Assembly (NCBI GenBank): GCA_945861345.1
Contig: CAMATX010000008.1
Span: 1 to 46,875, forward strand
DNA length: 46,875 nucleotides
Source of the DNA: Comamonas sp. lk
GTDB taxonomy: Bacteria; Pseudomonadota; Gammaproteobacteria; Burkholderiales; Burkholderiaceae_C
Direction of reading: 5' to 3'
The translations under genes and the position numbers were made by a program. Below, piece after piece: positions 1 through 46,875 of the stretch (position 1 is the stretch's first letter; every line of letters starts with the position of its first letter). A model generated the notes under the pieces. The model did no database searches and was not told where the DNA came from. It saw nothing but the letters and a program-made list of their open reading frames with translations.

Positions 1-110
1 TACCTTGGCCACCGCCGATGCACATAGTCACCAGCGCGTAGCGCCCTTGAATGCGCTCCAGCTCGTACAAGGCTTTCACGGTGATGAGCGCACCGGTTGC
101 ACCAATCGGG
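1..110 (-). pseudogene. acetyl-CoA acetyltransferase (thiolase) C-terminal fragment, cut at both ends
   Basis: Read on the minus strand from about position 109, this gives roughly 36 residues starting [19 protein letters not shown] and ending in CIGGGQG at the window edge. These are the hallmark C-terminal motifs of thiolases: the PIGATGA loop, and the glycine-rich CIGGGQG segment that carries the second catalytic cysteine. The codon before PIG is ACC, whereas thiolases have histidine there (HPIGATG), so homology stops at about position 110. The rest of the enzyme is not on the other side; bamD is. The true thiolase stop would lie left of position 1. I infer a chimeric join, either artefact or rearrangement breakpoint. 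Confidence 0.85.
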
Positions 111-115
111 GTGGA

Positions 116-931
116 TGCGCATCCACGGCGGACGAGAAGGCCTCCAAAATGAGCCCTGAAAAGCTCTACGCCGAGGCGCGGGATTACCTGGACTCGGGCC
201 AATGGGACAAAGCCGTGCCCTTCCTGGAAAAGCTCGAGGCGCGTGCCGCTGGCACACCGCTGGCCCAGCAAGCGCAGCTGGAAAAGGCCTATGCCCAATT
301 TAAATCGGGTGAAAAAGCGCAGGCCGTGACCACGCTAGAGCGCTTTATCCGCCTGCATCCAGCCAGTCCTGCGCTGGACTATGCGCTGTACCTGAAGGGC
401 CTGACCAATTTCAACGAGGATATGGGCCTGCTGGGGGCCTACATTGGCCAAGACCTGGCCGAACGCGACCAAAAGGCGGCCAAAGAGTCGTTTGATGCGT
501 TCAAAGAACTCAGCACCCGCTTTCCCGAGTCCCGCTACACGCCTGATGGTTTGCTGCGTATGCGCTATATTGTGCAAACCCTTGCCAAAAGCGAAGTATT
601 TGTGGCGCGCTACTATTACAAGCGCGGCGCCTACCTGGCCGCCATCAACCGGGCGCAAACCGCCATTACCGAATACCGCGACGTGCCGGCCATTGAAGAC
701 GCGCTCTATATTCTTTACAAATCGTATGATGCTTTAGGCATGACGGCCTTGCGCGATGACACCAAGCGCATCCTGGACGCGAGCTACCCCCAAAGCACCC
801 TGCTGGCCAATGGCGGCAAGAACGTCGAAAAAAGCATGTGGGATTGGGAGGAATTGAGCTGGTCCAAGATAAAGGTCAATTGGCCAAAACTGGATTTCAT
901 CCAATTCGGCAGCGAATCGAACGCCAAATAA
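116..931 (+). CDS. bamD: outer membrane assembly lipoprotein BamD, 5'-truncated (signal peptide missing)
   Basis: BamD is the essential TPR lipoprotein of the BAM complex. It sits on the periplasmic face of the outer membrane and helps BamA fold beta-barrel proteins. The 271 residues from Cys at 116-118 match a mature BamD: acylated-cysteine region GCASTADE, then [21 protein letters not shown] and successive TPR-like helices ([28 protein letters not shown]). Homology begins at the lipobox cysteine. The upstream codons in this frame are antisense thiolase, so the start codon, ribosome binding site and lipoprotein signal are absent. An open frame does run back to TTG at 5, but that N-terminus is a chimera and should not be trusted. 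The end is intact and lies 7 bp from the stop of the convergent helicase gene. bamA of the same complex is at 33998-36295. Confidence 0.9.
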
Positions 932-938
932 GCTGCTG

Positions 939-2942
939 CTAGCGCCCTGCGTCTGAATCGGGCAGGGCCTGTGTCCGGGCCAATTCCTGTAAAGCCTCCA
1001 TCCATTGCTGCTCGTCGGCGATTGGGCGCAAAGGCGGTAGCGCGGCAAGAATGCGCTTGCCGTAGCCTTTGAGAACCAGGCGCGGGTCACAGACCAGCAA
1101 AATGCCCTGATCGCTCTCGCTGCGGATCAAGCGTCCGGCGCCTTGTTTGAGCGCTAACGCCGCCTGCGGCAGATAAATATCTTTAAACGGCTTACCACCC
1201 GCGTCCAAACAGGCCTGCGCCTGCGCCTGCAAAACGGGGTCGTCGGGCGGTGTGAAGGGCAATTTGTCGATCACCACCAACTGCAAAGCGCTGCCCTGGA
1301 TGTCCACGCCCTCCCAAAACGAGGCGGTAGCGACCAGCACACTGCCGCCCTGCCCGCTTTGAAACGTTTCCAGCAGAGCACGTTTAGGCGCCTGGCCTTG
1401 CATGAGGACCGTCATGCCGGAGGCCTGCAGCGCCACACCCAGCGCTGCCGTGATGGCGCGCATCGCGCGCACAGTGGTGGTCAGCACCATAGTACGCCCG
1501 CCCAGCGCCAAAGCACCCTGGGCAGCCACCTGCGCAACGTAGTTACTGTGCTGCGCCTGATCGGGCGCGGGGGCATCGGGCGGAATGTACAAAGCCGCCT
1601 GACGTGCATAGTCAAAAGGGCTGGGCACCTGCAGGGCGCAGTCGGCGGGTAAACCGCATTGCGTGGTAAACCAACTGAGCTGGGGGTCGGTACCCAAAGT
1701 GGCGGAAGTAAAAATCCAGGATTTACGCAGGGCAGTTTCGCCTGGTGCCGACGCGATAAGGGCTCGCATGTCCTGTGCAATCGTCAATGGCGCCTCGTGC
1801 AAAACCAGTTGGGTGCCTTGTACCAGCCAGCGTACCCGCCCGGCAGGGACCGGCTGCCTGAAATCCTCCAAAGCCTGGCGCAGGCTGTGGGCACGCTGCG
1901 CCAGGGCGGCTACTTCAGGCCAGGATTCGCCTAAGGATTGGCAGACCTGCGCGCTCGCATCGAGCGCCTGGACCAACGCCTGGAGCGCATGCGCCCAGTG
2001 TGCGGCATCCAGGCCTTGCGGGGCGACGGCGTCCCATGGGCGTCGGGGGTCTTTGGCTCCTGGCGGAACGCTTTCCCATAAGCGCAAACTGGCGTGGCGC
2101 ACATCCGCGGCCAGTCCAGCCCAATCAGCCATACCTCGGGCGACGCCGCCGTCTTGCAGCGCCAGGTCTTGCACCAAGGATTGCACTTGTGCGCCGCTGC
2201 AACGCCGCCCCATGAACTGCACGCCGGTGCTGCTCAGTTGGTGGGCCTCGTCAAAAACCACCGTGTGCACGCTGGGCAACAGTTCAGCTACGCCAGAGGC
2301 GCGCACGCCCAGGTCGGCAAAAAACAAATGGTGGTTGATGACCACCACCTCGGCCTGCAGGGCCTGCTGGCGCGCCGCCTGGGTGTGGCAGTTGTTCCAC
2401 TGCGGGCAGCTGCCGCCCAGGCAATTTTCGCGGGTGGAGGTCACTCTGTCCAAAAACTCGGCGCGCTCGTCCAGCGCGGGCAGCTCTGCCATATCGCCTT
2501 GGACAGTGCTGCGCGCCCACATTTGTACCTGCGCCAGCAAAGCCCGGTCTTGCGGCGCCATGGCCTGCGCCTGGCCAAGGCTTTGTTCCAGCCGTTGGGC
2601 GCACAAATAACTGCTGCGTCCTTTGAGCAAAGCCACGCGCGCCGTGATGCCCAAGGCCTGCAAAGTGCGTGGCAAGTCGCGCAAGTACAGTTGCTCTTGC
2701 AGCGTTTTGGTGGCGGTGGAAAGCAGCACTTTGTGCCCGCTCAGCAAGGCGGGCACCAGGTAGGCCAAGGTCTTGCCAACGCCGGTGCCTGCCTCCACGG
2801 CCAAGACACCTCCTTCTTGCAGGGTGTGTGCCACGGCCAGAGCCATGGTGGTTTGACCGGGGCGGGATACAAAACCCTCCATCTTGCGCGCCAAGGGACC
2901 CACCGGGTCAAAGGCGGCCTGGACGGCTCGCACTAAAGGCAC
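939..2942 (-). CDS. ATP-dependent DNA helicase, DinG/YoaA family (XPD-like, Fe-S)
   Basis: Superfamily 2 helicase of 667 aa, related to YoaA/DinG, which unwind DNA 5'-3' during repair and replication stress. Walker A is AGTGVGKT (about 51-58) and Walker B is the DEAH box (231-234). Four cysteines at about 114, 174, 179 and 185 sit between them, as expected for the 4Fe-4S cluster of XPD-like helicases. C-terminal helicase motifs include VLVATASFWEGVDIQG and QGAGRLIRS. The start is GTG at 2942, chosen because a near-perfect AGGAGG lies 6 nt upstream. It follows zapE by 28 bp on the same strand, so it may be transcribed at the tail of the pst-pho-zapE run. YoaA and DinG cannot be told apart securely by eye, so no symbol is given. 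Confidence 0.88.
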   Translation of the reverse strand: MPLVRAVQAAFDPVGPLARKMEGFVSRPGQTTMALAVAHTLQEGGVLAVEAGTGVGKTLAYLVPALLSGHKVLLSTATKTLQEQLYLRDLPRTLQALGITARVALLKGRSSYLCAQRLEQSLGQAQAMAPQDRALLAQVQMWARSTVQGDMAELPALDERAEFLDRVTSTRENCLGGSCPQWNNCHTQAARQQALQAEVVVINHHLFFADLGVRASGVAELLPSVHTVVFDEAHQLSSTGVQFMGRRCSGAQVQSLVQDLALQDGGVARGMADWAGLAADVRHASLRLWESVPPGAKDPRRPWDAVAPQGLDAAHWAHALQALVQALDASAQVCQSLGESWPEVAALAQRAHSLRQALEDFRQPVPAGRVRWLVQGTQLVLHEAPLTIAQDMRALIASAPGETALRKSWIFTSATLGTDPQLSWFTTQCGLPADCALQVPSPFDYARQAALYIPPDAPAPDQAQHSNYVAQVAAQGALALGGRTMVLTTTVRAMRAITAALGVALQASGMTVLMQGQAPKRALLETFQSGQGGSVLVATASFWEGVDIQGSALQLVVIDKLPFTPPDDPVLQAQAQACLDAGGKPFKDIYLPQAALALKQGAGRLIRSESDQGILLVCDPRLVLKGYGKRILAALPPLRPIADEQQWMEALQELARTQALPDSDAGR

Positions 2943-2970
2943 GGCGCACCTCCTGACAAAGGGCTTGTGC

Positions 2971-4068
2971 TCATGTCAAGCCGGTATCGACATCCCGGCG
3001 ATTTTGGTCCAAAAACTGCGCAGACTGCATTTCATTGAGGCGCGAGACGGTGCGCGGAAACTCGTGTGCCAGCAGGCCTTCGGTGTACAACTCCTCGGGC
3101 GGCACTTCGGCCGAAAGTATCAATTTGACGCGCCGGTCATACAGCACATCAACGAGCCAAGTAAAGCGACGCGCCTCGGCGCTGCGGTTCAGTGGCATGT
3201 GCGGCACGTCACTCAAAAACACGGCGTGAAACTGGCTGGCGATTTCCAGATAGTCGTTTTGTGAGCGTGGCCCCATGCACAGTTCCCGAAAATCAAACCA
3301 CACCGCACCACCAGCGCGCCGGCGCGCCCGGATGCTGCGCTCCTCGATGCGTAGCACCGGGTCCTCGTCCTGGCTCGCCGCCAGGCGGCCAAAGGCCTCG
3401 GCCATCGCGGCGTCCGCCTTCGGGCCATTGGGCACATGGTAGAAATGCATGTCAGCCAGAGTGCGGCGGCGGTAGTCGGTGCCGTTGTCCACGTTGAGCA
3501 CCGTCATATGCGCATTCAAAAAATCGATTGCGCCAAACACCCGCTCGCGCAACATACCGCCGGGGTACAAGTCGTCCGGCTGGAAATTGGAGGTGGTCAC
3601 AAAGCCGACGTGGTTGGCGTGCAAAGCCTCTAACAGCCGGTGCAAGATGAGCGCATCGGTAATCTCGGCAACATGGAACTCGTCAAAACAAATGAGCTTG
3701 TAACGCTTGGCGATGCGGGCACCCAAGACGTCCAGCGGGTTGACGGTTCCCTGCAGGTCGTGCAACTCGCGGTGTACCTCGCGCATGAACTCGTGAAAAT
3801 GCAGGCGCACCTTGCGCTCGATAGGCACCGCTTCAAAAAAGCAGTCCATCAAAAAACTTTTGCCACGCCCTACCCCGCCGTACAAGTACACCCCTTTGGG
3901 AATTTCCGGATGGTTGATGAGCTTTTTCAGGGCGTTGGCACGCTTTTGTTTGTACTGGGCCCATTCTTGGGCGCATTGGTCTAACGCTTGCACGGCGCGC
4001 AGCTGGGCCGGATCGCTCTGGAAACCTCGGGATGCAAGCTCTTTTTGGTATTGGTCAATGACGCGCAT
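2971..4068 (-). CDS. zapE: cell division protein ZapE (AFG1-like ATPase)
   Basis: ZapE is a cytoplasmic AFG1/LACE1-type P-loop ATPase that associates with the Z ring in E. coli. The 365-aa product starts MRVIDQYQKELASRGF and has Walker A GGVGRGKS (about 64-71), the family signature FLMDCFFEA just after it, FHEFMREVH, and Walker B LICFDEFHV (about 125-133). The frame stays open upstream to 4143, but that extension is translated intergenic hairpin sequence. ATG 4068 matches where family members start. It lies 78 bp downstream of phoR on the same strand and 28 bp upstream of the helicase gene. In many relatives zapE sits elsewhere, often near odhAB-lpd; that comparison is from memory. Confidence 0.9.
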   Translation of the reverse strand: MRVIDQYQKELASRGFQSDPAQLRAVQALDQCAQEWAQYKQKRANALKKLINHPEIPKGVYLYGGVGRGKSFLMDCFFEAVPIERKVRLHFHEFMREVHRELHDLQGTVNPLDVLGARIAKRYKLICFDEFHVAEITDALILHRLLEALHANHVGFVTTSNFQPDDLYPGGMLRERVFGAIDFLNAHMTVLNVDNGTDYRRRTLADMHFYHVPNGPKADAAMAEAFGRLAASQDEDPVLRIEERSIRARRRAGGAVWFDFRELCMGPRSQNDYLEIASQFHAVFLSDVPHMPLNRSAEARRFTWLVDVLYDRRVKLILSAEVPPEELYTEGLLAHEFPRTVSRLNEMQSAQFLDQNRRDVDTGLT

Positions 4069-4092
4069 ATGGGCCACTATTGTGCCGTGTCC

Positions 4093-4133
4093 GCCCGGCG
4101 CAAAGCCGGGCCGGGCGCCATGCCCTGGCGCCC
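4093..4133 (-). repeat. tandem hairpins between phoR and zapE
   Basis: Two perfect inverted repeats stand back to back: GCCCGGC/GCCGGGC (4093-4099 and 4105-4111, 5-nt loop), then GGGCGCCA/TGGCGCCC (4113-4120 and 4126-4133, 5-nt loop). They follow the phoR stop in the direction of transcription but have no T run. They look more like an RNA-stabilising or processing element than an intrinsic terminator. Confidence 0.6.
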
Positions 4134-4146
4134 GCTGGGTCAAGCC

Positions 4147-5529
4147 TTAGGGGGTGACCAGCAATTGCGGCGCGGCCGCGGGTTCAGCGCTGGGGGCCAA
4201 TCGCACACGCGACGCTGGGAACTGGATTTGAAAGCGCGAGCCTTCGCCCGGAACACTCACGATGCTGAGCTCAGCCCCGTGTCGCTGCGCCACATGCTTA
4301 ACGATGGCCAGACCCAAACCGGTGCCTCCGGTATCACGCGAGCGGCTGCGGTCCACCCGGTAAAAGCGCTCGGTTAAACGTGGAATATGTTCGGGCGCAA
4401 TGCCCACGCCCTCGTCCTGGACAGCAAAAAATGCGCCGCCGTCGGCATTGGCATGCAATTGCACCCGGATCGTTTTCCCGCCGGGGGTGTAGCGCGCGGC
4501 GTTACCGATGAGATTGAAGAACGCGCTATGCAACTCCATGGCCGACCCCGCCAGCTCCAAGGCAGGGTCCAGGTCGAACTCCAGGTTCTGGGATTCACCC
4601 CACAAAACGCGGGTCAGTTCCTCGGCCTCTTGGCGACATTGCTCCAGCAAAGGGGCTGCAGCGACCCAATCTTGGCCCGAGGGCAAGGGGCTGCCCTCTA
4701 AGCGTGAAAGCGTAAGCAAATCACTGACCAGGGATTGCATGCGCGAGGCTTGCTGGGCCATCAGGTCCAGGTAGCGCGCGCGTTCGGCTTCATTGAGGTT
4801 CAGAGTCTGCAAAGTTTCGACAAAGCCGCCCAGCACTGTCAGCGGGGTACGGATTTCGTGGGACACGTTGGCCACGAAGTCGCGCCGCATGGCCTCGGCT
4901 TGCTCCAGCGCGGTCACGTCCCGTGAGAGCAGCAGGCTGCGCCCCTGGCCATAAGGGTGAATATGCACCGACAGGCGCACCGGCATAGAGGCCGTGTTGC
5001 TGCGGGCGGGCATCAGCACGTCGTTTTCAAAATCGCCAGCGGCCAAATACGCGGCAAATCCGGGGTCCCGCACCAAATTACCAAAGTGCTGTTGCAAATC
5101 GCGCCGCGCGTCCAGGCCGAAGTGGCGCGCGGCCGATTCATTGAACCATTCGATGCGCAGCTCTTTGTCCAAGAGCGCCACACCGTTGGGCGAGGCCTGC
5201 ATGGCCGCCAAAAACTCTTGCAGGCGCTCATCGCGCTGCTGCATTTGGCGCTCGTTACTGCGTACCAGACGCCGGATGCGGTTGGCAAATTCGCCCCACA
5301 GGCCTGAATCGACCGGCGCATTCTCGCCATCGCCCATGCGCAGCCAGCGCAACAGGCGTAGGCCGCGCACCAAGTCAGAAACCAGCCAGAAGTAGCTTGC
5401 GACTGCGGCCCCCGCCAGGGCGGCCGAAATCGTGCTGACCTGTCCTTTTGCAAAGGCGCTGGCAAAAACAGCGGCCAGCATGGCGCCGAGCGCCTGAAAC
5501 AAGGCGAAAGTCAGCAGGCGAAAAAACAT
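4147..5529 (-). CDS. phoR: phosphate regulon sensor histidine kinase PhoR
   Basis: Membrane-bound sensor kinase that phosphorylates PhoB when phosphate is scarce. The 460 residues show two N-terminal membrane segments (about 5-25 and 33-52), a basic linker, a PAS domain (about 105-210), a HisKA domain with phospho-acceptor His224 in FVANVSHEIRTPL, and a HATPase domain with N box NLIGNAARY (339-347), G1 DEGVGI (372-377) and G2 GGTGLGL (401-407). The length is normal for PhoR. The start is 7 bp after the phoB stop, so the pair is co-transcribed. Position after phoB and downstream of pstSCAB-phoU makes the PhoR assignment secure rather than just 'histidine kinase'. Confidence 0.96.
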   Translation of the reverse strand: MFFRLLTFALFQALGAMLAAVFASAFAKGQVSTISAALAGAAVASYFWLVSDLVRGLRLLRWLRMGDGENAPVDSGLWGEFANRIRRLVRSNERQMQQRDERLQEFLAAMQASPNGVALLDKELRIEWFNESAARHFGLDARRDLQQHFGNLVRDPGFAAYLAAGDFENDVLMPARSNTASMPVRLSVHIHPYGQGRSLLLSRDVTALEQAEAMRRDFVANVSHEIRTPLTVLGGFVETLQTLNLNEAERARYLDLMAQQASRMQSLVSDLLTLSRLEGSPLPSGQDWVAAAPLLEQCRQEAEELTRVLWGESQNLEFDLDPALELAGSAMELHSAFFNLIGNAARYTPGGKTIRVQLHANADGGAFFAVQDEGVGIAPEHIPRLTERFYRVDRSRSRDTGGTGLGLAIVKHVAQRHGAELSIVSVPGEGSRFQIQFPASRVRLAPSAEPAAAPQLLVTP

Positions 5530-5536
5530 AATCGGC

Positions 5537-6265
5537 TCAGGCTATGTGGCTGGGCGCCTCGACCACCGGCACCAATTCCGGCTTGGCGGTGAGCCGGTAA
5601 CCAGCGCCGCGCACCGTCTCGACCATGGCAGCCGCAGCGCCCATCGCCTCGCGCAAGCGCTTGACATGCACGTCCACCGTACGTTCTTCGATGTACACAT
5701 GGTCGCCCCAGACCTTGTCGAGCAATTGCCCACGGCTGTGCACGCGCTCGGCGTGGCCCATGAGATAGTGCAGCAGCTTAAATTCGGTAGGCCCGAGCTT
5801 TAAGGCCTGGTCCAAAAAGCTGACCCGGTGGGTTGCCGAATCCAGGCGCAGCCCCGAAATAAGCAAGGCCTCGTCTTTGGCCTGCGGCGCGCGTCGGCGC
5901 AATACAGCGCGCACCCGCGCGAGTAACTCTTTGGTGGAAAAGGGTTTGGAGATGTAATCATCGGCGCCGGCGTCCAGGCCAGCGACACGGTCGGCCTCGT
6001 CTCCCCGTGCAGTCAACATGATCAGCGGAATCGCCTTGGTCCGCTCATGGCCACGCCAACGTTTGGCAAGCGTTAAACCGCTTTCGCCGGGCAGCATCCA
6101 GTCCAGCAAAATAAGGTCGGGCAAGGCAGCATCAAGTTCACGCTGGGCGCTAACGCTGTCCATGGCCCAAATGGGGCGAAAGCCGTTGTGGCGCAAGTTG
6201 ACCGCAATCAGCTCAGCAATAGAGGGCTCATCCTCTACCAGCAAAACTGTGGGCACGGTCCTCAT
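5537..6265 (-). CDS. phoB: phosphate regulon response regulator PhoB
   Basis: OmpR/PhoB-family transcription factor of 242 aa. The receiver domain has the acidic pair Glu11-Asp12 in LLVEDEPS, phospho-acceptor Asp55 in LLDWMLPG, Thr85 in LTAR and Lys107 in SKPF. The C-terminal winged helix includes the recognition region around ERTVDVHVKRLREAMG. Phosphorylated PhoB binds Pho boxes such as those at 10839-10856 and 10915-10932. Its ATG overlaps the phoU TGA by 4 bp (ATGA), indicating translational coupling. Confidence 0.97.
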   Translation of the reverse strand: MRTVPTVLLVEDEPSIAELIAVNLRHNGFRPIWAMDSVSAQRELDAALPDLILLDWMLPGESGLTLAKRWRGHERTKAIPLIMLTARGDEADRVAGLDAGADDYISKPFSTKELLARVRAVLRRRAPQAKDEALLISGLRLDSATHRVSFLDQALKLGPTEFKLLHYLMGHAERVHSRGQLLDKVWGDHVYIEERTVDVHVKRLREAMGAAAAMVETVRGAGYRLTAKPELVPVVEAPSHIA

Positions 6266-6963
6266 TTGATGGCCTGCTCGACCTGGTCGATGGTGCTGTG
6301 GCGTACGTCTTCGCCCTTGACCACGTAAATGATGAACTCGGCGATGTTTTTGGCATGGTCGCCAATGCGTTCAATGGCCTTGGCCAAGAACAGCAAATCC
6401 AGGCTAGCGGAAATGGTGCGGGGATCTTCCATCATGTAAGTGATGAGTTTGCGTACAAAGCCATCAAATTCGCGGTCAATCAAATCATCCTCTTTCAGGA
6501 TGCTCAGCGCCGCGTTGACATCCAGGCGGGCAAATGCGTCCAGCGCTTTATTGAGCAAGCCTGAGGCCAGATCTGCGGCGTAGCGCAGTTCCTGCGAGGG
6601 CAATGAGCGCGGGGCGCCACTTTCGATAATGGAACGCACCATGCGGGCGATTTTTTCGGCTTCGTCGCCCACACGCTCCAAATTAGCCGTTGTCTTGGAG
6701 ATCGCAATTAACAGACGCAAATCGCGCGCAGTGGGCTGGCGCCGGGCGATGATGGAGGACAGATCGCGGTCAATCTCGATTTCCATGGCGTTAACGCGCA
6801 CCTCGTTTTGCGTCACCTCCTGTGCCGCCTCGGTGCTGAAGTGCGACAGCGCAAATATGGCGCGGTGTATCTGCGACTCCACCAAGCCGCCAAGCTCCAT
6901 GACCTGGGAAGACACGGAGGTCAGCTCAGAATCAAACTGCGTCGAGAGATGTTTATCTGGCAT
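6262..6963 (-). CDS. phoU: phosphate signalling protein PhoU
   Basis: Cytoplasmic, all-helical adaptor that links the PstSCAB transporter to PhoR and keeps the Pho regulon off when phosphate is ample. The 233 residues form the two PhoU repeats of three helices each. The metal-binding motifs are ERVGDEAEKIAR in the first repeat and ERIGDHAKNIAEF in the second. An AGGAAACCCC leader with AGGA before the ATG gives a good ribosome binding site. It lies between pstB (56 bp gap) and phoB (4 bp overlap). Confidence 0.97.
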   Translation of the reverse strand: MPDKHLSTQFDSELTSVSSQVMELGGLVESQIHRAIFALSHFSTEAAQEVTQNEVRVNAMEIEIDRDLSSIIARRQPTARDLRLLIAISKTTANLERVGDEAEKIARMVRSIIESGAPRSLPSQELRYAADLASGLLNKALDAFARLDVNAALSILKEDDLIDREFDGFVRKLITYMMEDPRTISASLDLLFLAKAIERIGDHAKNIAEFIIYVVKGEDVRHSTIDQVEQAIK

Positions 6964-7019
6964 GGGGTTTCCTGCTTTGTGGGGAATAATGGAAATACGA
7001 TAGCAAAAATACCAGCGGC

Positions 7020-7799
7020 TTAACCAAAGCGGCCGGTAATGTAATCTTCGGTTTCTTTGCGGGTCGGTTTAAAAAACATTTGCTCTGTCACGCCGAATTC
7101 AATCAAATCACCCAAATACATGTATGCGGTGAAATCGCTGCAGCGCGCCGCCTGCTGCATATTGTGGGTGACGATAACCACGGTGTAATCAGCTTTCAAT
7201 TCAACAATCAATTCTTCCACTTTGGCGGTGGAGATAGGATCCAAAGCCGAACATGGCTCATCGAGCAACAATACTTCGGGCTTGATGGCGATACCCCGCG
7301 CGATACAAAGTCGCTGTTGCTGACCGCCGGACAAACTGGCGCCACTTTGGTGCAGTTTGTCTTTCACTTCCGTCCACAGCGCCGATTTACGTAAAGCCCA
7401 TTCCACCCGCTCTTCCATATCGGTGGCATGAAGGTTTTCGAAAAGTTTGACGCCAAAAGCCACGTTATCGAAAATAGACATCGGAAAAGGCGTAGGTTTT
7501 TGGAAAACCATGCCCACTTTGGCGCGCAGCAAGGCGACATCTTCTTTGCTGGTCAAAATGTCCTGGCCGTCCAGCAACACCTGCCCTTGGGCGCGCTGCT
7601 CTGGGTAAAGCTCAAACATGCGGTTCAATACCCGCAGCAACGTAGATTTCCCGCAACCCGAGGGGCCAATAAATGCGGTGACGCGGCGTTCCGGAATATC
7701 AAGATTGATGCTTTTGAGGGCCTTGAATTTACCGTAATAAAAATCCAGGTCTTTGATGGCGATTTTGGTTCGCGATGCACCGGTGTCTGTTTTCAGCAT
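7020..7799 (-). CDS. pstB: phosphate ABC transporter ATP-binding protein PstB
   Basis: ATPase subunit of the high-affinity phosphate importer, on the cytoplasmic side of PstC-PstA. The 259-aa protein has Walker A GPSGCGKS (45-52), the Q loop [15 protein letters not shown] signature LSGGQQQRL (156-164), Walker [13 protein letters not shown] and the H-loop [19 protein letters not shown] is characteristic of PstB. The ATG is 24 bp downstream of the pstA stop. Confidence 0.97.
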
Positions 7800-7823
7800 A
7801 GTGTCAATAATCCAATGTAGAGG

Positions 7824-8687
7824 TCAGGACTTTTGTCGCGTGATAACCCGCGCAATAATATTGAGTCCAAGCACGGCAATCGTGATCAGGAAAACACCGG
7901 CCCAGGCCAGTTTTTGCCAGTTTTCATAAGGGCTCATCGCGAATTTGAAAATCGTGACTGGCAGGCTCGCCATGGGCTCGCTCAGGCTGGAGGTCCAAAA
8001 TTGGTTGCTCAAGGCGGTAAACAGCAGAGGCGCTGTCTCACCGGCGATACGCGCCACCGCCAACAAAATTCCGGTAATCACGCCGGCCCGCGCGGCCTTA
8101 AGGGTAATGCTGGCAATAACTTTCCACTTGGGAGCGCCCAAGGCATAGGCCGCCTCGCGCAAGCCAGAGGGCACCAGGCGCAGCATATCTTCGGTGGTGC
8201 GAATCACCACAGGAATGACGATCAAGGCCAGCGCGATCACCCCGGCATAGCCAGAAAATGTTTTGAAGCGCGATACCACCACCGAATACACAAACAGACC
8301 CACCACGATAGAGGGCGCTGACAACAAGATGTCGTTCACAAAACGGGTGGTTTCTGCCAACCAGCCTTTGGAGTCGAATTCGGCCAAATAAATACCCGCC
8401 ATGATGCCCACCGGCGCGCCCACCAAGGTGGCCAGACCGACCATCACGATGGAGCCGTAAATGGCATTGGCCAGTCCGCCCTCCTCATTTGGCGGGGGCG
8501 TCATTTGGGTCAAGGTGGCAAAGGTCAGGCCGCCAATACCCAGTCGAATGGTTTCAAACAATATCCAAAATAACCATACGAGACCAAACATCATGGCCAA
8601 CATGGCCAGCACAATAGCCAACCCGTTGACCCGTTTGCGCGACGCGTAGCGGGCCATGCGCAGAGAATGCAGTTCGGAGGTACTCAT
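7824..8687 (-). CDS. pstA: phosphate ABC transporter permease PstA
   Basis: Inner-membrane permease subunit of 287 aa with about six membrane helices. The first helix is near residues 25-45 ([19 protein letters not shown]), and the ABC-permease EAA loop is in [17 protein letters not shown]. With PstC it forms the transmembrane channel of the phosphate importer. The start overlaps the pstC stop by 4 bp, as is usual for coupled permease genes. Confidence 0.96.
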
Positions 8688-9649
8688 GTTTTGCTCCCCT
8701 CACCTTTGCGCAGTTGCGCCAAAAGAAGCTTGGACAGCGTGAGAATCACAAAAGTAATAAAGAACAGCACCAAGCCCAAATACATCAATGCCGCTTGGTG
8801 CAGGCCCTCGCCGGCCTCTGCAAATTCGTTGGCCAGCGCAGAGGTAATGCTGTTGGCCGCCTGGAACAAACTCAGCGAATCGAGCTGGTTGAAATTGCCA
8901 ATCACAAAAGTCACTGCCATCGTCTCGCCGATGGCGCGACCCAGCCCCAACATGATGCCGCCGATCACACCTGTTTTTGTATAGGGCAGTACCACGGTAG
9001 ATACCACCTCCCATGTCGTCGCGCCCAATCCGTAGGCGGACTCTTTGAGCAGGGGCGGCGTGACCTCAAATACATCGCGCATCACTGCCGATATAAACGG
9101 AATAATCATGATGGCCAGAATAATGCCCGCCGACAAAATGCCAATACCCACAGGCGGACCAGAGACGAAAGCACCTAGATACGGCACGCCCGAAAAAGCG
9201 GTTTGCAAGGGGGTTTGCACATATTGTGCGAGTACCGGTCCAAATACCAGCAAGCCCCACATGCCGTATACGATCGATGGCACCGCAGCAAGCAACTCAA
9301 TAGCGGTTCCCAAGGGCCGCTTCAGCCAGGCTGGTGACAACTCGGTAAGGAAAAGCGCGATACCAAAACTCACTGGGACCGCAATCAGCAAGGCAATCAG
9401 CGATGTCGATACGGTGCCATAAATCATCACCAAGCCGCCAAAATCCTCTTGGACGGGGTCCCACACGGTGCGAGTGAGAAATCCCAGGCCGTATTTATGG
9501 ATCGCAGGCCATGCGCTGATGGTCAGCGACATCAAGATTGCCGCGAGCAATGCCAGCGTAAGCCAAGCGGCAGATTTGGCGGCAAAACCAAATACCCGGT
9601 CTGCCAACGGGCCGCTGTAGGCCCTGGCCGGTACGGTAGTCTGATTCAT
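8684..9649 (-). CDS. pstC: phosphate ABC transporter permease PstC
   Basis: Second permease subunit of the phosphate importer, 321 aa. It shows an N-terminal helix ([20 protein letters not shown]), further membrane segments, and the EAA loop [21 protein letters not shown]. An open frame continues to a TTG at 9655, two codons further out. ATG 9649 ([13 protein letters not shown]) is the conventional start. A 101-bp spacer to pstS contains a 10-bp palindrome, ACCCCGGGGT, at 9674-9683 but no terminator. Confidence 0.96.
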
Positions 9650-9750
9650 GTGCAACTTTGGATAAGTAGTGACACCCCGGGGTTTGCAGCTTAGGAGTGA
9701 TCCCCCTCGCCCCTCTTGCCCAGGGTTCTGTCGTTCAGTTACTGCGTTAG

Positions 9751-10788
9751 TTACTTGTAGGCAATGGGTTTTCCGGCGCCGTCTTTCACTTCAGCCCAGG
9801 ATTTTTGAATCGCAGCTACCACGGCCGGCGGCATTGGGACATAGTCCAGGTCGGCAGCCGCTTTTTCACCATTGGCATAAGCCCAGTTAAAAAACTTCAG
9901 CGCTTCTGCCGCATTGGCCGGCTTGTCTTGCTTGGTGTGCATCAAGATATACGTGGCGCCGCTGATGGGCCAGGCGTCTTTGCCTTGCTGGTTGGTAAGG
10001 ATCTGAAAAAAGGATTTATTCCAGTCCGCGCCGGCAGCCGCCGCCTTAAAGGTGTCGTCTTCGGGTTTGACAAAAACACCGGCCGCGTTTTGCACGATGG
10101 CGTAGGTCATTTTGTTTTGCTTGACGTAGGAATATTCCACATAACCGAGCGAATTGGGCAAGCGGCCAACAAATGCTGCCACGCCTTCATTGCCCTTGCC
10201 ACCCGCGCCAACTGGCCAGTTCACGGCAGTGCCCTCGCCTACTTTGGTCTTCCACTCGGGGCTGACTTTGCTCAGGTAATTGGTAAAGATGAACGTCGTA
10301 CCCGAACCGTCGGCACGACGCACTTGGGCGATGGCGGCATCCGGCAAAGCCACATCGGGGTTGAGCGCTTTGATGGCCGGGTCGTTCCAACGCGCCACTT
10401 TGCCCAAAAAGATGTCTGCCAGCAAAGTGCCGGTCAGCTTGAGTTGGCCGGGCTTAATGCCTGCCACATTGAGAACGGGCACCACGCCACCAATGACGGT
10501 GGGAAACTGAATTTGGCCCTTGGTTTTGAGCACTTCGTCGGTTAACGGCATGTCCGTGGCACCAAAATCCACGGTTTTGGAGTCAATTTGCTTGATACCA
10601 CCGCCCGAACCGATGGACTGGTAATTAACCTTCACGCCGGTCAATTTGTTGTAGTCAGAGGCCCATTTGGAATAAATCGGAGCAGGAAAGGTCGCGCCCG
10701 CACCGGTAATTTCTTGGGCTTGCACGCCGGTGGTCGCTGCCAAAGCCAGTGCGGCCGCCAGGAACGAATAAGGAAACACGTTTTTCAT
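9751..10788 (-). CDS. pstS: periplasmic phosphate-binding protein PstS
   Basis: Solute-binding protein that captures phosphate in the periplasm and delivers it to PstCA. The 345-aa precursor starts [17 protein letters not shown] with a signal peptide cleaved after VQAQ, followed by the conserved mature start [17 protein letters not shown]. Phosphate-binding loop residues are visible in [19 protein letters not shown] and [17 protein letters not shown] chose ATG 10788 over the longer frame to 10833 because AAAGGTG lies just upstream and the signal peptide then has normal length. It is the first gene of the operon, behind the Pho box at 10839-10856. Confidence 0.97.
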
Positions 10789-10838
10789 AAGACACCTTTG
10801 AAGTGGTTTGCGGAACCGGGCAACTTTAAGCATGATTT

Positions 10839-10856
10839 ATGACAGTTTAATGACAT
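10839..10856 (-). promoter_or_regulatory. Pho box upstream of pstS
   Basis: Read on the minus strand, this is ATGTCAT-TAAA-CTGTCAT: two 7-bp repeats at 11-bp spacing, matching the PhoB consensus CTGTCAT-N4-CTGTCAT at 13 of 14 repeat positions. A -10-like TAAAGT (10828-10823) lies 10 bp downstream, the usual spacing where PhoB replaces -35 contacts. The pstS ATG is about 50 bp further on. Confidence 0.88.
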
Positions 10857-10914
10857 TTCCAGGCATTGGACGCAAGGCCAGAAATATTCTGCGTTAGCTT
10901 ATTTGATATCATTT

Positions 10915-10932
10915 TTGTCACATATTTGTCAC
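10915..10932 (+). promoter_or_regulatory. Pho box upstream of the fasciclin lipoprotein gene
   Basis: The sequence TTGTCAC-ATAT-TTGTCAC is a perfect direct repeat with 11-bp spacing on the plus strand, close to the PhoB consensus. A -10-like TATTCT (10943-10948) begins 10 bp after it, the same geometry as at pstS. The next gene starts at 10976. Confidence 0.75.
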
Positions 10933-10975
10933 GTTATGTTTTTATTCTCGGGCTTTTCTAACCGGAGATATTGCC

Positions 10976-11476
10976 ATGTCGACTCAAACCACGTTCCAAA
11001 CCGCACGCCGCCTTGTACTGGTCCTGACTGCCACCGCCTGGCTGGGCGCATGTGCCACCGTTCAAAAGCCGCTCAGCATTGCTGACACGATTGCGAACTC
11101 CCCTTCGCTCAGCACCCTGAGCGGCCTCGTGAAAAGCGCTGGCCTGACCGAAACACTGCAAGGCGCCGGACCTTTCACCGTGTTTGCACCCAGCAACGAG
11201 GCCTTCAAAGCTGTTCCAGCCGCCACCATGCAAGACCTGGGCAAAGACCCCGCCAAGCTGAAAAACCTGCTGACTTATCACGCTGTCAGCGGCGCACTGT
11301 TGGCCAAAGATGTAAAAAACAGCAATGCCAAAGCACTCAACGGCGATACGCTCGCATTGTCCAAAGCAGGTGACTTTGTCACGGTGGAAAACGCCGCAGT
11401 CACGCAGGCCGACGTGGTAGCGACCAATGGCGTCATCCACATTGTTGACGCTGTGATGACACCTCCCAAGAAATAA
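10976..11476 (+). CDS. fasciclin (FAS1)-domain lipoprotein
   Basis: A 166-aa protein with a lipoprotein signal peptide (lipobox LGAC, Cys26) and one FAS1 domain. FAS1 motifs are visible: GPFTVFAPSNEAFKAVP (H1 box), LLTYHAVSGAL, and the C-terminal VVATNGVIHIVDAVMTPP (H2 box). FAS1 domains mediate adhesion or protein-protein contacts in the envelope; the bacterial ligand is generally unknown. The start has GGAG 8 nt upstream. It is transcribed divergently from pstS, has its own Pho box and a strong terminator, and is therefore predicted to be a single-gene, phosphate-starvation-induced unit. I infer an envelope role under phosphate limitation, but nothing in the sequence gives the partner. Confidence 0.92.
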   Translation: MSTQTTFQTARRLVLVLTATAWLGACATVQKPLSIADTIANSPSLSTLSGLVKSAGLTETLQGAGPFTVFAPSNEAFKAVPAATMQDLGKDPAKLKNLLTYHAVSGALLAKDVKNSNAKALNGDTLALSKAGDFVTVENAAVTQADVVATNGVIHIVDAVMTPPKK

Positions 11477-11518
11477 GTGGCACGTTGGGTGGGTACACCG
11501 CCCACACAAGGCCCCTGC

Positions 11519-11544
11519 AGCCCGGCTACGCCGGGCTTTTCTTT
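11519..11544 (+). terminator. intrinsic terminator after the fasciclin gene
   Basis: An 8-bp perfect stem AGCCCGGC/GCCGGGCT with a 3-nt loop, followed by TTTCTTT. It separates the fasciclin gene from ppx on the same strand. Confidence 0.88.
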
Positions 11545-11610
11545 GCGCATTGCGCCGAGGTGCTATTCTTAGCTGCTCACCCCAGTTTCAAGCTCAATTT
11601 ACGGTTATTC

Positions 11611-13098
11611 ATGTCTCTTCCCACACGTTTGGCAGCCATTGACCTGGGCTCCAACAGCTTTCGGCTGGAAATCGGCCAACTTTCCCATGGTGCCTTTGAG
11701 CGCACCGAATACATCAAAGAATCCGTGCGCCAAGGCGCAGGCATGGACAGCGAGCGCAATTTGACCGACGCGGCCATGCAGGCCGGCTGGGATTGTTTGG
11801 CCCGCTTTGGCGAGCGTTTGGCGGGCTTTAAGCCTGCACAGGTGCGTGCCGTGGCAACGCAAACGCTGCGCGAAGCGCGCAACCGCAACTACTTTTTGGA
11901 GCGCGCGGTGCAAGTCCTGGGGTTTCCCATTGACGTCATTTCCGGGAGGGAAGAGGCGCGCCTGATCTACAAGGGCGTCTCCCACCTACTGCCCCCTTCG
12001 CCTGAGCGGCGCTTGGTGGTTGACATCGGCGGGCGCTCCACCGAGCTCATTTTGGGCGAGCAGCACACACCACGGGTTTTGGAGTCATTTCGCGTAGGCA
12101 GTATTGCCTGGTCAACGCGCTATTTTCCCGATGGGCAATGGCGCCGAAAAGCTTTCGAAACGGCCGAAGTAGCGGCCAAAGCAGTGCTGGAGGGTGCCAT
12201 AGAGGCCTACGGACCCACAAAATGGGATGTTGCCTATGGCTCGGCGGGCACCGTCAGCGCCGTCAGCGAGGCGCTGTTGGCGGGCGGTTGGCCCGAGGGG
12301 GTCGTCACTCCCGAAGGGTTGGACTGGTTGCGCGAACGCCTCATTGCGGCCGAATCGGCCGACAGCACCAAAGTGGCGGGCTTGCGTGAGGACCGTAAGG
12401 CCATCATTGCCGGGGGTTTGAGTGTGACGCGCGCCTTGTTCAGCTTGCTGGGAATTAGCCGCATGCACCCGACTGCGGGCGGTCTTCGCCACGGCCTGAT
12501 TTGCCAAATGCATGGCTCGCGCGAGGATGCCTCCGACCTGCGGGCCAAGACCGTAGACCGTCTGGCCACTAAATTCAACGTCGATAAAACCCATGGTGCA
12601 CGCGTCGGTGCGGTGGCCACCACGTTGCTGACGCACCTGCTGCCTGCCAAGGTCGAAGATGCCATCCGTCCTGAGCGAAAACTCAAATGGGCGGCGCAGC
12701 TGCACGAAATAGGCAGCCATATTTCCCACAGCGACTACCACAAGCACGGCGCCTACATCTTGCAAAACGCGGACGCCATGGGATTCTCACTGGACGAGTT
12801 GCACCGCTTGAGCGTGCTGGTGCTGGGCCACCGGGGCAAGCTGCGCAAAATAGAGGAGGAGCTGGCACTGCCAGAGCTGCGTGCGCAGCTGGTGGCCCTG
12901 CGTGTGGCCGTCATCCTGTGCCATGCGCGGCGCGATCCGCAGCCCGACTGCGTATGGGTGCAATCCAGCAAATCGGCCCTCACTTTGTTTTGCACGCGGG
13001 CCTGGGCGACCGAGTTCCCCCAGTCGGCCTATCTGCTGCGCGAAGAGGCGCTGGCTTGGCAAAAGACGCCCTGGCCGCTGGAATTTGTTGAAGTCTGA
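11611..13098 (+). CDS. ppx: exopolyphosphatase Ppx/GppA
   Basis: Hydrolyses terminal phosphates from inorganic polyphosphate, and in the GppA sense pppGpp. The 495-aa protein has the ASKHA phosphatase fold. Phosphate loop 1 is LAAIDLGSNSFRLEI near the N-terminus, loop 2 is VVDIGGRSTELILG, followed by GSIAWSTRYF, and a C-terminal HD-like region contains LHEIGSHISHSDYHKHGAYIL. The open frame begins at 11485, but ATG 11611 fits the family start and the upstream part overlaps the fasciclin terminator. It converges on sixA-ppk, so synthesis and breakdown of polyphosphate are encoded tail to tail. Confidence 0.95.
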   Translation: MSLPTRLAAIDLGSNSFRLEIGQLSHGAFERTEYIKESVRQGAGMDSERNLTDAAMQAGWDCLARFGERLAGFKPAQVRAVATQTLREARNRNYFLERAVQVLGFPIDVISGREEARLIYKGVSHLLPPSPERRLVVDIGGRSTELILGEQHTPRVLESFRVGSIAWSTRYFPDGQWRRKAFETAEVAAKAVLEGAIEAYGPTKWDVAYGSAGTVSAVSEALLAGGWPEGVVTPEGLDWLRERLIAAESADSTKVAGLREDRKAIIAGGLSVTRALFSLLGISRMHPTAGGLRHGLICQMHGSREDASDLRAKTVDRLATKFNVDKTHGARVGAVATTLLTHLLPAKVEDAIRPERKLKWAAQLHEIGSHISHSDYHKHGAYILQNADAMGFSLDELHRLSVLVLGHRGKLRKIEEELALPELRAQLVALRVAVILCHARRDPQPDCVWVQSSKSALTLFCTRAWATEFPQSAYLLREEALAWQKTPWPLEFVEV

Positions 13099-13217
13099 TA
13101 TTTCCGCGCATTTCTAGGGGGCTGCGGCCCCTCGTAACACCTGTTGTGCAATACGGCTGGTTCAGCGGGGATTTCAGGGTGCTTGCGCCCGACTGAAGAC
13201 TCGCCCCCAGCCTCGGC

Positions 13218-13679
13218 CTACAGCATGTCAGGAGACTGCACGCTGAGCAAAGTGGTTTCACTTTGGCCATTGCGCTCGCGGTAGCGCAGCCACCAGACAG
13301 CGCCTTTTTTCACCGACATCGCCTGCCCTTGCTGGCCCAGCAAACGCGCGATAGTTTGACCGAGCGTGGGCTGGTGCCCTACCAGCAATACGCACACCGG
13401 CGAGTCGGGCCAATGCGCCAAAGCGAGCAACTCATCGACCCCGGACAAAGGCGCCAAGGCCGGTGCGATCTTGAATTTGCGGTCCAAGGCACGGGCTGTT
13501 TGCTCGGCCCGCAAGGCGGGGCTGGCAAACACTTTGGTGCCGGCGGGCAATTGGCGGTCCAGCCAGGCGCCCATGCGCTGGGCTTGCTTTTCGCCACGCG
13601 GTGTCAGGCCGCGCAGCATGTCATCGCCGACCAACTCCAAGTCGATGGCTTCCGCGTGGCGCCACAAAACCAAATCCAT
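13218..13679 (-). CDS. sixA: SixA-type phosphohistidine phosphatase
   Basis: Histidine phosphatase of 153 aa. The catalytic RHA motif lies at MDLVLWRHAEA, a second arginine in SPALRAEQTA, and the distal catalytic histidine in LLVGHQPTLGQ. E. coli SixA dephosphorylates histidine phosphotransfer proteins; which partner applies here is not visible. The frame could start at GTG 13688, overlapping the ppk stop, but ATG 13679 has GGAG 8 nt upstream and is preferred. It is co-transcribed after ppk, with only a few bases between them. Confidence 0.9.
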   Translation of the reverse strand: MDLVLWRHAEAIDLELVGDDMLRGLTPRGEKQAQRMGAWLDRQLPAGTKVFASPALRAEQTARALDRKFKIAPALAPLSGVDELLALAHWPDSPVCVLLVGHQPTLGQTIARLLGQQGQAMSVKKGAVWWLRYRERNGQSETTLLSVQSPDML

Positions 13680-13684
13680 GGTCT

Positions 13685-15787
13685 TCACTCCTTAGCTTGC
13701 TCAGCACTGTGCAAGGCGTAGCGCGCCATCAGCGCAGTTTGGGCGCTGTGCCCACTGTGGGGCGCTTGGCCCCGCACGGCGAGGTAGCTGCCGTCTGGCT
13801 GCATCTCCCAGGCATCCAAACCATCGTGCATATAGGCCAGCAGGCACTCATCAATAAGGCGTTGGCGCTGCGCCGGGTCGCTGACCGGCCAGGCCAGCTC
13901 AATGCGACGCACCATATTGCGGTTCATCCAGTCTGCGCTGGACAAATACAGTTCGTCCTGCGTGCCCACCCGGAAGTAAAACACCCGCGAATGCTCTAAA
14001 AACCGGCCAATGATGGAGCGCACCCGGATGCGCTCGCTCAGGCCTGGCACCTGAGCAGGCAGCATGCAAGCGCCACGTACGATCAGATCGATCTGCACGC
14101 CACACTGCGCAGCCTCCAGCATGGCAGCAATCAAGGCGTGGTCGGTCAGGGAATTCATCTTGGCGACCAAACGCGTGGACTGGCCGCTGGCCGCTGCGGC
14201 GCCTAATTGCCCAATCTTCTTTATCAGTTGCTTGTGCAAGTGAAAAGGGGCCATCCACATTTTTTTGAGCGGGGCCAATTTGCTTTGGCTTGCCAGGTGT
14301 ACAAAGACATTTTCCATGTCCTGGGTCAGCGCCGCATCGGCCGTGAGATGGCTGATATCGGTATAGAGGCTGGCGGTGCGCGGGTTGTAGTTACCGGTGG
14401 ACAAATGGCCATAGCGTTTGAGCTGCTTGCCCTCGCGGCGAGTCACCAGCAGCATCTTGGCGTGGGTTTTCAGGCCGACCACACCATAGACGACTTGGGC
14501 GCCGATGGATTCGAGCATTTCTGCCCAGTTGATATTGGCTTCTTCATCAAAGCGCGCTTTGATCTCCACCACCACGGTCACCTCTTTGCCGCGACGCACC
14601 GCCTCGCGCAGCAAGTCCATGATGGTCGAGTCCGCGCCGGCCCGGTAAATGGTCTGCTTGATCGCCAGCACCTGCGGGTCATGGACGGCTGCACGCAAAA
14701 ACAGCAGCACACCCTCAAAGCTTTCAAAAGGCTGGTGAAACACCATGTCCCCGCGCCGCAGCTGCTCGAACAAATTGGCTGACAGGTCCATTTGCACAGG
14801 CGCCGGTGCTTTGTAGGCGGGGAAACACAGCTCGGGCCGCTCCAACAGGTCGATCATTTGGGTCAGGCGCACCAAATTAACCGGGCCATGTACGCGGTAC
14901 AGCGCCAATTCGGGCAGATCAAACTGCTTCAGCAGGAACTGGGCCAGGTGGGCCGAGCAACTGGCGGACACCTCTAAACGCACAGCCTCGCCATAGTGAC
15001 GGTGCACCAGGCCTTGGCGCAGTGCCATACGTAAATTCTGCACGTCGTCCTCGTCCACCGCGAGGTCGGAATGGCGGGTGACCCGAAATTGTGAAAACTG
15101 CCCCACGCTGCGGCCGGCGAACAGCTCGGCCAGATGGGCGCGGATCACGCTGGTCAGTGCGACAAAGACGGCGCCGCCGCCGGCCAGGGCGTCCGGCATA
15201 CGAATAATGCGCGGCAGCACCCGGGGCACTTTAACGATGGCAATCTCGTTAGAGCGGCCAAAAGCGTCATCACCACCCAGCCGGACAATAAAGTTCAGCG
15301 CCTTGTTGGCAACCTGCGGAAACGGGTGCGCAGGGTCCAAACCAACAGGAATGAGCAAAGGGCGCACTTCGCGCTCAAAGTATTGTTTGACCCAGCGCCG
15401 TTGCTCCGCATTGCGCTCGCCGTGGGAGATGAGCCGGATGCCCTTGGCCTGCAGGGCGGGCAGCAGGACATCGTTGTAATGCGCATACTGACGCTCTACA
15501 AGGTGGTGCAGCGATTCCGATAGGCGCTGGAAAGATTTGACGGAGAAACTGCCGCGCTTGTCGCCACTGCGCGCTGCCGTTAGGTGCGGTTCGCTTCGCA
15601 CCTCGAAAAACTCGTCCAAATTGGAGGAGACGATGCACAAATACCGCAGGCGCTCCAGTACGGGAACATCGTCCCTGCAGGCCCAGCTAAAGACCCGCTC
15701 GTTAAATGAAATCAAGCTGTGATCGCGGTCCCACAGTTGCGCGGAGGCCGAATCTTGGAAGCCAACGGAAGTTTGCTGCACGGTCAT
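13685..15787 (-). CDS. ppk1: polyphosphate kinase 1
   Basis: Makes inorganic polyphosphate from ATP gamma-phosphate, reversibly. The 700-aa protein has the usual PPK1 layout: N domain (WDRDHSLISFNERVF), head domain, and two PLD-like catalytic domains. The autophosphorylated histidine is His442 in GLKTHAKMLLV, followed by YGHLSTGNYNPRTA. The second histidine lies in FLEHSRVFYF, and SSADWMNRNM comes later. Start ATG 15787. It lies upstream of sixA and converges with ppx. No convincing Pho box was found directly upstream of it. Confidence 0.97.
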   Translation of the reverse strand: MTVQQTSVGFQDSASAQLWDRDHSLISFNERVFSWACRDDVPVLERLRYLCIVSSNLDEFFEVRSEPHLTAARSGDKRGSFSVKSFQRLSESLHHLVERQYAHYNDVLLPALQAKGIRLISHGERNAEQRRWVKQYFEREVRPLLIPVGLDPAHPFPQVANKALNFIVRLGGDDAFGRSNEIAIVKVPRVLPRIIRMPDALAGGGAVFVALTSVIRAHLAELFAGRSVGQFSQFRVTRHSDLAVDEDDVQNLRMALRQGLVHRHYGEAVRLEVSASCSAHLAQFLLKQFDLPELALYRVHGPVNLVRLTQMIDLLERPELCFPAYKAPAPVQMDLSANLFEQLRRGDMVFHQPFESFEGVLLFLRAAVHDPQVLAIKQTIYRAGADSTIMDLLREAVRRGKEVTVVVEIKARFDEEANINWAEMLESIGAQVVYGVVGLKTHAKMLLVTRREGKQLKRYGHLSTGNYNPRTASLYTDISHLTADAALTQDMENVFVHLASQSKLAPLKKMWMAPFHLHKQLIKKIGQLGAAAASGQSTRLVAKMNSLTDHALIAAMLEAAQCGVQIDLIVRGACMLPAQVPGLSERIRVRSIIGRFLEHSRVFYFRVGTQDELYLSSADWMNRNMVRRIELAWPVSDPAQRQRLIDECLLAYMHDGLDAWEMQPDGSYLAVRGQAPHSGHSAQTALMARYALHSAEQAKE

Positions 15788-16239
15788 AGTTTTCTAAGTT
15801 GCCTCATCTAACACCAGCAGGCGTAGCGGCTAGCTTACTTCAGGCCTGTGACGCACCCGCAAATCAACGCCGATGACGGGCCAAATTGTCCTACTCCCAC
15901 GAAATTATGACCCCATAAGGCGACCCCAGGGAGGTGGCTTCTGACCGAGCAGAGGAAATAACTAAAGATTTTGTGAAATTAAGGCGTCAATTTAATGACA
16001 AATATATTTCAATACCAAGAATACATTCATTTCGGTAAAAGAGTGCAATTACCAAATTGGTATTGCGCAGTAATGACAAACACCCATATTCGTGCGATCT
16101 GTCGACCTCCTGCCACAGGTATTTTGATTTACACGAAATTCACAGATGCGTCATACAAAAAATCAACACTTGCGCGTCGATTCGAAATGCATTTTTGAAT
16201 TTTGGCAATTAGTTCAAACCCTTAATGAAAGATTTATTC
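15788..16239. other. 452-bp AT-rich divergent intergenic region between ppk1 and the porin
   Basis: This is the longest gene-free stretch in the window. Its right half (about 15950-16239) is clearly richer in A and T than the surrounding genes, as expected for a promoter-containing leader. It holds the inverted repeat at 16045-16066. The only open frame, 15995-16198, has no ribosome binding site and no recognisable protein features. I could not place -35 and -10 elements with confidence. Confidence 0.7.
16045..16066. promoter_or_regulatory. 22-bp inverted repeat, candidate operator upstream of the porin
   Basis: The core TACCAA-A-TTGGTA (16050-16062) is a perfect 13-bp palindrome. Outer arms GCAAT and ATTGC extend it to 22 bp with a single-base bulge. 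A matching half-site, ATACCAA, occurs at about 16012-16018. Its size and symmetry suggest a dimeric repressor or activator site; the regulator is unknown. Confidence 0.5.
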
Positions 16240-17337
16240 ATGACATTCAATGCTAAGAAAACCGCCCTGGCACTGGCCTGCGGACTGGTGACTGCAAGCT
16301 CGGTATTCGCACAAACCGCGCCTTCCGTGACGGTCTATGGCCGTATCGAACTGGGCCTGGAAAGCGCTAACGACGGCGCCTTCACCAAAACCATGTTGCA
16401 AAACTTCGCATCGCGTTTTGGCATCAAGGGTGAGCGCGGCTTTAACGGCGACCTGAGCGGTGTTTTCCAAGTGGAAACTGCGTTTTCACCAGAAGACGGC
16501 AAGGCGCAAAATATTGCCACCAACACCGGCTACCTGGCCAGCCGCAACAGCTTTGTGGGACTAAAAAGCAGTTCCCTGGGCACCTTGCTCGTGGGCAACC
16601 ACGACACGCCTTTGAAGTCCTTGGACGCAGGCGGATTTGCCGGTACGCTGACAGGTGAAGGCGAGGCCATGGAGGTGATTATTCACGGCAAGGGCACAAG
16701 ATCCTCAAGCTCCACCAATTTTGATAATGTCCACACCCGTCAGACCAATAACCTAGTGTACTTAAGCCCCAAGTTTGCCGACATGGCGGTCAAGCTGTCT
16801 TACTCGCCCGATGAAACATCGGTAGATGGCAATGCCGCCAGTCAGCCCCTGTATGCCGCTTCTTTGGAGTGGAACAACGGCACCTACAACCTGGGCATCG
16901 CGACCCAAAACAAAGCAGTCTCTACCAAAGCATTTGGCATGAACGCCACCAAATTGACCATGGGCGCCAAAATGGGCAACCTGTCCGGCGCTTTGGTTTT
17001 TAGCGCACTGGACAACCAAGCGCCTTTGGCCGCCAACGCCCGCAAAACCACCAACTCTTTGGTGGTGCTCAACTTCGTGGACGGCCCACGCACCTACCGT
17101 TTCAACTACGGCATGTCAGGCGAATCCTTTTCGGGCGCGCAAGACGACCTGACTATGACCACCTTTGAAGTGGACTACGCTTTGGATAAGCAAACCTATC
17201 TGTACGGCAGCTATAGCCAAATCCAGAACAGCGCAAAGGCCAAGGGTACTTTCGTGAATGCGGATAACTTCCCCGCCGTGGGTGTCGCTGGCAATGATCC
17301 ATCGGCCTTGACCTTGGGCATCCGCTATAACTTCTGA
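16240..17337 (+). CDS. general bacterial porin (GBP/OmpC-like, betaproteobacterial type)
   Basis: Trimeric 16-stranded outer-membrane porin. The 365-aa precursor starts MTFNAKKTALALACG with a signal peptide ending VFAQ, then the conserved first strand SVTVYGRIELGLES. Internal motifs typical of Burkholderiales porins include ASRFGIKGERGFNG, SRNSFVGLKS and GTLLVGNHDTPLK. The C-terminal strand ends GIRYNF, with the terminal Phe recognised by BamA. An in-frame ATG at 16225 is possible; 16240 gives a normal signal peptide and has GAAAG upstream. It stands alone between a long leader and a strong terminator. Substrate preference cannot be read from the sequence. Confidence 0.93.
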   Translation: MTFNAKKTALALACGLVTASSVFAQTAPSVTVYGRIELGLESANDGAFTKTMLQNFASRFGIKGERGFNGDLSGVFQVETAFSPEDGKAQNIATNTGYLASRNSFVGLKSSSLGTLLVGNHDTPLKSLDAGGFAGTLTGEGEAMEVIIHGKGTRSSSSTNFDNVHTRQTNNLVYLSPKFADMAVKLSYSPDETSVDGNAASQPLYAASLEWNNGTYNLGIATQNKAVSTKAFGMNATKLTMGAKMGNLSGALVFSALDNQAPLAANARKTTNSLVVLNFVDGPRTYRFNYGMSGESFSGAQDDLTMTTFEVDYALDKQTYLYGSYSQIQNSAKAKGTFVNADNFPAVGVAGNDPSALTLGIRYNF

Positions 17338-17371
17338 TAGCCTGCCCGCGTACTTAGATTCCTAAAGCTTT

Positions 17372-17401
17372 GCGGCCACCCAGAAGGTGGCCGCTTTTTT
17401 T
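17372..17401 (+). terminator. intrinsic terminator after the porin gene
   Basis: A perfect 9-bp stem GCGGCCACC/GGTGGCCGC with loop CAGAA, followed by seven T residues, 34 bp after the porin stop. Confidence 0.95.
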
Positions 17402-17433
17402 GGTTCAAAAACTTGGGCTTGCACGCGAAATTC

Positions 17434-17943
17434 TCAGTCCAGCCACTTTTGCAAAAACTGTGCTTGCCCTGCCGATGGGTCAAGCTGGTAATTGGCAAAC
17501 CCCAGGGACGCGTAGGTCGCCATAGCAGGCGCATTGCCCGAGAGAACCTCTAAGGTCAGCTTGCACGCACCGCGCGCGCGGGCCAAAGACTCCACCAAAC
17601 CCAGCATGGCTGCAGCAATGCCTTGGCCGCGTGCTGACGCAATCACCACGACGTCATGAACGTTGACCAAGGGCTTACAGGCAAAAGTCGAAAAGCCTTC
17701 AAAGCAATTGACCAGTCCGACAGGCTCCACTTGGCTTGCATCGGCAAAAGCCAACACACTAAAAGCCTGCGAACGCGCCGCCAAGGCCTGCACGATGTGC
17801 GCTTTAGCGAAATCTGACAAAAGATGCCCTCCGCCCATGGGATCGCGGGCGTAGTTGTCGAGCAAATCGACCAATGCACGCGCATGCAAGGCACTGGCGT
17901 AATCAGCCTGGCAAATGAAGGGCGGTTTCGCAGCCGACTTCAT
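17434..17943 (-). CDS. GNAT-family N-acetyltransferase, substrate unknown
   Basis: A 169-aa protein with the GNAT fold. The acetyl-CoA-binding motif A is [18 protein letters not shown] (the R/Q-x-x-G-x-G/A pyrophosphate loop), and motif B is in [21 protein letters not shown]. Its ATG overlaps the glmM stop by 4 bp (ATGA), so it is translationally coupled to phosphoglucosamine mutase. That placement hints at amino-sugar or envelope metabolism, but GNAT enzymes act on many amines and position alone does not settle it. It is followed by about 30 bp and then the convergent porin terminator region. Confidence 0.85.
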
Positions 17944-19268
17944 CGCAGGGTATCGGCAATGCTTTGCGCAAGCGCTTGGGCCTGGGCCGCCTCACGCGCC
18001 TCCACCATGACGCGGACCAGGGGCTCGGTGCCGCTGGCACGAATCAGCACCCTGCCGGCTTTGCCCAGCACTTTTTCTGCGTCGCGCACGGCCGCCTGCA
18101 TGCGTGTATTGCTCTGCCAATCGGTACCCACAGTTAAAGGCACGTTGATCAGGGTTTGCGGGAAGAGTTGCACACCGTCGAGCAGTTCAGCCATGGATTT
18201 GCCTGCACGCACACAGGCCTGCAAGACTTGTAAAGCCGAAATCAGGCCATCTCCCGTGGTGTGCTTGTCCAGCGCCAGCAGGTGACCCGACCCCTCGCCA
18301 CCCAAGATCCAGCCACGCTCTTGCATGGCTTCCAGCACATAGCGATCACCCACCTTGGCCCGCACCAGCGCTAGGCCGCGTTGCTCAAAAGCCAGTTGCA
18401 CGGCCATATTGGTCATCAAGGTGCCGACCACGCCTTCGATCACTGCGCCTCGAGAAAGTCGTTCATCGGCTATCAAGTACAAAAGTTCGTCGCCGTTGTA
18501 CAGACGGCCTTGGCCATCGACCATTTGCAGGCGGTCAGCATCGCCATCGAGCGCTACACCATAGTGCGCACCATGGGCGCGCACCGCATCGACCAGCGCC
18601 TGCGGGTGCGTTGCCCCCACATCCCGGTTGATATTTAGGCCGTCGGGCGCGCAACCAATGGCGATGACCTCGGCGCCCAACTCGTGAAACACCTTGGGCG
18701 CAATTTGGTAGGCCGCGCCATGCGCTGCGTCTACCACGATCTTGAGGCCTCGCAAGCTCAGGTTCGAATCAAAGGTGCTTTTGCAAAACTCAATGTAGCG
18801 TCCGGCCGCATCGTCCAGGCGGCGTGCGCGGCCCAAATGGGCCGAAGTCTCCCAGGTCGGCCGATGACCCAAAGCTTCCTCGACGGAAAGCTCCCAGGCG
18901 TCGGGCAACTTGGTGCCCTGGGCGCTGAAAAACTTGATGCCGTTGTCCTCGAATGGGTTGTGGCTGGCGCTGATAACCACCCCTAGCGACGCCCGCTGCG
19001 CTCGCGTGAGGTAGGCCACGCCAGGCGTGGGCAAGGGGCCTAGCAGCACCACGTCGACACCCGCCGAGTTGAGGCCGCTCTCGAGCGCGCTCTCCAGCAT
19101 ATAGCCAGAAATACGTGTGTCTTTGCCGATCAGCACGGTGGGACGTGACTGCGATTGTTTCAGCACGCGGCCCACCGCATTAGCCAAACGCAGCACAAAG
19201 TCGGGGGTGATGGGCTCTTGCCCCACCGTACCGCGAATGCCGTCCGTTCCAAAATAGCGTCGTGTCAT
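17940..19268 (-). CDS. glmM: phosphoglucosamine mutase GlmM
   Basis: Converts glucosamine-6-phosphate to glucosamine-1-phosphate, on the route to UDP-GlcNAc for peptidoglycan and lipid A. The 442-aa protein starts [13 protein letters not shown]. It carries the active-site phosphoserine Ser102 in [16 protein letters not shown], the Mg-binding loop DGDADR (241-246), the sugar-binding GEGSGH, and the phosphate-binding [12 protein letters not shown] near the C-terminus. The length is typical. It follows folP by 65 bp in the ftsH-folP-glmM order conserved in proteobacteria. Confidence 0.97.
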
Positions 19269-19333
19269 GTCTTGCTTCTTATCACAAAAATACTATCAAC
19301 AATTCAGATGCCGCGCCAACTTGCCGCGCAGGC

Positions 19334-20182
19334 TTAAGCCACCTGCACCGCGGCTAAAACCTGCAAGGCCTGCACAGTCGCATGAACATCATGCACGCGC
19401 ACCACCCGGGCGCCCTGTTGCACAGCCAAGGCGGCAGCCGTGGCGCTGGCGACCACGCGGTCCGCCGGGCCAGCACCCGTCACAGCGCCCAAGGAGGACT
19501 TGCGCGACCATCCGGCCAAGACCGGTACGCCCAAGGCCAACAAGGCACTTTGGCGCGCCAGCAGGCTAAAGTTTTGCTCCACCGTTTTGCCAAAGCCGAT
19601 CCCCGGATCGATCACCATGCGCTCGGGCCCCACCGCACGCGCCTGCAATGCTGCAATGCGCGATTGCAAAAACGCCATCACCGGCGCCAGCGCATCGCCC
19701 TGCATGGGTGAGACCTGCATGGTCGCAGGGTCCCCATGCATGTGCATCAGGCAGACGCCACAGCTGCCGTGGTTGGCCAGCACATCGACGCCAGTACGCG
19801 CGCTGTCGGGTCCGGCCCAGCGCAAAGCCCACACGTCATTGATGATGTCCGCACCGACATCCAAAGCCGCCTGCATGACACCAGGCTTGTAGGTATCGAC
19901 TGAAATCGGCACACCCCAGCGCACTGCTTCGCGCAGCACGGGCAAGAGGCGGGCAAGCTCCTGGTCCTCGGACAAGGCTAACGCACCAGGGCGGGTGGAC
20001 TCGGCCCCGAGGTCCAAAATATCCGCACCCTCGCGCAGCAGCGCCTCACCTTGGGCCAACGCACTGCTGGTAGAGGCAAAGTGCCCGCCGTCCGAAAAAG
20101 AATCGGGCGTGATGTTGACGATGCCCATGACACGCGGCTTGGACAGGTCAATACGGAAGCGGCTGGTATGCCAAAAATACAT
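19334..20182 (-). CDS. folP: dihydropteroate synthase FolP
   Basis: Condenses p-aminobenzoate with the pterin pyrophosphate in folate synthesis; the sulfonamide target. The 282-aa protein starts MYFWHTSRFRID and shows MGIVNITPDSFSDGG, the pterin-binding DLGAESTRPGA, VSVDTYKPGVM-like core, DPGIGFGKT, and the C-terminal VRVHDVHATVQAL. The frame continues to a TTG at 20221, but that part covers the intergenic hairpin. ATG 20182 fits the family. Confidence 0.94.
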   Translation of the reverse strand: MYFWHTSRFRIDLSKPRVMGIVNITPDSFSDGGHFASTSSALAQGEALLREGADILDLGAESTRPGALALSEDQELARLLPVLREAVRWGVPISVDTYKPGVMQAALDVGADIINDVWALRWAGPDSARTGVDVLANHGSCGVCLMHMHGDPATMQVSPMQGDALAPVMAFLQSRIAALQARAVGPERMVIDPGIGFGKTVEQNFSLLARQSALLALGVPVLAGWSRKSSLGAVTGAGPADRVVASATAAALAVQQGARVVRVHDVHATVQALQVLAAVQVA

Positions 20183-20220
20183 GGGCGATGCTCGTGGAAA
20201 AACGCTAGCGCTCAAATGCA

Positions 20221-20241
20221 AACGGGGCCTATTGCCCCGTT
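20221..20241 (-). terminator. hairpin between ftsH and folP
   Basis: An 8-bp perfect stem AACGGGGC/GCCCCGTT with a 5-nt loop, 12 bp after the ftsH stop. No T run follows on the minus strand, so it is at most a weak terminator or an mRNA 3'-end stabiliser inside the operon. Confidence 0.5.
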
Positions 20242-20253
20242 CACACGCGAAAA

Positions 20254-22176
20254 TCAGGCCGCCGTCGGGCTGGGGTCGGGCGCTGCGCTGGGCGCGGCAT
20301 TTCCGCCATCGCCCGAATCACTGCTCTTGGCAGGCGGTGTCCAATCCTTGGGCGGGCGCGGGGCCTTGCCGGCCATGATGTCGTCCAGCTGGTCACTGTC
20401 GATGGTTTCCCACTCGAGCAAGGCCTTGGCCATGGTGTGCATCTTGTCCTGGTTTTCTTCGATTAAGTCGCGCGCCTGTTTGTACTGCTGGTCGATGATG
20501 CGGCGCACCTCCGAGTCCACTTTTTGCATGGTCTGCTCGCTCATATTGGTGGTCTTGGTCACCGAACGACCCAGGAATACTTCGCCCTCGTTTTCCGCAT
20601 ACACCATGGGGCCCAGAGCATCTGTCATACCGTAGCGGGTGACCATGTCGCGGGCGATGGAGGTAGCGCGCTCAAAATCATTGCTGGCGCCGGTGGTCAT
20701 TTGCTTCATGAACACTTCTTCGGCAATGCGTCCGCCAAACAGCATGCTAATTTGGTTGAGCATGTATTCGCTGTCATAGGAATAGCGGTCCTGCGCGGGC
20801 AGGCTCATGGTCACGCCCAATGCGCGGCCACGCGGAATAATAGTGACTTTGTGCACCGGATCGCACTTGGGCAGCAGCTTACCAATCAGCGCGTGGCCCG
20901 ACTCGTGGTAGGCGGTGTTGCGCCGCTCTTCCTCGGGCATGACCATGCTTTTGCGCTCCGGGCCCATCAGAATTTTGTCCTTGGCTTTCTCGAAGTCTTC
21001 CATGTCCACCAGGCGCGCATTGCGCCGGGCGGCCATCAAAGCGGCTTCATTGCACAAATTGGCCAAATCGGCGCCCGACATGCCCGGCGTACCGCGCGCG
21101 ATCACGCTGGCGCTGACATCTTGGCCCAAAGGCACTTTGCGCATATGGACGTTCAAAATCTGCTCGCGCCCACGGATATCGGGCAAGGTCACGTACACCT
21201 GGCGGTCAAAGCGGCCCGGGCGCAGCAAAGCGGCGTCCAAAATATCCGGACGGTTGGTCGCAGCGACCACGATCACACCCACGTTGGTCTCAAAGCCGTC
21301 CATCTCGACCAGCATTTGGTTGAGCGTTTGTTCACGTTCATCATTGCCACCACCTAGGCCGGCGCCGCGCTGGCGCCCGACGGCGTCAATTTCGTCAATA
21401 AAAATAATGCAAGGCGCGTTTTTCTTGGCGTTGTCGAACATGTCACGCACACGCGAGGCGCCGACACCGACAAACATCTCCACAAAATCCGAACCCGAAA
21501 TGCTGAAAAAAGGCACCTTGGCTTCGCCGGCAATCGATTTGGCGAGCAAAGTCTTACCGGTTCCAGGTGGCCCGACCAGCAGCAGGCCGCGGGGAATGCG
21601 TCCACCTAGTTTTTGAAATTTGCTCGGGTCTTTCAAAAAGTCGACAACTTCTTTGACCTCTTCCTTCGCCTCGTCGCAACCGGCGACATCGGCGAAAGTA
21701 ACAGTGTTGGTGTTTTCGTCCAGCAAGCGCGCCTTGCTCTTGCCAAAGCTAAACGCGCCGCCTTTGCCACCGCCCTGCATCTGGCGCATGAAATAAATCC
21801 ACACCCCGATCAGCAAAAGCATCGGGCCCCAACTCACCAGCAAGGTCATCAACAAGGAGCCCTCTTCGCGAGGTTTCACGTCAAATTTAACGCCGTTGGC
21901 AATCAAGTCGCCCACCAGGCCACGGTCCAGGTAGGTGGCGGTGGTTTTCACCCGCCGCTCATCGGCAGTCAGCGCCACAATTTCGGTCGTACCGCCCTGG
22001 CCTTCTTGAATGACGGCGCTCTTGATATGCTTGTTGCGAACTTCCTCAAGGAAATCCGAATAGCCCAAGGTGACCGCACCACTGCCAGTGTGCGAATCAA
22101 ATTGCTTAAAGACAGTAAATAGGACCAGGCCGATAACAAGCCAGACCGCGACTTTGGAAAACCACTGATTGTTCAA
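20254..22176 (-). CDS. ftsH: ATP-dependent zinc metalloprotease FtsH
   Basis: Membrane-anchored AAA+ protease that degrades membrane and regulatory proteins; in E. coli it controls LpxC and so lipid A supply. The 640 residues show membrane helix 1 (about 8-23), a periplasmic loop, helix 2 (about 109-129), Walker A GPPGTGKT (202-209), Walker B FIDEID, the second-region-of-homology arginines (RPGRFDRQ), and the zinc site HESGH (424-428). The C-terminal tail is rich in Pro, Ser and Ala. It is downstream of rlmE, the usual rlmE-ftsH pairing. Confidence 0.98.
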
Positions 22177-22323
22177 GCGAAACTCCAGGTAGGGCGCAAA
22201 GGGGATGATGCGCTCAGGTGACGATCATTTTAGGCTTTTCAAGGGGCGTATAAGGCAATATTCAGGCCAGATGACATATTTCCCGCATGGGATTGCCCCC
22301 CGGAGCGCACGCCCGGGCGCCAC

Positions 22324-23025
22324 CTAACGCAAGCCAATACCGACCAAAAATGTCTCCGAAGAGCGGTCCCGCGAGGCCTTAGGCTTGTGCGGTTTGACCG
22401 TGTGAAAGGCGTTTTTGAAGTGCGCAACCACCGCGTCATAACTGCCGCCATGGAAGACTTTGGCCACGAGGGCGCCCTGCTTTTTCATATGGTTTTGGGC
22501 AAATTCGATGGCCAGTTCCACCAAATGCTCCACCCGCGCCGCATCTGCGGAGGATATGCCAGACAAATTGGGCGCCATGTCCGAAACCACCAAGTCGGCC
22601 TGCAGGCCGCCTAGCGACTGCTCCAGGGCAGTGAGGGTTTCTTGCTCCCGAAAGTCCCCCATGATGAAGTCCACGCCTTCGATGGCCTCCATAGGCAGCA
22701 AGTCCAAGCCGATGATCTTGCCTTGCAGCGCACCGGCGGCCGCGCCACTAGGCGCCAGGCGGCGGCGCAGGTACTGGCTCCAGGCCCCCGGCGCGCAGCC
22801 CAGGTCGACAATCATTTGGCCGGGGCGCACCAATCCAAAAGCCTCGTCGATTTCCTTGAGCTTGTACGCTGCGCGGGCGCGGTAGCCCTCGCGCGTGGCC
22901 AGTTTGACGTAGGGGTCGTTGATGTGATCGTGCAACCAGGCCTTGTTGACCTTGCCGCCGCGGGCGCTGATCTTGGCCGGCGCAGAAGCGTTTGCAGTGG
23001 CGAAGGCGGCGGGCTGCTTTTTCAT
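22324..23025 (-). CDS. rlmE: 23S rRNA 2'-O-ribose methyltransferase RlmE (FtsJ/RrmJ)
   Basis: Methylates the ribose of U2552 in 23S rRNA. The 233-aa protein has the SAM-binding motif [13 protein letters not shown], catalytic K-D-K-E residues in [22 protein letters not shown] and VAKVFHGG, and ends VGIGLR. The frame runs back through the yhbY region to 23283, but that is antisense of another gene. ATG 23025 ([14 protein letters not shown]) is the sensible start. A basic Ala-rich stretch precedes the core. It starts only 18 bp from the divergent yhbY. Confidence 0.95.
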
Positions 23026-23043
23026 TGCGCCGATAATAGCGGC

Positions 23044-23520
23044 ATGGCCCTCATTGAACTTACCCCCGCGCAGCGCAAAGCGCAGCGTGCCCTCGCCCAC
23101 CATCTTGATCCTGTTGTCCTCGTCGGCGGCGATGGCCTGACCGCCAATGTCCAAAAAGAGGTGGACGCGGCGCTCAACGCCCACGGCCTGATCAAGGTCA
23201 GGATTTTTTCGGATGACCGCACCGCGCGCGAGGCCATGTTCCAGACTTTGGCCGATGAACTGGGAGCCGCGCCCATTCAGCACATTGGCAAACTGCTGGT
23301 GCTATGGCGCCCGATCCCCGAAAAAGACAAAGTGCCGGACGAAGACCGCAAAGCAGGACCGCGCGATGTGAAAGTGCTGAAATACAGCAAGCGCGCCGGC
23401 CAGCGGCCCGAGGTGAAAACCCTGCGCGTGCTGGGCAACCAGCGCTTAACGCCCGGGGGCAATGTCAAACGGGCCAAGCCCAAGCCCAAAATCAGCCTAA
23501 AAAAGCGCAGTCAGACGTAG
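23044..23520 (+). CDS. yhbY: YhbY-type CRM-domain ribosome assembly RNA-binding protein
   Basis: CRM-domain protein linked to 50S subunit assembly. The first ~95 of 158 residues form the CRM fold: [65 protein letters not shown]. After it comes an extra ~60-residue basic tail (from about [10 protein letters not shown] to [12 protein letters not shown]); the E. coli protein is about 97 aa and lacks it. Related betaproteobacterial proteins also tend to be longer. It starts 18 bp from rlmE and overlaps greA by 10 bp tail to tail, the only plus-strand gene between 17434 and 45938. Confidence 0.92.
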
Positions 23521-23987
23521 CGCACGGCCACGATTTCGTAGGCCTTCTCGCCTCCGGGGGCCATCACGATGGCGGTTTCGCCCTCTTCCTTGCCAATCAA
23601 GGCGCGGGCAATGGGCGAACTGATGTTGATCAAGCCCAGCTTGAGGTCGGCCTCGTCTTCGCCGACGATTTGGTAGGTCACACGCTCGCCGCTTTCCTCT
23701 TCCTCCAGATCCACGGTGGTACCAAAAACCACGCGTCCGCCCGCGTCCAGAGCAGCTGGATCAATCACCTGGGCTACCGAGAGCTTGCCTTCGACCTCCT
23801 GAATACGGCCTTCGATAAAGCCTTGGCGGTCTTTAGCCGCGTCATATTCCGCGTTTTCGCTCAGGTCGCCCTGGGCCCGAGCTTCTGAAATTGCGCCAAT
23901 AACCGACGGCCGATCCACCGTTTTGAGGCGATGCAGCTCTGCCTTGAGTATTTCGGCGCCGCGTTTGGTAATAGGAATAGTGGTCAT
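23511..23987 (-). CDS. greA: transcription elongation factor GreA
   Basis: Rescues backtracked RNA polymerase by stimulating transcript cleavage. The 158 residues show the N-terminal coiled coil with the acidic tip GDLSENAEYDAAKDRQ, whose Asp and Glu coordinate the catalytic Mg, and the C-terminal FKBP-like domain ([30 protein letters not shown]). It lies 86 bp after carB across a strong hairpin, and its stop overlaps the convergent yhbY. Confidence 0.97.
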   Translation of the reverse strand: MTTIPITKRGAEILKAELHRLKTVDRPSVIGAISEARAQGDLSENAEYDAAKDRQGFIEGRIQEVEGKLSVAQVIDPAALDAGGRVVFGTTVDLEEEESGERVTYQIVGEDEADLKLGLINISSPIARALIGKEEGETAIVMAPGGEKAYEIVAVRYV

Positions 23988-24021
23988 CTGAAAACCTGTC
24001 CAACGGAACTACAAAATGAAG

Positions 24022-24056
24022 AAGGACAGAAGTGCGCCTACGCGCGCTTCTGTCCG
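24022..24056 (-). terminator. strong hairpin between carB and greA
   Basis: A 14-bp stem (24024-24037 with 24042-24055; one G-U pair, loop CTAC) is followed on the minus strand by a T-rich TTCTTCATTTTG. It is 18 bp past the carB stop and about 35 bp before the greA start, so it is a likely intrinsic terminator or attenuator that sets greA expression apart from carAB. Confidence 0.78.
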
Positions 24057-24073
24057 TCCGGGTACGTGGCGGA

Positions 24074-27000
24074 TTATGCCAACAGTTGCGCGTGCATTTC
24101 CTGCACCGAGATCACGCCCAAATCGTCCAGGTATTTCATGCCTTCGACGGCCGCCTCGGCCCCGGCCATGGTGGTAAAAGTGGTCACCCGCGCCAAAAGT
24201 GCCGAAGTGCGGATGTGCCGCGAGTCGGCAATGGCGTTGCGCCGCTCCTCAACCGTGTTGATGACCAAGGCCACTTCCTCGTTTTTAATCATGTCCACAA
24301 TGTGCGGGCGGCCTTCGGTGACCTTATTGACGGCGCGGCAGCTCAGGCCGGCGGCGGCAATCGCAGCGGCTGTGCCCTTGGTGGCCAGCAGCTCAAAGCC
24401 CATGGCTGCCAAATGGCGCGCCACCTCTACCGCCCGCGCCTTGTCGGTTTGCTTGACCGAGATAAACGCACGTCCACTGCGCGGCAAGCGGGTGCCCGCC
24501 CCGATCTGGGATTTGACAAAGGCCTCGCCAAAAGTCTTGCCCACGCCCATGACCTCGCCGGTGGACTTCATCTCTGGGCCCAAAATCGTGTCGACGCCGG
24601 GGAACTTCACGAAGGGGAAGACCGCCTCCTTAACGCTGAAATACGGCGGCGAGACTTCGGAAGTCACGCCTTGCTGCGCCAGCGTCTGGCCCACCATGCA
24701 GCGCGCAGCCACTTTGGCCAGCTGAATGCCCGTGGCTTTGCTCACAAAGGGCACGGTGCGCGAGGCGCGGGGGTTCACTTCCAGCACATAAATGACGTCT
24801 TTGCCATCCACATTTTGGATCGCGAACTGCACATTCATCAAGCCCACCACCTCCAAAGCAGCGGCCATGGCCGTGGTTTGGCGTTTGATTTCGGCCACGG
24901 TGGCCGCTGACAAGCTGTAGGGCGGCAGCGAGCAGGCCGAGTCGCCGCTGTGCACGCCGGCTTGCTCGATGTGCTCCATCACGCCACCGATCAGGGTGGC
25001 GCCGCTGGCATCGCGCACGCAGTCCACATCGCATTCGATGGCATCATTCAAAAAGCGGTCCAGCAGCACCGGCGAGTCGTGGCTGACCTTGACCGCCTCG
25101 CGCATATAGCGCTCCAGGTCGCGCTGCTCGTGCACGATCTCCATGGCGCGCCCGCCCAGCACATAGCTGGGGCGCACCACCAGCGGGTAGCCCAGCGCGG
25201 CGGCTTTTTCCAGGGCTTCGGCCTCGGTGCGGGCGGTGGCGTTAGGCGGTTGGCGCAAATCCAGCGCGTGCAGCAGCTTTTGAAAGCGCTCGCGGTCTTC
25301 GGCCGCATCAATCATGTCCGGACTGGTGCCAATGATGGGCACGCCGTGCGCCTCCAGGCCTAGCGCCAGCTTGAGCGGTGTCTGACCGCCGTACTGCACG
25401 ATCACGCCCAGGGGCTTTTCTTTGTCGACGATTTCCAGCACGTCCTCCAGCGTCAGGGGCTCAAAGTAGAGGCGGTCGCTGGTGTCGTAGTCGGTGGAGA
25501 CGGTCTCGGGGTTGCAGTTAACCATGATGGTCTCGTAACCATCCTCGCGCATGGCCAGCGCCGCGTGCACACAGCAGTAGTCAAACTCAATACCCTGCCC
25601 GATGCGGTTAGGCCCGCCGCCCAGCACCATGATTTTCTTGCGCGCTGTGGGCTCGGCCTCGCACTGCGCGCCTTCGGCCTCGTAGGTCGAATACATATAC
25701 GCAGTGTTGGTGCTGAACTCAGCTGCGCAGGTGTCCACGCGCTTGTACACCGGGCGCACGCCCAAAGCGATACGCCGCTTGCGCACTGCCGCGTCGGTGG
25801 TTTTGAGCTGGCGCGCCAGGCGCCGGTCGGAAAAGCCTTTTTGCTTTAGGGCGCGCAAGGTCGGCGCGTCCAAGGTGTCCAAGACCGAACCCTCGGCGTT
25901 GGCAGGCAGGTTTTCCAGCTCCAACTCCAGGCGCACGATCTGCTCAATTTGCACCAAAAACCAGCGATCGATACGGGTCAGCTCGAACACCTCGTCCACG
26001 CTCATGCCCATGGCGAAGGCGTCGCCCACGTACCAAATGCGCTCGGGGCCGGGCGCGCCCAGCTCTTTTTCCAGGACTTCGCGGTCCTGGGTTTTCTCGT
26101 TCATGCCATCGACGCCCACTTCCAGGCCACGCAGGGCTTTTTGGAAGGACTCCTGGAAGGTGCGGCCCATGGCCATGACTTCGCCCACCGACTTCATTTG
26201 CGTCGTCAGGCGGCTGTCGGCAGCGGGGAATTTTTCGAAGGCAAAACGCGGAATTTTGGTGACCACGTAATCAATGCTGGGCTCAAAACTGGCAGGTGTC
26301 GCGCCGCCGGTAATGTCATTGCGCAACTCATCCAGGGTGTAGCCCACCGCCAACTTGGCCGCCACTTTGGCAATCGGAAAGCCCGTGGCCTTGGACGCCA
26401 GCGCCGAGGAACGCGAGACGCGCGGGTTCATCTCAATAACCACCATGCGCCCGTCCAGGGGGTTGATCGCAAACTGCACGTTCGAGCCGCCGGTGTCCAC
26501 GCCAATCTCGCGCAACACGGCCAGCGATGCATTACGCAAAATCTGGTATTCCTTGTCCGACAAAGTTTGCGCCGGCGCCACGGTAATGGAGTCGCCGGTA
26601 TGCACGCCCATGGGGTCCAGGTTTTCGATGGAACAGACGATGATGCAGTTGTCGGCCTTGTCGCGCACCACCTCCATCTCGTACTCTTTCCAGCCCAGCA
26701 GCGACTCTTCAATCAGCAGCTCCTTGGTGGGCGAGGCCTCCAGGCCGCGCTTGCAAATCGTCTCGAACTCTTCGGCGTTGTAGGCGATGCCGCCACCAGT
26801 TCCGCCCAAAGTAAAGCTGGGACGGATGACAGTGGGGAAACCCAGGGTTTTTTGCACCGCCCAGGCCTCTTCCATGCTGTGGGCAATACCCGAGCGCGCT
26901 GAACCCAGACCAATTTTGGTCATCGCGTCCTTGAACTTGAGGCGGTCTTCGGCCTTGTCAATCGCCTCGGGCGTGGCGCCGATCAACTCCACTTGGTATT

Positions 27001-27328
27001 TGTCGAGCACGCCTTGGTGCCATAAATCGAGCGCGCAATTGAGCGCGGTTTGCCCGCCCATCGTCGGCAAGATCGCATCGGGACGCTCTTTGGCAATGAT
27101 TTTTTCCACCGTCTGCCAGGTGATGGGCTCGATGTAGGTGACATCGGCCGTGTCCGGGTCGGTCATGATGGTGGCGGGGTTGCTGTTGATCAGGATGACT
27201 TTGTAGCCCTCCTCGCGCAAAGCCTTGCAGGCCTGCACGCCCGAATAGTCAAACTCGCACGCCTGCCCAATGATGATGGGCCCGGCCCCGATGATCAGGA
27301 CGCTGTGAATATCTTTACGTTTTGGCAT
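24074..27328 (-). CDS. carB: carbamoyl-phosphate synthase large subunit CarB
   Basis: Uses ammonia from CarA, bicarbonate and two ATP to make carbamoyl phosphate for arginine and pyrimidines. The 1084-aa protein has the duplicated ATP-grasp layout. The N-half starts [18 protein letters not shown] with [10 protein letters not shown] and [15 protein letters not shown]. The C-half repeats as [19 protein letters not shown] and [14 protein letters not shown]. The allosteric MGS-like domain lies at the end ([29 protein letters not shown]). carA is 51 bp upstream; no gene intervenes. Confidence 0.98.
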
Positions 27329-27379
27329 TTTTTCTAACTTCTCTCAATTTCTCAGTCCACACGCACAGGCCGCCAAAGA

Positions 27380-28546
27380 TCAGGCGCGCGCCTCCATCTC
27401 CCGGATGAAGCGGTCAAACAGATAGCCAATATCGTGCGGGCCGGGCGAAGCCTCTGGGTGCCCTTGGAAGCAAAAAGCAGGTTTGTCCGTGCGCTCCAGG
27501 CCCTGGACGGTGTTATCAAACAAGCTGACATGGGTGGCACGCAAATGGCTGGGCAAGGACTCGGGGTCCACGGCAAAACCATGGTTTTGGCTGGTGATGC
27601 TGACGCGCCCGCTGTCCAGGTCCTTGACCGGGTGGTTGGCGCCGTGGTGGCCAAACTTCATCTTAAAAGTGCGCGCGCCCGACGCCAGCGCCATGATTTG
27701 GTGCCCCAGGCAGATACCGAAGGTGGGGATGCCCGACTCAATGAGCGTGCCGGCAGCCGAAATGGCGTAATCGCAGGGCTGCGGATCGCCAGGGCCGTTG
27801 CTCAGGAAAATGCCGTCGGCCTGCAGGGTCAGCACTTCTTGCGCCGAGGTTTGGGCTGGCACCACGGTCAGACGGCATCCGCGCTCGACCAGCATGCGCA
27901 AAATGTTTTTCTTCACGCCAAAGTCGTAGGCTACGACATGGAACCGTCCGGAGTCAGACTGGTCATAACCGCTGCCCAGCTTCCACTCGGATTGCGTCCA
28001 TGCATACGAGGCCTTGGCCGAGACCACTTTGGCCAAATCCAAACCCGCCATCGAGGGCGCGCCCTGTGCGGCGGCGATGGCCTGGGCACGGGTGGCCGCG
28101 TCAAGCACTTGGCCGGGTGCCAAGGCCAAAACACAGCCGTTTTGCGCGCCATGTTCGCGCAAATGGCGGGTTAGCTGGCGGGTGTCGATATTGGCAATAG
28201 CGACCTTGCCGTGGGCTTGCAAATAACCACCCAGGTCTTGGGTGCTGCGAAAATTGGATGCCAGCAGCGGCAGGTCTTTGATCACCAGGCCGGCAGCATG
28301 GACCGCGCCGGATTCCACGTCTTCAGGGTTGGTGCCGTAGCTGCCGATATGCGGGTAGGTGAGGGTAACGATTTGTTGGCAATAGCTGGGGTCGGTCAGG
28401 ATTTCCTGGTAACCCGTCATGGAGGTGTTGAAAACGACCTCGCCAACAGTGCTGCCGCTAGCGCCAATAGAAATTCCGGTGAAGACCGAACCGTCAGCGA
28501 GCGCCAAAATGGCCTGTGGGTGGGTTCCCTTGAGAGACAAAAGCAC
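27380..28546 (-). CDS. carA: carbamoyl-phosphate synthase small subunit CarA
   Basis: Glutamine amidotransferase subunit that supplies ammonia to CarB. The 388-aa product has the N-terminal domain ([31 protein letters not shown]) and a class I amidotransferase domain with nucleophile Cys in [12 protein letters not shown] and the His/Glu pair in [13 protein letters not shown]. The frame is open to a TTG at 28579, but GTG 28546 has GGAG 6 nt upstream and fits family starts, so I use it. The leader carries an inverted repeat and a plausible promoter. Confidence 0.96.
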
Positions 28547-28574
28547 GGGGTTCTCCGAGTGGTTTACGGGTACG

Positions 28575-28642
28575 CCCAAGCGCTCAGAAATGCTTCCTGG
28601 CGGCTGTTGTTGGTAGGGATGGGAGCTTTAAATGCGCTTGGG
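28575..28642 (-). promoter_or_regulatory. long-range inverted repeat in the carA leader
   Basis: Perfect 9-bp arms CCCAAGCGC (28575-28583) and GCGCTTGGG (28634-28642) are separated by 50 bp. In the minus-strand transcript they would close a large stem-loop ending about 28 nt before the carA GTG. There is no T run, so it looks like a leader RNA structure rather than a terminator. Function is inferred only from position. Confidence 0.5.
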
Positions 28643-28667
28643 AGAGCTGGATTCTGGAAAGCCCCGC

Positions 28668-28673
28668 ATTGTA
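28668..28673 (-). promoter_or_regulatory. possible -10 element of a carA promoter
   Basis: The minus strand reads TACAAT here, five of six matches to the consensus -10, about 120 bp before the carA GTG and upstream of the inverted repeat. I could not find a good -35 at normal spacing, so this is tentative. Confidence 0.35.
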
Positions 28674-28683
28674 ACCCAGCCCC

Positions 28684-29454
28684 CTAGCGCGCCGCCCCCT
28701 CCAAGGCGCTGGCGTGCAGGCAAATGGCCGCTGCTGCGGCCACGTTGAGCGACTCCTCGCCGCCAGGTTGGCCGATGCGCACCTGATGGGCAGCAAGTGC
28801 CATCAGGGCGGGTTGCACGCCCTGCCCTTCGTGGCCCATGGCCCAGGCGCAGGGGAAGGGCAAGCGGCAGTCTTGGATGAAGTTTCCAGCGTGCGAACTG
28901 GTCACCAACAGCGGCACCACCAGGGCCTGCAGGCTGTCCAGGTCAGCGCCCTCATGCAGGGAGAGCGCAAAGTGCGCGCCCATGCCGGCGCGCAGCACCT
29001 TGGGCGACCACAAAGCCGCCGTCTCGCGCAGTGCGATCACTTGGCCAAAGCCAAACGCCGAGGCACTGCGCAGCATGGAGCCCACGTTGCCGGCGTCTTG
29101 CACCCGGTCCAAAACCAAGGTGGCAGCGTGGGGGTCTATGGGGGCTGGTACCGGCATATCCATGACAAACCCCATGTCGGCCGGCGACTCCAGGGTGCTT
29201 AGGCTGCGAAACAAGGCGTCGGGCAGCACATATACGGTTGGAGCCACGTCTGGCATCGCGGCGCGGGCCCAGGCGCTTTCGCTGAAAAAAGCCATGGCGG
29301 GCATGGCGCCGCGCAGCAATGCGGCGCTGCACAAATGTTCGCCCTCAATCCAAAAACGCCCCGCCTTGCGGTAGGCCGTGTTGTCGCTGGCCAGTTTGCG
29401 CAGCATGCGCAGTTGCGGGTTGTCGCGCGATTGGATGAATTGCACCGCGCTCAC
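28684..29454 (-). CDS. SpoU/TrmH-family RNA 2'-O-methyltransferase
   Basis: SAM-dependent methyltransferase of the knotted SPOUT class acting on rRNA or tRNA. The 256-aa protein has an N-terminal substrate-binding segment ([24 protein letters not shown]), then [34 protein letters not shown] and [20 protein letters not shown], the three SpoU motifs. The GTG start at 29454 overlaps the rnhB TGA (GTGA), showing tight coupling. The longer open frame to 29502 lies inside rnhB. The target nucleotide cannot be deduced. Confidence 0.9.
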
Positions 29455-30062
29455 AGCACCCACTCGGCCACCGGCCCAAAACTTTTGCGGTGCTGCGGAC
29501 ACGGCCCGTGCTTGCGCAAGGCCTGCAAGTGCACCAGCGTCGGATAGCCTTTGTGCGCCTCAAAACCGTATTGCGGAAATTCCTGGTGGTATTGCGCGCA
29601 CCAGCGGTCGCGCGTCACCTTGGCCAAAATCGAGGCCGCCGAAATGGCTGGCACCTTGCTGTCACCTTTATCGATCGCTTCGGCACGCACGTCCAGCAGC
29701 GGAATGCGGTTGCCATCGACCAGCACCAGCTTGGGCGGCAAGCGCAGGCCTTGGACGGCGCGGCGCATGGCCAACATCGTCGCTTGCAGGATGTTCAGGC
29801 TGTCAATTTCCTCGGCGCTGGCTTCGGCTATCGAAAAACACAGGGCTTTAGCCCGAATTTCATCAAACAGGTAGTCGCGCCGTTTGGGGCTGAGCACCTT
29901 GGAGTCGGCCAAATAGGCAATCGGGTTGCGCTCGTCCAGGATGACGGCCGCAGCCACGACGGGTCCGGCAAGCGGGCCGCGCCCGGCCTCGTCCACGCCA
30001 GCGACCAGACCGCTGACGTCCCAGGGCAGAGCTGTTTGGATAGGCGCTTTCACTTTAGGCAT
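29451..30062 (-). CDS. rnhB: ribonuclease HII
   Basis: Cleaves the RNA strand of RNA-DNA hybrids and removes misincorporated ribonucleotides. The 203-aa protein has the catalytic [12 protein letters not shown] motif near residue 25, [13 protein letters not shown], the third acidic site in [10 protein letters not shown], and [15 protein letters not shown]. It overlaps lpxB by 8 bp and the methyltransferase by 4 bp, in the lpxA-lpxB-rnhB order common to proteobacteria. Confidence 0.97.
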
Positions 30063-31218
30063 AGAGCGTATTTTCTATGGCCTGCGCGGCCAAAGCGCCG
30101 GTGTCTTGGCGCAACACTTGGTGCAACTGCGAAAAACGCTGCTCCAAGCGCTGCAGGGCGACTGGGTTTTGCGTTTTGGCGTCCAGCCATCGCAGACAAG
30201 CGCCGGCCAGCGCATCGGGGGTGGCGGCGCCTTGCAAAAACTCCGGCACCACAAAGTCTTGGCACAAGATATTGGGCAAACCGACCCAGGCCTGCAAACG
30301 CTTGCGGTTCATCAGCTGCCAGGCAATAGTGCCCATGCGGTAGGCAATCACCATGGGGCGTTTGAATAACGCGGCCTCCAAGGTGGCCGTACCGCTGGCG
30401 ATCAAGGTGGCGTCGCAGGCGGCCAGCACCTGGTGCGATTGGCCCGCGACGATTTGCACCCGCCCGGCCATACCCGCCTCGTGGGCGGCTTGGGTGATCA
30501 GTTCTTGCATGCCCGGCGCTGCTGGCAGCACAAATTGGACTTGCGCTCGCTGCGCGGCGATGCGGGCGGCGGCCCGGAAAAATACACCAGCCAAATTTTT
30601 GATTTCTGATAGACGGCTACCCGGCAGCAAAGCCAGAACCTGCGCGTCCGGTGCCAAACCCAGGTGGGCGCGTGCGGCCAGGCGGTCCGGCGCCAGAGGA
30701 ATGACTTGTGCCAGCGGGTGGCCAACATAGGTGGCGGCGATGCCGTGCTGCGCCAACAGCGCCGGCTCAAAGGGAAACAGGCACAGCACATGGTCCACGC
30801 TGCGCTGCAAGGTGCGCAAACGCTCGGCGCGCCAGGCCCAGACCGAGGGGCACACAAAGTGCACGGTTTTGACGCCGCGCGCCCGCAAGCGCGCCTCCAG
30901 CGCCAGGTTGAAATCCGGCGCGTCCACGCCTACAAACAGCCCGGGCGGGTGCGCGGCCAGGCGACGATCCAGGGCATTGCGGATGCCGACGATTTCGCGG
31001 TAGCGAAGCAGCACGTCCCAGCCAAAGCCGTGCACGGCCAGCTTGTGGTGCGGCCACCAGGCCTCAAACCCTTGGGCTCCCATTTGCGGGCCACCGATGC
31101 CGGCCGCCTGCAGACCCGGCCAGCGCACGCGCAGCGATTGCAGCAACAGCCCAGCGAGCACGTCGCCCGAGGCTTCGCCGGCCACCATGGCCAGATTCAA
31201 GGCGGGGCTTGCAGTCAC
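30055..31218 (-). CDS. lpxB: lipid-A-disaccharide synthase LpxB
   Basis: Joins lipid X to UDP-2,3-diacylglucosamine to make the lipid A disaccharide, at the inner membrane. The 387-aa GT-B protein begins (GTG)[18 protein letters not shown], then [45 protein letters not shown] and [10 protein letters not shown], with [22 protein letters not shown] near the end. The frame is open to 31593, but only because it crosses lpxA antisense to sense. GTG 31218, with GGGA upstream, is the likely start, 14 bp after lpxA. Confidence 0.95.
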
Positions 31219-31232
31219 CTGCCGCGTCCCAT

Positions 31233-32027
31233 TTAGCGCACGATGCCGCGCTGGGGGCTGGTCTGGGCAAGGAAGTCGCACATCATCGCCACGTCCGGGG
31301 CGCATTGCGCCTCGTCCTGCGCGAGGAGGGCGATTTTTGCCTGGGCGGCCTCCAAAGTCAGGTCTTGGCGGTACAGGGCTTTGTGCATGGCCTTGACGCC
31401 GGCGATGCGTTCGGCCGAGAAGCCACGCCGGCGCAGACCCTCGTAGTTCATGGAGCGTGCGCCGGCCGGTTGCCCCTGGCACATCACAAAAGGCGGCAGG
31501 TCGGCAAACAGCAAAGAGCACATGGCCGTCATGCTGTGGGCGCCCAGCCGCACAAACTGGTGGACGACGGTAAAGCCGCCCAAGATGACCCAATCGCCCA
31601 CACTCACGTGGCCGGCCAACTGCGAATTGTTGGCAAAAATCGTGTGGTTGCCCACGGCGCAGTCGTGCGCTAAATGGACATAGGCCATGATCCAGTTGTC
31701 ATGACCTACCTGGGTGACGCCGGTATCGCCTGGCGAGCCGATATTGAAGGTGCAAAACTCGCGGATCGTGTTGCGGTCGCCGATGACCAGCTCGCAGGGC
31801 TCGCCCGCGTATTTTTTATCCTGCGGGATGGCACCGAGCGAGTTGAACTGGAAAATCCGGTTGTCCCGCCCAATACGGGTATGCCCTTCGATGACGCAGT
31901 GGGCGCCTACCGTCGTTCCCGCACCAATTTGCACATGCGGGCCGATCACGGTGTAGGGGCCAATGTGCACGCCAGCGTCCAACTGGGCGTCCGGATCAAC
32001 CACAGCGGTGGGGTGAATCGTGGGCAT
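31233..32027 (-). CDS. lpxA: UDP-N-acetylglucosamine acyltransferase LpxA
   Basis: First step of lipid A synthesis: transfers a hydroxyacyl chain from ACP to UDP-GlcNAc. The 264-aa protein starts [16 protein letters not shown] and consists of left-handed beta-helix hexapeptide repeats. The catalytic histidine is in [19 protein letters not shown], and the C-terminal helical domain contains [13 protein letters not shown] 32027 lies 2 bp after the fabZ stop and fits the family; the frame extends further into fabZ. Confidence 0.97.
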
Positions 32028-32029
32028 CC

Positions 32030-32479
32030 TCAGGCCTTGGTCGGGATGGCGCGCATGGCACAAGTCAGTTCAGCTTCGACAGCGGTTTCGCCGTCCACGC
32101 TGCCACGGGTCTTAAACTTAAAGATGCCGGCTTTCATGCGCAGCAACTCCACTTCCAAGATCAGCTGGTCGCCAGGCTCCACCGGGCGCTTAAAACGGGC
32201 CCCGTCGATACCGGCAAAGTAGTACACCGAGTCGTCGCTGGGCGAGGTGTCCAGCGCGTCAAAGGCGAGTAAAGCCGCTGCCTGCGCCAGCGCTTCGAGC
32301 ATCAAAACACCGGGCATCACCGGGCGGTGCGGGAAATGGCCCTCGAAAAACGGCTCGTTCATCGTCACGTTTTTAAGTGCCCTGATGGTTCTACCCTTGT
32401 CAATGTCCAGTACCCGGTCCACCAACAAGAAGGGATAGCGGTGCGGCAATTGTTTGAGAATTTGGTGGATGTCCATCAT
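32030..32479 (-). CDS. fabZ: 3-hydroxyacyl-ACP dehydratase FabZ
   Basis: Dehydrates beta-hydroxyacyl-ACP in fatty acid elongation and competes with LpxA for hydroxymyristoyl-ACP. The 149-aa hotdog-fold protein starts [22 protein letters not shown]. Catalytic His is in [15 protein letters not shown] and catalytic Glu in [10 protein letters not shown]. The start overlaps the lpxD stop by 4 bp (ATGA). Confidence 0.97.
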
Positions 32480-33468
32480 TTTTTGTGTTCACTTTCAAGT
32501 ACCCGAATACGCTCGCGCAGTTTGTGCAACTGCTTGAGCGATGCGGCATTGCGCTCCCAAGCGCTGTTTTCGTCCAGGGGAAATATGCCGGTGTAGTGAC
32601 CCGGCGAGCGTATCGATTTGCTGACCAGAGTGCCGGCGGAAATTTGAACATGGTCGGCAATTTCGAGATGGCCGAGCACGATGGCGCCCCCGCCAATCGT
32701 GCATTGCGCACCAATGCGGGCGCTGCCAGCAATACCGACGCAGCCGGCAATAGCCGTGTTGCGGCCGATATGCACGTTGTGCCCGACCTGAATCAGGTTA
32801 TCGAGTTTGACGCCGTCTTCGATCACGGTATCGCGCAGCGCGCCGCGGTCAATGCAAGTGTTGGCGCCGATTTCGACGTCATTGCCGATCTGTACAGCGC
32901 CGAGTTGCTCAATTTTTTCCCAGCGCGGGCCGTCGGGGGCAAAACCAAAACCGTCGGCGCCGATGACTACGCCCGGGTGAATCAGGCAGCGTTGCCCGAC
33001 CACGCAGTCCTCGCCCACCGTCACCCGCGAGCGCAATTCGGTCAAGGCGCCGATGCGCGCGCCGCGTTCGATCACGCACAAAGCGCCAATGCGCGCACTC
33101 GGGTGCACCAAGGCGTCGGGATGCACCACCGCGCTGGGATGCACCCAGTCACCCGGGCCGCGCACGGCCGCCGAGCCGCTGGTGCGGGCGCGCCATAGCT
33201 GGGTGAGCTTGGCAAAGTACAAATAGGGGTTGTCGGCAACAATGCAGTGGCCGCGCTCCATCGCTTGAGCCTGCAGGGCTGGGGCCACGATCACGCAGCC
33301 TGCCTGGCTGTTGGCCAGTTGCTGCTGGTATTTGGGGTTGCTCAGAAAGCTGATGTCGTGTGGCCCCGCGTCCTCTAGGGGCGCCAAAGCGCGAATCACG
33401 AGGCTACCCTCACCATGCAGCGTACCGCCCAGGGCGGCCACTATTTCAGCAAGCCGGATTTCAGCCAC
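32476..33468 (-). CDS. lpxD: UDP-3-O-acylglucosamine N-acyltransferase LpxD
   Basis: Third enzyme of lipid A synthesis; adds the N-linked acyl chain. The 330-aa protein has the N-terminal uridine-binding domain ([24 protein letters not shown]), a hexapeptide-repeat beta-helix, the substrate loop [11 protein letters not shown], and the catalytic His in [18 protein letters not shown]. It ends in a C-terminal helix ([17 protein letters not shown]). The start is GTG 33468, 20 bp after skp, with a weak ribosome binding site. Confidence 0.96.
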
Positions 33469-33488
33469 GCCGCTGACAGGGCTGCACC

Positions 33489-33998
33489 TTATTTGGCGCC
33501 CGCGTTGAGGATCTTCAGGACTTTGTCCGTGATGTCATGGCGGGCGTTGCTGTACACCACTTCTTGGATCACGATGTCGTATTTTTCATCTTCGGCGACT
33601 TTGCGCACGGCTTTGTTGGCTTTGTCGAGCACTTGTTGCAGCTCTTCATTACGGCGCCCGTTCAGGTCTTCCTGGTACTCGCGCTGTTTGCGCTGCAGGT
33701 CGCGGCTGAGCTCGGCGCCCTCTTTTTGGCGGGAATTGCGCTGCGACTCGGTCAGGGTAGGCGCGTCGCGCTCAAACTTGTCGCTGAAGTTTTTCAGGGC
33801 TGTCTGCAAATCGGCCAGCTCTTTGCCGCGCTTGGAAAATTCTTGCTCCAGCTTGGCCTGGGCCGACTTGGCAATTGTGGACTCGGTCGTAATCCGCTGC
33901 GTGTTCACGTAACCGATTTTGGACTCTTGGGCGAAAGCAGGGGTGGCCACGGCGGCGAGGGCCAGCGTGCAGCCAAGGAGGAAGGAGTGGATTTTCAT
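33489..33998 (-). CDS. skp: periplasmic OMP chaperone Skp/OmpH
   Basis: Periplasmic jellyfish-shaped chaperone that holds unfolded outer-membrane proteins for BAM. The 169-aa precursor has signal peptide [18 protein letters not shown] cleaved after AFAQ, then the conserved start [12 protein letters not shown], long charged helices ([34 protein letters not shown]), and the strand region [19 protein letters not shown]. It overlaps the bamA stop by one base (TAATG). Confidence 0.96.
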
Positions 33999-36295
33999 TA
34001 GAAAGAGGTTCCAATTTGGAATTGAAGTGACTGTATTTTATCGCTATCGAACTTGGTGAGCGGCTTAGCCACGGCCAAACGCAGCGGGCCGACCGGCGAG
34101 ATCCAGCTGATACCCACACCCACCGAGCTACGCAGGTCGCCCAGTTGGATTGATTCATTGGTGCCGTAAATGCCGCCGGCGTCCACAAAAGCGTAAACCC
34201 GCAGCGTCTTGTCGCTGCCGCCACCGGGCAAGGGCGAGAGCAGCTCAGCGTTCATAGTGATCTTTTTGGTTCCGCCGATCGCCACCGCACCCTGGGCCCG
34301 CTGCTCGGCGGTGGTCAGGCTGCCCGGCTCAAAGCCGCGCACCGAGCCCAGACCGCCGGATGTGTAGTTTTTAAACAAGGGGTAGGCCTGGCCGTTGGTT
34401 GGGGTGGCTAAGGAGATTTCGCCGTTAAGCGCCAAGGTGATTTTCTTGGTGACGGGGTAGTACTGCTGGGCGGTCAAGGTACCGCGCAAATAGGTTAACT
34501 CACCAGCCACGCTCCACTCGGCATTGGCACGGATGAGTCGGCCCGAGCTAGGTACCAATCCGCTATCGCGGCTGTCCCGGCCCCAGCCGACGGTGAGCGG
34601 CACGGCTGTGGCCGTGTAGCCAAAGAGGTCTGCAAAATCACTGTAAGCCGTAGGCAGCAAGGTGCCCGGCTCGATGGTGGTCTGGTCATAGCCAATGCCG
34701 AAAAACACGGTATCGGTTTCGGAGAAAGGCACGCCAAAGCGCACACTGGCGCCAAGATTGCTCAAAGAATAACTATTGATGTCCGCATAGGGGCGCGTAG
34801 TACGCTGGTACACGTCAATACTGCGCGATACGCCGTCTGTGGTGAAGTAAGGATCGGTGGTACTGAGCACCAAGGTCCGGTTCAGTTTGCTCGTGTTGAC
34901 TTCGATGCCCACCGAATTACCCGAGCCAAAGGCGTTGTCTTGCTTGAAGCCAAAATTGAGGCCCAGGCCGTCGGCGCTGGAGTAACCAGCGCCCAAACTG
35001 ATGCTGCCGGTGGGCTTTTCAGAGACATTGACGATCAAATCGACCTGGTCGGGGGAACCGGGGATGTCCTGGGTGTCGACGGTGACCTCTTTGAAATAGC
35101 CCAAGCGGTCCACCCGGTTGCGCGACATTTTGATGTTGAAGCCGTCGTACCAAGCTGACTCGAGCTGGCGAAACTCGCGGCGAATCACCTCGTCACGCGT
35201 CGTGTCGTTGCCGGTAATGTTGATGCGGCGTACATAAATCCGGCGCGCGGGGTCTGCCTTGATGGTAATTTCCACCTGGTTGGTGCTGCGGTCAATCGAG
35301 GTTTGCGTCTCAGCCACGGCAAAGGCATAGCCGAAATTGGCGTAGTAGTCGGTAAAGGATTTGGTGGTCTGGGCCACTTCGGCGCCGTTGTAGGGCTCGC
35401 CCACGCGAATGGACACCAAGGCCTCAAACTCCGCGTCCTTGGCCAGGAAATTGCCCTGCATCTTGACTTTGGAGACGACGAAGCGCTCACCTTCGGTTAC
35501 GTTGATGGTGACGCTGATGTCTTGTTTATTGGGTGAAATCACCACCTGCGTCGAGTCCACCGAGAACTCCAGGTAGCCGCGCGCTGTGTAGTAAGCGCGC
35601 AGTGTCTCCACGTCGGCATTGAGCTTGGTGCGCACATAGCGGTCCGATTTGGTGTACCAACTGAGCCAGCCGCCACTGTCTGAATCGAACAAGCTCAGCA
35701 AAGTGTCCTCTGGGAACGCTTTATTGCCGATGATTTTGATGTCTTTGATCTTGGCCGTATCCCCCTCACTGACGGCGAAACTCAAATCCACCCGGTTGCG
35801 TTCGATGGGCGTAACGGTGGTGACCACTTCAGCAGCATACATGCTGCGGTTGATGTACTGGCGTTTGAGTTCTTGCTCGGCTTTGTCCGCCATGGCCTTG
35901 TCAAAGGGCCGGCCCTCGGCCAAGCCGATGTCTTTGAGCGCTTTGATGAGCACGTCTTTGTCAAATTCCTTGGTGCCGGTGAAAGCGACAGAGGCCACAG
36001 TCGGGCGCTCGGCGACCACAACCATCAGGATTTTTCCTTTGACGTCGATACGCACGTCGCTAAATAGGCCCAGCGCAAACAAAGATCGGATGGAACTCGA
36101 CGCCTTGTCGTCCGAATAGCTGTCGCCCACCCGCACCGGCAAGGAAGCAAAAACGGTTCCGGCCTCCACCCGCTGCAAACCCTCCACCCGGATATCCTCA
36201 ATAACAAACGGGGTCAGCGCGAAGGCCGCATGGGCGAACAAAGCCAGTGTCAGCGCGGCAAGGAGGCGAATAATCTGCATGAAAGCTTGGGGCAT
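33998..36295 (-). CDS. bamA: outer membrane protein assembly factor BamA
   Basis: Core of the BAM complex that inserts beta-barrel proteins into the outer membrane. About 765 aa: signal peptide MQIIRLLAALTLALFAHAAFA, five POTRA domains (first FVIEDIRVEGLQRVEAGTVF), and a 16-strand barrel with the loop-6 motif SVRGFEPGSL (VRGF) and the C-terminal strand ending FQIGTSF. Start candidates are ATG 36295, ATG 36280 and the outer 36322. None has a Shine-Dalgarno-like sequence; I give 36295 with low certainty. Upstream lies dxr; rseP, which normally sits between them, is missing. Confidence 0.96.
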   Translation of the reverse strand: MPQAFMQIIRLLAALTLALFAHAAFALTPFVIEDIRVEGLQRVEAGTVFASLPVRVGDSYSDDKASSSIRSLFALGLFSDVRIDVKGKILMVVVAERPTVASVAFTGTKEFDKDVLIKALKDIGLAEGRPFDKAMADKAEQELKRQYINRSMYAAEVVTTVTPIERNRVDLSFAVSEGDTAKIKDIKIIGNKAFPEDTLLSLFDSDSGGWLSWYTKSDRYVRTKLNADVETLRAYYTARGYLEFSVDSTQVVISPNKQDISVTINVTEGERFVVSKVKMQGNFLAKDAEFEALVSIRVGEPYNGAEVAQTTKSFTDYYANFGYAFAVAETQTSIDRSTNQVEITIKADPARRIYVRRINITGNDTTRDEVIRREFRQLESAWYDGFNIKMSRNRVDRLGYFKEVTVDTQDIPGSPDQVDLIVNVSEKPTGSISLGAGYSSADGLGLNFGFKQDNAFGSGNSVGIEVNTSKLNRTLVLSTTDPYFTTDGVSRSIDVYQRTTRPYADINSYSLSNLGASVRFGVPFSETDTVFFGIGYDQTTIEPGTLLPTAYSDFADLFGYTATAVPLTVGWGRDSRDSGLVPSSGRLIRANAEWSVAGELTYLRGTLTAQQYYPVTKKITLALNGEISLATPTNGQAYPLFKNYTSGGLGSVRGFEPGSLTTAEQRAQGAVAIGGTKKITMNAELLSPLPGGGSDKTLRVYAFVDAGGIYGTNESIQLGDLRSSVGVGISWISPVGPLRLAVAKPLTKFDSDKIQSLQFQIGTSF

Positions 36296-36393
36296 AGTAA
36301 TAAGTGTGTGGGCAAGGCGCAATCAAGCGACCCTTAGCGGGGCCTTGTAGCGAAATGCACCGGGCGCCATCATAACGGGCTCATGTAAGGTGC

Positions 36394-37593
36394 TCATGGC
36401 TGCAGGCTGTCGGCATAGGCCTGCGCCAAGGCGCGGGCCTGCTGGTCGATGGCCAGCAAGTCCTCCAAGTTGGAGGGCTTGGGCGGCAGGTAGCGCGCCA
36501 AGGCCTCTAAATTGACGGCATGGATTTGGTCAAAGCGTATTTTTTCGTCTAGAAAGGCCGCTACGGCCACCTCATTGGCCGCGTTGAGCACAGCCGAGGT
36601 CCCCGAAGGCGCGCGCAACACCTGCCAGGCCAGCTGCAATCCTGCAAAGCGCTCAGAATGGCCGGGCGTGGACAAGGGCTCAAAAGTCAGAGCTGACAGC
36701 GTGGCAAAGTCGATGGCGCTGGCGCCCGAGACATGGCGCCGGGGCCAGGCCAGCCCGTAGGCAATCGGGCCGCGCATATCGGGCGTGCCCAACTGCGCCA
36801 CCACCGAATGGTCAACAAACTGCACCATGGAATGGATGACCGACTGCGGGTGGATCAGCACCTCAATAGCCTCAGGCGCCATGGCAAACAGGTGCTTGGC
36901 CTCGATGACCTCCAGCGCCTTGTTCATCATGGTGGCCGAATCGACTGAAATTTTGCGCCCCATAGACCAATTAGGGTGCGCGCAGGCCTCTTGGGGTCTG
37001 ACCAAGCGCAATGTCGCCGGATCGCGCTGGCGAAAGGGGCCGCCCGAGGCCGTCAGGATGATTTTGTCCACCACCTGCGGCCAGGTGCGCGCGTCTTCGG
37101 GCAGGGACTGGAAAATCGCCGAATGCTCGCTGTCGATGGGCAGCAATGTGGCCCCGCCACGGCGCACCGCTTCCATGAAAAAGTCACCGCCCACAACCAG
37201 AGCCTCTTTATTGGCCAGCAGCAAACGCTTGCCCGCCAAGGCAGCGGCAATGCACGAAGACAGACCAGCGGCGCCCACGATGGCGGCCATCACCGTAGTC
37301 ACCTGCGGGTCGGCGGCCACGGTGTCCAGCGCTGCGCTGCCCCACAACACCTGGGTGGACAAGCCATCTTCGCGAAGTTGCTGCTGCAAGCGTTGGCCAT
37401 GGACTTGGCTGACCATGACGGCAAATTGCGGCCTCCATTGGCGGCATTGGGCGGCTAGCAAGTCCACCTGGGTATTGGCGGTCAGTGCAAAGACCTCGTA
37501 ATCGGCGCTTTGGCGTGCGATGACGTCCAGCGTATTGACGCCAATGGAGCCGGTAGAGCCCAGAACCGTGACAACTTGCTTCTTTTGTTGCAT
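36394..37593 (-). CDS. dxr: 1-deoxy-D-xylulose 5-phosphate reductoisomerase Dxr
   Basis: Second step of the MEP isoprenoid pathway, giving 2-C-methylerythritol 4-phosphate; the fosmidomycin target. The 399-aa protein has the NADPH loop VLGSTGSIGVNTLDV, LLANKEALVVGG, the metal-binding PIDSEHSAIFQ, ASGGPFRQRD, and VDSATMMNKALEVIEAKHLF. The start is ATG 37593, 12 bp after cdsA. The stop is followed by 98 bp without any gene before bamA. Confidence 0.97.
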   Translation of the reverse strand: MQQKKQVVTVLGSTGSIGVNTLDVIARQSADYEVFALTANTQVDLLAAQCRQWRPQFAVMVSQVHGQRLQQQLREDGLSTQVLWGSAALDTVAADPQVTTVMAAIVGAAGLSSCIAAALAGKRLLLANKEALVVGGDFFMEAVRRGGATLLPIDSEHSAIFQSLPEDARTWPQVVDKIILTASGGPFRQRDPATLRLVRPQEACAHPNWSMGRKISVDSATMMNKALEVIEAKHLFAMAPEAIEVLIHPQSVIHSMVQFVDHSVVAQLGTPDMRGPIAYGLAWPRRHVSGASAIDFATLSALTFEPLSTPGHSERFAGLQLAWQVLRAPSGTSAVLNAANEVAVAAFLDEKIRFDQIHAVNLEALARYLPPKPSNLEDLLAIDQQARALAQAYADSLQP

Positions 37594-37605
37594 AGGCCTA
37601 TCCGT

Positions 37606-38451
37606 TTACGCAGTACACACCAGCAGGGCCAGGGGAAGAACCGGCAGCAAAGCGTCTACCCGGTCGAGCACGCCGCCATGCCCCGGAAGCAGCGCGCTGC
37701 TGTCTTTGACGCCGGCGGCGCGCTTGAACAGCGACTCAAGCAAGTCGCCGGCCACGCTCATGGTTGTGAGAAACACCACTGCCACCACCGCAAACAAGGT
37801 CCCTGCGCTAAAAAGGCGTGTGTACAGGCTGGGCGCACCCCAATCGGCGCCCGCTTCTTGGGCTTTCCAGACAAAGGCAATCAGCAGCACGGCGAGCAGA
37901 CCGCCTAAGGCACCCTCCCAGGTTTTCCCCGGGCTGATGCGCACCGCAAGCTTGCGCTCGATCCAGCGTCCGCCCAAAAAACGGCCACAAAAATAAGCCG
38001 CGACATCCGCGCCCCAGACCAAAACCAGCACAGAAAACAAGAAGTTAATACCCAAAAGCCGCGCCTGTACCAGCGCCAGCCAGGCGCTGACCAAGGCTAC
38101 TAAGCCAACGGCCAAGCGCAGCGCCGGGGCAACTGCAGCCCATGAGTCCACGCCCATGGCCAGATAGCGCGCCGCCACGAGCACCCACGCCGCGCCCACC
38201 AGCGCCCACAAACCGAATAAATTGGCCTGGGCCAGGCCGCCCCACCAGCACAGCGCGCAGGCCAGCGCAGTCAGGGCGCCGGCCAACCATGCGCGAGCGC
38301 CACCCCATCCACAAAGCCGGGACCATTCCCAGGCACCGGCACCAATCATTGCGGCGGTGATGACGACGAAAGCGCGCGAATCCTGGGCCCATACCGATGG
38401 AATCAACACCGCCAGCATAAGCACCGCCGTGATGATCCGCTGCTTTAGCAT
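37606..38451 (-). CDS. cdsA: phosphatidate cytidylyltransferase CdsA
   Basis: Makes CDP-diacylglycerol for phospholipid synthesis, in the inner membrane. The 281-aa protein has about eight membrane helices. The signature region toward the C-terminus is VRISPGKTWEGALGG, MSVAGDLLESLFKRAAGVKDSS, then LPGHGGVLDRVDALL. The ATG at 38451 is 9 bp after the frr stop. The spacer GCCCTGCCC and preceding bases contain no Shine-Dalgarno motif. uppS, normally between frr and cdsA, is absent. Confidence 0.95.
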   Translation of the reverse strand: MLKQRIITAVLMLAVLIPSVWAQDSRAFVVITAAMIGAGAWEWSRLCGWGGARAWLAGALTALACALCWWGGLAQANLFGLWALVGAAWVLVAARYLAMGVDSWAAVAPALRLAVGLVALVSAWLALVQARLLGINFLFSVLVLVWGADVAAYFCGRFLGGRWIERKLAVRISPGKTWEGALGGLLAVLLIAFVWKAQEAGADWGAPSLYTRLFSAGTLFAVVAVVFLTTMSVAGDLLESLFKRAAGVKDSSALLPGHGGVLDRVDALLPVLPLALLVCTA

Positions 38452-38460
38452 GGGCAGGGC

Positions 38461-39021
38461 CTAAACGGCCATGATCTCTTGTTCTTTGGCCGCCACCAGT
38501 TTGTCGACGTCGGCAATAAAGCGGTCGGTCAATTTCTGGATATCGGCCTCGGAGCGCTTTTGCTCGTCTTCGGAAACGGTTTTATCTTTTTCGAGCTTTT
38601 TGACCGCGTCGTTAGCGTCGCGGCGCAGATTGCGGATCGCCACTTTGGCGCTTTCGCCCTCGCTGCGCACCACCTTGGTCAGCTCTTTGCGGCGCTCCTC
38701 GGTCATCATGGGCATGGGCACGCGGATCAGGTCGCCCATGCTGGCCGGATTGAGGCCCAGATCGCTCTCGCGGATGGCTTTTTCAATCTTGGCGCCCATG
38801 CCTTTTTCCCAAGGCTGGATGCCGATGGTGCGCGAATCGATCAAATTGAGGTTGGCAACCTGGCTTAGCGGCACCATCGAGCCGTAGTACTCGACCTGCA
38901 CGGTATCGAGCAAAGCGGGGTTAGCGCGCCCGGTGCGCACCTTGGTGAGGGTGTTTTTGAAGTTGGCGATGGATTGCTCCATCTTGGCTTCCACACCGCT
39001 GCGGATTTCTGCAATCGCCAT
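38461..39021 (-). CDS. frr: ribosome recycling factor Frr
   Basis: Splits post-termination ribosomes together with EF-G. The 186-aa protein has normal length and typical motifs: [70 protein letters not shown] and LTEERRKEL-like [15 protein letters not shown]. It lies 18 bp downstream of pyrH. Confidence 0.97.
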
Positions 39022-39039
39022 AGTCTTTACTCCAAAGAA

Positions 39040-39762
39040 TCAAACGTGCACCAAAGTGCCCTCGTCCTCGCCCATCACGACGCGCTTGAGCGCGCCGTGC
39101 TTGAAAATAGAAAACACTTTGATGGGCAATTTTTGGTCGCGGCACAGCGCAAAAGCTGCCGCATCCATGATGCCCAGGTTTTGCTGCATGGCGCTGTCAA
39201 AGGTCAGCGCAGCATAGCGCTTGGCCGTAGGCACTTTTTTCGGATCGGCGTCATAGACACCATCGACCTTGGTTGCCTTGAGCACAATTTCGGCGCCGAT
39301 TTCGGCGCCCCGCAATGCCGCAGCGGTGTCGGTGGTGAAGAAGGGATTGCCGGTGCCGGCGGCAAAGATCACCACCTTGCCTTCTTCTAAATATTGCAGC
39401 GCTTTGGGCCGCACATAGGGCTCGACAACCTGCTCGATGCCGATGGCCGACATCACGCGGGCAGTCAAGCCGGCTTTGTTCATGGTGTCGCCCAAAGCCA
39501 GGGCATTCATGACTGTGGCCAGCATGCCCATGTAATCGGCCGTGGCGCGGTCCATACCGACTGAACCACCCGCAACACCGCGAAAGATATTGCCGCCGCC
39601 GATAACAACGGCCACCTGCACACCCAGGCGGGTGACCTCGGCGATTTCATCGACCATACGGACAATCGTGTCACGGTTGATACCGAATTGATCATCCCCC
39701 ATCAAAGCCTCGCCGGACAGTTTCAACAAAATTCGACTGTAGGCAGGCTTGGCGTGGGTCAT
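39040..39762 (-). CDS. pyrH: UMP kinase PyrH
   Basis: Phosphorylates UMP to UDP, a regulated step in pyrimidine synthesis. The 240-aa amino-acid-kinase-fold protein starts [20 protein letters not shown], with [43 protein letters not shown] and [18 protein letters not shown] 39762 is used; the frame extends to a TTG at 39774. It follows tsf by 82 bp across a hairpin. Confidence 0.97.
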
Positions 39763-39801
39763 AAGTGCTTCCAACGGCGTTGAGGCGGGTTTGGGGAAAT
39801 T

Positions 39802-39822
39802 GCCGGGCGCCAGTCGCCCGGC
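39802..39822 (-). terminator. hairpin between tsf and pyrH
   Basis: A perfect 8-bp stem GCCGGGCG/CGCCCGGC with a 5-nt loop, followed on the minus strand by AATTTCCCC. It has only a short T run, so it may act as a partial terminator or mRNA 3'-end element within the rpsB-tsf-pyrH operon. Confidence 0.5.
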
Positions 39823-39844
39823 ACGGGCCGGTCAGGGCCCTAGT

Positions 39845-40768
39845 TTAGGCGCCCTGCTTGGCAGCGGCAACCTGGGCGGCCACTTCGGCAGCGAAATCGT
39901 CCACGCGTTTTTCAATGCCCTCGCCCACCACATACAGGGTAAATCCATGCACCGTGGTAGCACAGGCTTTGAGCATTTGCTCGACAGTTTGCTTGTCATT
40001 TTTCACGAAAGACTGGTTGAACAGCGACACCTCTTTGAGGTATTTCTGCACGCCGCCTTCGATGCGCTTTTGCACGATTTCCGGAGATTGCACCGGCTTA
40101 CCAGCGGCCGTAGCCACAGACGCGTCCTCGGCGGCCTTGGCGGCTGCGACGGAGCGCTCGCGCTCGACCAACTCGGCAGGCACGTCAGCACTAGACAGGG
40201 AAACCGGCTTCATGGCGGCCACGTGCATGGCGACGTCCTTGGCAGCGACTTCATCGCCTTCAAATTCGACCACCACGCCGATCCGGGTGCCATGCAGGTA
40301 AGAAGCCACTTTCGCGCTAGAGCCAAAGCGCTTGAAACGGCGGAAAGTCATGTTCTCGCCAATCTTGCCGATCAGGCCTTTGCGCACATCTTCCAAAGTC
40401 GGACCAAAGCCGTCTTGCGAACAGGCCAGGGCGCCCAATGCAGCGACATCGGCAGGATTGTGCTCGGCGACCAAGGCAGCCGCCGATTTGACCAAAGCCA
40501 GGAAACTATCGTTCTTGGTGACAAAGTCAGTCTCGCAGTTGACTTCAATCATGGCGCTGGCCGCGCCCGCTGTGGCAATCGCGACCACGCCTTCGGCCGT
40601 CACACGGGCGGCGGCTTTGCCGGCCTTGCTGCCGAGTTTGACGCGCAAAATCTCTTCGGCTTTGACCATGTCGCCTTCAGCCTCGGTCAGGGCTTTTTTG
40701 CACTCCATCATGGGTGCATCGGTTTTGCCACGCAACTCGGCGACCATGCTTGCGGTAATTGCTGCCAT
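39845..40768 (-). CDS. tsf: translation elongation factor Ts
   Basis: Guanine-nucleotide exchange factor for EF-Tu. The 307-aa protein has the N-terminal UBA-like segment [22 protein letters not shown], the exchange motif [13 protein letters not shown], and the C-terminal coiled-coil region. The length is normal for betaproteobacteria. It follows rpsB by 85 bp, across an intrinsic terminator that probably lets part of the transcription through. Confidence 0.97.
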
Positions 40769-40807
40769 TTTTATTACTCCGTATCCGTTAAAAATCGTTG
40801 AAATGCT

Positions 40808-40831
40808 AAAAAAAAGGGGCTGACAAGCCCC
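40808..40831 (-). terminator. intrinsic terminator/attenuator between rpsB and tsf
   Basis: On the minus strand GGGGCT-TGTC-AGCCCC is followed by eight T residues, about 25 bp after the rpsB stop and before tsf. It is strong enough to stop a share of transcripts and would lower tsf relative to rpsB. Confidence 0.85.
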
Positions 40832-40853
40832 CTTTTAAGGGTCGGGGAACGGT

Positions 40854-41603
40854 TTAAGCGGCCTCGTTGACCTCGACAAACTCGTCTTCGCCTTCGGCCA
40901 CAACTGCTTTGACCAAATCGTCCACCGCGTTAGCGCGGCCTTCCAGCACGGCGTCTGCAATGCCACGGGCATACAAGGTCACCGCTTTGGAGGAGTCGTC
41001 GTTACCTGGAATGACGTAGTCAATACCTTCGGGCGAATGGTTGGAGTCCACCACGCCGATCAGCGGGATGCCCAGCTTGCGGGCTTCGGCGATGGCAATC
41101 TTGTGGTAACCCACGTCGATCACAAAAATCGCGTCTGGCAAGGTGGCCATGTCTTGGATGCCACCAATGTCTTTTTCCAGCTTGGAGAGTTCGCGGGCGA
41201 ACATCAGCTGCTCTTTCTTGCTCATGGCATCCAAACCGGCTTCTTGCTCGATTTTCATGTCCTTGAGGCGTTTGATCGAGGTCTTGACCGTTTTGAAGTT
41301 GGTCAGCATGCCGCCCAACCAGCGCTGGTCCACAAAGGGCATGCCGGCACGTTGTGCTTCCATCGCGACCGTTTCACGGGCCTGGCGCTTGGTGCCGACC
41401 ATCAAAACGGTGCCACGCTTGGCAGAGATTTGACGCACGAACTTGGTGGCCTCCTGGAACATCGGCAGCGATTTTTCCAGGTTGATGATGTGTATTTTGT
41501 TGCGATGGCCAAAGATGAACGGGGCCATCTTAGGGTTCCAGAAACGGGTTTGGTGACCAAAATGGACACCCGCTTCCAACATTTCGCGCATAGTGACTGA
41601 CAT
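40854..41603 (-). CDS. rpsB: 30S ribosomal protein S2
   Basis: Small-subunit ribosomal protein needed for S1 assembly. The 249-aa protein starts [20 protein letters not shown], then [53 protein letters not shown] and [21 protein letters not shown]. The ATG has GGAG just upstream. It heads the long minus-strand cluster and is preceded by a 155-bp leader shared with the clpA 3' end. Confidence 0.98.
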
Positions 41604-41708
41604 AAAAACTCCAAAGGTTAGGTCTTAAATCCGGCTCGATTTTTCCCGCGCATGCCGACAGCTTGCAGGGGGAACACCTTGATAGAGACGGTTTGTGATT
41701 TACTGGGC

Positions 41709-41736
41709 CCGGGGCGCCGCATTGAAGGCGCCCCGG
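41709..41736 (-). terminator. 10-bp GC-rich hairpin between clpA and rpsB
   Basis: Perfect arms CCGGGGCGCC and GGCGCCCCGG with an 8-nt loop, 22 bp past the clpA stop. No T run follows. It may end clpA transcripts with help from Rho or form part of the rpsB upstream region. Confidence 0.55.
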
Positions 41737-41758
41737 AGCAAAGCCTGCTGATTTTACA

Positions 41759-44080
41759 TCAGCTGGCAGCCGCCTCTTCCGACTTGGAACGGCCTTCGCG
41801 CTTGGGCAGGGGCTGGATGTCGAGCAAAACTTCGGTTTTGGACTCGTCTTTGTCGTCCAAGTCCACCGTCAGGCGGCCACCGTCCGTCAAGCGGCCAAAG
41901 AGCAGCTCGTCGGCCAAAGCCCGGCGAATCGTGTCTTGGATCAGCCGTTGCATGGGTCGCGCGCCCATGAGCGGATCGAAGCCTTTTTTGCCCAGGTGCT
42001 TGCGCAGCTTGTCGGTAAAAGTGACCTCGACCTTCTTCTCGGCCAACTGGAGACTCAGTTGGCGCAGGAACTTGTCCACCACCCGCAAAATAACGTTTTC
42101 GTCCAGCGCCTTAAAGCCGACGATGGAGTCAAGGCGGTTGCGGAACTCGGGCGTAAACAGGCGTTTGATGTCGATCATCTCGTCGCCTGCCTCGCGGGGG
42201 TTGGTAAAGCCGATGGTCGCCTTGTTCATGGTCTCAGCGCCCGCGTTAGTGGTCATGATGATGATCACGTTGCGGAAATCGGCCTTGCGCCCGTTGTTAT
42301 CGGTCAAGGTGCCGTGGTCCATCACCTGCAAAAGCACATTAAAGATGTCTGGATGGGCTTTTTCGATCTCATCGAGCAGCAGCACGCAGTGGGGCTTTTT
42401 GGTCACCGCCTCGGTCAGCAGGCCGCCTTGGTCAAATCCGACGTAGCCCGGGGGGGCGCCAATCAGGCGGCTCACGGCATGGCGCTCCATGTACTCGCTC
42501 ATGTCAAAGCGAAGAAGCTCGATGCCCATGATGTAGGCGAGCTGCTTGGCCGCCTCGGTCTTGCCCACGCCCGTGGGGCCGCTGAACAGGAAAGAGCCAA
42601 TCGGCTTGTCCGCACGGCCCAAGCCCGAGCGTGCCATTTTGACGGCCGATGCCAGCACATCGAGCGCCTTGTCCTGCCCGAACACCACGCTTTTGAGGTC
42701 GCGATCCAGGGTTTTGAGCTTGCCACGGTCGTCATTAGAGACATTGGCCGGAGGAATGCGGGCGATTTTTGCCACGATTTCCTCTACTTCGGTCTTGGAA
42801 ATCGTCTTCTTTCGCTTGCTAGGCGCCAGGATTTGCTGGGCGGCACCGGCCTCGTCAATCACGTCGATGGCCTTGTCGGGCAAATGGCGGTCGTTGATGT
42901 ACTTGGCGCTCAATTCGGCGGCCGCCTGCAATGCGGCGACGGCGTACTTCACCTTGTGGTGTTCCTCAAAGCGTGATTTCAGGCCTTTAAGGATCTCCAC
43001 CGTTTGCTCCACGGTGGGTTCGACAACGTCAATTTTCTGGAACCGGCGCGACAGAGCGGCGTCTTTTTCAAAAATGCCACGGTATTCGGTGAAGGTGGTC
43101 GCGCCGATGCACTTGAGCTGGCCCGAGCTGAGGCTGGGTTTGAGTAAATTGGAGGCATCCAGCGTGCCGCCCGAGGCGGCGCCGGCACCAATCAGAGTGT
43201 GGATTTCGTCAATAAACAGCACCGCATTGGGCTTGTCCTTGAGCGACTTGAGCACGCCTTTGAGCCGCTGCTCAAAGTCGCCCCGGTATTTGGTGCCCGC
43301 CAGCAGCGCGCCCATATCCAGGGAATAGACCACCGAGTCGGCCAGCACCTCGGGCACGTCTTTTTGGGAGATGCGCCACGCCAGACCCTCGGCGATGGCG
43401 GTTTTGCCCACGCCGGCCTCGCCGACCAGCAACGGGTTGTTTTTGCGGCGGCGGCATAGGATTTGGATCACCCGCTCCACCTCGTACTCGCGGCCGATCA
43501 AGGGGTCAATCTTGCCGTCTTTGGCCAGCTGGTTCAGGTTTTGGGTGTACTGCTCCAGCGGCGAGGCTTTTTCGTTCTTTTCGCTGGTGGTTTCTTCCGC
43601 TTCGGGGCTGCCTTCGGGACCTTTGCTCGATTCGGGCGGATCGCTCTTTTTGATGCCGTGGGCAATGAAATTAACCACATCGAGGCGGGTCACGCCCTGC
43701 TGGTGGAGGAAATACACGGCGTGAGAGTCTTTCTCGCCAAAAATAGCGACCAAGACGTTGCTGCCCATGACCTCTTTTTTACCGCTTCCGGTGGACTGCA
43801 CGTGCATGATGGCACGCTGGATTACGCGCTGAAAGCCCAGCGTCGGCTGGGTGTCCACCTCGTCAACGCCCGAGACCTGGGGCGTGTTGTCTTTGATGAA
43901 ATGGCTTAGTGACTTGCGCAACTCGTCCACATTGGCCGAGCAGGCGCGCAACACTTCAGCGGCACTGGGGTTGTCCAAAAGCGCGAGCAGCAGGTGCTCC
44001 ACGGTGATGAACTCGTGGCGCTGCTGGCGTGCCTCGACAAACGCCATATGCAGACTGACTTCCAATTCTTGGGCGATCAT
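41759..44080 (-). CDS. clpA: ATP-dependent Clp protease ATP-binding subunit ClpA
   Basis: AAA+ unfoldase that feeds substrates to ClpP; with ClpS it handles N-end-rule substrates. The 773-aa protein has the N-domain ([20 protein letters not shown]), D1 with Walker [13 protein letters not shown] and Walker [15 protein letters not shown], and D2 with [16 protein letters not shown] and [13 protein letters not shown]. The ClpP-docking IGF-type loop region is compatible with [13 protein letters not shown] nearby. ATG 44080 has AAGGA upstream and is preferred to the longer frame at 44143. It follows clpS by 77 bp. Confidence 0.97.
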
Positions 44081-44157
44081 GACTTTTCCTTCTACGAATC
44101 CGTTGTTCATTCCAAGTGGCGCCGCCCACTGGACGGGCGCCACACGCGTCTTATCGC

Positions 44158-44523
44158 CTAAAAGCCTACCGGCTCACTCACACACTGCAGGGGATGACCA
44201 GCCTTTTGGGCTGCATCCATTACCTGGTCTACCTTGGTCACCGCCACGTCCCGGGTGTACACGCCGCACACACCTTTACCGTCAATATGGATTTTCAGCA
44301 TGATTTGGGTCGCCGTGGCCAAATCTTTGGCAAAAAACTCCTGAATTACCAACACCACGAACTCCATGGGCGTGAAATCGTCATTCAGCATCAAAACCTG
44401 GTGCATGGCCGGGGGTTGCAGCTTTTGCGGCAGCCGTTCGAGCACGATAGCCCCGCCGCCGTCGTCCTTTTGGGGGCTTTGCTTGGGAAGTTCCCGAGGG
44501 GGTTTGGGTGGGGTCGTAGCCAT
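44158..44523 (-). CDS. clpS: ClpS adaptor protein
   Basis: Adaptor that binds N-degron residues and delivers substrates to ClpA. The 121-aa protein has a flexible Pro/Lys/Gln-rich N-terminal extension (about 1-38) and a core with [22 protein letters not shown], the NDD/TPM motif that forms the N-end residue pocket, followed by [21 protein letters not shown]. Direct neighbour of clpA on the same strand. Confidence 0.96.
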
Positions 44524-44606
44524 GAAATCATTCTATCGGTGCGCACATCCTAGCGCAGCGCCAAGGGTAATTGGAGCGCCTAGGCGGCTATTCAAGACGG
44601 TGGGGC

Positions 44607-44642
44607 GAAAAAATAGCCCGGGGCGCTGGTGCGCACCGGGCT
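44607..44642 (-). terminator. intrinsic terminator after icd
   Basis: On the minus strand, AGCCCGG/CCGGGCT encloses a nested GCGC-ACCA-GCGC stem and is followed by ATTTTTTCG, about 45 bp after the icd stop. It separates icd from clpS. Confidence 0.85.
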
Positions 44643-44684
44643 CGGGGCTGGTCGCGGGGCAGCCGGGCTGCCCGGTTACGCTGA

Positions 44685-45938
44685 TTACATGTTGTCAATC
44701 ATGACCTGGCCAAAGCCAGAGCAGCTCACTTGGGTGGCGCCGTCCATCAGCCGGGCGAAGTCGTAAGTGACTTTTTTGCTGTGGATGGACTTTTTCATGG
44801 AAGCAATGATCATGTCGGCTGCTTCTTTCCAGCCCATGTGGCGCAACATCATCTCGGCCGAAAGGATTTCCGAGCCGGGGTTGACGTAGTCCTTGCCCGC
44901 ATATTTGGGGGCCGTTCCGTGGGTGGCCTCAAACATGGCGACCGTGTCACTCAGATTGGCTCCAGGGGCGATACCGATGCCGCCAACCTGGGCCGCCAGC
45001 GCGTCCGAGACGTAGTCGCCGTTGAGGTTCAAGGTGGCAATCACGCTGTATTCGGCAGGACGCAGCAAAATTTGCTGCAAGAAGGCGTCGGCAATGCTGT
45101 CCTTGATGGTGATTTCGCGGCCGGTCCGGGGGTTTTTGAACTTGCACCAGGGTCCGCCGTCCACCAACTGGGCGCCGAACTCGGTTTGCGCCAGGCCGTA
45201 GGCCCAGTCACGGAAACCGCCTTCGGTGAACTTCATGATGTTGCCCTTGTGCACGATGGTCACACTGGGCTTGTCGTTGTCGATGGCGTACTGAATGGCT
45301 TTGCGCACCAGGCGTTCGGTGCCCTCGCGTGACACCGGCTTGATACCGATGCCGGAGGTATTGGGGAAGCGGATTTTCTTGACGCCCATCTCTTCCATCA
45401 GGAACTTGATGAGTTTCTTGGCCTTGTCCGACTCGGCCTCAAACTCGATGCCGGCGTAAATGTCTTCCGAGTTTTCGCGGAAGATCACCATATCGGTTTT
45501 GTGTGGCTCTTTGACCGGGCTGGGTACGCCGTCAAAATACTGGATGGGGCGCAGGCAGACGTACAAGTCCAGCTCCTGGCGCAGCGCCACGTTGAGCGAG
45601 CGGATGCCGCCGCCCACCGGCGTGGTCAGCGGGCCTTTGATGGAGACCACGTAGTCGCGGATGGCGTGCAATGTCTCTTCGGGCAACCAGACGTCGGGGC
45701 CATAGACCTTGGTGGATTTCTCGCCGGCAAAGACTTCCATCCAGTGGATCTTGCGCTTGCCGCCATAGGACTTGGCAACGGCTGCGTCGACCACTTTGAG
45801 CATCACCGGGGTGATGTCCAGGCCGGTTCCGTCACCCTCGATGAAGGGAATGATGGGCTCGTCGGGGACATTGAGGGAAAAATCCGCGTTGACGGTGATT
45901 TTCTGGCCTTGGGCGGGGACCTTGATGTGCTGGTACAT
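44685..45938 (-). CDS. icd: NADP-dependent isocitrate dehydrogenase
   Basis: TCA-cycle enzyme oxidising isocitrate to 2-oxoglutarate. The 417-aa homodimeric type has the regulatory/substrate serine in [51 protein letters not shown], the metal-binding [17 protein letters not shown], and the NADP site [22 protein letters not shown]. The ATG is 223 bp from the plus-strand DUF192 gene; that spacer should hold both promoters, but I cannot place them. Confidence 0.97.
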
Positions 45939-46161
45939 GGAGTGAGTCTCTTGGTAGGTAAATTTCCCAAGCCCGCACGGTGGCTTTTGGCCCCGTCACA
46001 GCGGGCTTGGCACTGTTTCCGAGGCTAATTTTAGACCCAAACCTTTACGCCATCCTGTCAACCCGGGCCCGCTGGGCCAAGGCCCGGCATGGGCCTAGCA
46101 CGTCAAATCAGCACGTAAAGCTGGGCGCGGCCCTGGCCCTTGGGCGGGCGCTTGATTCACA

Positions 46162-46629
46162 ATGGCGAGCATGAAAATTTCCGTTTCCCTCCTACTGAGC
46201 CTGCTGCTGGGATTGGCCAGCGCAAGCACCAACGCGCAAAACCAGCCGCAGCTGAACCTGCCGCGCACCACTTTGTCCATCGGATTTCACCAGTTGCAAG
46301 TTCAGGTGGCCGCCACGCCCGAGCAGCAGGCCACCGGGCTGATGTTTCGCACGGACATGCCGGCCCACGAGGGCATGCTGTTTGTATTCCCGACCGCCAG
46401 CCAGCAGTGTTTTTGGATGAAAAACACCCTGATCCCGCTAACGGCAGCCTTCGTGGCAGACGACGGCACCATCGTTAACCTAGAAGACATGCAGCCGCAG
46501 ACCACGCAGTCGCACTGCTCAAGCAAACCGGTGCGCTTTGTTTTGGAAATGAACCAGGGCTGGTTTGTCAAAAAGGGGCTGAAAGCCGGCGGCAAGCTCG
46601 CCGGCGTGCCGTTTAAAGCCGCTAATTAG
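46162..46629 (+). CDS. exported DUF192 protein
   Basis: A 155-aa protein with a signal peptide (MKISVSLLLSLLLGLASA, cleaved near TNAQ) and a DUF192 domain. Family landmarks are seen: VQVAATPEQQATGLMFR, GMLFVFPTASQQCFWMKNTLIPL (the F-W-M-K-N-T motif), and VRFVLEMNQGWFVKKGLKAG. The family's biochemical role is not established. Start is ATG 46162 or ATG 46171; the second gives the tighter signal peptide. Its stop overlaps the convergent asparaginase by 4 bp. Confidence 0.92.
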   Translation: MASMKISVSLLLSLLLGLASASTNAQNQPQLNLPRTTLSIGFHQLQVQVAATPEQQATGLMFRTDMPAHEGMLFVFPTASQQCFWMKNTLIPLTAAFVADDGTIVNLEDMQPQTTQSHCSSKPVRFVLEMNQGWFVKKGLKAGGKLAGVPFKAAN

Positions 46630-46875
46630 TATTTGTTTTTCAATTGCAGCATCAGCTCCACGCGCGCTTTTACCGCCGGTAGCGGCCAGGCGGCCAAACC
46701 AGCACCCTGGCCGTCGGCACGCGCCAACACCTGACCTAAGGCACACCGGGTGGTACGCACCACCGCGATCCCTTGGCTTTGCGCCTGATGCAAAGCGGCT
46801 TCCAGGGCATGGTGCAAAGTCCCGTTGCCTGTGCCCGCTACGACCAAGCCCGCCAGAGCTGCGTCGCCTGCCGGC
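46626..46875 (-). CDS. L-asparaginase, C-terminal fragment (runs off the window)
   Basis: About 82 C-terminal residues of a type I/II asparaginase: AGLVVAGTGNGTLHHALEAAL, GIAVVRTTRCALGQV, and the closing PAVKARVELMLQLKNKY. GTGNGT and the TRC segment are typical of the C-terminal domain of bacterial asparaginases. The gene continues beyond the right edge; the catalytic N-terminal threonines lie outside. The TTG at 46847 is not a real start. Confidence 0.88.
   Translation of the reverse strand, partial: PAGDAALAGLVVAGTGNGTLHHALEAALHQAQSQGIAVVRTTRCALGQVLARADGQGAGLAAWPLPAVKARVELMLQLKNKY

Follow-up and report, generated by a model that had tools for sequence, protein, structure and literature searches.

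A FAS1-domain lipoprotein gene divergent from pstS in Comamonas sp. lk is a predicted member of the Pho regulon

The window, i.e., the whole stretch of 46,875 nucleotides of Comamonas sp. lk DNA analysed here (contig CAMATX010000008.1 of assembly GCA_945861345.1), contains a phosphate cluster in which phoR, phoB, phoU, pstB, pstA, pstC and pstS occupy the minus strand from 4147 to 10788, pstC and pstA having been identified by position, size and tblastn. After pstS, the opposite strand carries a gene for a FAS1 (fasciclin) domain protein followed by ppx, by what we take, from position and size, to be a SixA-like gene, and then by ppk and a porin gene. An earlier note on this DNA had placed the FAS1 gene (plus strand) divergently from pstS (minus strand), and this arrangement is confirmed; the gap between the two genes measures 187 bp and holds two predicted Pho boxes in opposite orientations. 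The relevant features are:

4147-5529, minus strand: phoR (HisKA, HATPase_c and PhoR domains), presumed regulator
5537-6265, minus strand: phoB (Response_reg and Trans_reg_C), presumed regulator
9751..10788, minus strand: pstS, phosphate-binding protein (PF12849, E 1.8e-32), heading pstS-C-A-B-phoU-phoB-phoR, with FAS1 divergent from it
10839..10856, minus strand: predicted pstS Pho box ATGTCATTAAACTGTCAT (weight-matrix score 19.7), followed after 10 bp by the -10 TAAAGT at 10823-10828
10915..10932, plus strand: predicted Pho box TTGTCACATATTTGTCAC, TTGTCAC-ATAT-TTGTCAC, directed toward FAS1; exact consensus match, conserved in relatives
10943..10948, plus strand: predicted -10 TATTCT, 10 bp 3' of the Pho box
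10964..10968, plus strand: Shine-Dalgarno-like GGAGA, 7 nt 5' of the ATG, read off the sequence
10976..11476, plus strand: gene for a FAS1 (fasciclin) domain lipoprotein of 166 aa (PF02469; lipobox LGAC, Cys26, Ala at +2)
11519..11537, plus strand: terminator-like hairpin AGCCCGGCTACGCCGGGCT, then TTTCTTT; 8 pairs, 7 of them GC, not above shuffles (mean 1.2)
11611..13098, plus strand: ppx, exopolyphosphatase (PF02541, E 2.1e-63), 3' neighbour of FAS1

The perfect TTGTCAC repeat with 11-bp spacing that the earlier note had described upstream of FAS1 is indeed present, its half-sites at 10915-10921 and 10926-10932 carrying no mismatch, and the accompanying claim of a -10-like TATTCT placed 10 bp past the repeat, as at pstS, proved equally correct, the pstS box being followed at the same distance by a hexamer of this kind. 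An available excerpt of PMC4415409 defines the Pho box as two 7-bp direct repeats having a 4-bp spacer and a TGTCA core, and both this arrangement and a -10 at fixed spacing are found at FAS1; the importance of spacing for PhoB sites is stated in the accessible part of PMC10294691. The box ends 43 bp before the FAS1 start, and the profile scan finds phoB and phoR in the same cluster as the FAS1 gene, as expected of a Pho-regulon member. With a weight matrix built on pstS boxes the FAS1-side box scores 24.7, the maximum of the window, where it is also the single perfect match; sites with at most three mismatches number 5 against 3.04 expected. A site on the ppk side (15984-16001), having 3 mismatches and a score below 10, is not claimed as a Pho box.

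In the 2.63-Mb assembly the pattern YTGTCAYNNNNYTGTCAY, i.e., YTGTCAY-N4-YTGTCAY, has two perfect matches, one of which is the FAS1 box, and with at most one mismatch it has 10 matches versus 2 for the reversed control pattern. Four of these 10 near-consensus sites precede genes, namely FAS1, pstS, a PPK2-type gene and an outer-membrane receptor candidate, while the remaining six fall within mechanically called open reading frames. The sites before the PPK2-type gene and the receptor candidate lie at G000:C65:2513-2530 (L085) and G000:C7:16038-16055 (L076), respectively, the reading frame of the latter, a carboxypeptidase-regulatory-like protein, beginning 216 bp from the start of its Pho box; both names were judged from the translations.

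As to the 3' end of the transcript, the earlier note had spoken of a monocistronic gene with its own terminator. The hairpin and the T-run are there, but shuffled sequences yield 1.2 such structures by chance, and the assignment rests on position and sequence, not on statistics; likewise, monocistronic organization agrees with the window, but among the 47 relatives whose 3' sequence could be read there are 17 in which FAS1 is followed, as nearest recognised gene, by one for a solute-binding protein on the same strand.

The product belongs to the FAS1 family (PF02469, E 4.7e-37, 127.4 bits against a cut-off of 22), and no second FAS1 gene was found in the source assembly, which is 94% complete. 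The AlphaFold2 model, for which the protein alignment comprised 64 of 98 diverse orthologues, has a pLDDT of 89.3, and a fold search returned 32 PDB matches at E <=0.001, with FAS1 proteins on top and TGFBIp, Fdp, MPT70 and CupS among them. Comparison of the window protein with its 90% identical counterpart L032 gave dN 0.055 versus dS 1.03; the protein is under purifying selection. The lipobox LGAC, a bacterial lipoprotein signal, predicts lipidation of the Cys at residue 26. FAS1 starts in relatives were extrapolated from alignments and those yielding a lipobox were favoured, the procedure being identical for orthologues and other FAS1 proteins; so counted, a lipobox is present in 115 of 122 orthologues and in 3 of 33 other FAS1 proteins, one of these three (L026) belonging to the Pho-linked clade defined below. 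According to the Lol rules an Ala at +2 of a lipoprotein directs it to the outer membrane, and the finding of this residue in 112 of the 115 suggests that the FAS1 lipoprotein is sorted there. The lipidated Cys and the TVFAP motif lie 42 residues apart in 88 of 112 orthologues and the first FAS1 helix of the model starts at residue 35, leaving a tether of about eight residues; the domain would therefore be held near the membrane. Five orthologues (L021, L025, L053, L055 and L057) have lost the lipobox, with a displaced Cys and a twin-arginine-like start, and have kept the Pho box; in these, anchoring would be gone and regulation retained.

A match to the FAS1 protein occurs in 29 of 41 near genomes, its own included, and 44 matching loci were found on named genome contigs, those of Caenimonas koreensis DSM 17982, Polaromonas sp. 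AER18D-145 and Comamonadaceae bacterium OS-4 among them. In the family, 169 of 299 genomes have a FAS1 match, 77 of them at E 1.0e-37 or better; since most family genomes are without the gene by the latter measure (77 of 299 matched), FAS1 would be an optional part of the phosphate response. Of these 77, 74 were fetched and 73 proved directly divergent from pstS, the lone exception (L152) adjoining glmM in a genome whose only pstS found is on another contig; among the 26 fetched loci scoring worse than E 1.0e-37, none has pstS divergent beside FAS1. The counts given below exclude the window copies (L001, L002), the Pho-box hits (L076-L085) and L075, which gave no usable hit. Removal of 18 near-duplicates from 173 FAS1 records left 155, of which 118, window included, are pstS-divergent and 37 are not; the latter contain four orthologues, namely L041 (at a contig edge), L047, L051 and L152, which were set aside to leave 33 comparison genes.

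Conservation of the box was assessed with a weight matrix trained solely on pstS-side boxes (109 sites) and then run on the FAS1-ward strand, the null being the 99% level of dinucleotide-shuffled sequence. A FAS1-ward box exceeding this level is present at 110 of the 118 non-redundant pstS-divergent loci versus 2 of the 33 FAS1 genes elsewhere, these two being L026 and L184, which encodes a soluble protein and has a weak site; 8 of the 118 fall below the null on the box alone. The -10 is kept in register, as seen in columns unused in selection at the 97 passing loci with 25-70 bp between the box and the expected start (T11 in 85, A12 in 94 and T16 in 89 of 97). When box and -10 are scored jointly all 118 loci pass, versus the same 2 of 33, a descriptive figure since the -10 weights were set after the pattern had been seen. 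From the end of the box to the chosen FAS1 start the median distance is 49 bp, with quartiles of 44 and 65. Over 98 aligned bp the information is concentrated in both TGTCA half-sites and in the -10, most other columns being near zero, with weaker conserved columns beside the -10 and, when the 118 loci are aligned, at -8 to -6 relative to the FAS1 box. The latter trace lies 11 bp 5' of the leading half-site and suggests that some loci have a third one for PhoB; none is seen in the window.

The earlier note had made lack of conservation of the repeat, in relatives that keep FAS1 beside pstS, an observation that would overturn its proposal; the proposal survived this comparison (110/118 versus 2/33), and the view of FAS1 as a predicted Pho-regulon member is supported by a conserved box with a -10 at fixed spacing. 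A chance match is ruled out by the window and genome counts together with the conservation in relatives; slowly changing shared intergenic ancestry is ruled out by a spacer and flanks mostly of near-zero information beside informative half-sites and -10; and the notion that any FAS1 gene has a box is ruled out by the 2 of 33 found elsewhere. Likewise, among 42 loci from the order and phylum scans that lack both linkage to pstS and membership of the Pho-linked clade (only part of them being in the tree), a single one reaches 9.40 on the box alone within 300 bp upstream, namely L223 (9.6), which is soluble and outside the clade; the next scores are 9.2 (L211), 8.6 (L199), 8.0 (L195) and 7.6 (L231), all below 9.40.

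All four orthologues set aside (L041, L047, L051, L152) pass the pstS-trained matrix. At L047 and L051 a PPK2 gene is inserted between pstS and FAS1 and each of the three genes has a box of its own; the box is retained also away from pstS at L152, by glmM, where the -10 was judged out of register, and at L215 and L216, which belong to another family and have pstS on a different contig. Because it is kept at these five loci, at which FAS1 does not adjoin pstS, the box appears to be tied to FAS1 itself.

In a tree of 92 rows, made of randomly drawn orthologues to which selected other proteins were added and based on few columns, the 55 Pho-linked rows all fall in one clade (SH-aLRT 99), consisting mostly of lipoproteins, and the 37 other FAS1 proteins, mostly soluble, lie outside; the Pho-linked label corresponds to a single change on this tree. 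Within the clade L220 forms a long branch (0.95). This FAS1 lipoprotein gene, from another family (G378), lies downstream of pstC-pstA-pstB instead of being pstS-divergent, with a moderate box (score 12.2) and no in-register -10, and would represent a different linkage to the same phosphate transporter. Outside the clade, the lipoprotein-type FAS1 proteins L221, L222 and L225 (family f30), whose genes have no Pho box, constitute by their sequences a second, independent lipid-anchored group, and since they are without box the lipobox alone does not accompany Pho control.

What occupies the place divergent from pstS when FAS1 is missing was seen in a control in which 53 of 60 family genomes had a pstS (E 1e-60 or better) and 20 without a FAS1 match at E 1.0e-37 or better were chosen. 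The pstS box is present in 20 of these 20, and 13 of 20 have an outward box as well, its neighbour being PhoX (L255, PF05787), PPK2 (L260, L269), ppx (L256, L257, L263, L264, the site of L257 being marginal at 7.4 with no -10), a Peripla_BP_6-type solute-binding protein (L258 by Pfam; L259, L261, L262 and L270 by tblastn) or glmM (L251/L271, where a box-like site of 13.4 has no in-register -10). No outward box above threshold was found in the other 7 of 20, whose neighbours are ppx (L265, L267, L268), a solute-binding protein (L266) and glmM (L272, L273, L274). The place divergent from pstS is, as far as predicted boxes tell, a general slot for Pho genes. A box exclusive to FAS1 is ruled out by these 13 relatives, and because of them part of the box conservation reflects the slot.

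The slot has further occupants. PPK2-type genes with a Pho box are found there at L047:3155-3889, L051:3187-3861, L260 and L269, sometimes between pstS and FAS1. Peripla_BP_6-type genes (e.g., L258:349-1491 and L058:4521-5669) lie behind FAS1 or, in five FAS1-lacking relatives, behind the outward box, and such a solute-binding-protein gene is likely an unrecognised Pho gene. Too little 3' sequence is available at 71 of the 118 loci; at the 47 readable ones the next recognised gene on the same strand is a gene of this type (17/47), ppx (24/47) or neither (6/47), and in the window, from which the solute-binding-protein gene is absent, ppx comes next. No Pho box occurs in the 260 bp 3' of FAS1 in nine loci examined, and this suggests that, where the solute-binding-protein gene is next, it may form an operon with FAS1.

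The occupancy of the slot by other genes gives some substance to the idea of a general bidirectional Pst control region, whose outward PhoB sites serve the pst operon or descend from an earlier Pho gene, FAS1 being merely adjacent. This would account for outward boxes next to PhoX, PPK2, ppx, the solute-binding protein and the glmM of L251/L271. On the other hand, it does not readily explain why the -10 stays in register at FAS1 with a median of 49 bp from box to start, nor why FAS1 retains the box when split from pstS by PPK2 or placed on another contig; moreover, three of the four glmM neighbours have no outward box and the fourth (L251/L271, 13.4) lacks an in-register -10. We regard a bidirectional region of this kind as improbable, and it would still make FAS1 PhoB-activated. 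Less credible still is the proposal that the repeat resembles a PhoB site by chance or without function, FAS1 being constitutive or otherwise controlled. Most intragenic PhoB sites of E. coli do appear non-functional according to an excerpt of PMC10294691, but the FAS1 site is intergenic, and box and in-register -10 are conserved over 118 loci. Activation of FAS1 by PhoB, with sorting of its lipoprotein product to the outer membrane, remains the best explanation, to which we assign a probability of roughly 0.85.

The sequence of events in this preferred reading would be that established for this promoter type (PMC4415409, as excerpted), in which PhoR acts on PhoB, PhoB~P binds the direct repeats and sigma70 polymerase is recruited; it is from such established PhoB biology that PhoB binding and a response to phosphate can be expected at FAS1. 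At low phosphate, PhoR would phosphorylate PhoB, a dimer of which would occupy both TTGTCAC half-sites at 10915-10932 in place of a -35 element and bring sigma70 polymerase to TATTCT (10943-10948); the resulting short FAS1 mRNA would probably terminate at the hairpin 11519-11537. After export, the product would receive its lipid on Cys26 and be directed by the Ala at +2 to the outer membrane, a location that follows less firmly, from the Lol rules, than does the regulation. In phosphate starvation the single FAS1 domain on its tether of about eight residues might then serve as a binding or scaffolding domain near the outer membrane, its ligand or partner being likewise a matter of weaker inference.

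The closest parallels on the promoter side are the E. coli pstS-type promoters, which share with FAS1 two 7-bp TGTCA-type half-sites at 11-bp spacing, a -10 in fixed register and a cognate phoBR in the cluster; what differs is the target, here a FAS1 lipoprotein. On the protein side, Fdp of Rhodobacter sphaeroides and Nex18 of Sinorhizobium meliloti consist, as here, of a single exported FAS1 domain, and the Fdp structure 1w7d matches the window protein in both sequence and fold. However, the signal peptide of Fdp is removed and its control is by the Prr pathway (PMC7561615, in part), whereas a lipobox and a Pho box are found here. The mycobacterial MPT83/MPB83 and MPT70/MPB70 also have a FAS1 domain, MPT70 (1nyo) being a fold match, and MPB83 has a surface-anchored form (excerpt of PMC6032426). 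They come from a different phylum, and MPB83 is glycosylated.

CupS, the FAS1 subunit of cyanobacterial NDH-1MS (6tjv, 2mxa; 41-42% identity in the fold match), offers a precedent for a FAS1 domain as docking subunit of a membrane complex; to our knowledge CupS has no Pho link. A further parallel is the extracellular lipoprotein of Caulobacter crescentus, which we take to be ElpS. Production under phosphate starvation (PMC2996285), predicted for the FAS1 lipoprotein, would be common to both; the Caulobacter protein is secreted.

PhoB control of a FAS1 gene is reported in no title or abstract among the matches listed from the open literature, subscription journals being mostly outside it. Among these, the nearest printed statement is, loosely, one sentence in the accessible text of PMC12757957, which groups APA, MPB83/MPB70 and PstS1 as upregulated in phosphate starvation and is ambiguous as to the protein meant. 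PhoB does not occur in the main text of PMC5343134, a regulon survey, nor fasciclin in that of PMC9426549. The biotite experiment in which a FAS1 gene of Collimonas changes was done in a medium without Fe and Mg and was not a phosphate one (PMC12542777, in part), and in Antarctic mats fasciclin and PF12849 transcripts occur in low-flow modules, the fasciclin being cyanobacterial and not tied to phosphate (PMC9870883, in part).

What the FAS1 lipoprotein does is a separate question, for which two main answers can be envisaged. A starvation-induced adhesin or matrix protein, promoting attachment where phosphate is scarce, which the earlier note had offered as an example, would be compatible with PhoB activation and is suggested by the 100-fold reduced adherence of R. 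sphaeroides fdp mutants (cited from earlier work in the available part of PMC7561615), by the exterior-surface interactions attributed to FAS1 proteins in the accessible text of a FAS1 review (PMC6032426) and by the designation of APA, MPB83/MPB70 and PstS1 jointly as adhesins in the same sentence of PMC12757957. However, bacterial FAS1 proteins outside the Pho-linked clade are mostly soluble (in a tree without Fdp), and a surface-exposed domain on so short a tether, about eight residues, would presumably be buried in LPS, which does not favour an adhesin of long reach; we consider the adhesin possible but rather doubtful. A scaffold close to the membrane, or an accessory to phosphate uptake, is our tentative choice and at least as likely as adhesion, because the tether is short and the gene is persistently paired with pstS. 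That the function is neither of these but something else seems unlikely. A bolder version of the uptake proposal, which we consider improbable, would make this FAS1 subfamily a working part of Burkholderiales phosphate uptake, an outer-membrane-tethered docking domain and not a mere co-regulated adhesin. If this were true, docking to PstS, to the solute-binding protein often encoded downstream or to an outer-membrane channel would allow faster capture of phosphate or organophosphate.

Activation by PhoB, our preferred reading, makes the FAS1 lipoprotein a strongly predicted new member of the Pho regulon; the system itself is of a known kind. FAS1 proteins are widespread in bacteria, and for few of them has a trigger or a role been established; a clean promoter prediction conserved over many genera would say when this subfamily is made and supplies a simple condition in which to test it, the Pho box being confined, in the present tree, to a single clade made up mostly of lipoproteins. 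The pstS-divergent slot, which houses optional Pho genes such as those for FAS1, PhoX, PPK2, ppx and the Peripla_BP_6 protein, may in turn be mined for functions that serve these bacteria at low phosphate.
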